Assembly (NCBI RefSeq): GCF_041379045.1
Contig: NZ_CP166871.1
Coordinates: forward strand, 1,860,001 to 1,924,000
Length of the DNA: 64,000 nucleotides
Reading direction: 5' to 3'
Source: Thalassotalea ponticola
GTDB lineage: Bacteria; Pseudomonadota; Gammaproteobacteria; Enterobacterales; Alteromonadaceae
Part shown: piece after piece, positions 1 to 64,000 of the stretch
Numbering within the stretch: the stretch's first letter is position 1
Layout of the letters: each line of letters opens with the position of its first letter
Translations under genes and position numbers: made by a program
The notes under the pieces: generated by a model
What the model saw: the letters and a program-made list of their open reading frames with translations, nothing else
What the model was told of the DNA's origin: nothing
Database searches by the model: none

Positions 1-30
1 CTAAGCTACCTGCACAGGAAAAAACGCTAA
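1..30 (+). CDS. possible 3' end of an upstream gene
   Basis: Frame 1 is open from the window edge and ends at a TAA at 28-30, giving the tail LSYLHRKKR. A basic tail of this kind is common after a last membrane segment, but nine codons are too few to identify a family. This could equally be noncoding. Confidence 0.2.
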   Translation, partial: LSYLHRKKR

Positions 31-176
31 TGCCATTTTGCAACTAGGCAGATCAATCTTCAAAAGCAAGCGAACAATTGGCCGACAAAAATCGTTGTCA
101 ACACTGATAAATACGGGCTGTAACGCAATTTGTGACCTATACTCAACAATGGCTCAGAAAGTTTTTTGGAGGGCTT

Positions 177-383
177 ATGGCATCGGTTTGGCGTCATCAC
201 GCAAAGCATTTACAACACTTACTCGCTGACAAAGATGAACTGCAAGCTCATCTATATTTGGAACAATTGATGCTTTTCCCCGTCGATATACAAGACCAGA
301 TCATCAATGACATTGCCAATCTGCCAACGTGTAGCAGCAAAGACATTGCTGAGATCATTACCTTTTATTCAAACAGAGTATAA
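177..383 (+). CDS. small conserved-looking hypothetical protein (68 aa)
   Basis: I chose the ATG at 177 because a strong ribosome binding site (TTTGGAGGG) lies just upstream; the same frame runs open from 132 but without such a site. The 68-aa product is hydrophilic and probably helical, with a His-rich start (WRHHAKHLQHLL) and no signal peptide or membrane segment. The D-E-L-Q-A-H-L-Y-L-E-Q-L-M stretch looks like an amphipathic helix. I do not recognise the family. It lies alone, convergent with uvrB. Confidence 0.55.
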   Translation: MASVWRHHAKHLQHLLADKDELQAHLYLEQLMLFPVDIQDQIINDIANLPTCSSKDIAEIITFYSNRV

Positions 384-484
384 GTAACGAACCGACTATC
401 CAACGGCGCATGGCTCACGCGCTTCGGCGCGACCTCTTCGTTATGTCTTGTACCTTTAAAGGAAGTATCCGTCTTCAGCAACCG

Positions 485-528
485 ATACTAAGCCTGACAG
501 ACCACTGACTGTATTTCTGGCTTAGTAT
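485..528. terminator. hairpin between convergent genes
   Basis: A 10-bp perfect stem (ATACTAAGCC at 485-494 with GGCTTAGTAT at 519-528) encloses a 24-nt loop that contains a smaller ACAG/CTGT stem. It lies between the 68-aa gene and convergent uvrB, where a bidirectional terminator is expected. Neither side has a proper T-run, so it may instead be a REP-like repeat. Confidence 0.35.
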
Positions 529-616
529 TGATTTCTCACATCGTTTGGTTACGCGCCAAGTCGAGCAAAGTACTTTACTCGCAATTCCTACACGCAATTT
601 AAGATGTTGTTTTATA

Positions 617-2611
617 TTAGGTGTTTAGTTGCAACTCTCGTAACTTAGCTATCTCATCTCGACATGCTGCAGCTTTTTCAAACTCCAGATTACGCGCGTG
701 ATCAAACATCTCATTTTCTAAGCTTGCCACTTGCTTATCTATCTGCTCGGTACTCATCGCCGGTTGGTGAGTTTTAGCCTCTGCTACTTGGTTTACCTTA
801 CCAACACTGGTATCAACGCCCATGATATCTGCAATTTTCTTCACTAGCCCTTTCGGGGTGATACCGTGATTCTCGTTGTAGGCTTGCTGTTTAGCGCGGC
901 GACGCTCGGTTTCATCGATGGCTTTTTTCATCGAGCGGGTAACAGAGTTAGCGTATAAAATAGCCATACCATTGAGATTACGAGCCGCACGACCTATGGT
1001 TTGTATGAGAGAGCGCTCAGAACGCAAAAAGCCTTCTTTATCGGCATCGAGAATGGCAACTAAGGATACCTCTGGCATATCCAACCCCTCGCGCAATAAG
1101 TTGATACCAATTAGCACGTCAAATTTACCCAAGCGCAAGTCTCGAATAATTTCCATGCGTTCAACCGTATCAACATCAGAGTGCAAGTAACGCGTTTTAA
1201 CGTCATGCTCGCTTAAGTAATCCGTTAAATCCTCTGCCATTCGCTTGGTTAATGTGGTCGCTAACACCCGCTCATTTTTCGTCACGCGAATTTTGATTTC
1301 ACTGAGTAAATCGTCAACCTGAGTATCTACAGGGCGGACCTCAATAACGGGGTCAAGCAAGCCTGTTGGACGCACCACTTGCTCGGCTACTTCGCCACCG
1401 CTTTTGTCTAATTCATAGTCGCTTGGTGTCGCTGAAACATAAATGGTTTGCGGTGCTAGCGCCGTAAATTCGTCGAATTTCATCGGTCGATTGTCTAACG
1501 CCGATGGCAAGCGAAATCCGTATTCGACTAGGTTTTCTTTGCGCGATCTGTCGCCTTTGTACATCGCCCCTAATTGCGGCACGGTGACGTGCGACTCGTC
1601 GATAATCAGCAGACCATCGTCGGGTAAATAATCAAACAAGGTCGGAGGCGCTTCGCCCGGCTGACGCCCGGATAAATAGCGCGAGTAATTTTCAATACCC
1701 GAGCAATAACCGAGTTCGGTCATCATTTCAATGTCAAATTGGGTACGTTGAACAATGCGTTGTTCTTCAATTAATCGATTGTTGTCTTTTAATTGTTGCG
1801 CGCGCTCTTTGAGCTCTATTTTTATCTCTTCCACCGCTTTTAAAATGCGCTCTCGCGGGGTTGCATAGTGAGTTTTTGGGTATACGGTAACACGCGGTAA
1901 CACCGCTTCCACTTCACCGGTTAGAGGATCAAATTGACTGATCCGCTCGACTTCTTCGTCAAACAACTCTACCCGCAAGGCCAATCTGTCTGATTCAGCA
2001 GGGAAAATATCAATGACGTCACCGCGCACACGATAGGTTGCTCGTTGAAACGCCACATCGTTACGGGTGTACTGTAATTCGGCTAATCGACGTAAAATAT
2101 CTCGTTGATTAATAATATCGCCCTGGCGCAAATGCAACATCATTTTCAAGTATGAGTCAGGGTCACCCAAACCATAAATAGCAGACACCGATGCAATAAT
2201 AATGACGTCGCGACGCTCCATTAACGCCTTCGTTGCAGACAGACGCATTTGTTCTATGTGATCATTTATCGAGGCGTCTTTTTCGATAAATGTATCAGTG
2301 GTTGGCACGTATGCTTCTGGCTGGTAGTAATCGTAGTAAGAGACAAAATACTCAACCGCATTATGTGGGAAAAACTCTTTCATTTCTCCGTATAACTGCG
2401 CAGCCAGGGTTTTATTTGGCGCTAAAATCATTGTTGGGCGATTTTCGCTAGCGATTACGTTAGCCACTGTAAAGGTTTTCCCCGAGCCCGTTACCCCTAA
2501 TAGCGTTTGATGTGCTAAACCACTGTTGAGCCCATCTAATAACTGCTCTATTGCAGTCGGCTGATCGCCACTTGGCTGATAGTCGGAAACAAGTTGAAAA
2601 TCTTTAGTCAT
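617..2611 (-). CDS. uvrB: excinuclease ABC subunit B
   Basis: UvrB is the damage-verification helicase of nucleotide excision repair. It receives the lesion from UvrA, inserts a beta-hairpin between the strands and recruits UvrC for incision. The 664-aa product is close to the 673 aa of E. coli. Walker A GVTGSGKT is at residues 39-46, the aromatic beta-hairpin ([10 protein letters not shown]) near residue 92, a DESH helicase motif near 338, GRAARN motif VI in the helicase C domain, and a C-terminal UVR motif for UvrC binding (last ~40 residues). It lies 25 bp downstream of a MATE gene on the same strand and may be co-transcribed. I see no LexA box in front of either gene, unlike E. coli uvrB. 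Confidence 0.98.
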
Positions 2612-2636
2612 TATTGCCTCTTCAATGACGTGTCAA

Positions 2637-3989
2637 TTAATCAGAACAGCGAAACTGTTTGGTAAATAGGTAATACGATACTATGGCCATTAATAGATTG
2701 CCCACTACGGCGCCAATAAATAACCCTTCTAGTGCAAATAAAATACTGCCAAGGTAAGCAAATGGCAGGTAAAACACAAATAACCGCAATACGGACAGCA
2801 CTAAGGCAGTCATCGGTTTGTGTAGGGCATTGAGAGACGAGTTAGTCAGTATAATGATACCTTGCAGCCCATAGCCTAATGGCAAAATATAGATGAATAA
2901 CGTAATCAAATCGGCGACGTTTTGTTCTTTGGCAAACGCCGCAGATATCCACGGTGCCGTCGCGATTAACAAGGCATATACAAGCAGTTGCCACAACATG
3001 ACAAACTTAACCGACACTTTATAACCCTGTTCGACTCGCGAGAGTTTTTCAGCGCCAAAGTTTTGACTGATAAATGGCGGTAATGTCATCGACAGAGCTA
3101 ACACCACCAAACACGCAATTGACTCAATTCGAGAGCCCACACCAAACGCCGCCACAGCGGACTCTCCATACGTGGCAACAATAGCGGTCATAACTGCTGC
3201 CGCAATGGGTGTGAGCATATTGGCACCAGACGCTGGTAAGCCAATTTTTAGGATCTGCCGAGTAGAATTAACCAATACCTGTTTTGAGGGCAAATTCATG
3301 TGGATGAGATCGCCTTTAATGCCCAACACATAAATAATAAAAAACCAACCCACAGACCACGAAGCCAGCGTTGCAACGGCCGCCCCTTGAATACCCATAG
3401 CAGGGATGGGTCCCCAACCAAAAATAAACAAGGGGTCAAGCACTGCATTGATTAAGCCAGCGCTGCCCATAACCACGCTCGGAGTATGCGTATCTCCCGA
3501 AGCGCGTAAGATAGCGTTACCTATCATCGGCGCAACCAAGCCCACACTGCCAATAAACCACACATCCATATACTCGTGAATAAGAGGTAGCAAGTCAGGC
3601 TTCGCGCCCAGTAAAGTAAATATTTGCGCTGAAAACGCATAGCCGACTGCCGACAGCGCTATGACAATAATCGAGGCGACCATTAACGCAACAGTTGCAA
3701 TATCGCGCGCGTGTTCTTTATCGCCTTTACCTAATGTTCTAGCGATAACCGCAGACGTACCAATACCCAGCCCAATCGTCATACTGATCACGGTAAAGGT
3801 AATTGGAAAGGTAAAACTTATAGCCGCCAAAGGCGCTGTACCTAATAAGCCAACAAAGAAGGTATCAACCAAGTTAAAGGTCATTAGTAAAACCATGCCA
3901 TACGTCATCGGTATGGTCATTTTTTTTAACGTCTGGCCTACATCGCCGTTTAATAAATCGCGTTGTTTTGCTTTGCTGCTCAAGGTCAT
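2637..3989 (-). CDS. MATE family efflux transporter
   Basis: This is a 450-aa polytopic inner-membrane protein with about 12 hydrophobic segments arranged as two six-helix halves, the pattern of MATE cation-coupled drug/metabolite exporters. The start MTIPMTYGMVLLMTFNLVDTFFVG and the motif ASGDTHTP near residue 170 fit the DinF/NorM-like branch. MATE proteins exchange Na+ or H+ for cationic or aromatic compounds; the substrate cannot be read from sequence. It sits immediately upstream of uvrB and divergent from a DUF2007 gene, with a 286-bp region between that must hold both promoters. A second MATE gene lies at 28.5 kb. Confidence 0.9.
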   Translation of the reverse strand: MTLSSKAKQRDLLNGDVGQTLKKMTIPMTYGMVLLMTFNLVDTFFVGLLGTAPLAAISFTFPITFTVISMTIGLGIGTSAVIARTLGKGDKEHARDIATVALMVASIIVIALSAVGYAFSAQIFTLLGAKPDLLPLIHEYMDVWFIGSVGLVAPMIGNAILRASGDTHTPSVVMGSAGLINAVLDPLFIFGWGPIPAMGIQGAAVATLASWSVGWFFIIYVLGIKGDLIHMNLPSKQVLVNSTRQILKIGLPASGANMLTPIAAAVMTAIVATYGESAVAAFGVGSRIESIACLVVLALSMTLPPFISQNFGAEKLSRVEQGYKVSVKFVMLWQLLVYALLIATAPWISAAFAKEQNVADLITLFIYILPLGYGLQGIIILTNSSLNALHKPMTALVLSVLRLFVFYLPFAYLGSILFALEGLFIGAVVGNLLMAIVSYYLFTKQFRCSD

Positions 3990-4275
3990 TAACGAACGAA
4001 ACCGGTAAGAAAAATCAAAGAGTTCTATTGTAAAATATTGTGCCCATGGTTGCTAACAAAACCTGTAATTAATCGCCATGCGTCGTTTATCGGTGTTTAT
4101 TGTCGCCGAGAGTACTGGCGTCGTGAAAGCGGTTTGGTGACACTAGATATAAATAAATGTCTCTGCGCAACCATCTACCGCAACTGTTATTTCAACCGTT
4201 CTTGGCGTACTCTTAACCAATAGTGGCGATAAAATACGCATAGTTTGCGCAAAAAAGCGTAGCACAGGAGGATCA

Positions 4276-4485
4276 ATGATTTGTGTTTTTGACGCGTCGA
4301 ATACCATACAAGCACATCTAGTTGCCAACTTACTCGAACAAGCTGAGATAAAAGCGTATATTCACGGCGAGCACTTACAAGGTGGCGTCGGTGAATTACA
4401 AGCCGTCGGCTTAGTACGCGTGCTCGTTGACAATGCGAATGAACAACTGGCTCGAGAGCTGATCGACCATTGGGAGTTGAGCTAA
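4276..4485 (+). CDS. DUF2007 family protein
   Basis: This 69-aa protein has the DUF2007 layout: a short beta strand, a helix carrying the A-H-L-V-A-N-L-L-E pattern, then G-I-x-A-Y/H-G-E-H and a final V-x-V-x-x-x-x-x-x-x-A-x-x-L-I motif. The family resembles the regulatory PII/ACT folds and is called a putative signal-transducing protein, but no biochemical role is established. Start chosen by a strong ribosome binding site (ACAGGAGGATCA) before ATG 4276. It is a single-gene unit ahead of the tRNA-Asn array. Confidence 0.85.
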   Translation: MICVFDASNTIQAHLVANLLEQAEIKAYIHGEHLQGGVGELQAVGLVRVLVDNANEQLARELIDHWELS

Positions 4486-4641
4486 GTCAATATTCAGCCC
4501 AAAACACATGGTCATTTTATGACCAACAAAAACTAAGCTGTTGTATTATTTATTGAAACGCTATTTATAGCGGTGCAAGCGAGAATAAAATTTCTTTGCT
4601 AAACAATACTGTACAGGTCATTTACACTTCCACTCACACAG

Positions 4642-4664
4642 TTATCCACAAATTTAGTGGATAA
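4642..4664. promoter_or_regulatory. inverted pair of DnaA boxes
   Basis: A perfect consensus DnaA box TTATCCACA (4642-4650) faces a second, inverted box with one deviation (AGTGGATAA, 4656-4664) across five bases. The same geometry recurs at 47470-47492. It lies in the 352-bp gap between the DUF2007 gene and the tRNA-Asn array. Such pairs occur in DnaA titration or reactivation loci (datA, DARS); whether DnaA binds here is inference. Confidence 0.5.
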
Positions 4665-4777
4665 CTTATACCTCGGTGCGACCAATCTCTCGTCGTCTGT
4701 AAGCGTCTATTTTCAATGCGAACTGTACGCAAAACAAGCAGTTGAATTAAATATGTTATTTATTCTTGTTTTTCCTG

Positions 4778-4806
4778 TTGACAGGCAACATTGAGATAGA
4801 TAATAT
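4778..4806 (+). promoter_or_regulatory. sigma-70 promoter of the tRNA-Asn array
   Basis: Perfect -35 TTGACA at 4778-4783, a 17-bp spacer, and TAATAT at 4801-4806, followed by a GC-rich stretch typical of stringently controlled stable-RNA promoters. The first tRNA begins about 25 bp downstream of the expected start point. Confidence 0.8.
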
Positions 4807-4837
4807 TCCGCTCCGTTAGCGCACAGCGCAATACTAC

Positions 4838-4914
4838 TCCCCTGTAGCTCAGTTGGTTAGAGCGGTGGACTGTTAATCCATGTGTCGTCTGTTCAAATCA
4901 GACCAGGGGAGCCA
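4838..4914 (+). tRNA. tRNA-Asn(GTT), copy 1
   Basis: 77-nt cloverleaf with encoded CCA. The acceptor stem TCCCCTG pairs with CAGGGGA, the anticodon loop is CTGTTAA with GTT, and the T-arm has GTTCAAATC. It is the first of five identical copies and the one nearest the promoter. Confidence 0.97.
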
Positions 4915-5000
4915 CTTTATAGAATTGATATAACGTCGATTCAAAAATAATGGCTGATATTATAAAATTTCGTATAGTAGAAGCGGTTATAAAGTTTTAT

Positions 5001-5077
5001 TCCCCTGTAGCTCAGTTGGTTAGAGCGGTGGACTGTTAATCCATGTGTCGTCTGTTCAAATCAGACCAGGGGAGCCA
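5001..5077 (+). tRNA. tRNA-Asn(GTT), copy 2
   Basis: Identical in sequence to copy 1, with the same GTT anticodon and encoded CCA. The 86-bp AT-rich spacer before it is unlike the other spacers, so copy 1 stands apart from the regular 113-bp array that begins here. Confidence 0.97.
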
Positions 5078-5113
5078 CTTTTAAAGAGTTGATTTACTCT
5101 AAAACAAAATCAT

Positions 5114-5190
5114 TCCCCTGTAGCTCAGTTGGTTAGAGCGGTGGACTGTTAATCCATGTGTCGTCTGTTCAAATCAGACCAGGGGAGCCA
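5114..5190 (+). tRNA. tRNA-Asn(GTT), copy 3
   Basis: Identical to copy 1. The 36-bp spacers on both sides are near-identical (AGTTGATTTACTCT core), showing that spacer and gene were duplicated together as a 113-bp unit. Confidence 0.97.
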
Positions 5191-5226
5191 CTTTCAAAGA
5201 GTTGATTTACTCTAAAACAAAATCAT

Positions 5227-5303
5227 TCCCCTGTAGCTCAGTTGGTTAGAGCGGTGGACTGTTAATCCATGTGTCGTCTGTTCAAATCAGACCAGGGGAG
5301 CCA
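5227..5303 (+). tRNA. tRNA-Asn(GTT), copy 4
   Basis: Identical to copy 1, exactly 113 bp after copy 3, with the spacer repeated unchanged. It is probably processed from one long precursor. Confidence 0.97.
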
Positions 5304-5339
5304 CTTTCAAAGAGTTGATTTACTCTAAAACAAAATCAT

Positions 5340-5416
5340 TCCCCTGTAGCTCAGTTGGTTAGAGCGGTGGACTGTTAATCCATGTGTCGTCTGTTCAAAT
5401 CAGACCAGGGGAGCCA
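5340..5416 (+). tRNA. tRNA-Asn(GTT), copy 5
   Basis: Last intact copy, 113 bp after copy 4. It is followed after six bases by a strong intrinsic terminator (5423-5448) that ends the array. Confidence 0.97.
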
Positions 5417-5422
5417 CCTTAG

Positions 5423-5448
5423 AAAAGCCCGCATCTAGCGGGCTTTTT
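5423..5448 (+). terminator. intrinsic terminator of the tRNA-Asn array
   Basis: AAAAGCCCGC, a five-base loop, then GCGGGCTTTTT: a GC-rich stem followed by a T-run. The same element recurs at 5590 and 5757. Confidence 0.92.
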
Positions 5449-5510
5449 GCTTTCTGACTTGTAATAAAAAATAAATTTGCTGGCTCAGTGTATTTCAAAT
5501 CGATACATAT

Positions 5511-5583
5511 CAGCTCACCGGCGGTAGACTGGCGAATGATTAATGGCCATGCGCCGTCTGTTCAAGTCAGTTCAGGGACACCA
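5511..5583 (+). pseudogene. decayed tRNA-Asn copy 1
   Basis: Still alignable with the intact tRNA: the D-arm remnant CAGCTCA, then GGCGGTAGACTGG, ATTAATGGCCATG in place of the anticodon arm, GTCTGTTCAAGTCAG for the T-arm, and CACCA at the end. The D-loop is shortened, the anticodon region is altered and the acceptor stem no longer pairs, so it should not fold as a functional tRNA. It is followed by a copy of the array terminator. Confidence 0.75.
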
Positions 5584-5589
5584 CCTTAG

Positions 5590-5615
5590 AAAAGCCCTCA
5601 TCTAGCGGGCTTTTT
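5590..5615 (+). terminator. second copy of the tRNA array terminator
   Basis: AAAAGCCCTCATCTAGCGGGCTTTTT differs from the first copy in the 5' arm (CCC-T-C), which weakens the stem by one pair. It was evidently duplicated together with the tRNA remnant before it. Confidence 0.7.
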
Positions 5616-5678
5616 GCTTTCTAACTTGTAATAAAAAAATAAATTTGCTGGCTCAGTGTATTTCAAATCGATACACAT

Positions 5679-5751
5679 CAGCCCTCCGGCGGTGGACTGG
5701 CGAATGATTAATGGCCATGCGCCGTCTGCTCAAGACAGACCAGGGGAACCA
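5679..5751 (+). pseudogene. decayed tRNA-Asn copy 2
   Basis: About 166-168 bp after the first remnant and closely similar to it (same GACTGGCGAATGATTAATGG segment). It retains a better 3' half: AGACAGACCAGGGGAACCA is nearly the intact tRNA end. The shared changes show that a decayed unit was itself duplicated, or that both decayed from a common ancestor. Confidence 0.75.
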
Positions 5752-5756
5752 CCATA

Positions 5757-5783
5757 GAAAAGCCCGCATTTAGCGGGCTTTTT
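5757..5783 (+). terminator. third copy of the tRNA array terminator
   Basis: AAAAGCCCGC ATTTA GCGGGCTTTTT: an intact stem and T-run. It lies before the convergent MmcQ/YjbR gene and may serve as its terminator on the other strand too, because the stem is flanked by A-run and T-run. Confidence 0.85.
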
Positions 5784-5839
5784 GCTATTCTAGCCTTCAA
5801 ACTATCTATATTAAACTCAATAACACTTTGCTAGTGTGA

Positions 5840-6199
5840 TTATAGTAATTGCGCTTGTAATTTTTTTGCTAATGTTTTTACCACCAGACTGTATGATTGA
5901 TCGACGAGTCGCAACACTTCGTTATCCGGTACGGGGTTATTTGGATCAAAGTAAATACTAATCCAATGTCGTTTATCCATGTGATATCCCGCTGTTATTG
6001 CGGAGAATATATCTCTAAGCATTAGCGCTTGGTCTGGATCGCACTTTAAATTTATCATCAACATATCGTTGCGATGCGTTAGCAAGGCAAACATCTTATT
6101 TTTCACTTTAAATACAGATACGTCATTACCAAAAGGAAAATCTAACGTCGCTCCGCGTTTCTCTAATAAGTATTGTTGTAGTTCTTGTTCTGTCTTCAT
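5840..6199 (-). CDS. MmcQ/YjbR family DNA-binding protein
   Basis: The 119-aa length and the pattern G-A-T-L-D-F-P-F-G-x-x-x-x-V-F-K-V-x-x-K-M-F-A-L near residue 20, then L-K-C-D-P and the H-M-D-K-R-H-W-I-S-I motif near residue 75, are those of the MmcQ/YjbR (cyanophage-derived CyaY-like fold) family. E. coli YjbR binds double-stranded DNA; the cellular role is unclear. It is a single gene convergent with the tRNA-Asn relics. A potential ribosome binding site (GGGGAG) lies in front of the start. Confidence 0.88.
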   Translation of the reverse strand: MKTEQELQQYLLEKRGATLDFPFGNDVSVFKVKNKMFALLTHRNDMLMINLKCDPDQALMLRDIFSAITAGYHMDKRHWISIYFDPNNPVPDNEVLRLVDQSYSLVVKTLAKKLQAQLL

Positions 6200-6401
6200 A
6201 CTCCCCTGCCCTCATGCACGCGATTCTTTAACCGAGCCGATAATTACTATGTTTTAACGCATTTGATCACCATAATAAATCCGCTAATCAAGGTAAAGCG
6301 GACGCGACGTTCTCTTTGAATGACGAACAGACATTGAATATTTTCTTTTGATACTGTTTTTACATCCAGAACCAACGAACTTCCCCTATATTCAGGAAAA
6401 T

Positions 6402-6544
6402 GAGCAATTTGCGCATTTTTGTCCGTAGACAACTCTACTAACTTTAAAATATTTCTTTAGCTAGCAAAAGGTTAGCTAATCTGATAAAAATGTAGTAATC
6501 AGAAAAGTGAGCGATTGCGTGGCAGAAAAATGCGCAATTTGCGC
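6402..6544. repeat. long imperfect inverted repeat with internal hairpins
   Basis: The arm at 6402-6420 (GAGCAATTTGCGCATTTTT) matches the reverse complement of 6526-6544 at 17 of 19 positions. Between the arms are two further palindromes: TTAGCTA/TAGCTAA (6457-6479) and TCTGAT/ATCAGA (6480-6503). The right arm is itself palindromic around TGCGCAATTTGCGCA. It fills the 386-bp gap between the MmcQ gene and the cassette cluster, just before GTTATGT at 6556, where the first cassette would begin. It may be an operator, a folded leader, or a degenerate recombination site. Confidence 0.55.
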
Positions 6545-6585
6545 ACTATTAAATTGTTATGTTTTTCACAAGGAAGGAGTCAATT

Positions 6586-6966
6586 ATGACCAATGTGTAC
6601 AAAAATGTTATTTCATTTCTACTGGGTAGTTCTTTCGCTTATATCTTTGTTTGGTTGTCAGGTGTTGTTGCCGCTATGCCTGTACCAGAATTTCTCCGAC
6701 CATATAATGAGTTTGTAGTCTCCTACTATTCAAATATTTTAATCGTATTGTTCGCGTCAACTTTAGCTTTAATTATTGTATATGCCGTACGTAAAGCATT
6801 TATCTTATTTACCAAGCAAAACCTATTTTACTTTGCTCTGCCTATAGTTTTGTTCTTAGTGTATCTATTAGTATTTATGGGCTTTGCTGTAGCACCTTTA
6901 ATGTATGCTGCAATTCCAACATTGCTGGTAGCTCTATTGTTAAGCAATGGTGCACAAAAAACATAA
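6586..6966 (+). CDS. cassette gene 1: four-helix membrane protein, unknown
   Basis: Start chosen at ATG 6586, which follows a strong AAGGAAGGAG ribosome binding site; an upstream in-frame ATG at 6559 has none. The 126-aa product has about four hydrophobic segments (residues ~8-28, 45-68, 78-98, 102-120) and short polar loops, so it is an inner-membrane protein. I do not recognise the family. Its stop codon overlaps the first base pairs of an attC-like site, the compact arrangement of integron gene cassettes. Confidence 0.7.
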   Translation: MTNVYKNVISFLLGSSFAYIFVWLSGVVAAMPVPEFLRPYNEFVVSYYSNILIVLFASTLALIIVYAVRKAFILFTKQNLFYFALPIVLFLVYLLVFMGFAVAPLMYAAIPTLLVALLLSNGAQKT

Positions 6967-7063
6967 CAAGGCAATTATGTGTGGGACGTCTAAAGCTTAG
7001 CTGGCGCTCATTCTTCGCTAATTTTAGCCAACATTTATACGCCCAATATTGCGGCATTAGGAT
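6961..7063 (+). repeat. attC-like site 1
   Basis: It begins ACATAACAAGGCAAT and ends ATTGCGGCATTAGGA; these outer arms pair (TAA/TTA and GCAAT/ATTGC) around a central stem GCTGGC/GCCAAC. The R''-L'' and L'-R' box arrangement and the 103-bp length fit an attC recombination site. The crossover triplet reads ATT rather than GTT, so it may be worn. Confidence 0.55.
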
Positions 7064-7098
7064 TTAATCCTGCATCGTGAATAAAAAATGGAATGATT

Positions 7099-7518
7099 AT
7101 GAAATTATACAATTTACTATTGGTTAGTGTTTTAGTTGGGTGTGCGAATACAGCGGAACCAGACTTAGGTGAAGTAAGCGCTAATGCTATAGATTTAACT
7201 AAAGAAGTAGCGCAAACAGAAAATTACTGGGCAGTTAAAAAGAGAAGCTATCCTCAATATCCAATTAGTGCTGCAAGAGATGATATAAGTGGTTGTGTTG
7301 AATTTTCTTTTACTATTGTTTCAGGTAAAGCTAAGAATATTAAGATAATAAAATCTGTTCCAGAAAAAATCTTTAATACTGCTGCTATCAAATCTTTGAA
7401 ACAGTTTAGATGGGAAGCAACTAAACAAAATAGCTCTCAAACACCTGTAGTTACAACTCTTCAATTAGATTTTTCAACATCACCAACTCAATATGTAGCA
7501 GAGTGTATTTCAAGTTAA
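7099..7518 (+). CDS. cassette gene 2: TonB C-terminal-domain lipoprotein
   Basis: The product has a lipoprotein signal (MKLYNLLLVSVLVGC; acylated Cys at residue 15) and, from about residue 50 to 130, a TonB C-terminal-like domain: YPQYPISAARDDISGCVEFSF, then V-x-x-A-x-x-S-L-K-Q-F-R-W and a closing L-Q-L-D-F strand. Such stand-alone TonB_C lipoproteins lack the N-terminal TonB membrane anchor that contacts ExbB, so it is probably not an energy transducer by itself. I chose ATG 7099; ATG 7093, two codons earlier, is possible. It is followed directly by an attC-like site. Confidence 0.75.
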   Translation: MKLYNLLLVSVLVGCANTAEPDLGEVSANAIDLTKEVAQTENYWAVKKRSYPQYPISAARDDISGCVEFSFTIVSGKAKNIKIIKSVPEKIFNTAAIKSLKQFRWEATKQNSSQTPVVTTLQLDFSTSPTQYVAECISS

Positions 7519-7519
7519 A

Positions 7520-7626
7520 TCCTAACAAGCGCATTAAGTGAAGGGACTGCTAACGCTTGGCTCAGTTCTGCTTCGCTACACAAGTTTAGCCAAGCATTTA
7601 TGCGCCCATTAGTAATGGCGTTATAC
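7520..7626 (+). repeat. attC-like site 2
   Basis: This is the best-formed site: it opens TCCTAACAAGCGCATTAAG and closes TAATGGCGTTATAC, whose arms pair as TAAC and CATTA, with a perfect inner stem GCTTGGCT/AGCCAAGC. The terminal GTTATAC contains the G|TT crossover motif. Length 107 bp. Confidence 0.65.
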
Positions 7627-7655
7627 ATACATGGAGTTTCACGGTAAATCTAAAT

Positions 7656-7907
7656 ATGGATAAATTTTTACTTATTGTTATATCTTTTGTTCTAACCTCA
7701 TGTTCATCAGTCTCCAATGAAGAGGTAGCATGTAATTTTACTGATGGCGCAGTCAACTCTAAAGATTCTGGCGTTTTTAATGCACTACTCAATGGTACTG
7801 TTAGGGCCCTGTTTACTGATTCAGAAAGTAATTGCGTAAAAAGAGACCTGGCTTCCTGTATCGATTCTGAAGGTGAAATTAAAAAAGAATGTGTTGTTTC
7901 GAAATAA
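7656..7907 (+). CDS. cassette gene 3: small lipoprotein, unknown
   Basis: An 83-aa product with lipobox LTSC (Cys at residue 16) after a hydrophobic signal MDKFLLIVISFVLTSC. The mature part has four cysteines that could form disulfides in the periplasm and no recognised domain. It is flanked on both sides by attC-like sites; I see no clear promoter of its own. Confidence 0.6.
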   Translation: MDKFLLIVISFVLTSCSSVSNEEVACNFTDGAVNSKDSGVFNALLNGTVRALFTDSESNCVKRDLASCIDSEGEIKKECVVSK

Positions 7908-7929
7908 TCGATGGCCTGTTGTAAGGTAT

Positions 7930-8023
7930 GTATAACAAGGCAATGAAGCAGGATTTTTATCAGTTGGTTGAGTTCCGCTTCGCTACACAATTTTAGCAAG
8001 CTATTATGCGGGCATTGGTAACT
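7930..8023 (+). repeat. attC-like site 3
   Basis: It opens GTATAACAAGGCAATG and closes CATTGGTAACT, with the outer arms pairing over CAATG/CATTG. The core GCTTCGCTACACAATTTTAGC is nearly the same as in site 2. The 3' box (GGTAACT) deviates from GTTRRRY. Confidence 0.5.
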
Positions 8024-8043
8024 TAAAAAAAGAAGATATTGTC

Positions 8044-8256
8044 ATGAATGGAATTAGTATTTGGGCAGTTTTGTTCACGTGGGTTTTAATATGGATTGTA
8101 CCTATTGCATTGATTATTAGGTCACGTAAAACTTCAGGAGCTGAGAAGTTGGCTTGGTTAATAGGCACTGTATGTATTTCATGGTTTGCTGTAATACTCT
8201 ATTTTTTGCTTGCTCCCATAAGTAATAAGGAAGTTAAACAGGACTCAGTAGGCTAG
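8044..8256 (+). CDS. cassette gene 4: PLDc_N-like two-helix membrane protein
   Basis: The 70-aa product has two membrane helices separated by a basic loop (IIRSRKTSGAEKLAWLIG), the pattern of the short 'phospholipase D nuclease N-terminal' module, in which W-L-I/L-x-x-x-x-x-P-x-x-x-x-x-Y-x-L follows. Free-standing copies are common in marine bacteria and have no defined function. It is bracketed by attC-like sites 3 and 4. Confidence 0.65.
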   Translation: MNGISIWAVLFTWVLIWIVPIALIIRSRKTSGAEKLAWLIGTVCISWFAVILYFLLAPISNKEVKQDSVG

Positions 8257-8267
8257 TGCTAGTCGTT

Positions 8268-8365
8268 ACATAACAAGCAAATCATTTGGACTAAAAACTG
8301 TGAGCTCAGGTCTTGCGTCACTAATTTTAACCCAAAGTTTTCAGCCCATCATTAGGGCGTTACAA
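8268..8365 (+). repeat. attC-like site 4
   Basis: It starts ACATAACAAGCAAATCATTTGG and ends ATTAGGGCGTTACAA, with GTT at the crossover position of the 3' box. The central stem is less regular than in sites 2 and 3. Length 98 bp. Confidence 0.5.
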
Positions 8366-8383
8366 GCACAAGGATGTAATCTC

Positions 8384-8740
8384 ATGTGGAGAGAATTAAG
8401 CGCTTTTCAAAAGCAACTTTTTATTGCCGCTATATCAGTCGTAGTGCCGTTTGCTCCAGAACTGATATTTTTGGCAGACTTAGGTGGCGTTGAGCTCGTT
8501 TTCAGTTTTTTACTACTTTATTACAAGCCACTGCTTCTAAAGCTTCAATCAACTTATCTCAAAATTAAAAATGAGGCGTATTTTTGTATTGGGTTAATTC
8601 GCTCATGTGCAGCGGCACAGCCAAAAATATTCTTAACTCAGGCAACATTTAGCTGTATAGCATTGGCAGTCACTGGTTCAGTTTTCTATGCGGCAGTGCT
8701 GTTTATGCCTGCACTAATGTTAAACAGTGTGCTGATCTAA
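8384..8740 (+). CDS. cassette gene 5: membrane protein, unknown
   Basis: I chose the ATG at 8384 because the longer frame (from 8300) would begin inside attC-like site 4. The 118-aa product has hydrophobic stretches at about residues 12-30, 36-50 and 85-115. The middle part (YYKPLLLKLQSTYLKIKNEAYFC) is amphipathic. No family is recognised. Confidence 0.55.
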   Translation: MWRELSAFQKQLFIAAISVVVPFAPELIFLADLGGVELVFSFLLLYYKPLLLKLQSTYLKIKNEAYFCIGLIRSCAAAQPKIFLTQATFSCIALAVTGSVFYAAVLFMPALMLNSVLI

Positions 8741-8833
8741 TGTGTGCATTAAGGGCGGAAACGTAACACTTAGCTCGCTCTCTCCTCGCGGATTTTAGCC
8801 AAGTATTACTTGCTGTTTATACGAGCGTTACCT
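8736..8833 (+). repeat. attC-like site 5
   Basis: It starts TCTAATGTGTGCATTAAG, overlapping the stop of cassette gene 5, and ends ATACGAGCGTTACCT. The 3' box GTTACCT carries GTT; the 5' box is worn (TAATG instead of TAACA). The inner CTCGCGGATTTTAGCCAAG segment resembles the other sites. It is the last site of the cluster. Confidence 0.45.
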
Positions 8834-9009
8834 CTTCATAGTACGAGTATCTTAGATAATTATAAAGCGCCGAATTAGGCACTAAATCGACGTTAACGTA
8901 TTGAAAGAGTTAATATATCTTATACGATAAGCGAAAGTGAAACGGGCTCTTGTGCTCATAAAGCTTTAAACAACACGTGCTTGTTATTTTATAGAGATTT
9001 AAGTTACAA

Positions 9010-9867
9010 ATGATAAGAAATAGTCTTTTAGGTTGTATTTTTTTGTTCAGTACAACAGCATACGCCGGTGCGCCAGTATATTTCACTAATGAGGTTGATA
9101 AAAAGTACCGGGCATTAATCAAACACGTAAGAGAGATGCTTCCTAGCACGGAACGCCAGCTTGCCTATTTGCCATCTTTTTACCCCTTTAGCTTGTTGGA
9201 TGTACGACCGACCAAACTCAATAAAAAACACCTGCGAGATTTCTCAAATTTCAACTTCGGCGTATTCGGCAGAGCACTTTTAAATATTGATAAAAAACAA
9301 CTATCTAACTTGCCTAGTATAGCAATCTGCAAAGAACAGAAATGTAAAAACGACAGAATTGCGCGCATCGAGCAGTTTTTGAAAGACTCAGCTGAAGAGA
9401 TTAAAGGTATCAGCAAGAGTGATAGCTTATTAATCGTTCAGCAAACAACACCAAACGTATACAGAATAAATAATACCTTCTTTAGCCCTACTCAATTAAT
9501 CACTTATTATCCGTCCAAACACGCAGGGTTCGCGCCTTCTGGCAATTATAAAATATCTACGCCAGAGCAATCGCCAGATATGATGGTTCTGGCTCAGGCT
9601 TCTCAAAAGCTAAGAAGTATAATGGCGAAGCACAACGTAGCCGCGATCACTAAAGCGGCTGACAACAGTATAAACGTTATATTTGGTGGCTTAGGAGATA
9701 ATCATTGGGGCGTTGTTCTTTATTCTAAGGCGACGACACCTAACTCTGGTGATTACAATCACATCGGGTTGGAATACGATATTGTACAAAAAATTATCAG
9801 ACCACAGCTTTTACTATCAAACCGTTTAGAGCGAGTTATGACACGCTTGTGTCAGTCGGAAATATAG
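9010..9867 (+). CDS. secreted protein of unknown function
   Basis: A 285-aa product with a clear Sec signal peptide (MIRNSLLGCIFLFSTTAYA, cleavage after A19), so it is probably periplasmic. The mature part is basic, contains a CKEQKCKND cysteine pair near residue 107, and ends with a segment (IFGGLGDNHWGVVLYSK, then the glycine- and asparagine-rich N-S-G-D-Y-N-H-I-G-L-E-Y) that suggests a beta-rich domain. I do not recognise the family. It is isolated: attC-like site 5 upstream, a 237-bp gap downstream. Confidence 0.65.
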   Translation: MIRNSLLGCIFLFSTTAYAGAPVYFTNEVDKKYRALIKHVREMLPSTERQLAYLPSFYPFSLLDVRPTKLNKKHLRDFSNFNFGVFGRALLNIDKKQLSNLPSIAICKEQKCKNDRIARIEQFLKDSAEEIKGISKSDSLLIVQQTTPNVYRINNTFFSPTQLITYYPSKHAGFAPSGNYKISTPEQSPDMMVLAQASQKLRSIMAKHNVAAITKAADNSINVIFGGLGDNHWGVVLYSKATTPNSGDYNHIGLEYDIVQKIIRPQLLLSNRLERVMTRLCQSEI

Positions 9868-10104
9868 CGTAAGTTATTGATTAATAATACAGTGACGAGT
9901 GGCTTTTGCGAGATGAGAGGTAAAGTGTTTATTTCCGTATACTGCCTAAGAAGCGATTGCCACTGGTTTAACCAAATGAAAAAACAAGTGATGAGTTCAC
10001 CTTATAGATAAGTTGCTAACTCAATGTTTAGCCGAAGTGTTACGTAGTAAATAGTCTTTGTGCTTGCTCGGCTAAATGAAATAAGAACGTTACAGGACGT
10101 ACTA

Positions 10105-12921
10105 ATGAATCAAGAAGTTAAAGCGCTTAAATCTGAGTTAGCATTACTAAAACTTCAGTTTAATGAAAGACTAAGTTCTGTAGAGACGCGGTTGAATAAG
10201 CTGCTTGAGGACGAAAACCCCAAACAGAATGAGCACAGTTTAAGTTTTATTGATGTTGATAGCAATAGCGCTGTTCAACTACAAAATGAAGCTCTGAAAA
10301 CAGAGGCGCAATTACCTGAATCAGCTGACGAATACCGAGCTCTTAACAGACGACCTGAAGACTCTGTTGCTCGTCAACCATCATTTTTCACTTCGTTTTT
10401 GCAAATTGTTCTATCTTCATTATTCGATTGGTTCTCTCCGGTAACCAAAGTATATCAGTCATACAAAGAACGCGGCTTACTTGGTATTTTTGTCCTTACC
10501 CTCGCAGGAATAGGCTTAACCTTAGCTGGCTTTGGCTATCTAATGCAGCTACTCATTGATCAACTTGGCGCGGGCACCAAATCTTTATTAATGTGCATGG
10601 CAGCAATACTTGTTATGGCCGTTGGCATACGCTTGAAGATCAATACGCGCTTTAGTGAGTTCGCTACAGCGATTGTTACTTTAGGCATCTTATTGTCCTA
10701 TAGCACAATATACTTTTCAGGCAGTGTGTACGGGATAATCCCCAATATAGTGGTGTTACTCCTGTATTTGTTAATAGCACTAGTTTGCCATTTCTTAGCT
10801 ATTTGGTTGGATACTAAAATTGTGGCGGGTCTTGGGATTATAGGTATCGCCACTATGCCTATTTTGTCGAACACCATCCAAATAGAGCCTTTGTATTTTT
10901 TACTGTCTTTGGCATTTGTTACCGCCAGTAGTTTGATATTAGCGTATAAAAAAAGTGAGCCATGGCTTGCTAACTTAAGTCTTGCTTTTTGTGTCGTTGC
11001 ATTAGAGTGGACTATTGGCATAGAAGCGGTAAGTATTTCAGCCTGGATTGTAAATTTATTTTACCTGCTGTTTTTCACATACATTGTCATTACTTTAGTT
11101 AGAAATGACGATTCAAATCACAAAGCTATTGCCTTACTGGCTGCATTGGTGGGCGCTACGCTGTTGTTTTTCTTTCAAGCCAGTGAGCTATTTTCAACTC
11201 AGATGAGTGCAAGTTTTGCGTTGAATGCCGTTATTGCTGCCAGTGTCAGTATCCTTTTCTATAAAATTAGACACAACCTGACTCACTTTGTTGTTTTGCT
11301 ATCATCCGTGTGGACGGTCTTAGCTATCATTAGCGCTATTAGCGATGCGTATTGGGGCATCGCATGGGCTGTTGAAGGGTTATTGTTGCTTTATATTGGT
11401 CGCAGATATGAAATGACCAAGGTGATCAATCAGGGACAAGCTTTAACCGCTTTGGCGCTGGTGTACTGCTGGTCAGCATTAGCTCTGTATTTCCCATTAC
11501 CCGCATTGAAGTCAGTTGATGGCTGGGTGCTATCGATAGTCATTGTAGCCGTTATTGGTATTTGGCAACGCCTAGTCAACGCATCAGACGTTTTTGATCA
11601 ACTAACACAAAACAAGATCAAGCCTTTGTTACAGTTACTTGAGGTTGTGTGGTTATCTGTATTGGCTGTAGCGACTCTCGATATATGGCTAGGTAATTGG
11701 ACAGGTGCGACAGTTATCTTACTGCAATTGCTTTGGTTGTTTAGAGCTAAGCAATGCAAACAAGTGTCCATTGAAGTCTTTGCTGCCGCCTTAATATCAG
11801 TTCCGTTATTCTACGCGTTTAGCGGTGCATTAATGGTTGATAGCTATCGCTTTATGACGTTGCCATTATTTGCCAAACTTGCTGTTATCTCCGCTTTTAT
11901 CCAGCTTTGGTTGTGGTCTGCATTTTATCGTAAATATCAGCCAGATAGTGCAATTAAAGGCTTCGCAGAATCCGCACGAATTTTATTTTATATGTTGCTT
12001 CCTTTGTGTTGGGTCGGCTCGACAATACGTCGGTTGGATGAAAATGCACTAATGCTGCTATGGTTGTCACCGCTGTTATCACTGTATCTTGCCACCAAAA
12101 CCAAGCATCAATTATTGATTAAAGAAACAAAAGTACTGGCCGCTTTAGCGAGCTTGGCTCTTGTGGTTATTGTCGGTCAAATGGAGCTCGCTTATAGTCT
12201 CGTTGCGCTAATGGGCTTTATTACTTTTTACGGTACCGCTTTTTACTTTAATAAACGGATTTCAAAATCACAACTGTGCCAATTCATATGCAGTTGCGGC
12301 GTGATATCACTCGGTCTTGCGGTTCCAACTATCATAGGCGTTCACAGTACAAACATATTGATAGGCCTTGTCGCAGCGTCGCTGATTTGGGTGGGGTTGT
12401 TAGCCATGCTCGGCCACTCTGAACACTTAAAACGAAACGAATACACTATTATCTGCGTGAACGGCATATTAATTGTTACCGCTTGGTGGTTAACCGCATC
12501 CGATGCTATGTATGCGAGTATTCCACTAATATTTTTACTTGTAGCTGCTTACCGAAACAGCACATTTATTAGCAATACAAAAATAAGTAGCCTTTTAGGT
12601 CTCAATAGTAACTTATTCCTACACTCGATAGCTGCTGTCACTTATGTCACACTGTTTGCTTCACTAAATGAATATCGATTAGATCTATTGATAGCCCCGG
12701 TGTTTGCTGTCCATGGCGCTGTTATTTTATTTGTCAATGATCGACGCTTATTTACGGTAAAGTACAGCTTTGGCTTGATTGTGTTAGGGATCATTAAGTT
12801 AGCGTTCATAGATACCGCTAATGCACTGCTTTGGCAAAAGGTGATTTTATTTATGGGGATAGGCGTGTTCATTCTGATGGCTTCGTTTTGGTATCAGAAA
12901 TTAGTAAGAAAAGCCGTGTAA
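10105..12921 (+). CDS. DUF2339 domain membrane protein
   Basis: Start set at ATG 10105, which has an AGGA site seven bases upstream; the frame extends 15 codons further without one. The 938-aa product begins with a coiled coil (residues ~1-45, LKSELALLKLQFNERL) and a polar linker to ~115, followed by some two dozen hydrophobic helices to the C-terminus. This is the layout of the DUF2339 family of very large bacterial membrane proteins, where the conserved part contains W-x-x-E-G/A-L-x-L-L-Y-I-G-x-R (here AWAVEGLLLLYIGRR near residue 430). The function of DUF2339 is unknown. It stands alone. Confidence 0.85.
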   Translation: MNQEVKALKSELALLKLQFNERLSSVETRLNKLLEDENPKQNEHSLSFIDVDSNSAVQLQNEALKTEAQLPESADEYRALNRRPEDSVARQPSFFTSFLQIVLSSLFDWFSPVTKVYQSYKERGLLGIFVLTLAGIGLTLAGFGYLMQLLIDQLGAGTKSLLMCMAAILVMAVGIRLKINTRFSEFATAIVTLGILLSYSTIYFSGSVYGIIPNIVVLLLYLLIALVCHFLAIWLDTKIVAGLGIIGIATMPILSNTIQIEPLYFLLSLAFVTASSLILAYKKSEPWLANLSLAFCVVALEWTIGIEAVSISAWIVNLFYLLFFTYIVITLVRNDDSNHKAIALLAALVGATLLFFFQASELFSTQMSASFALNAVIAASVSILFYKIRHNLTHFVVLLSSVWTVLAIISAISDAYWGIAWAVEGLLLLYIGRRYEMTKVINQGQALTALALVYCWSALALYFPLPALKSVDGWVLSIVIVAVIGIWQRLVNASDVFDQLTQNKIKPLLQLLEVVWLSVLAVATLDIWLGNWTGATVILLQLLWLFRAKQCKQVSIEVFAAALISVPLFYAFSGALMVDSYRFMTLPLFAKLAVISAFIQLWLWSAFYRKYQPDSAIKGFAESARILFYMLLPLCWVGSTIRRLDENALMLLWLSPLLSLYLATKTKHQLLIKETKVLAALASLALVVIVGQMELAYSLVALMGFITFYGTAFYFNKRISKSQLCQFICSCGVISLGLAVPTIIGVHSTNILIGLVAASLIWVGLLAMLGHSEHLKRNEYTIICVNGILIVTAWWLTASDAMYASIPLIFLLVAAYRNSTFISNTKISSLLGLNSNLFLHSIAAVTYVTLFASLNEYRLDLLIAPVFAVHGAVILFVNDRRLFTVKYSFGLIVLGIIKLAFIDTANALLWQKVILFMGIGVFILMASFWYQKLVRKAV

Positions 12922-13175
12922 CAATGTGTTTAAGGTAAAATCAAACTTAGGCTAACGACAAGTCGGCAGAATTTATACATCTTTTATACGACACTCGATA
13001 CACCTACCAAGCGATAACCACATGGTATTGTGCCAGACGCCTAGTGTTAATCATCACGGGATAGCAAAGGTTGCTGAACCTTGCAATGTATAAAGTCGCT
13101 AACGATAAATTGATAGCTTTTAATTTCTGATTTATTTACCATTAGCGCACTGTTTAAACACCGGCATTAGTTGCT

Positions 13176-13796
13176 ATGGATCTTGCTGTTTTAAGTCTGT
13201 TTATTCCCACTTTTTTCTTCGTCTCTATTACACCTGGTATGTGTATGACATTAGCGCTTACCTTGGGGATGAGTGTTGGCGTGCGTCGCACTATGTGGAT
13301 GATGTGGGGCGAGTTACTCGGTGTTGCCACCGTAGCCATTGCCGCAGTATTAGGCGTTGCCGCGCTTATGTTCAAATATCCACTGGCATTTAATGTGTTT
13401 AAATTGCTCGGTGGCGGTTACCTTTTGTTTATCGCGTATCAGATGTGGATGAATAAGGGAAAAATGGCCATTCCCGACACGCTTGACAGTAACCAAACCC
13501 TAGCCCGGTCAGGTTTATTCTCTCAGGGATTTGTTACCGCCATCGCCAACCCGAAAGGCTGGGCGTTTATGGTATCTTTGTTGCCACCATTTATTCATGC
13601 TGATCAACCTTTGACACCTCAATTAACCCTATTAGTGAGCATTATTCTAGTGTCGGAGTTTACCTGTATGATGCTCTATGCTACGGGTGGTAAGTCATTG
13701 GGTTTGTTGATTTCCAAACGCCAAAACGTACAACTGATAAACCGTATTTCTGCCACCTTAATGTCCGTCGTCGCTATCTGGTTATTAATATCTTAA
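13176..13796 (+). CDS. LysE/RhtB family amino-acid exporter
   Basis: A 206-aa inner-membrane protein with six predicted helices. The N-terminal S-I-T-P-G-M-C-M-T-L-A-L-T-L-G-M-S-x-G family signature lies near residue 20, and N-P-K-G-W-A-F near residue 122 is also typical of the RhtB branch. These proteins export amino acids such as homoserine, threonine or lysine; the substrate cannot be assigned here. It is convergent with the next gene, with eight bases between stop codons. Confidence 0.9.
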   Translation: MDLAVLSLFIPTFFFVSITPGMCMTLALTLGMSVGVRRTMWMMWGELLGVATVAIAAVLGVAALMFKYPLAFNVFKLLGGGYLLFIAYQMWMNKGKMAIPDTLDSNQTLARSGLFSQGFVTAIANPKGWAFMVSLLPPFIHADQPLTPQLTLLVSIILVSEFTCMMLYATGGKSLGLLISKRQNVQLINRISATLMSVVAIWLLIS

Positions 13797-13804
13797 CCAA
13801 TAAT

Positions 13805-14269
13805 TTAATTAAAGCTTTGCAGATCAAACGTCAACTGTTCAACGCTGCCGTTTGGTTGCTCAACAACAAGGTGCATGGTCCAAATCATCGATGATTCTGT
13901 GCATGCACCAACCATTGTCTGAGCGACGAATTTGCCATTTTGATATGTGAAAAACAACGGTATTTTTCCCATATACATATCTCTGCCTTCTAAATGTCCC
14001 TCTACAGACGACAAAGCGCTCAAGGCAGTTGATTGCAATGTAAACGTCATCGGTGTCTCCACTTTAAACACCGATGGTGTCCCTGTTAAGCGGTAGACAG
14101 TATCACCGATATTTCTTACACATTGATCTTCACTAAAATCACAGCCAACTGCAGATTGCAGAGTCGTTGATGTCACCTTGAGGGGTGGCGAGGGTAAATA
14201 AAAAACAAATAGCCAAATGGCTACGACACACAGAACAACGCCTAGTGCAAAGATAAAACGTCTGGTCAA
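13805..14269 (-). CDS. membrane-anchored periplasmic protein, unknown
   Basis: A 154-aa product with one N-terminal helix (residues ~5-24) and a periplasmic part that looks beta-rich. CDFSEDQC (two cysteines five residues apart) and a later lone Cys in VGACTESS are notable and could bind metal or form a disulfide. It is divergent from ccoN and faces the same 289-bp regulatory region, so it may be co-regulated with the cbb3 oxidase and could assist copper or haem handling; that is only inference from position. Confidence 0.6.
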   Translation of the reverse strand: MTRRFIFALGVVLCVVAIWLFVFYLPSPPLKVTSTTLQSAVGCDFSEDQCVRNIGDTVYRLTGTPSVFKVETPMTFTLQSTALSALSSVEGHLEGRDMYMGKIPLFFTYQNGKFVAQTMVGACTESSMIWTMHLVVEQPNGSVEQLTFDLQSFN

Positions 14270-14347
14270 AATTCACTCCATCAGGTACTAAAAAACTGAT
14301 AAAAATTAACCAGTTTGCTAATACATTTTACAATTTACTAAATTTTC

Positions 14348-14361
14348 TTGATCTAGGTCAG
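14348..14361. promoter_or_regulatory. possible Fnr box upstream of ccoN
   Basis: TTGATCTAGGTCAG has a perfect left half-site (TTGAT), a four-base spacer and a right half matching ATCAA at only some positions. It lies about 200 bp before ccoN, whose operon is normally oxygen-regulated, and fnr itself is in the same cluster. The match is imperfect. Confidence 0.45.
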
Positions 14362-14558
14362 AATTTCCCACAACTTCACGTGACATATGCTTTTTAGGTC
14401 GTTATTATCGCACCCGATAAATAACAATATGCGTGTGTTGTTTTTTTGAACTATAACTATAGGTTAACGACGATCGGTATAAAGCGTCAGTTTTAACAGA
14501 TTTTAGTGACCTTTAACGCTCACATCAACTTAATAACTATAAGTGTGGAACCTTTAAT

Positions 14559-15983
14559 ATGAGTCAAAGTAATCTCGCAGAAATGGATTACAACTACAAA
14601 GTTGTGCGCCAATTTACTGTCATGACGGTTATTTGGGGTATTGTCGGCACTTTCGTTGGTGTTTTAATTGCGGCGCAGCTGATTTGGCCGGCGCTAAACT
14701 TTGAAACTCCATGGCTGACTTATTCTCGTTTACGTCCTTTACATACCAATGCGGTAATTTTCGCATTTGGTACCAGCGCTCTGTTTGCAACGTCTTACTA
14801 CGTTGTCCAGCGCACCTGTAAAACTGCCTTATTTGGCGGTCCGTTAGTCCCGTTCACCTTTTGGGGTTGGCAAGCGATTATTGTCGCTGCGGCCATTACC
14901 TTGCCGCTAGGTATTACCTCGTCAAAAGAATACGCCGAGCTTGAATGGCCGATTGATATTCTTATTGCCTTGGTGTGGATTTCTTACATCATTGTTTTCT
15001 TCGGTACCCTGTACAAGCGTCGAACGTCTCACGTATACGTGGCTAACTGGTTCTTCGGTGGCTTTATTATTACGGTTGCGGTTCTGCACATCGGTAACTC
15101 AATGGCGATTCCATTGACGTTAACCAAGTCTTATTCATTATACTCAGGCGCAATAGATGCGATGATGCAATGGTGGTATGGACACAACGCTGTAGGCTTT
15201 CTTCTAACGGCGGGCTTCTTAGGTATGATGTACTACTTCGTACCAAAACAAGCTGAACGTCCGGTATACTCGTACCGCTTATCAATCGTTCACTTCTGGG
15301 CGCTTGTATCGCTATATATTTGGGCGGGACCTCATCACTTACACTACACTGCTCTACCAGACTGGACTCAAAGCTTGGGTATGGTTATGTCAGTGGTGCT
15401 ATTCTTGCCATCTTGGGGTGGTATGATTAACGGTATCATGACCCTATCAGGCGCATGGCATAAACTTCGCCATGACCCAATCTTGCGTTTCCTTATCGTA
15501 TCGCTGTCGTTCTACGGTATGTCAACGTTCGAAGGTCCAATGATGGCTATCAAATCAGTAAATGCGTTATCACACTACACTGACTGGACAGTCGGTCACG
15601 TACACTCTGGTGCGCTAGGCTGGGTTGCGATGGTATCTATCGGTGCTATGTACCACCTTATTCCGGTGTTATTCGGTCAAGGTCGTATGTACAGCATCAA
15701 ATTGATCAACGTTCACTTCTGGTTGCACACCACGGGTATTGTGCTTTATATCGTTGCCATGTGGATCTCAGGTGTAATGCAAGGTCTAATGTGGCGCGCT
15801 GTTAACACAGACGGTACGTTAACCTACAGCTTCGTTGAATCACTGCAAGCTTCTTATCCGTTCTACTTCATCCGCTTTGTCGGTGGTTGTTTCGTCGTAA
15901 CTGGATTTTTATTGATGGCTTATAACATGTTCAAAACTATCGGCGCCAAAGAAGGTAGTTTGCAAAAAGAAGCGATCGCATAA
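14559..15983 (+). CDS. ccoN: cytochrome c oxidase, cbb3-type, subunit I
   Basis: Catalytic subunit of the high-affinity terminal oxidase of microaerobic respiration. It holds haem b, haem b3 and CuB and reduces O2 to water while pumping protons. The 474-aa protein has about 12 membrane helices. Visible His ligands include L-H-T-N-A near residue 61, the W-Y-G-H-N-A-V-G segment near residue 207 (CuB/proton channel region), H-H-L-H-Y, and [11 protein letters not shown] near residue 347. It is the first gene of ccoNOQP, with ccoO starting 10 bp later. Confidence 0.97.
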
Positions 15984-15993
15984 GGAGTTAATG

Positions 15994-16665
15994 ATGCAAA
16001 ATAAACATGAAAAAGTAGAAAAGCACATTGGCTGGTTCTTCACTGCAACAATCGCGGCTATCAGTATTGGTGGCTTGGTTGAAATCACCCCTCTTTTCTT
16101 CCAGAAAGAGACTACTCAGCCAGTTCAGAATTTACGTCCATACACGGCGTTAGAAATGGAAGGTCGTGACATATACATCCGCGAAGGTTGTAATAACTGT
16201 CACTCGCAAATGATCCGTCCGTTTAGAGCGGAAACAGAACGCTACGGACATTACTCAGTAGCCGGCGAATCCGTATGGGAACACCCGTTCTTATGGGGAT
16301 CAAAACGCACTGGTCCAGATCTTGCCCGTGTTGGCGGACGTTACTCAGACGATTGGCATTACGCTCACTTAATGGATCCGCGCTCAGTGGTTCCGGAGTC
16401 AAATATGCCGTCGTATAAGTGGTTGGCAGAAACGCCGATCAGCAACAAATACTCTGCACAAAAGATGGAATTGTTCAATAGTTTGACCAAAAACCGCAGC
16501 CACAAAGATGAGAATGGTAACCCTATTCCACTTTACTCGGCTGAGGACATCGCCAATGCAGGTAAAGAATTTGCTACCACTAAGAGTATTACTGGTAAGG
16601 ACGGTCTAACCGAAATGGACGCCCTTATCGCTTATTTACAATCACTTGGTCACGCGTTGAAATAA
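15994..16665 (+). CDS. ccoO: cytochrome c oxidase, cbb3-type, subunit II
   Basis: Monohaem cytochrome c subunit that passes electrons from CcoP to CcoN. An N-terminal membrane anchor (residues ~14-34) precedes G-C-N-N-C-H-S-Q near residue 69, the CxxCH haem site, with Met ligand candidates downstream ([12 protein letters not shown]). ATG 15994 is six bases from the GGAG site; the ATG three bases earlier is also possible. Length 223 aa is usual for the family. Confidence 0.96.
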
Positions 16666-16667
16666 TT

Positions 16668-16850
16668 ATGGATATAGGCACGATTCGAGGCATATTTACC
16701 GTTTTAATCTTTGTATTGTTCATCATCATTGTGATTTGGGCATACAGTAAACGACGTAAATCATCTTTTGATGAAGCCGCAAACTCTATATTCGACGACG
16801 ATAATAAAGATCAGGCGAAAGATAAACAGGAGACTAATAATAATGTCTAG
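16668..16850 (+). CDS. ccoQ: cbb3-type oxidase subunit IV
   Basis: A 60-aa protein with one membrane helix (residues ~6-26), then a basic KRRKSS and an acidic soluble tail. This is the size and form of CcoQ, which stabilises the oxidase. It starts two bases after ccoO, and its last codons overlap the start of ccoP by 8 bp, indicating translational coupling. Confidence 0.9.
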   Translation: MDIGTIRGIFTVLIFVLFIIIVIWAYSKRRKSSFDEAANSIFDDDNKDQAKDKQETNNNV

Positions 16851-17823
16851 CTTCTGGAGTGCATGGATAATTGTTCTTACCTTAGGTACCTTAATTGGTT
16901 GCTGGGTGTTACTGCGTTGGTGTTTAACAAACTTCGCCGGCGTTCCCGAAGGCGAACCAATGGACCACGAGTTTGACGGTATCCAAGAGTTAAACAATCC
17001 TCTACCTAAATGGTGGAGTACCTTCTTCTTGGTAACAATCATCTGGGGATTTGGCTACTTGGCTTTATACCCAGGTTTAGGTAACTTCCAAGGTCTATTG
17101 GGCTGGAAGAGCTCAAACCAAGACGTTACCAGCCTTGAAGATTCAAAAATGAAAAATGCGGCAGCAAAAGACGCAGGTCTTGCTGTACAGTATGACCGAG
17201 AAGTTGCGTCAGCAGACGAGCGTTTTGGCCCTATTTTTGCTCAATTTGCCAGCCAAGATATAAAAGCATTGGCCGAAAATGAAGAAGCATTAAAAATTGG
17301 CCAGCGTTTGTTCTTGCAAAACTGTTCGCAATGTCACGGCTCTGACGCCAAAGGTACAACAGGCTTCCCTAACCTAACCGATAACGATTGGTTATACGGT
17401 GGCAGCCCTGAGGATATTGAACATGCGTTACTGTATGGTCGCAAAGCACAGGGTATGATCGCTTGGAAAACCATGTTAGGTGGCGAGCAAGGTGTTAAGG
17501 AAGTTGCTGCGTACGTAATGAGTCTTAACCCAGAGCGCGCAGACAAGGTCGACGCTGAACTAGCAAGTGCTGGTGAAGAAAAGTTTGCCATGTGTGCGGC
17601 TTGTCACGGTGCTGAAGGTCAAGGCTCCGATGCCATGGGCCTTGCTCTTGGCGCGCCTCGACTAAATGACAACATTTGGTTGTACGGCGGTAGTGAGCGA
17701 GCAATTGAGGAATCAATTCGCAACGGTCGCGCCGGTGTTATGCCAGCTTGGAAAGACATCTTAGGCGAAGATAAGATTCGAGTGATCAGCGCTTACGTTT
17801 ACAGTTTGTCGCAAGCAGAGTAA
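16843..17823 (+). CDS. ccoP: cytochrome c oxidase, cbb3-type, subunit III
   Basis: Dihaem cytochrome c that accepts electrons from the bc1 complex or soluble cytochromes. I set the start at ATG 16843 (MSSFWSAW, after an ACAGGAG site); the longer frame would begin inside ccoQ. Two N-terminal hydrophobic helices precede the CcoP linker E-F-D-G-I-Q-E-L-N-N-P-L-P. The two haem sites are C-S-Q-C-H-G near residue 163 and C-A-A-C-H-G near residue 251. Length 326 aa. A strong terminator follows. Confidence 0.96.
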   Translation: MSSFWSAWIIVLTLGTLIGCWVLLRWCLTNFAGVPEGEPMDHEFDGIQELNNPLPKWWSTFFLVTIIWGFGYLALYPGLGNFQGLLGWKSSNQDVTSLEDSKMKNAAAKDAGLAVQYDREVASADERFGPIFAQFASQDIKALAENEEALKIGQRLFLQNCSQCHGSDAKGTTGFPNLTDNDWLYGGSPEDIEHALLYGRKAQGMIAWKTMLGGEQGVKEVAAYVMSLNPERADKVDAELASAGEEKFAMCAACHGAEGQGSDAMGLALGAPRLNDNIWLYGGSERAIEESIRNGRAGVMPAWKDILGEDKIRVISAYVYSLSQAE

Positions 17824-17838
17824 CTCAATACTTAAACG

Positions 17839-17878
17839 AAAAACCCTGTAGGGCACTGTCTTACAGGGTTTTATTTTT
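17839..17878 (+). terminator. terminator after ccoP
   Basis: AAACCCTGTA and TACAGGGTTT pair across a ten-base loop and are followed by TTATTTTT. It separates ccoNOQP from the assembly genes, which therefore need their own promoter in the 200-bp gap. Confidence 0.88.
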
Positions 17879-18029
17879 GCCATCAGTTTGTATTGATCTA
17901 GTCTGTTACTCTTGTTGTTAAGTTTATAATAAAACAGTCTAAATCAATATAAATTGCCTCGTCGTAATATATAGAGGGAAGCCCGCAGTTGGGTTACAAT
18001 AACGCATCAAATTTTTGGGAAACTGTTGC

Positions 18030-18512
18030 ATGAAAACTCCTTGGTACAAAGAGCCGTGGGCTTATTTAGTATTTATTTTGCCACTTAGTGCGGTCGTAGC
18101 CGGTATCACTACCCTGATTATCGCTAACACCGGTGCCGATACCGTAGTTGTTGATGACTATTACAAGAAAGGCAAGGCGATTAACCAAGACATCGGCAAA
18201 TATAAACTAGCCGAAAAACTAGGCGTTCGCTTTGACATTAAAGTCACAGAGAATGAACTTGTATTAAAACCAACGGGTATCGAAAAAACCTTTCCCATGT
18301 TGAATGTCGCGTTCTATCACGCAACATTAGCCGACCGCGACTTTGCGATAAAAGTAACACCTGATGGCAACGGTTGGTTGCGTACCCCGCTTGAGAACAA
18401 TATTGAAGGAAAATGGCGTATTGTCATTACCCCGTTTGATAACACCTGGAAGTTGCAAACTATTCTTGGCTTGCCACAACAACAATTTAGAGCTTTCGAA
18501 CTTAGATATTAA
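18030..18512 (+). CDS. ccoH: FixH family protein, cbb3 oxidase assembly
   Basis: A 160-aa protein with one membrane anchor (residues ~8-30, [21 protein letters not shown]) and a periplasmic domain. [15 protein letters not shown] near residue 42 is the family signature. CcoH/FixH takes part in cbb3 assembly together with the copper ATPase CcoI. ATG 18030 is supported by a TTGGGA site. ccoI starts two bases after its stop. The usual preceding gene, ccoG, is absent here. Confidence 0.9.
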
Positions 18513-18514
18513 TT

Positions 18515-20911
18515 ATGTCGCACGCACATCAGGACTGCTTTCACTGTGGAGAGCCGATCCCTGCAGGTATTCACTTGCCAGTGGAAATTGAAGGAAAAAG
18601 CCACGATATGTGCTGCATTGGTTGCCAAGCCGTTGCGCAAACTATCGTTGCTAATGGGTTACAAGACTATTATCGTTTTCGCAGTGAAAAAGGTAATAAA
18701 ATCGATGCCAGTATCCCTGATGCGTTAAAAGATCATCAGTTTGTTGATGACGAAAATTTGCAAAGCGAATTCACCTTTGATGTTGATAATCAAAAGGAAA
18801 CCATAGTCTCTATCGACGGCATGAGTTGTGCTGCCTGCGCATGGCTTATTGAGAAGCAACTCGCTTCTCACCAAGCGATCAGCAAAGTGCAGGTTAACGC
18901 GACAACCCAACGAGCGACAATTACCTGGGACAACACCCAACTTAAACTCAGTGCAATATTAAAAACCATCCAACGCATTGGCTATCAAGCGTCGCCATTT
19001 AAAGCCAATCAAGTCGAGCAAAGTAACAAGCAACAAAGTAAGGCGTTTATTCGTCGTCTTGGGGTCAGCGGCATTCTGACCATGCAAGTGATGATGATTG
19101 CTGTCGGTTTGTATTTTGGGGCCTTTAGTGATCTTGCTGAGCATAATTTGACTTACCTTCGCGGCACCAGTTTTGTACTCACATTGCCCATAGTCACCTA
19201 TGGCGCCCTACCGTTTTACACAGGTGCGCTTAGTGCGTTACGGGCTCGTCGTTTATCGATGGACGTACCGGTGTCTATTGCCATTATTTTGGCGTTTTGC
19301 GCCAGTACGTGGGCAACGTTTACACAAACCGGCGAGGTTTATTTTGAGTCGCTGGCAATGTTCACCTTTTTATTGTTAATTGGCAAATTTTTGGAATTTA
19401 GAGCCCGTGCGCATGCCGCCCAGGCCTCTGCCAACTTATTAAAATTAATGCCTCTCACTGCGACCATTCTCGTTGACGATGCTGAACAAGTGATCAGCGC
19501 CAAACGATTAACGGTTGGCGATCGCATTATAGTTAAGCCAGGAGAAACTGTTGCCGGTGATGGGGTTGTTATCTATGGTCAATCGAGTGTTGACGAATCG
19601 ATGTTAACCGGTGAACACGTGCCTGTTCACAAATCTGTCGGTCAGAGCGTTTTCGCTGGCACTGTCAATGGTGATGGCAATTTAACGGTGCAGATCACCC
19701 AAACCAGCTCAGATAGTTTTCTTACCAATTTAATTCGACTGAGTGAAAAAGCTCAAGCACATAAGCCTGCCATCGCTCAATTATCGGATAAAATTGCCCA
19801 GTACTTTGTGGCTATTATCTTACTTACTGCGATAGCGACCTCAATTTACTGGTACCAACACATGCCATCTGAGGCTTTTTGGATCACCCTATCGGTGCTG
19901 GTAGCGACCTGCCCTTGCGCGTTATCACTGGCCACCCCCACGGCGCTCACCTGTGGCACAATTCGCCTCAACCGAGACGGTATAATGATCAAATCAGGCC
20001 ATGTGCTTGAAACCATGCCAAGTGTTGATTGTTTTGCCTTTGATAAAACCGGCACATTAACGCGCGGTGAGTTCAGCCTTGTCGATTGTAAACTATTTGA
20101 CCAAACAATCGACAAGGACCACTTACTTGCCACAATAGCGGCCATGGAAAGTCACTCTGAGCACCCGATCGCCAAAGCGTTTATTGACTATCGTGATTTT
20201 GCCGTAAACGTCGAGCAAATTACCGTCGTTCCCGGCTCTGGTATTCGCGGTTACCAAGATGGCAATGACATAGCGATAGGCAAAGCAAGTTGGATAAAAT
20301 CGATAACCGGTGCCGATAATTTCGAAGACGACGATGCACAAGTCGTCGTCGCCATTAATAACCGTTTGATTGCAGCCTTATATCTGGGCGATGTCATTCG
20401 CAACGACAGCAATGATGTACTGCAAACGTTAAATCAAAAGCAAAACTACACCTTAATGATCAGCGGTGATAATAAAGCTGGAGTCGAAGCCTTCACCGGT
20501 GTGGCGCTAGACGAGCTACATCACAGCTGTTCAGCTCAAGATAAGCTAGAGATCATTGAGCGCCAGCAAAAATCGGGCCGAACCGTTGCCGTGGTAGGCG
20601 ATGGCGTAAATGACTCGCCAGTATTTGCCCAAGCACATGTTGCCATCGCTATGGGCAGTGGCACAGAGATCGCCAAAAGCGGTGCCGATGTTATTTTGTT
20701 AAATAATAAACTAACCAGCCTCCTTGATTTGCTCAACACCTCTAAACAAACAGGACAGATTATCAAGCAAAATTTTGCGTGGGCGTTTGCCTATAATACA
20801 ATCGTCCTGCCACTTGCTGTGTGTGGCTTTATAACCCCGTATATGGCAGTATTAGGAATGTCGGCTAGCTCGATAATTGTCGTAACCAATTCTTTAAGGT
20901 TGCTTAAATAA
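18515..20911 (+). CDS. ccoI: copper-translocating P1B-type ATPase of cbb3 assembly
   Basis: A 798-aa heavy-metal ATPase that exports copper across the inner membrane for insertion into the CuB site of CcoN. An N-terminal ferredoxin-like segment with C-F-H-C-G-E-P and C-C-I-G-C comes first, then an HMA domain with G-M-S-C-A-A-C-A-W near residue 107. About eight membrane helices follow, with the TGE phosphatase motif (L-T-G-E-H), the CPC metal motif near residue 465, the D-K-T-G-T-L-T phosphorylation site near 510, and G-D-G-V-N-D-S near 705. It belongs to the FixI/CopA2 type. The order ccoH-ccoI-ccoS is conserved. Confidence 0.96.
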
Positions 20912-20929
20912 GCACTAGGTAAGCTGAAC

Positions 20930-21130
20930 ATGAGTGTAATTTACGTACTGATCCCGATTGCTATTTTATTTACCGCCATTGCCATTTACCTATTTTTTTG
21001 GGCGGTAAAAACAGAGCAATTTGACGATTTAGAAAAACAGGGTATGAGTATTTTATTTGATGACGAGAAGAAATCGAATAAGGCCGATGAGGCAACCGAT
21101 AATGCGGCACAGAACGATCAGACTAAATAA
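20930..21130 (+). CDS. ccoS: cbb3-type oxidase assembly protein CcoS
   Basis: A 66-aa protein with one N-terminal helix (residues ~4-27) ending in F-W-A-V-K-T-E-Q-F-D-D-L-E-K-Q-G, the CcoS/FixS signature, and an acidic tail. CcoS is required for cofactor insertion into the cbb3 oxidase. It is 18 bp after ccoI and 3 bp before the next gene. Confidence 0.93.
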   Translation: MSVIYVLIPIAILFTAIAIYLFFWAVKTEQFDDLEKQGMSILFDDEKKSNKADEATDNAAQNDQTK

Positions 21131-21133
21131 CCC

Positions 21134-21799
21134 ATGACCCTCGATTTTTTCTCAGCTTTGTTAATCGGAATTGCCGGTGCCGGTCACTGTTTAGCTATGT
21201 GTGGCGGTATCTCGTCGATGTTGACCACCCGAAGTGACAGTGAAGCTGGGCACTTTTCGCGTGTGATTAGTTATAATGTCGGTCGCGTCGCTTCGTACAC
21301 CTTGCTTGGCGCAATTGCCGGCTTTACCGGCTCTATTGCCATTAAGTCATTGGGTGCACAAGTCATTTGGCTAAAAGTCATTGCCGCTATTTTTATCATC
21401 TTACTGGGCTTGTATGTTGCTAGAATATGGTTTGTGTTAACTCATATCGAGCGTCTTGGTCAGTATCTTTGGCGTTACATTCAACCGCTTGCACGACACG
21501 TATTGCCAATTAAGACAACGTGGCAAGCGCTCATGCTTGGCGCTGTATGGGGGTGGTTACCCTGTGGCCTCGTTTATTCAACACTTACCTGGTCGTTGGC
21601 GTCAGGCAGTGCGCTACAAGGCGCATTGATTATGCTGGCGTTTGGTTTGGGAACACTACCTGCATTATTGGTTGTCGCCTGCTCGGTACAATGGTTGGAC
21701 AAACTCATTCGCGCCCCGCTGTTTAAGCAGCTCACCGGACTCGCCTTGGTCATTTATGGCGGTTACTCTTTGTATATTGCCCTAAAGCAAATATTTTAG
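21134..21799 (+). CDS. sulfite exporter TauE/SafE-type membrane protein
   Basis: A 221-aa membrane protein with six to seven helices. The motif [11 protein letters not shown] near residue 16 and the later G-W-L-P-C-G-L-V-Y near residue 140 are hallmarks of the small TauE/SafE-like (UreH/cytochrome biogenesis) group next to ccoS and fnr in many gammaproteobacteria. The conserved His/Cys and Pro-Cys motifs within membrane helices suggest metal transport, probably copper for the oxidase. Substrate not proven. Confidence 0.85.
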
Positions 21800-21848
21800 T
21801 AACCTTACTTTTTATAACGTTATTAATACCTGTGTGGGTAATCAACAT

Positions 21849-22562
21849 ATGGCTTTTTCCGCCCAGAACATCAAATGCCAAAATTGTAGTATCAGCGAAC
21901 TCTGTTTGCCGTTTAGCTTAAATGAGAATGAAATAAACCTGTTGGATGATATTATCCAACGCAAAAAGCCAATTCAAAAAAACACCCAAATTTTTGAAGC
22001 AGGAGAGCAGCTACAAACTCTGTACGCTATTCGCTCCGGCACCTTTAAAACATTTATTATTTCTGAGCAAGGAGAAGAGCAGATCACAGGCTTTCATCTC
22101 GCCGGAGATTTGATGGGCTTTGACGCGCTAGCCAGCAATAAGCATCCGAGCTTTGCCAAAGCACTTGAAACGTCGATGGTTTGTGAAATTCCGTTCGAAG
22201 TGCTCGACACGCTATCTAATAAAATCCCTCGCCTAAAATCGCAAATGTTAAATTTAATGAGCGATGAAATTCAGTGTAACAACGAAATGCTGCTGCTGTT
22301 AAACCGCAAAAATGCAGAAGAGAAACTGGCCACGTTTTTGGCCAATTACGGGCGTCGATTAGGCAATCGCCACTTGTCTTCACTGGAATTTAACTTGCCA
22401 ATGACGCGCAGCGAAATAGGTAATTATATTGGTTTGACCATTGAAACCATATCCAGGTTGATGACCCGTTTTCAAAGAGATGGTTTGATCAAAGTGGACA
22501 ATAAACTGATCACCATTTTAGACAAACAAGCCTTATTTGAACTTGCCGGTTTTCATCAGTGA
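21849..22562 (+). CDS. fnr: Fnr-type oxygen-sensing transcription regulator
   Basis: Crp/Fnr-family regulator that loses its [4Fe-4S] cluster in oxygen and otherwise activates anaerobic and microaerobic genes. The N-terminal C-x2-C-x5-C ([11 protein letters not shown]) and the central Cys in S-M-V-C-E-I-P give the four cluster ligands. The cNMP-like beta-roll spans residues ~30-140, and the C-terminal helix-turn-helix has E-T-I-S-R, the Fnr DNA-contact residues. Start set at ATG 21849; a GTG at 21834 is an alternative. It follows the cbb3 genes and precedes uspE, the usual order in this group. Confidence 0.94.
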
Positions 22563-22663
22563 TAATGGCAAACAGATAAGTTAAGCCAATCACATCGTTA
22601 TTTTTTAACATTATTGTAACATCCTCATTGACCAGTTAATATTAACACTACACACTGTAACGA

Positions 22664-22693
22664 GTGCGTATCGATAGTGTAATCGATACGCAC
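22664..22693. promoter_or_regulatory. 12-bp perfect palindrome between fnr and uspE
   Basis: GTGCGTATCGAT (22664-22675) and ATCGATACGCAC (22682-22693) pair perfectly over a six-base loop. There is no T-run, so it is not a classic terminator. It sits about 75 bp before uspE, where an operator or 5'-UTR hairpin is plausible. Confidence 0.55.
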
Positions 22694-22767
22694 AACATAC
22701 CGTTAGCAACAAACGTAGTGTTACAGATGACAGCGATCATTAAATACATCGTACTTTGAGGCGTGTT

Positions 22768-23688
22768 ATGGAAAAATATCAAAACATTCTTGCGGTTGTC
22801 GACCCTAGTGAGCAACAACAAAAGGCGTTAGATAGAGCCTGTACCCTTGCCAAGCGCAGCGGTGCCAATATAACCGCCCTACTCGTTATATACGATTTTT
22901 CCTACGAAATGACAACCATGCTCTCTGCCGATGAGCGCGAAGCGATGCGCACCAGTGTAGTCAACGATCGCACTTTGTGGTTATCCGAGTTAACAGAGCA
23001 ATTTGACTGTCAAATCGACGTCAAAGTTATTTGGCACAACCGCCCTTTCGAGGCCATTTTAGCTGAGGTGCGAGATCATCAGTTTGATATCGTGATCAAA
23101 AGCACACATGAACACCCTACCCTACAATCAGTGATCTTTACCCCAACAGATTGGCACCTTATCCGCAAATGCTGGGTACCATTACTACTGGTCAAAGATC
23201 ACCTCTGGCCTGAAAACGGGCGAATTTTAGCGGCCATCAACGCCGGTAGCGAAGAGCAAGAACACCAATCGTTAAACAATAAAATTACCGACGAAGCTCT
23301 CAATCTTGGCAAGTTAATCAAAGCCGACGTGCACTTAGTGAACTCCTACCCAGGCACCCCTGTTAATATTGCTATCGAAGTACCTGAATTTGATGCCGCT
23401 GAATACAACGAAACCATGCGTAATCACCACTTAGAGGTGATGAAAAAGCACGCCAGCCAATATCATATCGATGCGCACAAGTTACACATTGAAGAGGGTT
23501 TACCTGAGGATGTCATTGAAAGCGTCGCCGAAAAAATTGATGCCGAGCTGGTTATTCTGGGCACAATTGGCCGAACCGGCCTGTCGGCGGTGTTAATTGG
23601 CAATACCGCCGAACACGTTATCGATAGATTAAATTGCGATTTACTAGCACTTAAACCCGAAGGTTATCACTCGCCTTTTCTCGATTAG
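22768..23688 (+). CDS. uspE: universal stress protein E
   Basis: A 306-aa tandem universal-stress-protein. The two Usp domains (residues ~1-145 and ~155-305) are both visible, the second ending in the nucleotide-binding G-T-I-G-R-T-G-L-S-A-V-L-I-G-N-T-A-E signature; in the first this motif is replaced. UspE-type proteins help resist DNA damage and affect motility and aggregation in E. coli. Start chosen at ATG 22768 with a TTTGAGG site. Its place after fnr is conserved across gammaproteobacteria. Confidence 0.93.
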   Translation: MEKYQNILAVVDPSEQQQKALDRACTLAKRSGANITALLVIYDFSYEMTTMLSADEREAMRTSVVNDRTLWLSELTEQFDCQIDVKVIWHNRPFEAILAEVRDHQFDIVIKSTHEHPTLQSVIFTPTDWHLIRKCWVPLLLVKDHLWPENGRILAAINAGSEEQEHQSLNNKITDEALNLGKLIKADVHLVNSYPGTPVNIAIEVPEFDAAEYNETMRNHHLEVMKKHASQYHIDAHKLHIEEGLPEDVIESVAEKIDAELVILGTIGRTGLSAVLIGNTAEHVIDRLNCDLLALKPEGYHSPFLD

Positions 23689-23929
23689 CGCTGATGTAAA
23701 TGTAAATGCAAACCAGCAACATTTAAACGCGGTGTTAATACCATGAAACGAGCTTGTATAAGCTAGCTCGTTATCGTCATTATTTTAATATTTTTCGTGA
23801 TTTTTATTACATTTCGTAACAAAGTTTCGTAAAATAGCGCATCTTTTATACACCCTTGGCAATCACTCGTTAACTCGCTGCAACATTGTCAAGGAAAGCG
23901 CGTAATAACTATTTAGTTCAGGAAAAACG

Positions 23930-25219
23930 ATGTTTGAAAAGCTGTTCAAACTTGCCGAGCATGGCACCAATGTAAAGCAAGAAATTTTAGCCGGTTTCAC
24001 CACCTTTTTAACCATGGGTTACATAATTTTTGTTAACCCAAGCATGTTGGCAATGACGGGTATGGACCAAGGTGCGGTCTTTGTCGCAACGTGTTTAGCT
24101 GCCGCCATTGGCTGTTTAATCATGGGCCTCTATGCAAATTACCCAATCGCTCTTGCACCAGGCATGGGGTTAAATGCGTTCTTTACCTTTACCGTTGTAT
24201 TAGAACTCGGTTATAGCTGGAATGTGGCTCTAGGTGGCGTATTTATTTCAGGTGTGATATTTACCTTGTTAAGTGCGTTTAAGGTGCGTGAATGGGTCAT
24301 TAACTCAATTCCTCATGCCTTGCGTTTTGGTATTGCTGCCGGTATTGGTATGTTCCTTGCGCTTATCGCCTTAAAAAATTCAGGCATCATCGTCGCTAGC
24401 CCTGCCACACTTGTAACCTTAGGTGAAATCACTGATTTTGGTCCAATGATGGCCATTTTAGGTCTGTTTTTAATCGTTGCTTTAATTAGCCTTAAGGTCC
24501 ACGGTGCAGTAATGATAGCAATTCTCGTTGTCACCGTACTTGGTATTATGTTTGGCGATGTTCAGTACAACGGTGTGGTATCAATGCCACCGTCAATCGC
24601 TCCAACATTTATGGCCTTAGACATTGCTGGTGCATTTGAAGTAGGTATGATCAGTGTTATTTTCGCTTTTCTATTTGTTGACCTATTTGATACCTCAGGG
24701 ACGTTATTAGCGGTTGCACAACGCGGAAAATTGCTTGATGAAAACGGTAATTTACCTCGCCTTAAAAAAGCACTATTTGCTGACTCAGGTGCCACGGTTG
24801 CGGGCTCTTTATTAGGTACCTCAACGACCACCAGCTACGTTGAAAGTGCATCGGGTGTTGCAGCCGGTGGTCGCACGGGCTTAACGGCTGTTACGGTTGC
24901 TGTACTGTTTTTATTAGCGCTATTCTTTTCTCCGCTAGCGGGAATGATCCCAGCCTACGCAACCGCGGGAGCACTATTTTTTGTTGGTGTCTTAATGGTT
25001 GGCAGCTTGGTTAATGTCAACTGGGATAACTTGCTCGATGCGGTACCGGTTGTGGTCATCTTAGTAACTATGCCTTTGAGCTTTTCTATTGCCGACGGTA
25101 TTGCTCTTGGTTTTATTAGCTACGCGGCAGTTCGCGCATTTTCAGGTCGCTTTAGTGAAATTAGTGCCAGTGTTTGGTTTCTAGCCATCCTGTTTGTCGC
25201 TAAATTCATGTTCTTATAA
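23930..25219 (+). CDS. NCS2/AzgA-type purine permease
   Basis: A 429-aa transporter with 12-14 helices. N-terminal E-I-L-A-G-F-T-T-F-L-T-M-G-Y-I, A-P-G-M-G-L-N-A-F-F near residue 78, F-L-F-V-D-L-F-D-T-S-G-T near 250 and S-T-T-T-S-Y-V-E-S-A-S-G near 300 are the signature motifs of the AzgA-like branch (E. coli AdeP, GhxP), which imports adenine, guanine or hypoxanthine by proton symport. The Tsx-like nucleoside porin downstream supports a role in nucleobase scavenging. Confidence 0.93.
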   Translation: MFEKLFKLAEHGTNVKQEILAGFTTFLTMGYIIFVNPSMLAMTGMDQGAVFVATCLAAAIGCLIMGLYANYPIALAPGMGLNAFFTFTVVLELGYSWNVALGGVFISGVIFTLLSAFKVREWVINSIPHALRFGIAAGIGMFLALIALKNSGIIVASPATLVTLGEITDFGPMMAILGLFLIVALISLKVHGAVMIAILVVTVLGIMFGDVQYNGVVSMPPSIAPTFMALDIAGAFEVGMISVIFAFLFVDLFDTSGTLLAVAQRGKLLDENGNLPRLKKALFADSGATVAGSLLGTSTTTSYVESASGVAAGGRTGLTAVTVAVLFLLALFFSPLAGMIPAYATAGALFFVGVLMVGSLVNVNWDNLLDAVPVVVILVTMPLSFSIADGIALGFISYAAVRAFSGRFSEISASVWFLAILFVAKFMFL

Positions 25220-25235
25220 CATTTCAAAAATCTAA

Positions 25236-25261
25236 AGGAGCAGACAATGCCGTCTGCTCCT
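25236..25261 (+). terminator. hairpin between purine permease and Tsx-like porin
   Basis: AGGAGCAGAC and GTCTGCTCCT form a perfect 10-bp stem with a six-base loop. It is followed by ATATC rather than a T-run, so termination is probably partial, or the hairpin stabilises the upstream mRNA end. The porin starts 69 bp later. Confidence 0.6.
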
Positions 25262-25329
25262 ATATCGCAACACGTAAGGCTACATAACGTCGAGCTGTGT
25301 ATAGCCAACTTTATTTATCAGGGATCCTA

Positions 25330-26109
25330 ATGAACACCATTAAATCTATCTGTTCATCTGCATTACTGGCAGGTGCTTTTTTAACGTCAACTCAAGCCAC
25401 AGCAGAAATGTTTTGGAGTGACAACTCGGTATCGTTGTTACACAACGTGAATCAATACCACGTCAATGAAAACGACGATGTTGTTACCGTTACCCTTGAA
25501 CACGCGTCTGGCCATAGCTGGGGCGATTTATTCTTTTTTGCCGATCGCTTAGACTTCAAACAAGACAGCGACAACGTTGCGGCAAAAGAAACCTATTCTG
25601 AGTTATCTCCGCGCTTAAGTCTCAGCTATGCAACCGGTAGCAAGTTTGAATACGGTATCGTAAGTGACGTATTTATCGCAACGACTTGGGAACACTCAAC
25701 GTACCATTCAGCTGTTTTTTCAAATAGTTTTGATAACTACTTAGTCGGTGTCGGTGCTGATTTGAAACTTCCTGGCTTTGCATACGCCAATGTGAATGTC
25801 TATCAAGCCAATAACGAAAACGTGGATAACGATCAGCAATTGACGTTGGTATGGGGTTACCCATTTAGTATCGGCAATGCAGACTTCATGTTTGACGGCT
25901 ATATCGATTGGTCTTCAGCGGCTGATACACACAAAGCAGAATTTCACTTTAATCCGCAATTGCGTTTAGACGTTGGCAAATACTTTGGTATTGCCAAAAA
26001 ATTTGAAGCCGGTATTGAATACTCATACTGGGACAATAAATTCGGTCTTGACTACCCAGGCTTAGGCACAGAATCAGCTGTTAGCTTATTGGTTAAAGTG
26101 CATCTGTAA
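25330..26109 (+). CDS. Tsx-type nucleoside-specific outer-membrane channel
   Basis: A 259-aa product with a Sec signal (MNTIKSICSSALLAGAFLTSTQATA, cleavage before EMFWSDN). The mature part is a 12-strand beta-barrel type with the Tsx hallmarks: F-W-S-D-N-S-V-S-L-L near the N-terminus, T-L-E-H-A-S-G-H-S-W-G-D-L-F-F-F-A-D, and terminal K-V-H-L. Tsx channels let nucleosides cross the outer membrane. Start set at ATG 25330 rather than the upstream in-frame start, because the signal peptide begins there. Confidence 0.9.
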   Translation: MNTIKSICSSALLAGAFLTSTQATAEMFWSDNSVSLLHNVNQYHVNENDDVVTVTLEHASGHSWGDLFFFADRLDFKQDSDNVAAKETYSELSPRLSLSYATGSKFEYGIVSDVFIATTWEHSTYHSAVFSNSFDNYLVGVGADLKLPGFAYANVNVYQANNENVDNDQQLTLVWGYPFSIGNADFMFDGYIDWSSAADTHKAEFHFNPQLRLDVGKYFGIAKKFEAGIEYSYWDNKFGLDYPGLGTESAVSLLVKVHL

Positions 26110-26237
26110 CATCGTTACACTGATCGCACATTGATAACAATAATAAGGCGTTGATATATAGCTAAACACTCACTGTTCAGCTGCAAGCGTCACACTGATA
26201 GGCGTCGTTTTAAAATTAGGCGCATATGAACAGAGTT

Positions 26238-26268
26238 AGGATCATCATTGATGGTCCTTTTTTTTTTG
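26238..26268 (+). terminator. terminator after Tsx-like porin
   Basis: AGGATCATC, loop ATT, GATGGTCCT, then a run of nine or more T. It is a textbook intrinsic terminator with one G-U pair. The rest of the 399-bp gap (26110-26508) shows no gene; the promoter of the following kinase must lie near 26460. Confidence 0.93.
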
Positions 26269-26508
26269 CCGAATAAACTGCATCCTTTAGCCTGCAGATG
26301 AGTGTCCACCAATACCCTGACCTATAACAACTATTAGAGTTTAGGGATAACCTCGCAGGAAATAAAACAACTCACCACCATTGATCTCAGCACTCGTAAA
26401 ACATCACCAAACCGCGGTAGTAGCAAACAAAAAACTTGCACAAAGCAACGCGGTAAAACACGCCATTGTCTATACTAAACTGACCAAATCTAGAGCAAGG
26501 GAGGATCA

Positions 26509-27387
26509 ATGTGGGACGATATCGGTGCAGCGATAGGCAAAACATTAAAATGCGATGTAACAGTTGATAAAATCGAGCCGATCTCGGGCAGTGATGTTAC
26601 CCGAGCTTATTGTCTTCACAGTGGCACTCAGCGCTATTTTGTTAAGCTCGACAACCGAGATAACCTCGCTATGTTTGAAGCGGAAGCGCTTAACCTAGAT
26701 ATTTTAAACTGTCGTCACGACTTGATCGTGCCTGAGGTCATTTGTTTTGGTATTACCCAGCAGCACAGTTTTTTAGTCACCAACTACATTGCGATGCACC
26801 GCTCGCCAACACCACAAGGCACGGTTAACTTTGCTCAACTAGGTGAAGTGCTAGCAAACCTGCATTCGGAAAATCAACAGCCCGAATTCGGCTGGCCTGA
26901 AGACAACTTCATTGGTGCGACGCGTCAAATCAACACCTACGATGACAGTTGGGCGCGTTTTTTTAGCGAGTATCGAATTAAGTACCAATTACAATTGTTT
27001 GCTCGCAAAGCTGACGGCTTGAACAATGATCAAATTTGCGCCATGTGCCGTGACATACTATGCGATCACCAGCCAATTCCGAGTTTGGTTCACGGTGATT
27101 TGTGGTCAGGCAACATTGGTTTTACCGCTGAGTATCCGTGTCTATTTGATCCTGCTTGCTATTACGGCGATAGAGAAGTCGACATTGCGATGAGCGAATT
27201 ATTTGGACGTTTCGACGATGCTTTTTATCAATCTTATCACGCAATAGCGCCACTCGATTCAGGCTATGAACAACGCAAATTAGTGTACAATTTCTATCAC
27301 ATTCTAAACCACGCCAATATGTTTGGTGGTGTTTACGTCGATCAGGTTTTTACATTTATCAAACAAATACAAAAGCTTAATAACTAG
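26509..27387 (+). CDS. fructosamine kinase family protein
   Basis: A 292-aa kinase of the fructosamine/ketosamine 3-kinase family, which phosphorylates sugar adducts on proteins or small amines so they decompose (deglycation). The N-lobe has G-S-D-V-T-R-A-Y and the ATP-Lys in R-Y-F-V-K-L-D near residue 45. The catalytic loop H-G-D-L-W-S-G-N lies near residue 195 and the Mg motif F-D-P-A-C-Y-Y-G-D-R-E-V-D near 215. A GGGAGGATCA ribosome binding site precedes the start. It is monocistronic. Confidence 0.93.
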   Translation: MWDDIGAAIGKTLKCDVTVDKIEPISGSDVTRAYCLHSGTQRYFVKLDNRDNLAMFEAEALNLDILNCRHDLIVPEVICFGITQQHSFLVTNYIAMHRSPTPQGTVNFAQLGEVLANLHSENQQPEFGWPEDNFIGATRQINTYDDSWARFFSEYRIKYQLQLFARKADGLNNDQICAMCRDILCDHQPIPSLVHGDLWSGNIGFTAEYPCLFDPACYYGDREVDIAMSELFGRFDDAFYQSYHAIAPLDSGYEQRKLVYNFYHILNHANMFGGVYVDQVFTFIKQIQKLNN

Positions 27388-27496
27388 CCCCGTGATAAGG
27401 CGTTAAATGTGCATCATTTTCGCCACAAAACACAGCAAAATAGGCAATAAGCGGTCATACTTAAGACATGGCATTTATACATAGGAGCGTGTCACC

Positions 27497-27703
27497 ATGG
27501 CGCAGAATATGAGTAAAAAAACCATTCATTGTCCGCACTGTGCACATCCCATGCATATTGAGCTAGACACTAGCCAAGGCGACCAAAATTATTACGAGAC
27601 TTGCCCTAACTGTTGCTGTGAAATGCATTTGAATATGCATATCGACGATTATAACCAAGTCATTCAATTGGCGATTGACGCCGATGATGAACAAGTATTT
27701 TAG
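27497..27703 (+). CDS. CPXCG motif-containing cysteine-rich protein
   Basis: A 68-aa protein with two zinc-ribbon halves: H-C-P-H-C near residue 12 and T-C-P-N-C-C-C-E-M near residue 37, then a hydrophilic tail L-A-I-D-A-D-D-E. This matches the small gammaproteobacterial CPXCG family; function unknown, presumably zinc-binding. An ATAGGAG site precedes ATG 27497; the later ATG (MSKKTIHC) is an alternative start. Confidence 0.85.
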   Translation: MAQNMSKKTIHCPHCAHPMHIELDTSQGDQNYYETCPNCCCEMHLNMHIDDYNQVIQLAIDADDEQVF

Positions 27704-27808
27704 AGACCAGAGCCAGTAACGCACTGTAGTGACACATTCTTTGCCACGCCTTATGGCATCAAGGACAACGCAGGTCCGTTTGCGTTAAACACCTGCTGTT
27801 TTTACCAT

Positions 27809-28438
27809 TTATTGATTATATCGTTGCGCCATAATTCGCTCGATCGACTCGACAATGGTCATGGTTTGTTGATCAAATTCAATATTTACCGCATCGCCTA
27901 ACGTTAATAACGAGAGGTTAGTAAGACGCAGGGTTTCAGGGATAAGATGTAAGAAAAAGCGCTCATCTTCGACCTCGCCAAGTGTTAAACTGCAGCCGTT
28001 GACGCTGATAAACCCCTTGGCAAAAAGATACTTGCGCCATTTTTTATCAATACTAAAGCACAGTCGGCAATTGTCTTTACTGTCAGTTCGTTCGACCAGG
28101 GTTGCCATGCAGTGAATATGGCCTGAAACCATATGCCCACCTAACTCATCGCCAACCGTCAACGAGCGCTCAATGTTAACACGGCTGCCCTCGTTCAATG
28201 TGGCAAGGTTAGTCAGGCGCAAAGTTTCGTCTATAACATCAAACACGATAAAGCCATAACACTCGTCTATTCTATCGAATGCCACCGCCGTTAAACACAC
28301 GCCATTTGTCGCTACACTCGCCCCTACTGCTAAATTGTCTAACATCGCAATGGGTACGCGAACCGTCAACTGACGAAAGTTTTCGCCCTCTTTTATCGAT
28401 GTGACGGTCGCCGTCGATTGCACAATTCCTGTAAACAT
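27809..28438 (-). CDS. ribE: riboflavin synthase, alpha subunit
   Basis: Catalyses dismutation of two 6,7-dimethyl-8-ribityllumazine molecules to riboflavin, the last step of the pathway. The 209-aa protein begins with the invariant MFTGIVQ and consists of two lumazine-binding repeats (residues ~1-97 and ~98-195), the second with G-H-M-V-S-G-H-I-H and V-N-G-C-S-L-T. It is divergent from a NorM-type exporter at 50 bp, the arrangement seen in E. coli (ribC/mdtK). There is no room in that gap for an FMN riboswitch. Confidence 0.95.
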   Translation of the reverse strand: MFTGIVQSTATVTSIKEGENFRQLTVRVPIAMLDNLAVGASVATNGVCLTAVAFDRIDECYGFIVFDVIDETLRLTNLATLNEGSRVNIERSLTVGDELGGHMVSGHIHCMATLVERTDSKDNCRLCFSIDKKWRKYLFAKGFISVNGCSLTLGEVEDERFFLHLIPETLRLTNLSLLTLGDAVNIEFDQQTMTIVESIERIMAQRYNQ

Positions 28439-28488
28439 ATATTATCTCTGGTTATAATCTCTTTCTCTATTATCGTGCCTTTAGCTTT

Positions 28489-29868
28489 ATGACTCTAGCG
28501 AAATTTTTTTCCGATACCAAAAAACTAATTAAATTAGCCTACCCTATTTTGATCGCTCAACTAATTCAAAATTTAATGAGTTTTGCCGACACGGTAATGG
28601 CAGGTCGCGTAAGTTCAACCGATATGGCAGCAGTAGCGGTTGCCAGTAGTATTTGGTTACCTATTATCATCGCCATTCAAGGCGTAACCATGGCACTAAG
28701 CGCAATCGTATCGCAAGCCAGAGGGGCTAAAGACACATCGAGAATTGCCCACGCTACGATACAAACCGGTTGGATAACCATAGTGTTATCGACTTTAGTC
28801 ATTGTCGTTTTTTACTTACTGGTTGACTCGGCACGTGCCCATTTGCAATTAGAGCCTGAGTTAAAACGGTTAATGCTAGACTACCTCAGCTTTATAGTTT
28901 GGGGCGGTCCGGGCTTTTGCCTGTACTTTGTGTTTCGCAATTACATTGAGGGTATGGGCATAACCAAACCTACCATGATCATTGCGATGATCGGGCTACT
29001 TATCAATATTCCCGCAAATTATATTTTTATTTATGGCCAATTTGGCGCACCTGAATTAGGTGGTGCGGGGTGCGGTATCGCAACGGCAATCGTTTATTGG
29101 TCAATGTTTTTGGCGACAATGGTGTATGCACTGTGGAGTAAAAAACTGCAACACATCAACTTAATTGGCGCGTTAAGCCTTCCCGAACGCCGAGAAATCA
29201 TCACCTTGTTAAGCCTCGGAGTGCCGATTGCCTTATCTTTGCTGTTTGAAGTCTCCCTGTTTAGTGTTGTGGCGATTATTCTCGCTCCGTTTGGCGCAGA
29301 TATCGTCGCCAGCCATCAAATAGCAATTAATTTTTCATCGCTTATTTTTATGGTGCCATTGTCTATTGCTATGGCGGTCACCATTAAGGTGGGTTTTGCG
29401 GTAGGGGAAAAACAGCTCAATAATGCACGAGATATTTGTGCAAATTCGATGATACTCGGTTTTTTGATCGCGGTGTTAACAGCGGCTTCGACCATTGTCT
29501 TTCGCGAACAAATTGCGCGAATTTATACCAATGAGGCGGTTGTTGTCAGCATGGCAGCAAAGTTAATGTTTTTAGCGGCTTTATTTCAGTTTTCAGACTT
29601 CATTCAGGTTATTTCGGCCGGTGCCCTGCGCGGTTATAAAGACACCAAGTCGATTTTGTACATTACTTTTGTCTCTTATTGGTTGGTCGGTTTGAGTTTG
29701 GGCGTAATTTTAGGATTAACCGATATTATCGTACCGCGACTCGGCGCCGCCGGTTTTTGGATAGGCTTTATATCGGGTTTGACATGTGCCGCCATATTGC
29801 TTTATTGGCGTTTAAAAATCATCCAAAAACGAGCTGACAGTGCGGCGCTATCGGTATCTACACCGTAA
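28489..29868 (+). CDS. MATE family multidrug exporter, NorM type
   Basis: A 459-aa protein with 12 membrane helices in two halves. A-Y-P-I-L-I-A-Q-L-I-Q-N-L-M-S-F-A-D-T-V-M-A-G near residue 17 is characteristic of the NorM/MdtK subfamily, Na+- or H+-coupled exporters of fluoroquinolones and other cations. N-Y-I-E-G-M-G near residue 153 and G-A-L-R-G-Y-K-D-T near 378 are also typical. Its divergence from riboflavin synthase is conserved in gammaproteobacteria and supports the subfamily call. Confidence 0.92.
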   Translation: MTLAKFFSDTKKLIKLAYPILIAQLIQNLMSFADTVMAGRVSSTDMAAVAVASSIWLPIIIAIQGVTMALSAIVSQARGAKDTSRIAHATIQTGWITIVLSTLVIVVFYLLVDSARAHLQLEPELKRLMLDYLSFIVWGGPGFCLYFVFRNYIEGMGITKPTMIIAMIGLLINIPANYIFIYGQFGAPELGGAGCGIATAIVYWSMFLATMVYALWSKKLQHINLIGALSLPERREIITLLSLGVPIALSLLFEVSLFSVVAIILAPFGADIVASHQIAINFSSLIFMVPLSIAMAVTIKVGFAVGEKQLNNARDICANSMILGFLIAVLTAASTIVFREQIARIYTNEAVVVSMAAKLMFLAALFQFSDFIQVISAGALRGYKDTKSILYITFVSYWLVGLSLGVILGLTDIIVPRLGAAGFWIGFISGLTCAAILLYWRLKIIQKRADSAALSVSTP

Positions 29869-30042
29869 ATATAGCTCGCATTTGCGCTTATTTGCACAAT
29901 TATTAAGCGAACAAACTTGTTTTGCTAAAAAACTTAATAAAACCACTTGCATCAATAAATGTGAGTGGTTAACATAGCCGCCGTTGTTAGCCAAAAGGCT
30001 ACCAATAATGACAATTTAAGATGACACGTATATGTCATATGT

Positions 30043-30119
<77 letters not shown>

Positions 30120-30124
30120 CTATT

Positions 30125-30150
30125 AAAATCAGCCTAGAGCTGATTTTTTT
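30125..30150 (+). terminator. terminator after tRNA-Val
   Basis: AAAATCAGC, loop CTAGA, GCTGATTTTTTT: a 9-bp stem with T-run directly after the tRNA, so tRNA-Val is a single-gene transcript. Confidence 0.9.
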
Positions 30151-30236
30151 GTATTTGCAACTCAGTAAAACGCCGAGCTATCAAGTATCCCCGTCATTTA
30201 TCTCTCAGTAAATCTCACAGCGAGCGTTGCGACCGC

Positions 30237-32351
30237 TTATTGTTGATCCGCCTGAATAGCGGTAAGAGCAATCGTATAAACAATATCATCAACCAAGGCG
30301 CCGCGAGAAAGGTCGTTCACCGGCTTGTTCAAACCTTGTAACATAGGGCCGATACTGATCAAATCGGCAGAGCGCTGCACCGCTTTATACGTCGTGTTAC
30401 CAGTATTGAGATCGGGGAAAACAAAGACGGTCGCTTGGCCGGCAACCTTGGAATTTGGCGCTTTTTTAACCGCGACATTTTTCATCACCGCCGCATCGTA
30501 TTGCAACGGCCCATCAATCAGTAAATCGGGACGTTTTTGTTGCGCCAATTTGGTTGCTTCTGATACCTTTTCAACATCGACACCGGAACCAGAGCTCCCG
30601 GTAGAATAACTGATCATCGCAACCCGAGGTTCGATACCAAACTGCACGGCCGAGTCTGCTGACTGAATGGCGATGTCAGCTAATTGCTCGGCATTCGGAT
30701 CAGGGTTAATTGCACAATCGCCATAAACAAATACTTGATCGGGCAACAACATAAAAAACACCGAACTGACTAACGAGTTTCCCGGTGCGGTTTTGATCAG
30801 TTGCAGTGCTGGACGAATGGTATTGGCGGTAGTATTGACCGCACCTGAAACCAAACCATCTACCTGACCGAGCTGCAACATCATGGTCGCGAGTACAGTA
30901 TTGTCTTTTAATTCTTCGCGAGCAATGATATCAGTCATCCCCTTGTGTTTGCGCAATGCAAGCAGTGGGTTGACGTAGTTTTCCCGAATCACTTCAGGGT
31001 CGATGATCATCACCCCGTCGGGCAAATCGATACCCTGTTGCTCTGCCACTCGCAATATTTCGTCGTGATTACCCAGTAATTGACAACGAGCAATGCCACG
31101 CTCAGCACAAATTGCCGCAGCCTTAACTGTGCGCACCTCATTGCCTTCAGGCAGAACGATTAACTTGTCCGCTTTTTTCGCTAAGGTAGTCAATTTGTGC
31201 CTAAAGGCCGGTGGTGACAATAATTGACCGGTAATTTTCTCACCTATGAACTCAGTCAGCCATTGCTCTTTTAAATGATCAGCAACAAAATGTTTTACCC
31301 GATCTTGGCGCTGAATGTCTTCTTCCGGAATTTCGGGGTTAAAGCCCATCAAATGACGTGAGGTTTCCCAGGTGTCCCAGTCCACCGACAAAACCGTCAA
31401 GCCTGTTTGTAACGCTTGCTGACATAAGTTCCACACAGCATCGTTGGGCTTATAACCATTGGTTAGTAACAACGCGCTAATTTTTGTGCCATTAAGCGCC
31501 GATAAGCAGGTGGCGATAATAATATCGGTGCGGTCGCCGGGAGTGACAATGAGTCGGTTGGGTTCTAAATGGCTCATTAAATTGGCGACGCTGCGCGCGC
31601 AAAAGCTAATACTGCGCACCCGCCGGTGTTCTAAATCACCTTCGTTTAACACTGTCGCCTCCAGGTACTTGGCAATTTCGGCAACGCGCGGCGCAACCAA
31701 ATCCATATCCCAGGGGATAGCACCTATTAATTGAAATGCTTTGGTTTTGAATATTCGTAAATTCAGCCATTCGCTGACATCACTGCTAGGCGTAAATTCA
31801 GAATCACGGGGTAATAAGCCATAGACATCTTTATTGGGCGCATTAATTTTATTGATAATGCATCCCTTAACGCGCGGGTTTTTGATGCCACCAAAGGTTT
31901 TGGCACTGACTTCGAGCCGATCCTCAAACCGTTCAGGCGTATCATTATCCGGTGTAGTGACAAATATAATGTCTGCTGACAGCGCTTGGGCAACCTCTGC
32001 GTTTATGCGTGCTGCGTAGGTGTGTTTAGTGGTTTTGATCATTCCCTCAATCACAATAATATCGTTATCAAAGCGCTCGAAGTTGGCTACAATTTCTTCG
32101 AGAACGACATCGAGTTTGTCATCACCGACCTTCTCTTCAAGCACCGATATCGGTATGCTGTGTTCCTGAATATTGGCCAGATCCGGCGCTGCTTGGGTAT
32201 CTCCGTGCAACACATTGCGCGACGGTTGGGTAATAGGCTTAAAGTAGCCTACATCAACCCCCAACTGCTGTAACTTGTGATACAACCCAAGGGCACTGCT
32301 GGTTAGCCCAACCCCAAAACCGACAGGGACTAGCATAATACGTCTTGGCAT
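30237..32351 (-). CDS. pta: phosphate acetyltransferase
   Basis: Interconverts acetyl-CoA and acetyl phosphate; with acetate kinase it forms the overflow/fermentation pathway. At 704 aa it is the long enterobacterial type: an N-terminal BioD-like P-loop domain (residues ~1-210, MLVPVGFGVGLTSSALGL), a DRTGG domain (~215-330) and the C-terminal catalytic PTA domain (~375-700) with L-V-S-G-A-V-N-T-T-A-N-T-I-R-P and S-Y-S-T-G-S-S-G. It starts 9 bp after ackA. Confidence 0.97.
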   Translation of the reverse strand: MPRRIMLVPVGFGVGLTSSALGLYHKLQQLGVDVGYFKPITQPSRNVLHGDTQAAPDLANIQEHSIPISVLEEKVGDDKLDVVLEEIVANFERFDNDIIVIEGMIKTTKHTYAARINAEVAQALSADIIFVTTPDNDTPERFEDRLEVSAKTFGGIKNPRVKGCIINKINAPNKDVYGLLPRDSEFTPSSDVSEWLNLRIFKTKAFQLIGAIPWDMDLVAPRVAEIAKYLEATVLNEGDLEHRRVRSISFCARSVANLMSHLEPNRLIVTPGDRTDIIIATCLSALNGTKISALLLTNGYKPNDAVWNLCQQALQTGLTVLSVDWDTWETSRHLMGFNPEIPEEDIQRQDRVKHFVADHLKEQWLTEFIGEKITGQLLSPPAFRHKLTTLAKKADKLIVLPEGNEVRTVKAAAICAERGIARCQLLGNHDEILRVAEQQGIDLPDGVMIIDPEVIRENYVNPLLALRKHKGMTDIIAREELKDNTVLATMMLQLGQVDGLVSGAVNTTANTIRPALQLIKTAPGNSLVSSVFFMLLPDQVFVYGDCAINPDPNAEQLADIAIQSADSAVQFGIEPRVAMISYSTGSSGSGVDVEKVSEATKLAQQKRPDLLIDGPLQYDAAVMKNVAVKKAPNSKVAGQATVFVFPDLNTGNTTYKAVQRSADLISIGPMLQGLNKPVNDLSRGALVDDIVYTIALTAIQADQQ

Positions 32352-32360
32352 GGCGCTCTC

Positions 32361-33566
32361 CTACCCTTGTTGTTTAGCGATAATGTCACTGCTTTGCATG
32401 GCGATGACTAACTCTTCATTGGTGGGGATAACCAAACACAATACGCTTTCATCCGTTGATATAATGCCGCGTTTGCCAAAACGAATATCGGTATTGCGTT
32501 GCTCATCGAGCGTTAATCCTAGCAGCGCTAAGCTGCGCACCACGCGAGAGCGCACCAAGTCTGAGTTTTCGCCTATACCGCCGGTAAACACCAAGGCATC
32601 AAAATGTGTTAGCGCGGCCATATACGAGGCGATGGACTTGGCGATGCGATAACAAAAAATATCCATTGTCATATCGGCGTGAGTATCGTTATCCTCTAAA
32701 ATCGCATCTTCAATGGTGCGGCAATCGTTCGACATTTGCGAAATGCCTAGTAAGCCACTTTCCTTGTTTAACAAACTATTGACCGCGTCAGGCGAGTAAT
32801 TGAGTTGCTCGATCAAATGGAATACGATCCCCGGGTCTATATCGCCAGAGCGAGTGCCCATAACCACCCCTTCAAGTGGGGTCAATCCCATCGATGTATC
32901 AACGCTTTGGCCATTGTCAATGGCGGTAACGGAACAGCCGTTGCCCAAATGTGCGGTGATCACACTGGTTTGCTCGATCGGTTTGCCAAGCTCTTTGGCG
33001 GCCTGGTTAGCAACAAAGTAGTGACTTGTCCCGTGAAAACCGTAACGGCGAATGCCGTGTTGTTTGTAAAGGTGATAAGGCAGTCCGTAAATAAACGCTT
33101 TCGATGGCATAGTTTGATGAAAGGCGGTATCAAACACTGCCACTTGCATTAAACCATCAAACGCCTTTTCTGCGGCATCGATGCCGATCAGATTAACCGG
33201 ATTGTGCAATGGCGCAAGCTTGCCAAGGTCGGCAATACTGGCTTTAACCGAATCATCAATAATGGTTGGTTGCGAATACGATTCTCCACCGTGAACAACG
33301 CGATGACCTACCGCACTGACTTTCTCACTTAATCCTGCCTGTTGTAAAAAGTCGACAATGAAGTTAACCGCCACTTGGTGATCAAACGGCTCTGTTAACG
33401 CCGTTTGCTGTTTACTACCTTGATAGCTCACTTTAATAAATGCTTGTTCCGTCAATAGACGCTCGGCGACCCCAGATACAAACTGCTCACCACTATCGGG
33501 TGCTATCAACGAAAACTTTAAACTGGAACTGCCGCAATTTATTACTAACACTGTTTGTTCTGACAT
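32361..33566 (-). CDS. ackA: acetate kinase
   Basis: Phosphorylates acetate with ATP, or runs in reverse to make ATP from acetyl phosphate. The 401-aa protein has the N-terminal V-I-N-C-G-S-S-S-L-K-F signature and H-R-V-V-H-G-G-E (residues ~87-94), H-L-G-N-G near 204, and F-T-G-G-I-G-E-N-S near 325, all ASKHA/acetokinase motifs. It is first in the ackA-pta operon. The 287-bp region upstream holds its promoter; I see no clear Fnr box there. Confidence 0.97.
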   Translation of the reverse strand: MSEQTVLVINCGSSSLKFSLIAPDSGEQFVSGVAERLLTEQAFIKVSYQGSKQQTALTEPFDHQVAVNFIVDFLQQAGLSEKVSAVGHRVVHGGESYSQPTIIDDSVKASIADLGKLAPLHNPVNLIGIDAAEKAFDGLMQVAVFDTAFHQTMPSKAFIYGLPYHLYKQHGIRRYGFHGTSHYFVANQAAKELGKPIEQTSVITAHLGNGCSVTAIDNGQSVDTSMGLTPLEGVVMGTRSGDIDPGIVFHLIEQLNYSPDAVNSLLNKESGLLGISQMSNDCRTIEDAILEDNDTHADMTMDIFCYRIAKSIASYMAALTHFDALVFTGGIGENSDLVRSRVVRSLALLGLTLDEQRNTDIRFGKRGIISTDESVLCLVIPTNEELVIAMQSSDIIAKQQG

Positions 33567-33853
33567 ACGTTACCTTAATTATTTATCGCTGCTGTTAATG
33601 CCACGGAACCGCTTATTACTTTGGATGCAAACGAGGTTAGTCGAAGGCATTTTTGCTTTATCGAGGACAAAAAATGCAATAGACACGCCAACACCGACCT
33701 GCTTACAAAGGATTAGAATTGTAGCGATTACTTGGTGCTGTGCGCTGAGACATAAATGTCGATTACATGCCTTTGAAGTATAGATAAAAATTAACAGAAG
33801 GGAGAAAATAAGGTAGCGCCTGACAACAACTCAGTGCACTTACTGCTAGGTTG

Positions 33854-34462
33854 TCAATCAAATAGGCACTGACCAGTGTCAATGGTGTGAATTAGCGACT
33901 GTAAAAAGCCAATTTTTTCATTGGTTAACTGGCGATAATCAAAATACGGGCAGACGATAATCGCTTGCGCTTTATCAATCGCGAAATCGCTAGTGGGCCA
34001 AAAAAAATTGGCTAACCTGTGCTCACCTAACAACTGATATGCGTAGGTTTTTCCCATGATAATATCTATACCGGGTTTGCTTTTAGCACTTGCTAATGCG
34101 TCATAGCTCTTGGCAAACAGCAACGCAGTATGACTGTGCTGTTGCAATAAGGTGCGCTCGCGGTAGTGCTGCCATCGGTGTTGATAAGCCGCTTGATCAG
34201 ATAGTAGATCAAAAACCAATTTGGCATACACGTTAAATATTTTGCGCCAATGATTAGACGTTTGCTGGCCGATATAGTGGATATCGCCGTCGTTAAGTGG
34301 CATGACATCACGTGGCACATCAAATGGGCTAAGCTGTGGCGCATTCGCACAATAGACGCGCAAACGCGCGTTTTTATCACCTAAGCCACCGACGCACGTC
34401 GGTACAACGCCGGATGCTGAGTTGTCTGGTGCTATCAATGAGCGACGATTTTCATTCATCAA
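33854..34462 (-). CDS. conserved hypothetical protein (202 aa)
   Basis: A soluble-looking 202-aa protein with no signal peptide or membrane helix. Recognisable stretches are L-R-V-Y-C-A-N-A-P-Q-L-S-P, H-Y-I-G-Q-Q-T-S-N-H-W-R-K-I-F and G-K-T-Y-A-Y-Q-L-L-G; these look like a family restricted to Alteromonadales and Vibrionales, possibly DUF6942, but I am not sure of the number. Function unknown. It lies downstream of the CitE/MaoC operon with a 102-bp gap and may be separate from it. Confidence 0.65.
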   Translation of the reverse strand: MMNENRRSLIAPDNSASGVVPTCVGGLGDKNARLRVYCANAPQLSPFDVPRDVMPLNDGDIHYIGQQTSNHWRKIFNVYAKLVFDLLSDQAAYQHRWQHYRERTLLQQHSHTALLFAKSYDALASAKSKPGIDIIMGKTYAYQLLGEHRLANFFWPTSDFAIDKAQAIIVCPYFDYRQLTNEKIGFLQSLIHTIDTGQCLFD

Positions 34463-34564
34463 TTTATTGTTACTCGATTATCACAGACACAAATGGAACT
34501 GCAAAATAGCAAAGCGTTGCAAAGCCCACCGAGTTTCTTAGTGTATAAATGATGCATTGACGGG

Positions 34565-35695
34565 TTATACCGGTGTTTTTCCCTTGCGCATAATCACGCT
34601 GTAATCGAGGTCTAATACCACATCTTGATGATACCTCTGCCCTAATTCGCCACGCTCAACAATGTATGGCATCTGTTCGGGGGTGTTATTTTTAATGCCG
34701 AGACTATTAATACGCACAATGGCAACGTCATCGCGATAATCTAAGTCGGTTATCTCGACTATCGTCGATAAGCAATAAATAGTATCTGACGCATAACACG
34801 GATTAACGTGTTTGCCACCGTGTATCGCCGATAACCAAATCGCGTTGGCAAGACCGTTATAAGACAGTGCGCGACACAGTGAGATGATATGACCGCCGTA
34901 TACTAAGCGCTCCGTGTTATTTGCTTTCATCCAGTGCTGATCAAAATGAACCCGTGCATTGTTTTGGTACAAGCGCGTAGCCAGCGAATGATCGCTGTCG
35001 TTAATGGTAATGCCATCGCGATGAAAAACTTGCATCCCCGGCGACAACTGTTCGGCGGTAATCTGACAATCGGATAAGTGTTCAGCCCAGCATGTCACAT
35101 TGAGATTATCGGGAATCTGTTGCTCGGCAATTGATACCTCAGGCGCGGTTTTTGGTACGATAGCGACATCGCTTTTAAGCTCAGTGCGCTTGTGTACCAT
35201 AACCCAGCGCTTAAACGACAATACCGCCTGTTGCCGTTGGTTAGTCGCTATTGAATGAACATAGACAATACCGGTTTTACCACTGGAGTTTTCTTTCAAG
35301 CCAATAACTTCGCTGGTGACGCTTATCGTATCTCCAATGTAAACCGGATGCTTAAAGACCACTTCTGCGTAGCCTAAATTGGCTACCGCATTAAGTGATA
35401 TATCATTGACCGTTTTGCCAAAAGCAATGTGAAACAGCAATAAATTATCAACTGGAGTATGGGCAAAGCCACATGACTGAGCAACGGTTTCAGCGCAGTG
35501 TAGCGCAAAACGCGAGCCCGTTAGCGCAATATAAAGGCTACAATCGCCCTCGGTGATCGTTCTAGGCACACCGTGGTGCATGACTTGGCCTAGCTCGAAG
35601 TCCTCAAAAAAATAGCCTTGAGGACAAATAACGGTTGCTTGTTGTTGCTTGTTTTCGTCTTTAGCCAAGCGTTCATACCTCGAATCATTTACCAT
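34565..35695 (-). CDS. MaoC-family hydratase, mesaconyl-CoA hydratase-like
   Basis: Start set at 35695, where MVNDSRYERLA follows a GGGAG ribosome binding site; the longer frame would begin inside the neighbouring gene. The 376-aa protein has two hot-dog repeats: residues ~28-170 with Y-F-E-D-F-E-L-G-Q-V-M-x-H-G-x-x-R-T-I-T-E-G-D and a catalytic-type A-F-G-K-T-V-N-D, and ~185-370. This double-hotdog form and the motifs match beta-methylmalyl-CoA dehydratase/mesaconyl-CoA hydratase (Mch) and related enzymes. It is the last gene of an operon with two CitE-like lyases and a CoA ligase, which fits hydration of an unsaturated C5-dicarboxylyl-CoA before cleavage. Confidence 0.8.
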   Translation of the reverse strand: MVNDSRYERLAKDENKQQQATVICPQGYFFEDFELGQVMHHGVPRTITEGDCSLYIALTGSRFALHCAETVAQSCGFAHTPVDNLLLFHIAFGKTVNDISLNAVANLGYAEVVFKHPVYIGDTISVTSEVIGLKENSSGKTGIVYVHSIATNQRQQAVLSFKRWVMVHKRTELKSDVAIVPKTAPEVSIAEQQIPDNLNVTCWAEHLSDCQITAEQLSPGMQVFHRDGITINDSDHSLATRLYQNNARVHFDQHWMKANNTERLVYGGHIISLCRALSYNGLANAIWLSAIHGGKHVNPCYASDTIYCLSTIVEITDLDYRDDVAIVRINSLGIKNNTPEQMPYIVERGELGQRYHQDVVLDLDYSVIMRKGKTPV

Positions 35696-35750
35696 AAGGA
35701 CTCCCTTGTTATAACCCCTGATGTCCAAGACAGCGGTTGAGTCATTGCGA

Positions 35751-36653
35751 CTATCGCGTTGTCGGTCCAAGTAATTCACTTTGGCCAATGCGCTTGACCA
35801 TATCGCATAAACACAACACGCGCTCTGCCCAGTCTTGTAAACAGGGTTCGATTACCCGACCGTCAACAACGCCAACAGAGCGATTTTGCTGATGCGCGTT
35901 CTCCATTGCTTTAATAATGGCTTTAGCTCGGTTGACGTCTTCTTGTTTTGGCGTCATCGCATCATTGGTGTAGGTCAGTTGTACAGGGTGGATAACCGCT
36001 TTACCGTCAAAGCCAAAATCGCGAGCCTGACGACAACTGTACTCACACGCGACAGCGTCTTTGAGATCAAAATGCGGTCCATCGATAATACTTTTATCGT
36101 ATGCGCGAGCCGCTAACAAACACATAGACAAGTAGGTTTGTAAGCCTTGGCGATCAAGCGTAGCGTTAATGTGCAGCGCATTGGCTAAATCACTGGTTCC
36201 CATGATTAACGTGGTTAATCGCTCACTGCAACTGGCGATTTCCTCTACCCGTAATACACCAAGCGCAGATTCAATGTTAACCATCACACTTTTGTCTTGA
36301 CCACCCGCCTCATCGAGCGCGTTTATCGCAGTTAGTAGCTCGTGTTTCGAGTTGATGTTGGGAAACAACACGGCATCAATATCGAGACTTGCCACCTTGG
36401 TGATGTCGTCTTTGAACCAAGGTGAGTCTAATCTGTTCACTCGTACAACGCGCTCTGAGTAACCAAAATCGCTATCGGCTAATTCATCGATAAGAGTTGA
36501 TAGCGCTTGTGCTTTGAGCGCCGGCGGTACCGACTCTTGTAAGTCAAAAATCAAGCTGTCGGCATTAAGTGTTCGCGCTTTGTGGATAAAGCGCTGTTGG
36601 TGGCATGGTATGTACAAAGCGCTGCGACGGGGGCGATAGTTATTGCTTATCAT
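35751..36653 (-). CDS. CitE-like CoA-ester lyase (300 aa)
   Basis: Member of the HpcH/HpaI-CitE TIM-barrel aldolase family, which cleaves malyl-, methylmalyl- or citramalyl-CoA type thioesters. R-R-S-A-L-Y-I-P marks the start, D-S-L-I-F-D-L-Q-E-S-V holds the Mg-binding acidic position near residue 35 (Gln in place of the usual second Glu/Asp), and V-N-I-E-S-A near 124 carries the second Glu. F-D-G-K-A-V-I-H-P near 214 is the CoA-binding signature. Its start overlaps the end of the ligase gene by 4 bp. Confidence 0.85.
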   Translation of the reverse strand: MISNNYRPRRSALYIPCHQQRFIHKARTLNADSLIFDLQESVPPALKAQALSTLIDELADSDFGYSERVVRVNRLDSPWFKDDITKVASLDIDAVLFPNINSKHELLTAINALDEAGGQDKSVMVNIESALGVLRVEEIASCSERLTTLIMGTSDLANALHINATLDRQGLQTYLSMCLLAARAYDKSIIDGPHFDLKDAVACEYSCRQARDFGFDGKAVIHPVQLTYTNDAMTPKQEDVNRAKAIIKAMENAHQQNRSVGVVDGRVIEPCLQDWAERVLCLCDMVKRIGQSELLGPTTR

Positions 36654-38356
36654 GATGATGCCTCTATTGTTCTATCCATTGGTTGGGTCTGTTTATGTGC
36701 CATCTTTTCAATATCACTAACCAGTTTTTTTCTAATGACTTTACCATTTTTGGTACGTGGAAACTGTTGGTAAAAATAGACCTTTTTGGGCGCTTTGTAA
36801 CGCGCGAGGTGCGCATTGGCAAAATCGAGTAACTGTTGTGCGTTACCCGGCTCTTGACCTTCGCTGATCACACAAATACTGACAATGGCCTTATCCGGGC
36901 TGATGTTTTCAGCTAAAGCGACACAATCGCTAACCAAGGGATGTGTTTTCATCACCCGCTCAATTTCATAGGGCGATACGCGATAGCCAAAGGTATTGAT
37001 AATCTCGTCTTTGCGCCCAATGAACCAAATATAACCATCGTCATCACGACGGGCATAGTCACCGGTAATAAAATAACCCCGTTGATGGCTCATCGCTGTT
37101 TCATCGGGTCGTTGCCAGTAGCGTAAAAATAAGCCGGGATCCCCCTGCTCTATCACAATCATACCTTCTTGGTTATCAGTAACCGGCTCAAATTGATCAT
37201 TGAGTAGTGCAACTCGATGGCCAGGTTGCACAAATCCTGCAGAGCCGGGGCGTATAGGCATATCGGTGCGTTGCGAAATATAGTACGAGCATTCCGACAT
37301 ACCTATGGCCTCGTACACATCCATGGCAAAACGCTGACGCCAACGAGCAAGCATTTCGTCACTTAAGTGTTCGCCGGCACTCATACAATGGCGAAGACTC
37401 GGCAAGTCTTCACCTTTAACCTGTGTTTTTTCAATAATTTGTCGATAAATGGTTGGTACACCGATAAAAATGGTGCAACGGTGCTTATTGATCAGCATGG
37501 GCCAGACATCGGCGCGATTTTCCCCTTCATAGACGATCACCGAGTGTCCGTGAAACAAAGGGTCCATCAGCGCAGAGCCCAAAACATAGGTCCAGTTAAA
37601 CTTACCCGAGTGCAACACCCTATCAGCTGACTTAAAATCAAACCAATAACGACTCGCTGGCAAACGGCCGAGCAGTGATTTGTGACCGTGTAGTACGCCT
37701 TTGGGAAACCCAGTGGTGCCAGAGGTATACACCAGATAAGCAGGGTCTTGGGCCAAGGTGTTGACAATCTGGTTATCGGCGTCAGTGGCCGTTAAAACTT
37801 GCTCAAGATCGATAACCTCAATAGTTCGCTCGTTGTCGTTTACACCATGGTTATTGATCTTGTCATCAACAGGCAATCGCCCCTTAGCACCGGTTAGCAA
37901 CACAGTATGCACCGAACCAAGTTGGTCGAGCATATCGACTAATTCAGACCACATACATTGATCGGTGACTAACACCTTTGCGCCAGAGTCTTTGGCCAGA
38001 TAAACGACTTCAGATGCCGATAACAGCGTCGATGTGGGTACCGCAATCGCACCGTGTTTGAGCACGCCAAAAAAACTTATTGGATAATACACACTGTTGG
38101 GTAAGCGAATTAACACCCGATCGCCCACCGCGAGCCGCAAAGAATTGAGGACTCGCTTAAAGCGACCACTTTGCTCGTCGAGTTGTTGATAGGTTAGCTG
38201 TGAAGTGCCGCGTTGTTGATCTTCGACGATCATCGCCAACTGTTCGCCTCGTCCTTGGTCTACATGTTGGCGAATACATCCGTGGGCAATATTAAAGTGC
38301 TCGGGTATCTGCCACTGATTAGTTTTTGTATTTAATATATTATCGTACTGTTGCAT
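36650..38356 (-). CDS. AMP-dependent acyl-CoA synthetase
   Basis: A 568-aa ANL-superfamily ligase that activates a carboxylic acid with ATP and CoA. The P-loop Y-T-S-G-T-T-G-F-P-K-G lies near residue 210, the A5 motif E-A-I-G-M-S-E near 332, I-T-G-D-Y-A-R-R-D-D-D-G-Y near 427, and the catalytic Lys in P-R-T-K-N-G-K-V-I-R-K near 540. Overall it resembles the benzoate/acetate-CoA ligase branch. Operon position between two CitE-like lyases suggests a C4-C5 dicarboxylic or hydroxy acid substrate, but this is inference. Its start overlaps the stop of the upstream gene. Confidence 0.88.
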   Translation of the reverse strand: MQQYDNILNTKTNQWQIPEHFNIAHGCIRQHVDQGRGEQLAMIVEDQQRGTSQLTYQQLDEQSGRFKRVLNSLRLAVGDRVLIRLPNSVYYPISFFGVLKHGAIAVPTSTLLSASEVVYLAKDSGAKVLVTDQCMWSELVDMLDQLGSVHTVLLTGAKGRLPVDDKINNHGVNDNERTIEVIDLEQVLTATDADNQIVNTLAQDPAYLVYTSGTTGFPKGVLHGHKSLLGRLPASRYWFDFKSADRVLHSGKFNWTYVLGSALMDPLFHGHSVIVYEGENRADVWPMLINKHRCTIFIGVPTIYRQIIEKTQVKGEDLPSLRHCMSAGEHLSDEMLARWRQRFAMDVYEAIGMSECSYYISQRTDMPIRPGSAGFVQPGHRVALLNDQFEPVTDNQEGMIVIEQGDPGLFLRYWQRPDETAMSHQRGYFITGDYARRDDDGYIWFIGRKDEIINTFGYRVSPYEIERVMKTHPLVSDCVALAENISPDKAIVSICVISEGQEPGNAQQLLDFANAHLARYKAPKKVYFYQQFPRTKNGKVIRKKLVSDIEKMAHKQTQPMDRTIEASS

Positions 38357-39480
38357 TAGATTCGTCCGTATGGCCAGTTTTCACGTATCACTGAAACAGG
38401 AAGCATTTTTAAGACACTGAGCGCAAATTGCTTATCCGTTTCATTGAGTGACTTCAATGCATAGGCGCGTAACAAACTCTGCAGAGCTTTTCCGAACATC
38501 GGTGGATCCAGCATCTCACCTTCAAATTTGATTGCACCACCGAGTAATGCATCGGCTGCAATCGCCGCCTGTAATATTTCAACGTTGCGCTTTATCTCTT
38601 TTGGCGACGGGGTAAATGCTACTTTACACAGGTGTATGTGGTAGGGATGGATCAATTGTTTTCCGGTGAGCCCCATTTGTGCTTCGATTAGCGCATGCCC
38701 GTGAACCACATGAGATTCGTGATCACCGTGTAAATCTAACCAACGGCGCACATCATCCGGTTCAATCATTTTCTCAGGCATTGGTGTATCGTTAATTAAC
38801 ACCTCGACACCACCTATCACCCCTTTACCCGCAATGCGCGCTTCGAGAAGCAAGGTACGCAAGTAGGTTAATAACTCATCTATCCACCCTTCGGGAGTTA
38901 AATGAATCGCCATGGCTTTCGAAAAATCGTGGATACCAAATACCACGTGCTTAACGCTTGAAAATGCCATGAGCTGATCGGCTATTTTTAACGAGCGAGG
39001 GTGTTCAATGATGGGTTGGATTTCTATATTGGGATTGACCGCCACGAGCCATGCGCTGAGATCGCGAATTTCGGCTGCGCCGTAAGACTCTCCAGCTTTG
39101 GCCAGTACAATGACGTCAACATAGTCCGCTACCTGACGGATCATTTGCAGGTCTTTTTCGTACTCTTCAGTGCGAAACGGATTAATCCTCACGGCAATTT
39201 GAAAACTTCTCTGTGCAAATTGAGGTAACTCGTTGATCAATAACTGTCGAGACTGCTCTTTTTGTCGACAGCCATCCTCCAAGTCAAATAACAGCGTATG
39301 CGCTTGACATAAGTGGGCGTGCTTGCGCATCCGTTCACTTGCCTGCTCCAAAGTTTCGTAACTTCCGTCTTTGGGCGAGTACTTGATCGGCGGATAATAC
39401 AACTGTATCCCCGGCCAAAAACCACCGAGCACATCTTGCTCGTTTACTTGATCTAAAAATTCATTGTGATAGTTCAACAC
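38356..39480 (-). CDS. CitE-like CoA-ester lyase (374 aa)
   Basis: First gene of the operon. It is longer than usual for CitE (374 aa), with ~60 extra residues at each end of the TIM barrel. T-L-L-F-D-L-E-D-G-C near residue 62 carries the acidic metal ligands, I-I-E-H-P-R-S-L near 150 the second Glu, and T-G-K-Q-L-I-H-P-Y-H near 270 the CoA-binding loop. It differs strongly from the two other CitE-like proteins nearby, so the three are ancient paralogues rather than recent copies. Substrate unknown: malyl-CoA, methylmalyl-CoA or citramalyl-CoA are candidates. Confidence 0.85.
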   Translation of the reverse strand: MLNYHNEFLDQVNEQDVLGGFWPGIQLYYPPIKYSPKDGSYETLEQASERMRKHAHLCQAHTLLFDLEDGCRQKEQSRQLLINELPQFAQRSFQIAVRINPFRTEEYEKDLQMIRQVADYVDVIVLAKAGESYGAAEIRDLSAWLVAVNPNIEIQPIIEHPRSLKIADQLMAFSSVKHVVFGIHDFSKAMAIHLTPEGWIDELLTYLRTLLLEARIAGKGVIGGVEVLINDTPMPEKMIEPDDVRRWLDLHGDHESHVVHGHALIEAQMGLTGKQLIHPYHIHLCKVAFTPSPKEIKRNVEILQAAIAADALLGGAIKFEGEMLDPPMFGKALQSLLRAYALKSLNETDKQFALSVLKMLPVSVIRENWPYGRI

Positions 39481-39957
39481 ATCCTCCTACGCTCTGCCGG
39501 CTAGTGCCATGTGTTCCCTCCTTTTTACCCATCGCAGATTGCTCAGCGAGGTACGACAACGAAAAAGAAACAAACAAAATAATGAAAACTTTTATTTATA
39601 ATTACACCATTAGAGTATATATTTCAAACAAATGTTTAAAAAATATTAGACCTTGCTATCAAAATGCGCTAGCTTATTAAACAAACAGCAGGTCAGCAAG
39701 AAAATCAACAAAAGCCGATATGGCAAAGGTATTTATGTGACTTTTGAACGTTCGTGAAATTTTCAAAAGTACGTGGTGACAGGTTATATATAAAACGGAC
39801 TATATGCGTTTTTATCGGTATTCGCCTAGTCAAAATCAGATAAAAAAAGCAAACCTATCCCGTAAACTTACAACGTTGATTACACGGCATTCAAACGTTA
39901 GGCTTAGACAACAGGGACAGGAAGCCACCCTATACTATTAAAATAATTGGAGGACTT
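39481..39957. promoter_or_regulatory. divergent regulatory region of the CoA-ester lyase genes
   Basis: A 477-bp AT-rich gap between two divergent CitE-like genes, so it should hold both promoters. AT tracts occur at 39580-39610 and ATATATAAAA at 39786-39794. No gene, terminator or clear operator palindrome was found. No regulator gene lies beside the cluster. Confidence 0.45.
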
Positions 39958-40947
39958 ATGTCGACACTGGTACACCCAAATAAAGCGTTGTTTGATGGCG
40001 AAGCGCCGTTTCCCGTTCTACCCAGTTGCGAACATTTTGCCGGCAGTGAAAAGTTAATTAGCAAAGCTATGCAGTTACAACAAGAGCTGGGTCCGGTTTT
40101 TGATATTACGTGTGACTGTGAAGATGGTGCTGCTGCGGGTAGCGAGGAAGAACACGCTAATATGGTGGCGCAGATGATTGGCAGCGATGCCAATGCGTTC
40201 AATATGGTAGGAGTGCGCATTCACGATCACAGCCATCCCCATTGGCAACGCGATATCGATATCATTGTGCCGCAAGTCGGTGACAAACTAGCGTACATTA
40301 CCCTGCCTAAGTGCACTAATGCCTCTCAAATTGAAGAAATGGTGATGTACATAAAACGCATTGCGCACCAAAGCAATATAGAGCGTGACATTCCCGTACA
40401 CGTGTTAATTGAAACACATGGCGCATTGCGCGACGTGTGGCAAATAGCGGCGATAGAATCAGTGCAGGTGTTAGATTTTGGTATGATGGATTTTGTTTCT
40501 GGTCATAACGGTGCCATTCCAGCGTCTTGCATGCGCTCGCCGGGACAGTTTGAGCATGCCTTACTGGCGCGAGCGAAAACCGAAATGGTGGCGGCGTGCT
40601 TGGCCCATGGTGTTATCCCATCACACAATGTCACCCTCGATTTAAAAAATGTCCAACAAACAATCGATGATGCAAGTCGAGCAAGACTTGAATTTGGTTT
40701 TTTGCGTATGTGGAGCATTTATCCCACGCAAATAAACGCCATTGTTGATGCAATGAAGCCGGATTATCAGGAAGTTGAAGACGCGGCGGCCATTTTGTTG
40801 GCAGCACAGCAAAATAACTGGGGTCCGATTCAATATCAAGGTGAACTGCACGATAGAGCAACTTATCGTTATTACTGGCAACTGTTGCAACGTGCTCACG
40901 TCAGCGGTGTTGATATAAATCCTCAAGCAAACGCTGCGTTTTTTTAA
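39958..40947 (+). CDS. CitE-like CoA-ester lyase (329 aa), divergent
   Basis: A 329-aa HpcH/HpaI aldolase-family protein. D-I-T-C-D-C-E-D-G-A near residue 50 gives the acidic metal site, H-V-L-I-E-T-H-G near 148 the second Glu, and L-R-M-W-S-I-Y-P-T-Q near 242 replaces the usual G-K-x-x-I-H-P CoA loop, marking a distinct subgroup. An ATTGGAGG ribosome binding site precedes the start. It is transcribed away from the ligase/lyase operon and may share its substrate route. Confidence 0.85.
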   Translation: MSTLVHPNKALFDGEAPFPVLPSCEHFAGSEKLISKAMQLQQELGPVFDITCDCEDGAAAGSEEEHANMVAQMIGSDANAFNMVGVRIHDHSHPHWQRDIDIIVPQVGDKLAYITLPKCTNASQIEEMVMYIKRIAHQSNIERDIPVHVLIETHGALRDVWQIAAIESVQVLDFGMMDFVSGHNGAIPASCMRSPGQFEHALLARAKTEMVAACLAHGVIPSHNVTLDLKNVQQTIDDASRARLEFGFLRMWSIYPTQINAIVDAMKPDYQEVEDAAAILLAAQQNNWGPIQYQGELHDRATYRYYWQLLQRAHVSGVDINPQANAAFF

Positions 40948-40978
40948 ACGACATAGTTTGCTCATTGCCCATCGACCA

Positions 40979-41013
40979 GTAAAGGCTGAGGTTATTTTAT
41001 CAGCCTTTACTTT
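40979..41013 (+). terminator. terminator after divergent CitE-like gene
   Basis: GTAAAGGCTGA and TCAGCCTTTAC form an 11-bp perfect stem over a ten-base loop, followed by TTTG. The T-run is short, so termination may be partial. Confidence 0.7.
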
Positions 41014-41246
41014 GCGCAAATAATGCCACGTACTGCCTCTAACACGCTTATCGTCATCTCTAAATTGTAAACCTCGGCGCGTTTATAATAGCGCCTTAAC
41101 CTTGCCTCTTGTCAAACAATTCAAATAGCCAATAACGCGGCTAAAACGGTATTCAGCTCATATAACGACCAAATACAGACACGTGCCTTGCAACGTGAGC
41201 CGTTGATTAATTAACCAGTAACGTACTTTTTATGAACAAAAAAGGG

Positions 41247-41289
41247 TTGACATCCGTTTACAGAAACAATACTGTACGTTTATACAGTA
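41247..41289 (+). promoter_or_regulatory. sigma-70 promoter with LexA (SOS) box
   Basis: TTGACA at 41247-41252 and TACTGT at 41270-41275 are spaced 17 bp. The -10 is embedded in a perfect gammaproteobacterial SOS box, TACTGTACGTTTATACAGTA (CTGT-N8-ACAG) at 41270-41289, so bound LexA would block RNA polymerase directly. Confidence 0.93.
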
Positions 41290-41314
41290 TGCATTACACA
41301 TTGGAATAGACACA

Positions 41315-41716
41315 ATGAATCAGGCAATAAACAACCTTAATCGCTCGTTTTATAACTCGAACCGTTGGCTGACTTTGGCCTCTGATCAGCCCCATCAAAC
41401 GATGACTTTCGATTTACTGTCTCGCTGCAGTAAAAATCAGCAGCAAAAGCGTTGGATTCTTTGTGTAGGTGGAGACGAAACAGACTTACAGCCACTGACA
41501 AAACACATTGACCACGAAAAACTACTGCGTGTTTACCCTAACCTAAAGCCAATAACATTTGAGCAAATCGTCAACGCACTACTGCGCGGAAATTGCTCCA
41601 CCATTATTATTTGGGATAAGCAATTTAACGCCAGCCAACTGGACATATTAAAGAGCAGTGCAAAACACGGTAAGACCGAGTGTATTATTGTTAATCATCA
41701 CAAAACCCTGCACTAA
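41315..41716 (+). CDS. sulA: SulA-like cell-division inhibitor
   Basis: A 133-aa protein with the SulA core: K-R-W-I-L-C-V near residue 48, a central L-x-V-Y-P-N-L-K-P-I-T-F-E-Q-I-V-N-A-L-L-R-G-N near residue 75, and T-I-I-I-W-D-K-x-F-x-x-x-Q. In E. coli SulA sequesters FtsZ to hold division during DNA damage and is later degraded by Lon. It is shorter than E. coli SulA (169 aa). The consensus LexA box 25 bp upstream strongly supports the call. Confidence 0.85.
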   Translation: MNQAINNLNRSFYNSNRWLTLASDQPHQTMTFDLLSRCSKNQQQKRWILCVGGDETDLQPLTKHIDHEKLLRVYPNLKPITFEQIVNALLRGNCSTIIIWDKQFNASQLDILKSSAKHGKTECIIVNHHKTLH

Positions 41717-41947
41717 TATGTGCCAGTAAACCGTAATTAACAAAGCACGGGCTTTGAGATGGTCGCGAAATTAGCTGAAAGCGCTGAATAACATTGACCG
41801 CAATAGCTTAAGCCGCCTAAAGCGTGCTGTTATCACGACAGTAAAAAGCGTATCGCAATATCACCCGAGCCACTAACATTAACTAACTTGTGTGGCATAA
41901 GTTGTGGTAGTATTAACGCTTAATTTTATCATTGTTTTAACCTGTCT

Positions 41948-42445
41948 ATGTCTAACCAGACCGATACTTATCCTCTAACACAGCCTTGCCCATGCGGCTC
42001 AAACAAGCCGTTACAACAATGTTGCCTAGTCTTTATTGAGGGGCGCGATATCGCTCAAAGCGCTGAACAACTCATGCGCTCGCGTTACACAGCTTATGCA
42101 TTGGGCAACGCCAACTACATCGCTCAAACGTATGCAAAGGCACAACAGCGTAATAATAGTGAAGCGGACATCCAGGCGTGGATTGAGCAAACTCATTGGT
42201 TGGGCTTAACCATAGAGGACACCAATTACAGCGACAATGAGCAACACTTTGTACAGTTTGTTGCCAGCTATTTATATCAAGATCAAATCCGTCAATTACA
42301 AGAAAACTCGCGTTTTATCAAAGAAGACGGTCATTGGAGATATATCGACGGCAATATATTATCCGATCACCTTATCCGCCGAGTTACTCGAAACGACCCC
42401 TGCCCTTGCAATAGCGGTAAGAAATTTAAGCGCTGTCACGGCTGA
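41948..42445 (+). CDS. YchJ family SEC-C motif protein
   Basis: A 165-aa protein with two zinc-binding SEC-C-type motifs, C-P-C-G-S-N-K-P-L-Q-Q-C-C near residue 11 and D-P-C-P-C-N-S-G-K-K-F-K-R-C-H at the C-terminus, around a YchJ/UPF0225 middle domain with L-M-R-S-R-Y-T-A-Y-A-L-G and H-F-V-Q-F-V-A. SEC-C motifs bind zinc and occur in proteins that contact SecB or ribosomes; YchJ's role is not known. Confidence 0.9.
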   Translation: MSNQTDTYPLTQPCPCGSNKPLQQCCLVFIEGRDIAQSAEQLMRSRYTAYALGNANYIAQTYAKAQQRNNSEADIQAWIEQTHWLGLTIEDTNYSDNEQHFVQFVASYLYQDQIRQLQENSRFIKEDGHWRYIDGNILSDHLIRRVTRNDPCPCNSGKKFKRCHG

Positions 42446-42464
42446 TTGTCACGCGCTTAACGGT

Positions 42465-43742
42465 TCAACGCACCGGCCACGTGAGTACAAATCTGGCACC
42501 ACCTAATGGGCTATCATCAACCGTGGCAATGCCGTGATGCCAACGCATGACTTTACTGACAATAGCTAAGCCAAGACCAAACCCGCCAGTGTCTTTACCG
42601 CGACTTTGATCAAAGCGAGAAAATGCGTCAAAGACACGGGCTTTAAATTCATCGGCAACACCACTGCCATTATCATCAACGGTAATGCAACAGTGTTGCT
42701 CTGTAAGCGCTAAGGTGACGTCGATTCGACCGCGACCAAACGTGACCGCATTATTTAAAACATTACTTATTGCTCGACTAATAAAGTGGGGATCGCACCG
42801 AACCAGTTGTCCGTCTAGCGAATCATTCACGTTAACTGTGAGATCGGGCTGAGTAATGTTGGTGACTTGCTCTTGTACGATGGCACTGATGTCAGTGAGC
42901 TCAAAACTGATTGTCGGTTCAGTCGTGTCAAATGAGTTATACATCACTAAATCATTTACCAAGGATTCGAGTTCACATATATCGGTGTTGATCGATTTAA
43001 TATAGCGTTGCTGAGTATCTGCATCGGATGTACTACTTAGTACTTGTAAGGCAAATTTACTTCGCGCCAATGGCGTAGATAACTCATGCGACACTGCTGT
43101 GGTAAGTTCTCTATGTGCTTTCAATAAATGCTTGATCCGCGACGACATCATATTGAAAGTTTTGATGATCGGTTTTATTAATGCCGAATCGCCACTTACC
43201 ACCTGAGTATTGAAGTTTCCTGAGCCAAATGCAGCTACCGCTGAATCTAAACGTGCCAAATCTCTTGAAATAGGTCGCAACCACAAATAAAGTAAAATAC
43301 CAAGTAATAGCACCATCAGCACGCGCAACAATAGCGGTGTTTTTGGCGCAGTGGACGCTTTAACAGGGCCGAGTATCAAAATAGCTGATTGCTCACTCAG
43401 CGCTAGGCTAAACGTTAGCCAATCCCCATCTTGTGTCACTAATACCTGTGGCGATGTGATATCAACGTCGGTAGAGGTGTTATCAGCAGAGTTCTGCGTC
43501 CATTGCAACGACAGCGGTAAATTATATTGCCGAGCGGTATCGTCAATTGCAGGTGACCAGGTTGCAGGATCAGCTTGCTGTAGTGAGTCTGCCAGTAATA
43601 CCAGCAGAGTTTTATAGCCAGAATAAGACGCAATATCTTGCTTAACACTGCGTTGCCAAACGTGATCAAGCGCAAAACTAAGCGCGCCAAAACACAGCAG
43701 AAGCAAAACGTACAAGCTGAAAAATGAGCGCCCGAGTTTCAT
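42465..43742 (-). CDS. two-component sensor histidine kinase
   Basis: A 425-aa inner-membrane kinase. Helices at residues ~8-28 and ~130-150 flank a periplasmic sensor domain of ~100 aa. A HAMP linker is followed by the H-box A-V-S-H-E-L-S-T-P-L-A-R near residue 215, the N-box N-V-L-N-N-A-V-T-F-G, D-D-N-G-S-G-V, and G-F-G-L-G-L-A-I-V. The layout and the H-box variant resemble RstB of the OmpR/RstA group. It lies 23 bp after its response regulator in one operon. The signal is unknown. Confidence 0.93.
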   Translation of the reverse strand: MKLGRSFFSLYVLLLLCFGALSFALDHVWQRSVKQDIASYSGYKTLLVLLADSLQQADPATWSPAIDDTARQYNLPLSLQWTQNSADNTSTDVDITSPQVLVTQDGDWLTFSLALSEQSAILILGPVKASTAPKTPLLLRVLMVLLLGILLYLWLRPISRDLARLDSAVAAFGSGNFNTQVVSGDSALIKPIIKTFNMMSSRIKHLLKAHRELTTAVSHELSTPLARSKFALQVLSSTSDADTQQRYIKSINTDICELESLVNDLVMYNSFDTTEPTISFELTDISAIVQEQVTNITQPDLTVNVNDSLDGQLVRCDPHFISRAISNVLNNAVTFGRGRIDVTLALTEQHCCITVDDNGSGVADEFKARVFDAFSRFDQSRGKDTGGFGLGLAIVSKVMRWHHGIATVDDSPLGGARFVLTWPVR

Positions 43743-43765
43743 CGTTTAGCCTTAATTCAAACGCA

Positions 43766-44482
43766 TCAATCCCAAGCGTCCGGTACAAACAAATAGCCTT
43801 GTCCCCAAATAGTTTTAATCCGATAAGGTGTTTCAGTAGAGTCGAGTAATTTTTTGCGAAGCCTCGAAATGCGCACATCAACACTTCTATCCATACCATC
43901 GTATTCCCGACCCACCACCGCTTTATAGATATAGTCGCGGTTTTGAACTTCGCCTGCTCGGGTCGCTAACAACCAGAGTAAATCGAATTCTTGACTGGTT
44001 AAATCGATACTTTCGCCGTCGAGAACCACTTGGCGAGAGTTGCGATTGATGCGCAATTTACCACATTGGATTTCCGCTTTTTCACTGCCGCCTTTGGGCA
44101 GTTGCCCACGTCGCAATAAGGCATTAACGCGAGCTAATAAAACACGAGGCTCTAACGGTTTGGCGACGTAATCATCTGCGCCTATTTCCAACCCTAGTAC
44201 CTGATCAAAGTCGGTACTCTTTGCGGTCAGCATCAATATTGGGTTACTAAACGTAGGGCGTAGATCTCTACAAACAGTAAAACCATCTTTACCCGGTAAC
44301 ATAACGTCTAAAATAATCAAATCCGGTGAGAAATTCTCTACCGCTTTTGCCACGGTATCACCGCGAAATTCCTGCTTTATATGAAATCCCTCACTCGTCA
44401 AAAAATCCTTTATTAAATCCGACAATTGACGATCATCTTCAACCAGTAATATTTTTTTAAGGTTCGGTTTGTTCTCTGCCAT
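43766..44482 (-). CDS. OmpR/RstA-type response regulator
   Basis: A 238-aa regulator: receiver domain (residues ~10-122) with E-D-D acidic pocket, phospho-Asp in L-I-I-L-D-V-M-L-P-G near residue 57, Thr in M-L-T-A-K, and the Lys of V-A-K-P-L; then an OmpR-type winged helix (~138-232) with D-L-T-S-Q-E-F-D-L-L-W-L-L and R-S-V-D-V-R-I-S-R-L-R-K-K. It is most like RstA. It precedes the kinase gene. The divergent 405-bp gap to xthA (44483-44887) holds its promoter. Confidence 0.94.
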   Translation of the reverse strand: MAENKPNLKKILLVEDDRQLSDLIKDFLTSEGFHIKQEFRGDTVAKAVENFSPDLIILDVMLPGKDGFTVCRDLRPTFSNPILMLTAKSTDFDQVLGLEIGADDYVAKPLEPRVLLARVNALLRRGQLPKGGSEKAEIQCGKLRINRNSRQVVLDGESIDLTSQEFDLLWLLATRAGEVQNRDYIYKAVVGREYDGMDRSVDVRISRLRKKLLDSTETPYRIKTIWGQGYLFVPDAWD

Positions 44483-44830
44483 TAAAATTGCTCCAACTAT
44501 GTGCAGTTAATCCCTTCGTATTTGCTAGGGTCTGTTGATTACAAGCTCAGTGCTAACGGGCATTAACTCGGCGTTGACCTTGTTACCACCGAGACGACAA
44601 ACAATCAGCTCACCAATTGACGCATCACAATGATAATTAACACAACGACCTGACACAACGCATTGTTAGATTTATCATCACCTTAGCTCGGCGTCGCTTG
44701 CAACACCAAATTGCCGATCTAGCGACTCGAAAAATCCCCTTTGGTTACATTTTAGTTAATTGATTTATAAAGACTAAATTTATTAACCAAAAAACTGCAT
44801 TTATTTAACTACAGAAAATTAGTCTGCGGT

Positions 44831-44858
44831 TTGTCAATGCGCAATAAGCTGTTAAAAT
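44831..44858 (+). promoter_or_regulatory. promoter of xthA
   Basis: TTGTCA (44831-44836), a 16-bp spacer and TAAAAT (44853-44858) lie about 30 bp before the xthA start. No operator is apparent. Confidence 0.6.
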
Positions 44859-44887
44859 GACGCAAAAATTTTTAAATAATAATCGCT

Positions 44888-45694
44888 ATGAAAATTGTCT
44901 CGTTCAATATCAACGGCCTTCGCGCCCGACTTCACCAACTGCAAGCACTGATTGATAAGCACCAGCCCGATATCATTGGTTTACAGGAAATCAAAGTACA
45001 CGATGAAGCCTTCCCGTTAGAGGATGTGCAAAAAATGGGCTATCACGTATACTTCCATGGTCAAAAGGCTCACTACGGTGTTGCAATGCTGTGTAAAAAA
45101 CAGCCTATTCATGTGCAAAAAGGTTTTCCAACCGACTTGGAAGAAATGCAAAAACGCATGATTATGATCACCACTGAGGATGACAACGGCCAACCAATCA
45201 CGGTATTAAACGGTTATTTCCCTCAGGGAGATAACATTAGTCACGAAACAAAGTTTCCGTACAAACGTCAATTTTACAAAGACTTAATGGGCTATTTAGA
45301 CACTCATCACAGTGCAGCTGATAACATTGTGGTAATGGGGGATATTAATATCTCACCAACCGATCTTGATATAGGCATTGGCGAACAGAATCGCAAGCGG
45401 TGGTTGAAGACCGGCAAGTGCAGTTTCCAACCTGAAGAAAGAGAATGGTTAGCAAAATTATTAGACTGGGGCTTTGTCGATACATTCAGACAATGCCATC
45501 CCAGTGTCGACGACCAGTTTAGTTGGTTTGATTATCGCTCGAAAGGCTTTAACGACAACCGAGGTCTGCGCATCGACGTGGTTTTAGCCACTAAAGAATT
45601 GGCCAAGCGCTGCACTGAGTCGGGTATTGATTACCAATTACGCGGTATTGAAAAACCATCAGATCACGCACCGATATGGTCTGTTTTTAACTAG
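44888..45694 (+). CDS. xthA: exodeoxyribonuclease III
   Basis: 3'-5' exonuclease and AP endonuclease of base-excision repair. The 268-aa protein starts with [14 protein letters not shown], and has L-Q-E-I-K (catalytic Glu, residue ~34), [21 protein letters not shown] near residue 152, and the terminal S-D-H-A-P-I-W catalytic His. E. coli Xth has 268 aa. The following rlmA gene starts 25 bp later. Confidence 0.97.
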
Positions 45695-45719
45695 ACTTGA
45701 GAACACAAGGATCATCATC

Positions 45720-46535
45720 ATGTCCCGATTGGCATCGTACGTTTGCCCTATTTGCCATCAACCGTTGATTCGCGTTATGGCAAGCTATCGCTGTCAGCAC
45801 AATCACAGTTTTGACATCGCCAAGGAAGGTTACGTCAATTTACTTCCCGTGCAGTATAAGCACTCTAAGAATCCGGGTGATAACAACGACATGGTCAACG
45901 CACGGCGAGCTTTTCTCGACGGTGGGTATTATCAGCCGCTGCGCGACAAGTTGGTACAATGGCAACAAGACAAAATGCCCAGCGGTTGCATAGTCGATGC
46001 CGGTTGTGGGGAAGGCTATTACACCGCCGCTCACGCCGCTAAAAACTGCTCAGTCTACGGTGTTGATATCGCTAAAAATGCAGTTCGCATTGCGGCTAAA
46101 AAATACCCTGATTGTCATTTTAGCGTGGCATCAATTGCCCAGTTGCCGTTTGCCGAGAAATCCGTAGATTGGCTGTATTCAGTGTACGCACCGATAAAAG
46201 CAGAAGAGTTTCATCGCCTGCTCAAAGACGACGGCTTTTTTATCAGTGTAACCCCGGGCAAAAAGCACTTGTGGCAACTTAAACAAAAAATCTATGACAC
46301 CCCACGAGAACACGATGAGACGAAAGACCAGATCGAAGGTTTTGCGCTAGTCACACAAGAGCGATTGAGCTATACAATGACGTTTGCCGATGGTGGGATG
46401 GCGAGAAATTTACTGGCGATGACCCCATTTGCATTTAAAGGCTCAGCGACACTGAGCGAGCAGCTGGCGAATGACCACGGCTTTTCATGCACTGCCGACT
46501 TTTTAATTCGTCTATATCGAAAGCAGTTGCCTTGA
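45720..46535 (+). CDS. rlmA: 23S rRNA (guanine-N1)-methyltransferase
   Basis: SAM-dependent methyltransferase that modifies G745 in helix 35 of 23S rRNA. The 271-aa protein begins with a zinc finger (C-P-I-C-H and Y-R-C-x2-N-H-S-F-D, residues ~7-32) that binds RNA, followed by the Rossmann fold with V-D-A-G-C-G-E-G-Y-Y (residues ~95-104). Y-V-N-L-L near residue 38 is also typical. Start set at ATG 45720, since the longer frame would begin inside xthA and only this one has an AAGGAT site. Confidence 0.94.
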   Translation: MSRLASYVCPICHQPLIRVMASYRCQHNHSFDIAKEGYVNLLPVQYKHSKNPGDNNDMVNARRAFLDGGYYQPLRDKLVQWQQDKMPSGCIVDAGCGEGYYTAAHAAKNCSVYGVDIAKNAVRIAAKKYPDCHFSVASIAQLPFAEKSVDWLYSVYAPIKAEEFHRLLKDDGFFISVTPGKKHLWQLKQKIYDTPREHDETKDQIEGFALVTQERLSYTMTFADGGMARNLLAMTPFAFKGSATLSEQLANDHGFSCTADFLIRLYRKQLP

Positions 46536-46637
46536 GTGTCCATGGTAAACAGAACGCCTAATCAACACTATCACAACTGATCAATGACCAACTGACGCAC
46601 GCCGTTCGGGAGCTATTTTCTTATGGCAGTGCGTTGG

Positions 46638-47060
46638 TTAAGCGCTTTGGTTATATGAGTATCGCAGCAGTTTGGCGAGATCGAAAAATGTCGGTTTCTG
46701 CGCGGTAAAGTTTACCTCATCGTTCACCGCCTGTAATTTCTCCACCCCGTCTCGGTACCACTTGGCCAGTGAAGGCGGGAGCAGTAACTTGGCTTGATTA
46801 GACATAAAAAACACCGCTTGCACCAGCATTGAGGCGATAAACAAACCATAAAATAAGGCATACTTAAGTTGTTCGACGCCGTGTAGCAGCAATGGCAAGG
46901 TGAATGCTAAAACCGCTAAAGGCGGCGCATAGCGCAGCACGAAGCGACTGGTGAGCACCGCTTTGTACTGAGGAAAGTAATTGATCAACTCAGGCTTATT
47001 TGGCCAAGTATCTATGTAGTCAAGTCCGCGCTTGTAGGTTTCTAAAATTGACTGTTGCAT
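46638..47060 (-). CDS. UPF0208 membrane protein (YfbV)
   Basis: A 140-aa protein with two membrane helices (residues ~40-62 and ~68-90). The N-terminal Y-K-R-G-x-x-Y-x-x-T-W-P, R-F-V-L-R-Y-A-P-P-L-A-V-L-A and L-P-P-x-L-A-K-W-Y match the UPF0208/YfbV family. In E. coli yfbV lies next to ackA-pta and affects the Ter macrodomain; here ackA-pta is 13 kb away. ATG 47060 was preferred over the in-frame ATG four codons upstream. Confidence 0.88.
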   Translation of the reverse strand: MQQSILETYKRGLDYIDTWPNKPELINYFPQYKAVLTSRFVLRYAPPLAVLAFTLPLLLHGVEQLKYALFYGLFIASMLVQAVFFMSNQAKLLLPPSLAKWYRDGVEKLQAVNDEVNFTAQKPTFFDLAKLLRYSYNQSA

Positions 47061-47921
47061 AGCGATACACATTTCTCATCGTAAGGTTTGCCCGTCGTTC
47101 ACTACAAAAGCTCCAACGACACCTGATTATACACTTGTTTACACCACAAAGATCTCTTAATAAAAGATAACACATTTAGCTGTGAAAATACGACCAATTG
47201 CATGATATTTACTGCCGACCATTGACAATCCAGATCGGTAATTGATCGCTTTTAAGTTACCCATTGATCGTTTTATCTACAAGATCTGTCTTAAAAGGAT
47301 CAGTTAACTATCAACTTTTATACATTTAGATAGTTTTTAATACAAAACGTTAAAAATAGCGACTTAAGAACATTTATTCACAATAAAGTTTTACGGTTAT
47401 TTTTTAACCGATATTTTTTTATGTTATATTACAGGCACTTAAACCACTTATAATAGCTTATATACACAATTATCCACATTTTTTGTGGATAATGACATCG
47501 GGTATAAAATACATTAAAAGTACGATTATCGACACTTTATTACTTGATACTTTAAGTATATAAGCAATTTTGTACATTTTACCTAAGTTAAGGCTGTTTC
47601 GTTAATCTATAGAAAAACCTATACCATAAACTATGTCGCTGCGTTATAGTATTTGAAACGCGGTTAGGGTCTGTTGACCTCTGTGCGATAGGTTTTGTTC
47701 GAATTACAAGGGATTCATTGAGGTGCAGTTAGAGAAGTATGGTTATTCGATACGAAGCAACTGCAACAATGAGGAGAAACCTTTAAACGAGTCCAATAAT
47801 CGCATAGGTAAGACAGCGTTATTACGTACTCATGTGGAATAACTACACATCGTAATCGCTGCCAACACAGACTGCAAAACTCAACACGCCCTAGGCAAAT
47901 CGTCGGTAAAAAGGAATCTTT
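47061..47921. promoter_or_regulatory. 861-bp noncoding region with origin-like elements
   Basis: Largest gap between housekeeping genes. It contains six GATC sites at 47151, 47233, 47244, 47266, 47283 and 47298, two of them in 13-mer-like contexts (GATCTCTTAATAA and GATCTGTCTTAAA). An AT-rich tract follows (47320-47460). DnaA boxes TTATTCACA (47374-47382), TTATCCACA (47470-47478) and inverted TGTGGATAA (47484-47492) are present, as are one-mismatch boxes at 47273-47281 and 47460-47468. No dnaA, gidA or mioC gene is nearby. 47500-47921 shows no gene, only a GGGTCTGTTGACC stretch at 47665 also met (partly) at 44530. Confidence 0.5.
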
Positions 47922-48311
47922 ATGGCTAAGCAAACTCTGCAGGTATTATCACATACCTTTACCATCCACAGTTTCACCCCTGAGACAGCAATTCCCACTC
48001 AGGTTTTTGCCGAGCCGGTGTTTTTTGTCGGCAAAACTCAAGATGAGTTATCCGTCGTCGTCCCTGACACCCTATCTCTTGACAGCCTAGAAGCCGAGCC
48101 TAATTGGCGAGCGTTAGAGGTATTGGGGCCGTTGGGTTTTTCGCTAACGGGAATTCTATCTGAAATTTCTGCAGTCTTAGCTGCCGAGAAAATCAGTATC
48201 TTTGCGATTTCTACCTTTGATACTGACTACATCTTAGTTAAAAATGACACACTTGAGCGCGCGGCACAGGCACTGCGTCGCGCCGAATATAAAATACTTA
48301 ACAACGATTGA
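47922..48311 (+). CDS. ACT domain-containing protein
   Basis: A 129-aa protein made of two small ACT-like modules (residues ~1-60 and ~64-128). The second ends A-V-L-A-A-E-K-I-S-I-F-A-I-S-T-F-D-T-D-Y-I-L-V-K, the pattern of the CASTOR/ACT family that senses amino acids. There is no fused enzyme, so it probably binds an amino acid and regulates by protein contact. It is followed by yffB-like and dapE genes, which hints at lysine or aspartate metabolism. Confidence 0.85.
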   Translation: MAKQTLQVLSHTFTIHSFTPETAIPTQVFAEPVFFVGKTQDELSVVVPDTLSLDSLEAEPNWRALEVLGPLGFSLTGILSEISAVLAAEKISIFAISTFDTDYILVKNDTLERAAQALRRAEYKILNND

Positions 48312-48338
48312 CAATAAAATAAGACACGCACAAATACT

Positions 48339-48689
48339 ATGACAATTATTTACGGCATTCATAACTGTGACACAGTAAAAAAAGCACTCAAATGGTTGGA
48401 TAACGCCAACGTAAACTACACCTTTCACGATCTGCGCAAAGATGGTTTAACCGCTGAAACCTTGCAACAATTTGTTGCATTGAGCGACTGGTCTGCACTG
48501 ATAAATAAACGCAGTACCACCTATCGAAACTTAACTGATGAAGTAAAACACAACCTCTCCGGTGATGTGGCAAAACAAACCGTGTTGGACAATGTTACTT
48601 TGCTAAAGCGCCCTTTACTAATGCACCAAGGACACCTTCATCTAGGTTTTAAAGCCGCTCAGTACGACGAGATATTCGCCAATGAGTAA
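48339..48689 (+). CDS. ArsC/Spx family reductase-like protein (YffB)
   Basis: A 116-aa thioredoxin-fold protein. [15 protein letters not shown] near the N-terminus keeps one active-site Cys, and [10 protein letters not shown], then L-L-K-R-P-L-L near the end mark the ArsC-like YffB group. E. coli YffB is a GSH-dependent thiol reductase of unknown target. It overlaps dapE by 8 bp, the same arrangement as in E. coli. Confidence 0.9.
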
Positions 48690-49827
48690 CACCAGTGAAG
48701 TCATTGAATTAACAAAGGAGTTAGTGTCTCGACCGTCAGTAACACCTGTTGATGCGGGTTGCCAAGAGTTGATCAAGCAGCACTTGAGTGAGCTGGGATT
48801 TAACAATGAAACCATGGTATTTGAAGATACCACCAATCTATGGGCCCGACGCGGTAACGCTGCGCCGGTGTTTTGCTTTGCAGGTCATACCGACGTTGTT
48901 CCTGTCGGTAACTTAGATAAGTGGTCCAGCGATCCCTTTGTGCCAATCATTAAAAACGGCTGGCTTTACGGCCGAGGCGCTGCTGATATGAAAGGTTCAC
49001 TGGCGGCGATGTTAGTTGCCACTGAGCGTTTTGTGAAAGATTATCCATACCACAACGGCTCTATCGCCTTCTTAATTACATCAGATGAAGAAGGCCCGTT
49101 TATCAATGGCACCACACGGGTTATTGACACCCTCGAAGCGCGTAATGAAAAAATTGATTGGTGTATTGTTGGCGAACCATCAAGTACTGACAAATGCGGA
49201 GATATTGTGAAAAATGGCCGTCGAGGTTCGATCACCGCTGATGTGCACGTTCATGGTGTGCAAGGACATGTAGCCTATCCACACTTAGTTAAGAACCCAA
49301 TACACATGGTCGCCCCTGCGCTTGCCGAATTAGCTGAGTATCGTTGGGATAACGGCAACGATTACTTTCCCCCAACAAGCTTACAATTTTCGAATATCAA
49401 TGCCGGTACAGGAGCCACCAACGTAGTTCCTGGGGAGCTACACACAGTGTTTAACTTGCGGTACAGTACTGAAATTAACGACCAATTTATCGTCGATAAA
49501 GTCACGGATATTTTAAATAAGCATCAACTCGATTACGAAATCAACTGGACTTTTAACGGTCAGCCATTTTTAACCGAACCTGGTGACTTACTCAACGCTG
49601 TTATAACTGCGGTAGAAGAAACCAATGGTGTCAAAGCGCAGCCGTCAACTTCTGGTGGCACGTCAGATGGACGCTTTATTGCGCCAACAGGCGCACAAGT
49701 GGTTGAGTTGGGGCCAACTAATGCTACTATTCACAAAGTAAACGAATGTGTTAATTGCCAAGATTTAGAAGATCTGGTTGAAATGTATTATTTGACTATG
49801 AAAAAATTATTGGTAGAGCACCCATAA
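48682..49827 (+). CDS. dapE: succinyl-diaminopimelate desuccinylase
   Basis: Zn-dependent hydrolase of lysine/meso-diaminopimelate synthesis that removes succinate from N-succinyl-LL-DAP. The 381-aa M20-family protein shows A-G-H-T-D-V-V-P near residue 71, G-R-G-A-A-D-M-K-G near 98, the catalytic T-S-D-E-E-G-P near 134, and S-G-G-T-S-D-G-R near 325. Length matches the family. The yffB-dapE pair is conserved, and the M15 peptidase gene follows after 22 bp. Confidence 0.96.
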
Positions 49828-49849
49828 TACGCGATGAGCTATAACGACC

Positions 49850-50569
49850 ATGACTAAATCGGCAGAACTCCAGATTACCTCGGATCAAGTTTACGGCCTT
49901 AGCGATCAACACATTTATTATCTCGCTAATGGCCAAGGTGTTCACCTCGGTATGATAAATGCATTCGAGCAATTACAAAACGCCGCAGCTACGGCTGGCT
50001 TTAATTTGCAAATAGCCAGCGGTTTTCGCAACTTTGAGCGCCAACTAGCGCTATTTGAGGCGAAAATACTCGGGCAACGACCGGTCAAAGACCGCGCCAA
50101 TCAACCGATTGATTGTAGCTCACTATCCCCCCTGGAACAGATAAAAGCCGTGATGTTATTTTCTGCGCTACCGGGCGCCAGCCGCCATCATTGGGGAACC
50201 GATATTGATGTTTACGATCCGACGCTACAGCAGCACGATCTGCAATTAGAGCCTTGGGAATACCAAAGTGGTGGGCCACAAGCACCTCTTGCATCGTGGT
50301 TGACCAACAATATGCATCTATTTGGCTTTTACCGTCCCTATGACAGATATCGCTCTGGCGTCAGTGAAGAGCCGTGGCATTTGTCATATGCGCCGTTATC
50401 ACATTTGTATATGCAAGCCTTTCAAGTGGATACGTTAGCCGCAATTCTAGATAACGCAGATTTGGTCTGTAAACAAGCACTGCTGGCTAACTTAACTGAG
50501 TTGTGTCAGCAATTTGTTTTTAACATTAATACCCCAGACACAAGTCTTTGTGGAGAGAGTTATGCCTAG
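49850..50569 (+). CDS. M15 family D-Ala-D-Ala carboxypeptidase-like protein
   Basis: A 239-aa zinc peptidase of the VanY/DdcB type. A-S-G-F-R-N-F-E-R-Q near residue 58 begins the domain; zinc ligands are in S-R-H-H-W-G-T-D-I-D (residues ~108-116) and E-P-W-H-L-S-Y near residue 178. There is no signal peptide, so it may act in the cytoplasm or be exported otherwise. It follows dapE by 22 bp, consistent with a peptidoglycan-linked role. The next gene overlaps its stop by 8 bp. Confidence 0.88.
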   Translation: MTKSAELQITSDQVYGLSDQHIYYLANGQGVHLGMINAFEQLQNAAATAGFNLQIASGFRNFERQLALFEAKILGQRPVKDRANQPIDCSSLSPLEQIKAVMLFSALPGASRHHWGTDIDVYDPTLQQHDLQLEPWEYQSGGPQAPLASWLTNNMHLFGFYRPYDRYRSGVSEEPWHLSYAPLSHLYMQAFQVDTLAAILDNADLVCKQALLANLTELCQQFVFNINTPDTSLCGESYA

Positions 50570-50777
50570 TTGGTTAATTATCGTTATCTGTTTATTAGCA
50601 TTTGCGGCAATTGTTGGTAATTTATCGCTGTTAAAGCGCAGCAGTAAGCCGATTCGACGCAAAAGTTTGAATGACTTACAAGAAACGCTACCACGAGCGG
50701 GTGAAAAGCGAGAACAACAAATACAACAAGAGCGTGAGCAAAAGCGTCAGCCGCGGGGATCGCGGCCCCCCCATTAG
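50562..50777 (+). CDS. DUF2897 family small membrane protein
   Basis: A 71-aa protein with one N-terminal helix (residues ~3-20), a basic stretch and a long hydrophilic, Glu/Arg/Gln-rich tail (EKREQQIQQEREQKRQ) that is probably helical. This matches DUF2897 in size and in M-P-x-W-L-I-I-V. The start at 50562 has TGGAGAGAG upstream and overlaps the previous stop. Function unknown. Confidence 0.78.
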   Translation: MPSWLIIVICLLAFAAIVGNLSLLKRSSKPIRRKSLNDLQETLPRAGEKREQQIQQEREQKRQPRGSRPPH

Positions 50778-50876
50778 GTCAGTTTTTTTTAGCGTTCGAT
50801 GCCATTATAGTCATCGCGGTAAGGCGTTCATATCAGGAGAATTGGTTAAACATGGTTATTGTTATAGGGTAAGAAA

Positions 50877-51437
50877 GTGAACGTTGTTACCAGGTATGAT
50901 CTTGTAGACGAAGTTTTAGAGCAGTTTCGCAGTGTCATTGACAAAGACTTTGACGGCTATCGAAATCACATAACCAGAATGCTTAATTACTGTCATTTCT
51001 TATTACCGACAATTTCACCAGAAGATAGCCAAAAAATTCAGATAGCTGCAGTTTTTCACGATATTGCATTGTGGACGCATAACCGTGTCGACTATCTCGT
51101 CCCTTCGTATCAAGACTGTCATCAGTGGTTAGAAAAGCAAGGCCTTGACCACTGGAAGGAAGAGCTTCAAATAATTATTGATATGCATCATTTGGTTAGT
51201 GAATACAAAGGCCCACATAGCAAGCTGGCGGAAATCTTTAGAAAAGCAGATCTCGTTGATTTTTCATTAGGCTTTATAAGAAATGGCATTGATAAATCAT
51301 TTATTAAAGAAGTAAAGCAAGCAATTCCTAATGCAGGGTTTCACAAAGCGTTAATTCGCTTTAGTTGTATTCAGTTAGGTCGAAACCCATTAAATCCGCT
51401 ACCAATGATGCGAATTAACAATATTTATAAACGTTAA
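50877..51437 (+). CDS. HD domain phosphohydrolase
   Basis: A 186-aa HD-superfamily metal-dependent phosphohydrolase. H-I-T-R-M-L-N-Y-C near residue 31 gives the first His, A-A-V-F-H-D-I-A-L-W near 60 the H-D pair, and I-I-D-M-H-H near 98 and F-R-K-A-D-L-V-D near 120 the later ligands. It starts with GTG at 50877. Substrate unknown (nucleotide or second-messenger cleavage are family-level possibilities). Confidence 0.82.
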   Translation: MNVVTRYDLVDEVLEQFRSVIDKDFDGYRNHITRMLNYCHFLLPTISPEDSQKIQIAAVFHDIALWTHNRVDYLVPSYQDCHQWLEKQGLDHWKEELQIIIDMHHLVSEYKGPHSKLAEIFRKADLVDFSLGFIRNGIDKSFIKEVKQAIPNAGFHKALIRFSCIQLGRNPLNPLPMMRINNIYKR

Positions 51438-51592
51438 GCATTGAATATCTGCGATAAATACAAGTTTAACTTGGGGACTTTGTGTACCCTGTAATCAGCG
51501 CACTGTTGGTTGAACGTGCAAGCAGGTGCGTATTTGTATTTTTACCGCTATAATATGCGCCCTTTTGAATTAGTTTGTTAGCGAAGTTATTA

Positions 51593-52393
51593 ATGTCGGA
51601 TTATTCATTGCGTTTTGGTGGTATTGAACGTCTTTATGGCGCGCAAGCGAGTCGTGATATTCAGCAAGCACATATCTGTGTGATTGGTATCGGCGGTGTG
51701 GGCTCTTGGGCTGCAGAAGCGCTAGCTCGCAACGGTATCGGTCAAATTACCTTAATTGACCTTGACGATATTTGTGTGACTAACACCAATCGCCAAATTC
51801 ACGCTTTGGCTGACACCATAGGTGAAAGTAAGGTCGAAGTGATGGCCAATCGCCTTCGTCAAATCAACCCTGACTGCCAAGTTAACGAAGTCGATGATTT
51901 TGTTACTGAAGATAATCTTCGCCAATTGTTGAGTAACAACTACGACTACGTTATCGATGCAATTGACTCGGTACCGATCAAAACGGCCATCATTCAATTT
52001 TGTAAACGCAACAAAATTCCGGTGATCACCATTGGCGGCGCTGGCGGTCAAACTGATCCGACAAAAATCGACATTTGCGATCTAAGTAAAACGTACCAAG
52101 ATCCACTGTTGGCAAAAGTAAAAAATCAATTGCGTCGCCAGTTCAACTTTCCTCGTGACGCCAAGCGAAAATTTGCCATTGATGCGGTATTCTCATCCGA
52201 GCAATTAAAATACCCCGCACAAGATGGCAGTGTGTGTCACAGCAAACAAAGTCAACATGGGTCGATGCGCCTCGATTGTAATATGGGCTTTGGCGCCGCC
52301 ACCCACGTGACCGCGAGCTTTGCCTTTGTCGCCGTGGCGAGAGTGATGGAAAAGTACCTGGCGAGAAAACAACGCCAACGCGCCAACCAATAA
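51593..52393 (+). CDS. tcdA: tRNA threonylcarbamoyladenosine dehydratase
   Basis: E1-like ATP-dependent enzyme that converts t6A to the cyclic form ct6A at position 37 of ANN-decoding tRNAs. The 266-aa protein has R-F-G-G-I-E-R-L-Y-G at the start, the nucleotide site G-I-G-G-V-G-S-W-A-A-E-A-L-A-R near residue 31, and D-L-D-D-I-C-V-T-N-T-N-R-Q near 55. Start set at ATG 51593 (MSDYSLRF), matching family length (E. coli 268 aa). Confidence 0.93.
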   Translation: MSDYSLRFGGIERLYGAQASRDIQQAHICVIGIGGVGSWAAEALARNGIGQITLIDLDDICVTNTNRQIHALADTIGESKVEVMANRLRQINPDCQVNEVDDFVTEDNLRQLLSNNYDYVIDAIDSVPIKTAIIQFCKRNKIPVITIGGAGGQTDPTKIDICDLSKTYQDPLLAKVKNQLRRQFNFPRDAKRKFAIDAVFSSEQLKYPAQDGSVCHSKQSQHGSMRLDCNMGFGAATHVTASFAFVAVARVMEKYLARKQRQRANQ

Positions 52394-52408
52394 ATATTGT
52401 CATTTAAA

Positions 52409-52440
52409 AAGGGCTTGCTTAGATTGCTAAACAAGCCCTT
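52409..52440 (-). terminator. terminator between tcdA and rhodanese gene
   Basis: AAGGGCTTG and CAAGCCCTT pair across a 14-base loop. Read on the minus strand the stem is followed by TTTTTAAAT, so it best serves the rhodanese gene; on the plus strand it lacks a T-run. Confidence 0.75.
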
Positions 52441-52577
52441 GTCATAGGCAAAATCGTCAATACACATTCGTCTCGGTATGACTTGCAGCCAATGTTAAAC
52501 GCTAACTTGAAAAACGATGTCTCGCACTAAGTCACGCAAAGTACCGCTGTATTTGTCAGCTTTGTAACACACATGGC

Positions 52578-52925
52578 TTAGCCAAGGGTATTAATTACCA
52601 CATCACTTTTACAGCTTATCACCGAGACATTAGAGTAACCCAAACGCATAATTGATTCAGCCGCCAGCGTTGCACGTGTGCCTGCTGCACAGTGCAAGTA
52701 AATTGGCATATCGGCCTGTTTACACATTTCTAATAACTTACCTTCTAAAATGCCCCGTGGAATGTTAACCGCATCAGCAACTTTGCCATTGGCGCATTCT
52801 GCCGGCTCGCGAACATCAATGAGTAAACCCGAGTTTTGCGTTAACTCTTGTTTTGCTTGCGCCGCATCGATTCGACGTACATTCCCAACAATCTCAGCCA
52901 TCAGCTCTGGCATGGTCTTCAACAT
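52578..52925 (-). CDS. rhodanese-like domain protein
   Basis: A 115-aa single-domain rhodanese. V-R-E-P-A-E near residue 40 is the CDC25-like lead, and the active-site loop is H-C-A-A-G-T-R-A near residue 78, with the catalytic Cys that carries a persulfide. It has no signal peptide, so it is cytoplasmic (GlpE-like) rather than PspE-like. It is monocistronic. Confidence 0.9.
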   Translation of the reverse strand: MLKTMPELMAEIVGNVRRIDAAQAKQELTQNSGLLIDVREPAECANGKVADAVNIPRGILEGKLLEMCKQADMPIYLHCAAGTRATLAAESIMRLGYSNVSVISCKSDVVINTLG

Positions 52926-53180
52926 AAATACACCTCTTTATTCTATTTCGGCTTATTATATAAAAGCTCAATACATTAGCAACAGATAATATTATTAAAA
53001 CCAGAGCAAGTTGTCACAATTCCCTATCTGGTGTTAACGTTTTTTATCTCCAGTAGCACAGACTGATGGTTTTACTGCCTTTAATGGCAAAATAGTGAGC
53101 GAACGCGCTGTTGCTGTTGATCTTTACCTAAAATCTAGTAAAGTCGTCTGCTTACACCAACGAGCAAAAGTTATTTATCT

Positions 53181-54404
53181 ATGAATGCAAATGGTATCGG
53201 CGGCTCAAATGCTGCCATTGAATTAGCTAAGCTCAGCGATATGAGCAACGATATCCAACCGATCAGCAAACGAGAATTTGCGCAACGGGTCGAAAAGGCG
53301 CAACTGATTATGCGCGAGCGCGGCATTGACGCCTGTTATCTAAATGCGGGTACCAATCTGTATTACTTTACTGGCACTCGTTGGTATGCGTCTGAAAGGA
53401 TGGTTGGAGCCATTTTGCCGGCAAACGGCGATATAGAATACATAGCACCGCATTTTGAAATTGATACCCTTGAACAATTTATGGTGTTAAAGGGAAAAAT
53501 ACACCCTTGGCATGAGCATCAAAGCCCATACCAAACGGTTAATCGCGCGCTGTCAGAAATGGGCATTCACCAAGGTAAACTGGCCATTGATGAGTCGAGC
53601 CAATTTTTTATTAGCAATGGCATTCAACTGGCCTGCCCCGAGTTACAACTGATTGACGCCAAACCAATAACCGCGGGTTGTCGAATGCAAAAATCAAGCG
53701 CTGAACTGGCGTTACTACAGCGTGCTAAAGACATGACCCTAGCCGTACACAAAGCCGCTGCTCGCATTTTGCGCGAAGGGATCAGTAGCCAAGAAGTTGA
53801 AGCGTTTATCAACGAGGCCCACAAGCGCGTAGGTGCCAGCAGTGGATCGTATTTTTGTATCGTTCTGTTTGGCCAAGATACAGCTTTTCCACACGGAGTA
53901 TCCAATCCTAAAACGCTAGACAAAAACGACATGGTGTTAATCGATACTGGCTGTCAACTGCACGGCTACAATTCAGACATCACTCGAAGTTATGTGTTTG
54001 GTCAAGCAACCCCCAAACAACGTCAAGTGTGGCAACACGAAAAACAAGCGCAACTCGAAGCGTTTGCCGCGGCACAAATAAATGCGCCTTGTGCACAGGT
54101 CGATCGCGCCGCTAGGGATTATCTCGTGGCACAAGGCTATGGCCCAGAATACAACTTACCAGGACTGCCACACCGCACTGGACATGGTATCGGCCTAGAT
54201 ATTCACGAATGGCCATACTTAGTAGCCAGTGAGCAAACAGCTTTGGCAAATGGCATGTGCTTTTCAAACGAGCCAATGTTGTGTATTCCGGGTGAATTTG
54301 GCGTTCGTTTAGAAGATCATTTTTACATGACCGACGACGGTCCTAAGTGGTTTACCGAGCCTGCTCATAGTGTTGACGACCCGTTCGCTTATATGACCCA
54401 ATAA
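53181..54404 (+). CDS. M24 family aminopeptidase (Xaa-Pro type)
   Basis: A 407-aa pita-bread metallopeptidase: creatinase-like N-domain (residues ~25-165) and catalytic domain (~175-395). Metal ligands: L-I-D-T-G-C near residue 254, H-G-Y-N-S-D-I-T-R near 265, T-G-H-G-I-G-L-D-I-H-E-W near 335, S-N-E-P-M near 360, and V-R-L-E-D-H near 374. It cleaves N-terminal residues before proline or a related dipeptide. An ATG 20 codons downstream is an alternative start. Neither start has a clear ribosome binding site. Confidence 0.9.
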   Translation: MNANGIGGSNAAIELAKLSDMSNDIQPISKREFAQRVEKAQLIMRERGIDACYLNAGTNLYYFTGTRWYASERMVGAILPANGDIEYIAPHFEIDTLEQFMVLKGKIHPWHEHQSPYQTVNRALSEMGIHQGKLAIDESSQFFISNGIQLACPELQLIDAKPITAGCRMQKSSAELALLQRAKDMTLAVHKAAARILREGISSQEVEAFINEAHKRVGASSGSYFCIVLFGQDTAFPHGVSNPKTLDKNDMVLIDTGCQLHGYNSDITRSYVFGQATPKQRQVWQHEKQAQLEAFAAAQINAPCAQVDRAARDYLVAQGYGPEYNLPGLPHRTGHGIGLDIHEWPYLVASEQTALANGMCFSNEPMLCIPGEFGVRLEDHFYMTDDGPKWFTEPAHSVDDPFAYMTQ

Positions 54405-54420
54405 CCAACGCACGCACTCA

Positions 54421-55122
54421 ATGAGTAATATCCGCCCCCCGAACAGTGGCAACTCGGCGTCGACAGCCGATAAACTGCTTATTGTCGGTCTGCCGCGCAC
54501 CGCAACAACCAGTGTGTGCGTGGCTCTGCTTGAATTGGGTTTTAATGTAGCCCATACCGCATATACCAAACGAGCAATACAACGCGCCGAGGTCATTGCC
54601 GACACACCGGTGTTTAGTCACTATCCATTACTGAATGACGCCTACCCCAACAGCCGTTTTATCTATCTACAACGAGATATTGACGCTTGGGTGTTGTCTA
54701 TTCGTCGTTTGCTTGAGCGCATGTTCGACAATCTAATGCGCAGTGATGGTGGCTTTAATCCGTACATAAAGCAGAGCTTCTTGACCGTATTTGCTCCGTT
54801 AACCCGAGAAAACCTAGCCAGTGATCAATTTTTGCGCGCGTGTTATTATCGACATCAACAGCAAGTCGTCGATTATTGTCAACGACACAAGCGTGAATTG
54901 CTGAGTATTAATGTAAGCGACGATAACGCCTTTGAGCAATTATGCCAATTCGTCAACGCAACGCCGTCATCGACGGTTCAAGGTTTTAAACCGATCAATG
55001 TCGGCGGTAAAGTTATTGCGTGGAACAAAGTTCGCCATCCAAACAAAATACCGGCAACAGACAACGGTCGCGTTGATAGCGATTTATTTGCGTATCTGAC
55101 TAGTTTGGCTGACGCAAACTGA
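54421..55122 (+). CDS. sulfotransferase-like protein
   Basis: A 233-aa protein with the PAPS-type P-loop I-V-G-L-P-R-T-A-T-T-S near residue 21, then S-H-Y-P-L-L-N-D-A-Y-P-N-S-R-F-I-Y-L-Q-R-D-I-D-A-W near residue 75, the phosphate-contact motif of the sulfotransferase superfamily. It most likely transfers sulfate from PAPS to an unknown acceptor, but members of this group have also been called phosphotransfer or glycan-modifying proteins. It lies 17 bp after the M24 peptidase. Confidence 0.8.
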   Translation: MSNIRPPNSGNSASTADKLLIVGLPRTATTSVCVALLELGFNVAHTAYTKRAIQRAEVIADTPVFSHYPLLNDAYPNSRFIYLQRDIDAWVLSIRRLLERMFDNLMRSDGGFNPYIKQSFLTVFAPLTRENLASDQFLRACYYRHQQQVVDYCQRHKRELLSINVSDDNAFEQLCQFVNATPSSTVQGFKPINVGGKVIAWNKVRHPNKIPATDNGRVDSDLFAYLTSLADAN

Positions 55123-55169
55123 TATACTCAACCCCCATTAATTTTTTTAGATAATTCATTGATACGATT

Positions 55170-55733
55170 ATGGCCTTATTAGAATACATTCCGTTGATCA
55201 TCTTTTTTATTTTTTATAAAACCCATGACATCTTCGTCGCCACCGGTGCGTTGATTGTCGCCACGGTTATTCAAATGATAGTGTTAAAGCTGAAAAAGCA
55301 CCCTATTCCAACACGCCAATGGGTTGTTTTTGGCTTAGTAGTTGGCTTTGGCGGGTTGACTATAGCCTTTAATGATGATGCATTTTTGAAGTGGAAAGTA
55401 ACCATTATCAATGGCTTATTCGCAGCGACGTTACTTATTGGTAAGTACGTGTTTAATAAAAATCTATTGCAAAGCTTCTTAGGCGAACAATTCCAATTGC
55501 CTGAGCGTGTGTGGACTAAATTCAACTTGGCTTGGGTGTGCTTTTTCATCCTCTGTGCCGTCGCCAACTGGTACGTGGCATTTAACTTTGATCAAGAGAC
55601 TTGGGTTAACTTTAAGGTATTTGGCTTAACCGCTATGACCTTTGTGTTCGCCATTGCCTCAGTCATGTCTGTATTTAAGTATTTACCGAAGGAAGACGAT
55701 ACAGTGACAAGCGTGAATAAGGACGAAAAATAA
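55170..55733 (+). CDS. yciB: inner-membrane septation protein A (YciB)
   Basis: A 187-aa protein with five membrane helices. It begins [17 protein letters not shown], and has [13 protein letters not shown] and N-L-A-W-V-C-F-F, the YciB/IspZ signature. In E. coli YciB is linked to envelope and septum integrity. Its stop overlaps the yciI start, the conserved yciB-yciI pair. Confidence 0.94.
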
Positions 55734-56035
55734 TGTGGTACATGATATACGGCGAAGACGTAGACAACTCGCTCGACAATCGTTTGGCGGTGCGCGATAA
55801 GCACCTTGAGCGCTTGCAAACATTGCAAGCTCAAGGCCGGTTGCTAGTAGCAGGTCCCCTACCAGCGATTGATTGCGACGACCCAGGCACTTCAGGCTTC
55901 ACGGGCTCGTTGCTGATTGTTGAGTTTGACTCGCTTGATCAGGCACAACAGTGGGCTGAGCAAGACCCGTACGTCGACGCAGGTGTTTATAAAAAGGTTA
56001 CGGTTAAACCATTTAAGAAAGTGCTTGGTATCTAA
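55733..56035 (+). CDS. YciI-like protein
   Basis: A 100-aa protein of the YciI fold (ferredoxin-like alpha+beta). [11 protein letters not shown] near residue 21, then [22 protein letters not shown] and D-P-Y near residue 82 are the family motif; the His and Asp residues form a putative active site. Function undefined. It overlaps yciB by one base. Confidence 0.93.
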
Positions 56036-56100
56036 ACTAATAGCTTTGGTCGGTAACGCAATAAAACAGAGCAAGCCCTAGCTTGGGCTGATATCAAATT

Positions 56101-56127
56101 AAGGATCTAGGACACTAGATCCTTTTT
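56101..56127 (+). terminator. terminator after yciI
   Basis: AAGGATCTAG, loop GACA, CTAGATCCTTTTTT: a perfect 10-bp stem with a T-run. Confidence 0.95.
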
Positions 56128-56281
56128 TATTTGTTTATAAAATACATTAACTTGTTGGAACATTGAAAAAATCGTAGGTAAAGCGCCTATTTTCTGAACT
56201 ATGCAAAATAATTGTTTTATAGTGGTTCGAATGTCGGCGATGTGTCATTCAGGCCCTTAGCCAAATTTGAAAAATAGCTCC

Positions 56282-56580
56282 ATCATCCCATCATGCCATC
56301 ATGCTTTTAGATAGAATCTATTCTAGTTTCGAGGTGACCTGTACACCCGAGTTATGCCAACCAGAGTTAGCCACAATGTCAGAAAAAGAACATCGTCATT
56401 CCATCATGTTTTTAGATGGAATATTCTCCAGTTTCTATGTGGTTTGACCGGCTGTTTTGTGCCACACAGAGACATCAACAAAATCAGAATAATAAGGCCG
56501 TCATCCCATCATGCTTTTGGATGGGATCTCCTTCAGTTTCGATGTAGCTTGACCGGCCGAAAAGTGCCAGTAAGAGACGA
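56282..56580. repeat. three diverged copies of a hairpin repeat
   Basis: Copies begin near 56282, 56392 and 56498. Each has a CATCCCATCATGCTTTT-like arm followed by GATGGGAT/GATGGAAT, then TCCAGTTTC-like, and in copies 2 and 3 TTGACCGGC and GTGCCA. The best copy (56498-56580) folds as ATCCCATC/GATGGGAT. Sequences of this type are widespread as interspersed repeats in Alteromonadales and Vibrionales. Copy 1 is the most decayed. This is most of the 560-bp gap after yciI. Confidence 0.75.
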
Positions 56581-56595
56581 TTAACAGTGAGTGAG

Positions 56596-57327
56596 TTACT
56601 TACCACCAGCTAAATCTATAAATGAACCCGTAACATATGAGGCTTCATCAGAAAGCAACCATAAGATCGCATTTGCAACTTCATCAGGAGTCCCTCCTCG
56701 TTGAAGAGGGATTTGTGGTGAAAGGCGGTCAACTCTATTAGCTTCTCCACCATCCGCGTGCATATCGGTATAAATAAAACCTGGTCTAACTCCGTTAACC
56801 CTAATACCCATTGATGCAACCTCAATTGATAAGCCTTTAGTTAAAGTATCTATAGCTCCTTTTGATGCTGCATAGTCAATATACTCAAAGGGGCTTCCAG
56901 ATCGTGATGCTGCTGATGACACATTTACAATAGCCGCACCTTCGTTCATATACTTTAATGCTTCACGACAACATAAAAAGCAGCTAGTGATATTAGTAGT
57001 TAATATTTTATTGAATCTTTCAACACTAATTTTTGATATTGACGCTTGCTGAAAAAGGATTCCAGCATTATTTACTAGGTGAGTAACTGAACCATAAGTA
57101 TTTTTCACAGCTTCAAACAAAGCTATAACATCACTTTCGATGGACACGTCAGCTTGGAATGGAAATGCTTTACCGCCACGATCGCAAATATCGTTAACAA
57201 CGGATTCTGCTTGTGCTTTATTCGATTTATAGTTAACGCAAACTGCAAAGCCCTTAGCGGCAAGTAATTTAGAAGTAGCAGCCCCAATTCCTCGACTGCC
57301 TCCAGTTATGACAACTACTTTTTTCAT
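56596..57327 (-). CDS. SDR family oxidoreductase
   Basis: A 243-aa short-chain dehydrogenase/reductase. The NAD(P) motif V-I-T-G-G-S-R-G-I-G-A-A-T begins near residue 5, N-N-A-G near 88, the catalytic Ser in N-V-S-S-A-A-S-R, and Y-A-A-S-K near residue 155. It ends with Y-V-T-G-S-F-I-D-L-A-G-G, as in FabG-like and glucose dehydrogenase-like enzymes. Substrate unknown. The gene is noticeably AT-richer than the housekeeping genes and sits at the left edge of the accessory region. Confidence 0.92.
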   Translation of the reverse strand: MKKVVVITGGSRGIGAATSKLLAAKGFAVCVNYKSNKAQAESVVNDICDRGGKAFPFQADVSIESDVIALFEAVKNTYGSVTHLVNNAGILFQQASISKISVERFNKILTTNITSCFLCCREALKYMNEGAAIVNVSSAASRSGSPFEYIDYAASKGAIDTLTKGLSIEVASMGIRVNGVRPGFIYTDMHADGGEANRVDRLSPQIPLQRGGTPDEVANAILWLLSDEASYVTGSFIDLAGGK

Positions 57328-57447
57328 TTCATTCCCTGTGTAAATTGATAAATCTTAGATGTCTCTTATTCGCTCAAAGCGGAAGTTTTCCGCTCACCTG
57401 TATTCATCCTAATGATTGAAAGCACCTTGTAAAGAGTTATTAATAAA

Positions 57448-57480
57448 AAAGCGTCAAATCTAAAAAGATTTGACGCTTTT
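57448..57480. terminator. hairpin beside the left inverted repeat
   Basis: AAAGCGTCAAATC and GATTTGACGCTTT form a 13-bp stem with a six-base loop, flanked by an A-run and T-run. It lies 5 bp before the 24-bp repeat at 57486 and could terminate transcription in either direction. Confidence 0.8.
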
Positions 57481-57485
57481 GCTCA

Positions 57486-57509
57486 GGTCCACAAAAGGTA
57501 AATAGCTTG
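57486..57509 (+). repeat. left 24-bp inverted repeat of the accessory segment
   Basis: GGTCCACAAAAGG and the following 11 bases (TAAATAGCTTG) are an exact reverse complement of 61865-61888. Together the two copies bound a 4.4-kb segment. No transposase or recombinase is seen between them. Confidence 0.8.
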
Positions 57510-57655
57510 ATCTTCGATACTTTTCTTTTTCCTCAAAGCTTCAATGGTCCATCAACGCGAATAAAACCCTAAACCAATTAAAGGGGGGCTATAATTTTTT
57601 ACAACTCCTCTTTGGTCGATAATATAACCAACCCAAATAACCAAGAGAATCAACC

Positions 57656-58123
57656 ATGGACTGCTACGAAGAGTTAGACACCGACGCAAGAGACGAAAAG
57701 TTTCACTACACGTTAAGAAACTTCATTAACTACCTTGAAAGTACACACGATGACGATTGGACGATTGATGTCGTCAAAAATAAAGCTGGAACAAAAAACT
57801 GTCTGTTTGGCCACTTATGGGATTTTGCCGGCGGAAACGACAACGAAGAAGCTGGAAATAGGCTTTGGGATTGGTTCGAGTCAGCAGTTTCGACCACTCA
57901 TTATGTCTACCCGATCAATGACGGGAAAAATCCAAAATACCAACAAGAAACACCCAAACTTCGATGCATCCATTTCCTGAAAGACCTCTACAACGGCAGA
58001 GAACTAACGACATTCGAAGGTATCGATAAAGGCATGTTCTTAATGCGCAAAGAAGAAGGCGACATGTCAAAAGCCTACAGAACGGTCAGCCCATGGCATT
58101 CAGCCCTAAACATCCCCGCATAA
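57656..58123 (+). CDS. hypothetical protein (155 aa), phage-like style
   Basis: The 155-aa product is soluble and acidic, with no signal or membrane helix. Visible: D-E-K-F-H-Y-T-L-R-N-F-I-N-Y-L, C-L-F-G-H-L-W-D-F-A-G-G, an internal W-F-E-S and Y-P-I-N-D-G. The C-L-F-G-H-L core and the final repeated-helix pattern slightly resemble the DUF6197 phage proteins, but I do not trust that assignment. It starts soon after the left inverted repeat (147 bp) and is the first gene of the segment. Confidence 0.6.
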   Translation: MDCYEELDTDARDEKFHYTLRNFINYLESTHDDDWTIDVVKNKAGTKNCLFGHLWDFAGGNDNEEAGNRLWDWFESAVSTTHYVYPINDGKNPKYQQETPKLRCIHFLKDLYNGRELTTFEGIDKGMFLMRKEEGDMSKAYRTVSPWHSALNIPA

Positions 58124-58132
58124 AGGAACACC

Positions 58133-58151
58133 AGGCGCTATTATGGCGCCT
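58133..58151. terminator. hairpin after the 155-aa gene
   Basis: AGGCGC and GCGCCT pair over a seven-base loop 10 bp after the stop codon. No T-run follows, so it may only be an mRNA-stabilising hairpin. Confidence 0.4.
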
Positions 58152-58270
58152 CCCTCACCAATTCCAAACCCTACCTATCCCAATAATCGACGCAAATATA
58201 AGTGCCTTTTCTTTAGGTATATCAACAACATACGATACTATTTTACGTATCAACAGTTTGGAGATTCGCT

Positions 58271-58815
58271 ATGACAAAAGAATTAAGTGACTTGAAACCA
58301 CCAAGCATCGATATCGGCACCCGTGACGCGAAGCCACCGATTTTCGTAAAGAGTTAATCACAAACGCATGGAGGAAACTATGCAAGACATCAGAGTTTAC
58401 TAACCGAGGCAAAATATGAGATTAAAACACACAGAAAGGTTCGCCGAAGAGACAAAAGTTTACGGGCGAGTACAACTGGCACTTAATTCACGCGATATTG
58501 TGCGCCCTACCCACTAAGGCACTGATTATGAGCCTTAACTTTGACGATTTATTCTTATACCAACAAGATAATCGACATACAGGAGCTTTTAGTGATGAAG
58601 ACTTTATTTAAAAGACACGCCAATGAAGGCTCAACCGAGTCCGTCTAATGAATGCTTCCACTAGGCTGACTAATTCAGGCAACATCAACGTTGACATTGG
58701 AGCTTAATCAATATGAAAGTAGGCATTTGGGACAAACCAATTAACAACCATAAAGAGCCTTGACATGAACTATTCAGAACAGAAATGGGATCAACTTATC
58801 AAGGTCGGCGGTTAG
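58271..58815 (+). other. run of tiny ORFs with ribosome binding sites
   Basis: Successive frames: 58271-58357 (28 aa, MTKELSDLKPP...), 58416-58517 (33 aa, after GAGG), 58528-58611 (27 aa), 58595-58648 (17 aa, after AGGAG), 58648-58707 (19 aa, its ATG sharing bases with the previous stop), 58713-58763 (16 aa) and 58765-58815 (16 aa). Several starts overlap the preceding stop, as in coupled operons. None resembles a known family. They could be true microproteins or peptides, or the remains of a decayed gene; base choice alone cannot decide. Confidence 0.35.
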
Positions 58816-58869
58816 AGATGAAAAACCTGGCGTCTAATCAGGTCAGACATAATAGTGAACACTTAATAC

Positions 58870-58898
58870 ATTCGAGGCACAGTCCTCGGATTTTTATT
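58870..58898 (+). terminator. terminator after the tiny-ORF run
   Basis: CGAGG, loop CACAGT, CCTCG, then GATTTTTATTT. A 5-bp stem with T-run, weak but well placed. Confidence 0.6.
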
Positions 58899-59074
58899 TA
58901 TAAAGGTGAATTTTTGACTTGATGCTTGGTTGAGTTAACTTAGCCTACATAAAGGAGTCGAATAATGCTTTAAGCAACAACAGGAAGCGATAAAATATAT
59001 CAGTATTCAATTACGCAACCAAAAATAACCATAAACCTCTTTCTAATTGTCGAGGCGCTAAGGCCCGCCCAACA

Positions 59075-59113
59075 TCAAGGAAAGTCGGTTAAGACACCCT
59101 CCTTGACTTTTTC
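59075..59113 (+). terminator. second terminator before the lipoprotein gene
   Basis: TCAAGGA and TCCTTGA pair over an 18-base loop and are followed by CTTTTTCTT. The 58816-59190 gap contains no other gene. Confidence 0.6.
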
Positions 59114-59190
59114 TTATAAAACAATAACTTATAATTTGTGAAGGGAGTTGTACCACATACTAAATTAACTGTAAAAAGGAATTAATAGCA

Positions 59191-59814
59191 ATGAAAAATA
59201 TTAAGGATAAACTGTCTAGAACGTTAGTATTAGTAATCTCACTATTGACGCTTGCCAGCTTAAGTGGCTGCCAACTGTCAAATTGCACAAGGACTGGCGC
59301 GGCCGAAGGGAAAATTGAAGGAGGCGAGGTTTCTGGAAGAGTAGAAGGAAGAATAACTTGCCCAGGGACACCACATGAAGCGAGAAACGACTTATTTAGT
59401 CCGTTACAAAACCTAGTATATGCATTCACTGAACAAACTTTCGAAGATTTCGATTTTGAAGAGTTCAATGTTAAACTTGATATAACTAACGGATATGTTC
59501 CAGGCCAGACAGGCACGATAGAAATTAACCTGACTGAAGATGGGACCACACTAGTCACCGACAGCTTTCCGATCAGCATCAGCAATGGCATTGCTACACT
59601 TTCTAACCCTCAAGCAGTAAAACTTTGGGCATCCAGTTACGACGGCATTATGACTGGCTTTACATATGAAATTTCTGATATTGGCATTCAATCCGGCGGC
59701 GGCGGCATAACCATTGTTAAGACAGATCGCTATGGTACTGAAGTATACGCCTCACAATCAGCATACGTAGCCGGCCCAAATGATGGCTGCTTCCGCTTTT
59801 GTATTGAAAAGTAG
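59191..59814 (+). CDS. lipoprotein of unknown function (207 aa)
   Basis: Lipoprotein signal ending L-S-G-C with the acylated Cys at residue 27. The mature protein begins with cysteines (C-Q-L-S-N-C and R-I-T-C) and a Gly-rich alternating segment A-E-G-K-I-E-G-G-E-V-S-G-R-V-E-G-R that suggests short beta strands. The rest looks like a beta-sandwich with G-I-Q-S-G-G-G-G near residue 167 and two more cysteines (C-F-R-F-C) at the end. No family recognised. An AAAAGGA ribosome binding site precedes the start. It may be functionally paired with the next lipoprotein gene, 66 bp downstream. Confidence 0.65.
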   Translation: MKNIKDKLSRTLVLVISLLTLASLSGCQLSNCTRTGAAEGKIEGGEVSGRVEGRITCPGTPHEARNDLFSPLQNLVYAFTEQTFEDFDFEEFNVKLDITNGYVPGQTGTIEINLTEDGTTLVTDSFPISISNGIATLSNPQAVKLWASSYDGIMTGFTYEISDIGIQSGGGGITIVKTDRYGTEVYASQSAYVAGPNDGCFRFCIEK

Positions 59815-59829
59815 TTCGCCTCTTAGGCT

Positions 59830-59850
59830 ATAGCCCCGAAACAGGGGCTA
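59830..59850 (+). terminator. hairpin between the two lipoprotein genes
   Basis: TAGCCCC, loop GAAAC, GGGGCTA with no T-run behind. It lies in the 66-bp gap and could attenuate transcription into the downstream gene. Confidence 0.45.
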
Positions 59851-59880
59851 TTACTAATCACCCAATATCAGGCACGAATT

Positions 59881-61821
59881 ATGCGGTATCGTATTCATCT
59901 AATAATCACATTGCTGGCACTTACCTCCGGTTGCTCTTCCTTGAAAAGCCAACTCCTAGAAGGTGAGTACGACGAATTAGCAACCAGTAATACTAGCCAA
60001 CACGCCGTAATAAAACTACCATTACTACCCATCTTGCTTAAGAGTGAGAAAAACGGGGTCAAGAAAGATATAAAATTCTGCAAGGAAATAGAAATCCCCG
60101 CCCGAGTCAGCCTAACCATGAGGTTCGATTGCGACTTAGGAGATAAAACCGTTAACACTTATACCCAAGTGTTTGAAAAGTACCACCATCAACTAATAGA
60201 GGCGACCAACCAAAGCTCACTATCTAAGTATTTAAACACAACCACTGATTTGTGCGTGTCTATCGTTGAAAACTCCACACAGTTTTTACGCAACAAACCC
60301 CTATCACCATGCGCACATATAGTTATTCCTCACTTAGAGCAGGACACTAAAGAGAAATCGAACAGTGAATTTGATGAGAGCGCATTTTTCCACATAAGCA
60401 TCCTGAGAAGCTACTACCCTTTCATATTTCACGAGCTATATCATACAGGCACTGAAATTCAATACCTAAACAGAAACTCTGCAATAATTTCCGAAGAATA
60501 CCACGCGTATATATTAGACAACTTCGTAAGTAATTTGATAAGCCAGTTGGTCACCAAAAAGCCATTCGCAATTAGCATTAACTATGATGAAAACTCACAA
60601 AAAACAATCGAAAGCTATCTAGCTCTATGCAAACAACCAGAAAAACTGGACGATTTCTTATCTGAGTTCCATTCATACGAAATGCTTTCAGTGTTTGGTC
60701 TTTCGCTTCATGAGACTGAAACAAAACTAATAGCCCCCTCAACCGGGCTTTTGAATTATTATTACTTGTGGCAATTTCAACAGGAGCTTTCTACTACTGA
60801 GCAATTAAGAGATATTTTGCAATCATGCAACCCTTCGAGACTGACATCTAATTACGCCCTAAAACTCCAATTGCTTGATTTTGATTTCTCCGAAGCGTTG
60901 CATCCGGGTGACAATGTTAAATTGAATGCTTTTAACCATCATCTATCGGAGTTGACCAGCAGAAAGCAAAGCCCCTTCGAAAATTTAGCATACTGCAATA
61001 AGCTTAGTTACCTACCGTTAACCGAGCAACTTTGCCAAACCCACGCCATCGACCAAGTCGCTCTACAACTCTATCGACTAAATGATTTTGACAGTAACAA
61101 TTATCACCTACCAAACATTCTGTCAGAACGGCTGGAACACTTAAAACAAGATTGGCTTCAATTAAATCCGCACAAAGCAAAACTAAATTCAAATGGGAAC
61201 CTGTACGAATTAAACCCCGAAGGCCGTTTTACGAACTCCTATAATTGGGTGGCGGACACTGGTGCACCCCTAAATGTATTCACCTCCGGAGAAAATGAAT
61301 GCTCTTTGGACGGAGAGATGGCAGCTAAAGGCTTGTTTATGCAAACGGTCTCATTAAAACGGTGCAATACCCATGAACAGTTAGGTGTAATTTGGAAAAA
61401 TGAAAAACAAAGAGAGAACGTTATAGGGTTCCCTTACTTGGCACACACTAACGCCATCATGTCTAAATCAGCGATAAACCCATATGAACCGACAGAAAAG
61501 ATCCCTTACATTTATTACCAGGGCATGCCAATAATCCAACAACACCAAAATGGAGTCAGACTTAACCTATGCTTTGATACAGGGAGCAAAAGGTCATACA
61601 TAACACCAAGGTATCGAGACCGGTATCTACTCACGAAAACTGAAATAGTCAAAAGACTTCAAAACGGAAAGCTCGAAATAACCATCAATAATAAAAAGGG
61701 AAGGGTTTCAGTATTGAACCACAATGCATTTATTCAATGCGATGTGATCGTTGGAAGCGATCTAGTTGAGATCTACAGCGCTGTACAATTTACATTTGAT
61801 GAAGTCAATTTATGGTATTAG
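59881..61821 (+). CDS. lipoprotein with zincin and aspartic-protease motifs (646 aa)
   Basis: Signal MRYRIHLIITLLALTSGC gives an acylated Cys18, so it should be membrane-anchored outside the cytoplasm. Two protease signatures are visible. H184-E-L-Y-H188 (HExxH), with E205-E206 some 17 residues later, fits a gluzincin-type zinc peptidase. The C-terminal third has V-A-D-T-G at D459 with V-I-G at 514-516, and F-D-T-G-S at D566 with V-I-V-G-S-D-L at 622-628; each is a retropepsin-like DTG plus hydrophobic-hydrophobic-Gly pair, so two lobes could form one aspartic active site. I know no family with both. It is last in the inverted-repeat-bounded segment and AT-rich relative to the core genes. Alternatives: pseudoenzyme or a chance HExxH. 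Confidence 0.7.
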   Translation: MRYRIHLIITLLALTSGCSSLKSQLLEGEYDELATSNTSQHAVIKLPLLPILLKSEKNGVKKDIKFCKEIEIPARVSLTMRFDCDLGDKTVNTYTQVFEKYHHQLIEATNQSSLSKYLNTTTDLCVSIVENSTQFLRNKPLSPCAHIVIPHLEQDTKEKSNSEFDESAFFHISILRSYYPFIFHELYHTGTEIQYLNRNSAIISEEYHAYILDNFVSNLISQLVTKKPFAISINYDENSQKTIESYLALCKQPEKLDDFLSEFHSYEMLSVFGLSLHETETKLIAPSTGLLNYYYLWQFQQELSTTEQLRDILQSCNPSRLTSNYALKLQLLDFDFSEALHPGDNVKLNAFNHHLSELTSRKQSPFENLAYCNKLSYLPLTEQLCQTHAIDQVALQLYRLNDFDSNNYHLPNILSERLEHLKQDWLQLNPHKAKLNSNGNLYELNPEGRFTNSYNWVADTGAPLNVFTSGENECSLDGEMAAKGLFMQTVSLKRCNTHEQLGVIWKNEKQRENVIGFPYLAHTNAIMSKSAINPYEPTEKIPYIYYQGMPIIQQHQNGVRLNLCFDTGSKRSYITPRYRDRYLLTKTEIVKRLQNGKLEITINNKKGRVSVLNHNAFIQCDVIVGSDLVEIYSAVQFTFDEVNLWY

Positions 61822-61864
61822 ACGGAACTGAACTCCGAAAGCACAAAAACATATGCCAAGAAAG

Positions 61865-61888
61865 CAAGCTATTTACCTTTTGTGGACC
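61865..61888 (-). repeat. right 24-bp inverted repeat of the accessory segment
   Basis: CAAGCTATTTACC and the following 11 bases (TTTTGTGGACC) are an exact reverse complement of 57486-57509. It lies 43 bp after the protease-like gene. The immediate flanks share only CA, so no clear target duplication is seen. Confidence 0.8.
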
Positions 61889-61931
61889 CAGAATTCCGTC
61901 CAAGGCAGGAAAAGCTTAGGGTGCAGAGATT

Positions 61932-61966
61932 AATACTCAGACGTATATTTGTCTGAGTATTTTTAT
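61932..61966 (+). terminator. terminator downstream of the accessory segment
   Basis: ATACTCAGAC and GTCTGAGTAT form a perfect 10-bp stem over an eight-base loop, followed by TTTTTATT. It lies outside the right inverted repeat. The rest of 61822-62170 shows no supported gene. Confidence 0.93.
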
Positions 61967-62170
61967 TGGTTGACTTGTAGAGGTATGCGACCGCTTTGTG
62001 CCAATAGCTGCCTGTTAGCAATTGCTAATATACGCTGGTTTCGAAGTGTTAACGCCTCGTTAAAAGGTCGCCAACTTACAACCACCTATCCTAATCAAGC
62101 CACCGTAAACAGTGATGCTATTATGATTGCCGTGCGTTGGCAATCCTGCTTAAACGGTTTGTTATAAACA

Positions 62171-63082
62171 CTACTCAAAGATTTCGTGAATATAGTCTTT
62201 GGTGTTTTCCACTGCTTCATTTATGGCATCTAAGTTGATATCAATGGAGTTATCAGGGTAGATAAAGCCTTCGTTAATTCCATATCTTGAATCTAATAGA
62301 TCCAATATTTGCGTTTTTAGAGAAGCTGGTATTTTGTAAACATTTCTTCCTGGATGGTAAGTCATCTCGGAAATGTTAAACATAGATAAGTCATAAGGGA
62401 GTATGTCAGCGTTGTATACAAATACACCCTCTTGATGTTGGATTCGTCGATTATATTTTACGTTATCAACTTCGATTATTGGCGTAACCAAATTTAGACC
62501 CGTAGGTGATATCGTCGTTTTCATGTCAACAATAGACTGTGCCAATTCTTCATTGGTCATTCGTGTATAACCAGCTCCACCTGAAAGGTAAATATCAAGT
62601 AAGCGTTGAATATGTTCATGGATATTTGATTCATATACTACACAATCTTTGTCGAGATTCTCTTCACACGCAAAATATAAAGCAATTTTTGCATTTAATG
62701 TGAAATCTATAACATTTGTCGGTAAGCCATAATGTTGAGCCAAATAGATCAAGGTATTAGTTGGTAGACTGATAGATCCTAGTTTTTTTAGTTCTTCTTT
62801 AAAACGATTGATGATTAAGAAAGATTTTTCGACATAGTCGACTTCATCAATATTTGGAAAGGATTGTTTTCTTGCTGCATCAATTACCACATCATGCCAT
62901 TCTAGACCTTTTTTATTCCATACATAATGGCGATAGTAACTAGAAATACAGATAAAACCACTATCAGACATACCACGATAATAATAGCCTGATGGTTTAT
63001 CTGGCATTAGTTTTTCAACGACTTGCTCAATCGTTGATAGCTCTTTTGTATACCATGCTCTGAATGGGAAATCTGGCAACAT
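62171..63082 (-). CDS. FRG domain-containing protein
   Basis: A 303-aa soluble protein with an FRG domain: Y-Y-Y-R-G-M-S near residue 33, the conserved L-A-Q-H-Y-G-L-P-T-N-V-I-D-F-T-L-N-A-K-I-A-L-Y-F-A-C (residues ~111-136), and R-R-I-Q-H-Q-E-G-V-F-V-Y near residue 215. FRG proteins occur in phages, plasmids and genomic islands, often with defence genes, and are suspected to act on nucleic acids or nucleotides; no activity is established for this one. An AAGGAT ribosome binding site precedes the start. Confidence 0.88.
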   Translation of the reverse strand: MLPDFPFRAWYTKELSTIEQVVEKLMPDKPSGYYYRGMSDSGFICISSYYRHYVWNKKGLEWHDVVIDAARKQSFPNIDEVDYVEKSFLIINRFKEELKKLGSISLPTNTLIYLAQHYGLPTNVIDFTLNAKIALYFACEENLDKDCVVYESNIHEHIQRLLDIYLSGGAGYTRMTNEELAQSIVDMKTTISPTGLNLVTPIIEVDNVKYNRRIQHQEGVFVYNADILPYDLSMFNISEMTYHPGRNVYKIPASLKTQILDLLDSRYGINEGFIYPDNSIDINLDAINEAVENTKDYIHEIFE

Positions 63083-63303
63083 ATCCTTGTCTACCTTTGC
63101 GGTGGGTTATTGTAAACAATAAGCCATACAATTAATGTTAACTTATTGATGATGAGCAACATAGTTCGGGTGCTTATAGCAGTTTATTCTTTTGACACTT
63201 GCTGAATGACTGCAGCTCGCTCAAAGCCGCCGTTCTCTACTGACCATTAATCAATAACTTACGCTATTTAACCAACAGGCGCAAATGCGCCATTAGGCGA
63301 GTC

Positions 63304-63840
63304 TTAATCAATATTTAAACTGTGGATTAAACGACCGCGATAATCGTAACCTTTAGACTTATAAAAGGCTAATTCGACAGCTTTAAATGAATCTAAATGA
63401 GCAGCAATCATAGGAATAAACCCACTTAAAGCGACAAAAGGGCCTATATTGGCATCAGTTAAATAACCATAGTCATGAAGTAACCAATGGTTAAAATTAA
63501 AGTGCTTAGAAAAAATAGCAACTCCAATCGCAAAAGTCAGTGACAAGTAATACTTAAACCATTGTGGTTTATTGAATTTCCATAAAATCCTAGATAGTTT
63601 TGAAAACAAAATTATAAATAAATATATTGCTAAGACTCCTAATATCGGAGCTTCCATCTCTAGGATTGCACTTCGTAATATTGCGATTAGGTTATTATTC
63701 GTGATATCAGAAACATCTGTTCCCAAATAAAACATAAATATTGGGGCTAAATAGAGAAATATCGCCCTTGGATGGAATGCCATATAAGCATTTGCTTGCT
63801 GAATGATATCTTCAGGTAAAGATTCTACTACTTTCATCAT
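63304..63840 (-). CDS. membrane protein of unknown function (178 aa)
   Basis: A 178-aa protein with about four hydrophobic segments (residues ~25-40, 60-82, 98-115, 128-150) and polar ends. The N-terminal region reads L-P-E-D-I-I-Q-Q-A-N-A-Y-M-A-F-H-P-R; the C-terminal tail Y-K-S-K-G-Y-D-Y-R-G-R-L-I-H is cytoplasmic and basic. I do not recognise the family. It follows the same strand as the FRG gene but with a 221-bp gap. Accessory membrane proteins next to FRG genes are sometimes defence effectors, which is only a hint. Confidence 0.6.
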   Translation of the reverse strand: MMKVVESLPEDIIQQANAYMAFHPRAIFLYLAPIFMFYLGTDVSDITNNNLIAILRSAILEMEAPILGVLAIYLFIILFSKLSRILWKFNKPQWFKYYLSLTFAIGVAIFSKHFNFNHWLLHDYGYLTDANIGPFVALSGFIPMIAAHLDSFKAVELAFYKSKGYDYRGRLIHSLNID

Positions 63841-64000
63841 TTTTTCTTACAAATACTATGTCTACTCTTCGCTCTAAGAAGACATTAACCTTTTCAATAA
63901 GATAACGTCAATTTAGTACCATTAACTTCCCATTGGCAATATACGTTTGTTGCGGTTACGGCAATGGCTCGCCAAATTCATCAACTTTCTTGCCCCACTT

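Follow-up and report, generated by a model that had tools for sequence, protein, structure and literature searches.

A perfect inverted repeat in Thalassotalea ponticola probably marks the facing ends of two decayed transposons

Results

Two probable transposon ends face a 4.4-kb stretch

The perfect 24-bp inverted repeat analysed here is best explained, at a probability that we put near 0.84, as the right terminal inverted repeat (TIR) of one decayed transposon, whose body extends to the left, together with the left TIR of another of the same family, whose body extends to the right. Within the window (the whole stretch of 64,000 nucleotides of T. ponticola contig NZ_CP166871.1), the arms at 57486-57509 (GGTCCACAAAAGGTAAATAGCTTG) and 61865-61888 are reverse complements of each other at all 24 positions, with 4,355 bp between them, and by our own estimate about 1e-7 exact 24-bp inverted matches would be expected by chance within 6.5 kb. 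The sequence-only reading, which had called the repeat perfect and its chance occurrence negligible, is borne out on both points. Locally, the arrangement is ordinary mobile-element debris.

In relatives, the repeat recurs in diverged form as the TIR of a transposon family. Scored with a TIR matrix made without them, the window arms reach 29.6 bits (training range 15.1-35.2), against a background maximum of 15.0 in five one-strand shuffles and 15.5 at the best unrelated spot in 104 kb of real sequence. Six complete copies were found. Genome G009 carries one of 9,972 bp, with the perfect target duplication GGATTATCC, and one of 434 bp, with no frame of at least 70 aa inside and the duplication GTGCTCCGG/GTTCTCCGG. 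The others are a 3,836-bp element in G014 (GCCTTTCGG, perfect), a 1,029-bp element in G001 (AGGGTCAGC/AGGCTCAGC), a 2,996-bp element in G045, which belongs to another genus of the same family (ATAATGCGGG, perfect), and a 2,043-bp element on a Marinobacter plasmid (GCTTGATCT, perfect). The duplications are 9 bp long in five of the six (three perfect, two with one mismatch) and 10 bp in G045, and four of the elements (in G009, G014, G045 and Marinobacter) enclose a putative transposase gene. The TIRs of the G001 element differ at 5 of 20 positions, and it is therefore absent from the pair scan, whose limit was four. For Acidovorax (L188) two CAAGCC ends were seen, but the pair scan lists no pair with a duplication, and Polaromonas (L187) gave the same picture; the start shared by the G001 transposase copies L125 and L128 carries no end of the CAAGC type.

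In all six complete relatives the TIR terminus is CAAGC or CAAGG and abuts the target duplication. In the window, CAAGC forms the inner edge of both arms. Arm 1 (57486..57509, minus strand) has its terminus at 57509 and its body toward lower coordinates, and is of the right-end type; arm 2 (61865..61888, plus strand) has its terminus at 61865 and its body toward higher coordinates, and is of the left-end type. By eye, the order at arm 2 (TIR, about 40 nt, a terminator and a CCGCTTTGTGCCA-like stretch) is the left-end order in G009 and G001. Both arms have, on their outer side, the terminators that are typical of the element interior; these are intrinsic-terminator-like hairpins next to arm 1 within the left element (57447..57480, minus strand) and next to arm 2 within the right element (61932..61961, plus strand). 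With CAAGC on the inside and the terminators outside, the 4.4 kb reads as DNA between the ends of two decayed elements.

On the sequence-only reading, 57486-61888 would instead be a non-autonomous element that ends in GGTCC and is moved in trans. Such an element would have a perfect inverted repeat, and its proposers were right that no transposase is recognised inside, as family scans of the three main proteins gave no transposase match for the enclosed frames. However, the TIR orientation is the opposite in all six complete relatives, the terminators stand on the wrong side, no flanking duplication is present (7 of 9 positions differ and only 2 bp, CA, agree), and no further copy of the 24-mer with up to three mismatches exists in the 3.35-Mb genome. 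We consider this explanation very improbable: the arms are indeed mobile-element ends, but the side assigned to the element was wrong. The genome has the repeat at no other place, and no precise loss of the 4.4 kb was seen, which goes part of the way to what that reading had named as evidence against itself.

Wider searches gave no additional copies. Among 394 genomes of the order, a sample from a larger group, the 24-mer matches its own genome alone; no 20-mer match was found in viral contigs, and no plasmid DNA matched 57300-62200. The terminator-like hairpin after both arms and in several relatives might also suggest that a conserved RNA element before terminators (a 3' UTR element or a small RNA), and not transposon DNA, accounts for the 24-mer. 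We give this scarcely any credence, given that copies occur as inverted pairs with target duplications, some enclosing a transposase-like gene, and that 56000-64000 has no match in Rfam at E values up to 1.

Far ends and the possibility of a single transposon

The nine bases beside each terminus, ATCTTCGAT (57510..57518) and CCAAGAAAG (61856..61864), may be leftover copies of the target duplications of the left and right elements, respectively. At both arms the TIR and the inner terminator are present, and of the target hairpin only the A-run side is seen. No far partner of either arm was recognised with the matrix in 55.5-65 kb or genome-wide at up to three mismatches, and neither a mismatch scan nor a search anchored on the presumed duplications located the far ends. 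A candidate left end near 56068 (CAAGCCC, by eye) was too weak to accept. With no far partner recognised for either arm, the two-element reading requires the loss of both, and the perfect identity of the ends of separate elements is then explained only by the specificity of a common transposase; both points count against it.

These observations also bear on a different history, in which a single ancestral transposon supplied both arms. A small replicon would then have been brought in by cointegrate formation or inside-out transposition, leaving the order right end, backbone, left end, with the 4.4 kb as what remains of that replicon. A right-end-type and a left-end-type arm with identical TIRs, neither with a far end found, would fit it, as would the relatives of the enclosed 155-aa gene in viral contigs and plasmids. 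Yet the inner-edge nine bases share no common duplication (8 of 9 positions differ), the content of the two bodies differs, and another element end lies inside the 4.4 kb. We regard a single transposon as unlikely and favour two decayed elements, whose ends would stem from two separate insertions and whose far ends would both have decayed.

Genes between and beyond the arms

The 155-aa protein (57656..58123, plus strand) has eight other relatives in a protein search, and relatives in 10 viral contigs and seven plasmid records; its family was not found in genome contigs, and its structure model (mean pLDDT 72.9) matched nothing in the PDB at E 0.001 or better. By eye, two further proteins, of 207 aa (59191..59814, plus strand) and 646 aa (59881..61821, plus strand; HELYH and FDTGS motifs), appear to be lipoproteins. 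Both match only themselves among 5.8 billion proteins, in a search that depends on shared 5-residue words. The description of the enclosed genes as all orphans is thus nearly right, holding for these two and failing for the 155-aa protein. Also within the 4.4 kb, at 58865..58980 (plus strand), lies a decayed right end of a second subfamily, with a terminator and a promoter-like part, an unrecognisable TIR, and a reading direction toward the lipoprotein genes; it agrees with an end at G000:312665 at 83 of 117 positions (71%, E = 5e-17).

On the left, a short-chain dehydrogenase gene (56596..57327, minus strand; Pfam adh_short_C2, 1.4e-56) is the likely passenger of the left element. Between it and arm 1 stands a promoter-like TTTACA-16-TAGGAT with an AGCGGAA/TTCCGCT hairpin (57378..57433, minus strand), a block that adjoins the TIR in G010 and G002, follows the transposase gene in G009 and is present in G008 with no TIR seen. 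The promoter reading is based on conservation only, because a scan gave 6 promoter-like sites against 11.5 in shuffles; passengers may be expressed from this block. An 89%-identical dehydrogenase occurs elsewhere in G003 without it. On the right, the element body likely holds an FRG-domain gene, behind which (61989..62171) lie a dispersed core repeat (GTGCCAATAGCTGCCTGTTAGCAATTGCTAATATACG here) and one sequence, at about 62045-62171, that we take by eye to be attC-like.

All of this belongs to an insertion region of 8,436 bp between convergent genes that we named yciI and perM by eye; it occupies 56036..64000 of the window and runs on to window-equivalent 64471. In all nine relatives compared yciI is followed by perM, within 1 kb in eight. 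In the ninth (G004) the gap is 5.5 kb, and its frames longer than 150 aa match no G000 protein.

The putative transposase of the family

The family appears to be defined by TIRs of about 24 bp starting with CAAGC or CAAGG, a distantly IS1-like putative transposase of some 570-860 aa and target duplications of 9 or 10 bp. Members can carry passenger genes, and usually a terminator-like hairpin follows immediately inside either end. No family transposase was found in this genome. The protein co-located with the ends in relatives is presumably the transposase: three such proteins give weak NCBIfam IS1 matches (E 4.6e-7, 1.3e-6 and 0.0049). All scores (30, 16.8 and 28.5 bits) fall below the curated cut-off of 100, and two DnaQ-fused proteins have no IS1 match among the matches listed. 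As possible DDE-type catalytic residues, D219, D358 and E454 are invariant in seven aligned proteins, but so are other acidic and non-acidic residues. No PDB relative of the 572-aa protein was found at E < 0.19, and among the matches listed family proteins are annotated as hypothetical protein or insertion element protein. Relatives of the transposase occur in several genera of the order and on Marinobacter, Acidovorax and Polaromonas plasmids, with distant ones in Gram-positive plasmids; some of the putative family transposases are fused to a DnaQ-like exonuclease.

Terminators as apparent insertion sites

When the sites of the six complete copies were rejoined, five scored as intrinsic terminators, with the copy lying in the hairpin, compared with 136 of 3,000 background stretches; the Marinobacter site did not score as one. 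Folding energy is weak evidence at two sites, where shuffles reach it in 16 of 300 (the 434-bp copy of G009) and 10 of 300 (Marinobacter), and on shorter stretches shuffle minima also fall below the G001 and 434-bp G009 sites. The pattern CAAGSYATTDACCTNNNGTG, with at most one mismatch, has 26 matches in 15 genomes against two for the reversed control, with an inner terminator at 13 (one of them, L141, doubtful) and an outer one at a single match, which sits at a true end (L094, G012). Ten of the 26 lie in open frames of at least 142 aa and are probably chance matches. A relaxed pattern separated poorly from its control (30 against 22 in G000 among the matches listed). AAAAA occurs 9-30 nt outside the TIR at 17 of 22 ends, both window arms included, compared with 5.7% of random positions, a count over ends picked by the analyst that takes in both ends of some insertions; the A-run is missing at the two second-subfamily ends of G000.

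Discussion

The family resembles known systems in part. IS1 elements make 9-bp target duplications and have short TIRs, features shared here along with the weak NCBIfam matches, but our proteins are single frames of about 570-860 aa that reach at best 30 bits against the cut-off of 100, the TIRs start with CAAGC or CAAGG, and the elements measure 2-10 kb, some with passengers, and occupy terminator sites. MITEs and passenger-carrying insertion sequences (transporter IS, as defined in PMC9330008, and mobile insertion cassettes) are likewise derivatives, short or lacking a transposase, that keep the TIRs of an autonomous relative; MITEAba12, for example, is outlined in PMC6382973 as a transposase-less short derivative of this kind with 9-bp duplications. 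The window differs in holding only single ends of two different derivatives, for which the genome yielded neither a partner end nor a transposase. Insertion sequences are also reported, in PMC1525189, to insert in extragenic palindromes (REP), whereas each target here is a terminator with a sequence of its own, and no single REP sequence recurs among them. As in a composite transposon, DNA lies between two element ends, but neither flanking element was found complete, the contents are unlike, and the outer ends, and hence an outer duplication, were not found. A limited search of the literature gave no description of this transposon family.

It is tempting to speculate that a widespread family selects intrinsic-terminator hairpins as safe sites, carries terminators of its own at its ends and delivers promoter-linked passengers behind host operons, an idea that we hold only tentatively and at somewhat less than even odds. 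Perhaps the hairpin is recognised as a cruciform or when transcribed, and terminators at both ends of the element may keep the host gene terminated.

The analysis corrects the direction of inference, as two elements that face a stretch from either side can leave it with inverted repeats at its borders. A further outcome is a transposon family that apparently prefers transcription terminators. That preference would account for the gathering of passenger genes between convergent neighbours, yciI and perM for instance, while both stay unbroken.

Orientation of the inverted repeat

The two arms match exactly as reverse complements across 24 bp (57486-57509 and 61865-61888), so the perfect inverted repeat described in the sequence-only reading is real. 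It was attributed to the wrong element, however, in being taken as the boundary of a mobile 4.4-kb unit, since the orientation of the terminal inverted repeat (TIR) to which the arms belong puts the element bodies outside. The bases adjacent to the target duplication are CAAGC or CAAGG in all six complete elements of the family, and the pattern CAAGSYATTDACCTNNNGTG, with at most one mismatch, gave 26 matches in 15 genomes versus 2 for the reversed control. A terminator-like hairpin was found on the inner side of 13 of these 26 and on the outer side of one. Ten matches lie inside open frames of at least 142 aa; none of these has an inner terminator, and they look fortuitous. Another 15 were judged to be true ends, and one further match, L141, was counted in neither group. 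An inner terminator was detected at 12 of the 15 judged ends, the others being both ends of a 434-bp element and the end in the relative G012. In both window arms the hairpin lies on the far side from the 4.4 kb. With a TIR matrix trained on 15 ends other than the window arms, the arms scored 29.6 bits, against a maximum of 15.0 in five one-strand shuffles and 15.5 for the highest-scoring unrelated site in a 104-kb part of the own chromosome. In addition, AAAAA occurs 9-30 nt outside the TIR at 17 of the 22 ends selected, including both arms, versus 5.7% of random positions, the ends of one insertion not being independent in this count. Together, the termini, hairpin side, matrix score and AAAAA position argue that the 4.4 kb is the common neighbour of two elements whose bodies lie outside it.

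In the suggested search for the 24-mer, allowing up to three mismatches, the own genome holds no copy beyond the two arms, and among 394 genomes of the order (a sample of a larger group) the own genome alone matched. Diverged versions followed by a terminator-like hairpin occur in the genus (15 genomes, our own and 14 others). The stretch 57300-62200 had no match in plasmid records at E 1e-5, nor did a 20-mer of the arm in viral contigs.

Complete elements and their insertion sites

Motif pairs facing inward were found by pattern search in the relative G009, which holds two complete elements. One, of 9,972 bp with the duplication GGATTATCC on both sides, encodes a 572-aa transposase-like protein and a cargo named by eye as a MerR-type regulator, cation transporters and Czc-like efflux genes; the other, of 434 bp with GTGCTCCGG/GTTCTCCGG, has no internal frame of at least 70 aa. 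Further elements were found in G014 (3,836 bp, GCCTTTCGG twice, with a transposase-like and, by eye, a serine-hydrolase-like gene), G001 (1,029 bp, AGGGTCAGC/AGGCTCAGC, TIRs differing at 5/20 positions), G045 from a different genus within the same bacterial family (2,996 bp, ATAATGCGGG twice) and a Marinobacter plasmid (2,043 bp, GCTTGATCT twice).

When target sites were rebuilt by rejoining the sequences on either side of each of the six elements, five scored positive in a simple terminator detector, versus 136 of 3,000 background stretches of equal length; the call at the 434-bp element was on the minus strand only, and the Marinobacter site gave none. The folding energy was reached by few shuffles at the sites of the 9,972-bp element (1/300), G014 (0/300), G045 (0/300) and G001 (2/300), and was less exceptional at the 434-bp (16/300) and Marinobacter (10/300) sites. 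With shorter stretches, the G001 and 434-bp sites fell inside the shuffle range.

The putative transposases of the family measure roughly 570-860 aa. NCBIfam gave weak IS1 matches in three of five proteins scanned, Pfam gave no transposase match in any of the five, and D219, D358 and E454 are invariant across seven aligned proteins, as are other residues, acidic and non-acidic. In L124 (850-3228) and L126 (an 812-aa frame) the IS1-like putative transposase is preceded by an N-terminal DnaQ-like 3'-5' exonuclease domain, which matches Pfam RNase_T at E 6e-32 and 1.5e-28, respectively; by eye, L179 and L180 start similarly. Family protein matches occur in 6/15 genus genomes, 7/394 order genomes (E up to 1e-30), 122 plasmid records (all but one below 60% identity) and two phage records, and a family-type TIR pattern occurs in three database genome contigs, two of Thalassotalea sp. 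and one of Crocinitomicaceae. No description of this family, or of any terminator-targeting IS1-like transposon, was found in the full-text literature searched, a body that mostly excludes subscription papers.

Probable decayed elements flanking the 4.4 kb

The left element is of the right-end type and reads, from its TIR, a hairpin (57447-57480), a block comprising a promoter-like TTTACA-16-TAGGAT and an AGCGGAA/TTCCGCT hairpin (57378-57433), and an SDR gene. The block is kept in G010 and G008, with no TIR seen beside it in G008; the order TIR-hairpin-block recurs without an intervening transposase in G010 and G002, and in G009 a transposase gene stands between element end and block. In the right element, of the left-end type, about 40 nt separate the TIR from a hairpin (61932-61961), beyond which come a dispersed core, a sequence that by eye is attC-like, and a gene with an FRG domain. 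The core (61989-62171) is found at seven places in the own genome, the window included, and at more in the genus; the copies at G000:311752, 1530741 and 3085852 of this genome look identical across ~200 bp. The far ends of both elements were searched for and neither was found, and the family transposase had no match in the own genome at E 0.001.

Contents of the 4.4 kb and the yciI-perM interval

The bounded stretch (57486-61888; 4,403 bp) holds a 155-aa gene, a series of tiny frames and genes for two putative lipoproteins (207 and 646 aa). The view that all are orphans holds for the lipoproteins, each search returning only the query itself, but not for the 155-aa protein, which has eight relatives besides itself. 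Ten of 136 candidate viral stretches carry relatives, as do seven plasmid records, the latter all from actinobacterial genera. Pfam and PHROGs scans of the three proteins gave no confident match. By eye, the 646-aa protein (59881-61821) shows HELYH (HExxH) and FDTGS (retropepsin-like DTG) motifs, and several tiny frames at 58290-58830, between the 155-aa gene and a buried element end, have ribosome-binding-site-like sequence. This third end (58865-58980; 71% over 117 bp, E 5e-17) is related to second-subfamily ends at G000:312665 and G000:2278269. The outer flanks of those two are identical across the 150 bp compared, so a larger segment may be duplicated.

The gene order yciB, yciI, perM (names by eye) is shared by all nine relatives compared, of 14 in the genus. 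Six of them have a yciI-perM gap of 109-637 bp, two have one of 0.9-1.0 kb with an extra frame, and G004 has one of 5.5 kb, whose frames matched no protein of the own genome; here the gap spans 8,436 bp (56036-64471). The insertion region is thus the whole interval, and the repeat-bounded 4.4 kb only a slice of it. A ~90-bp repeat with CAATAACTTACGCTATTTAA lies beside minus-strand genes at 63205-63300 and G000:1924262-1924345, ~1 kb apart (by eye), and five tandem tRNA-Asn (gtt) genes lie at 4838-5416. The structure around the repeat is most likely what remains of several insertions, between convergent genes, of a single transposon family.
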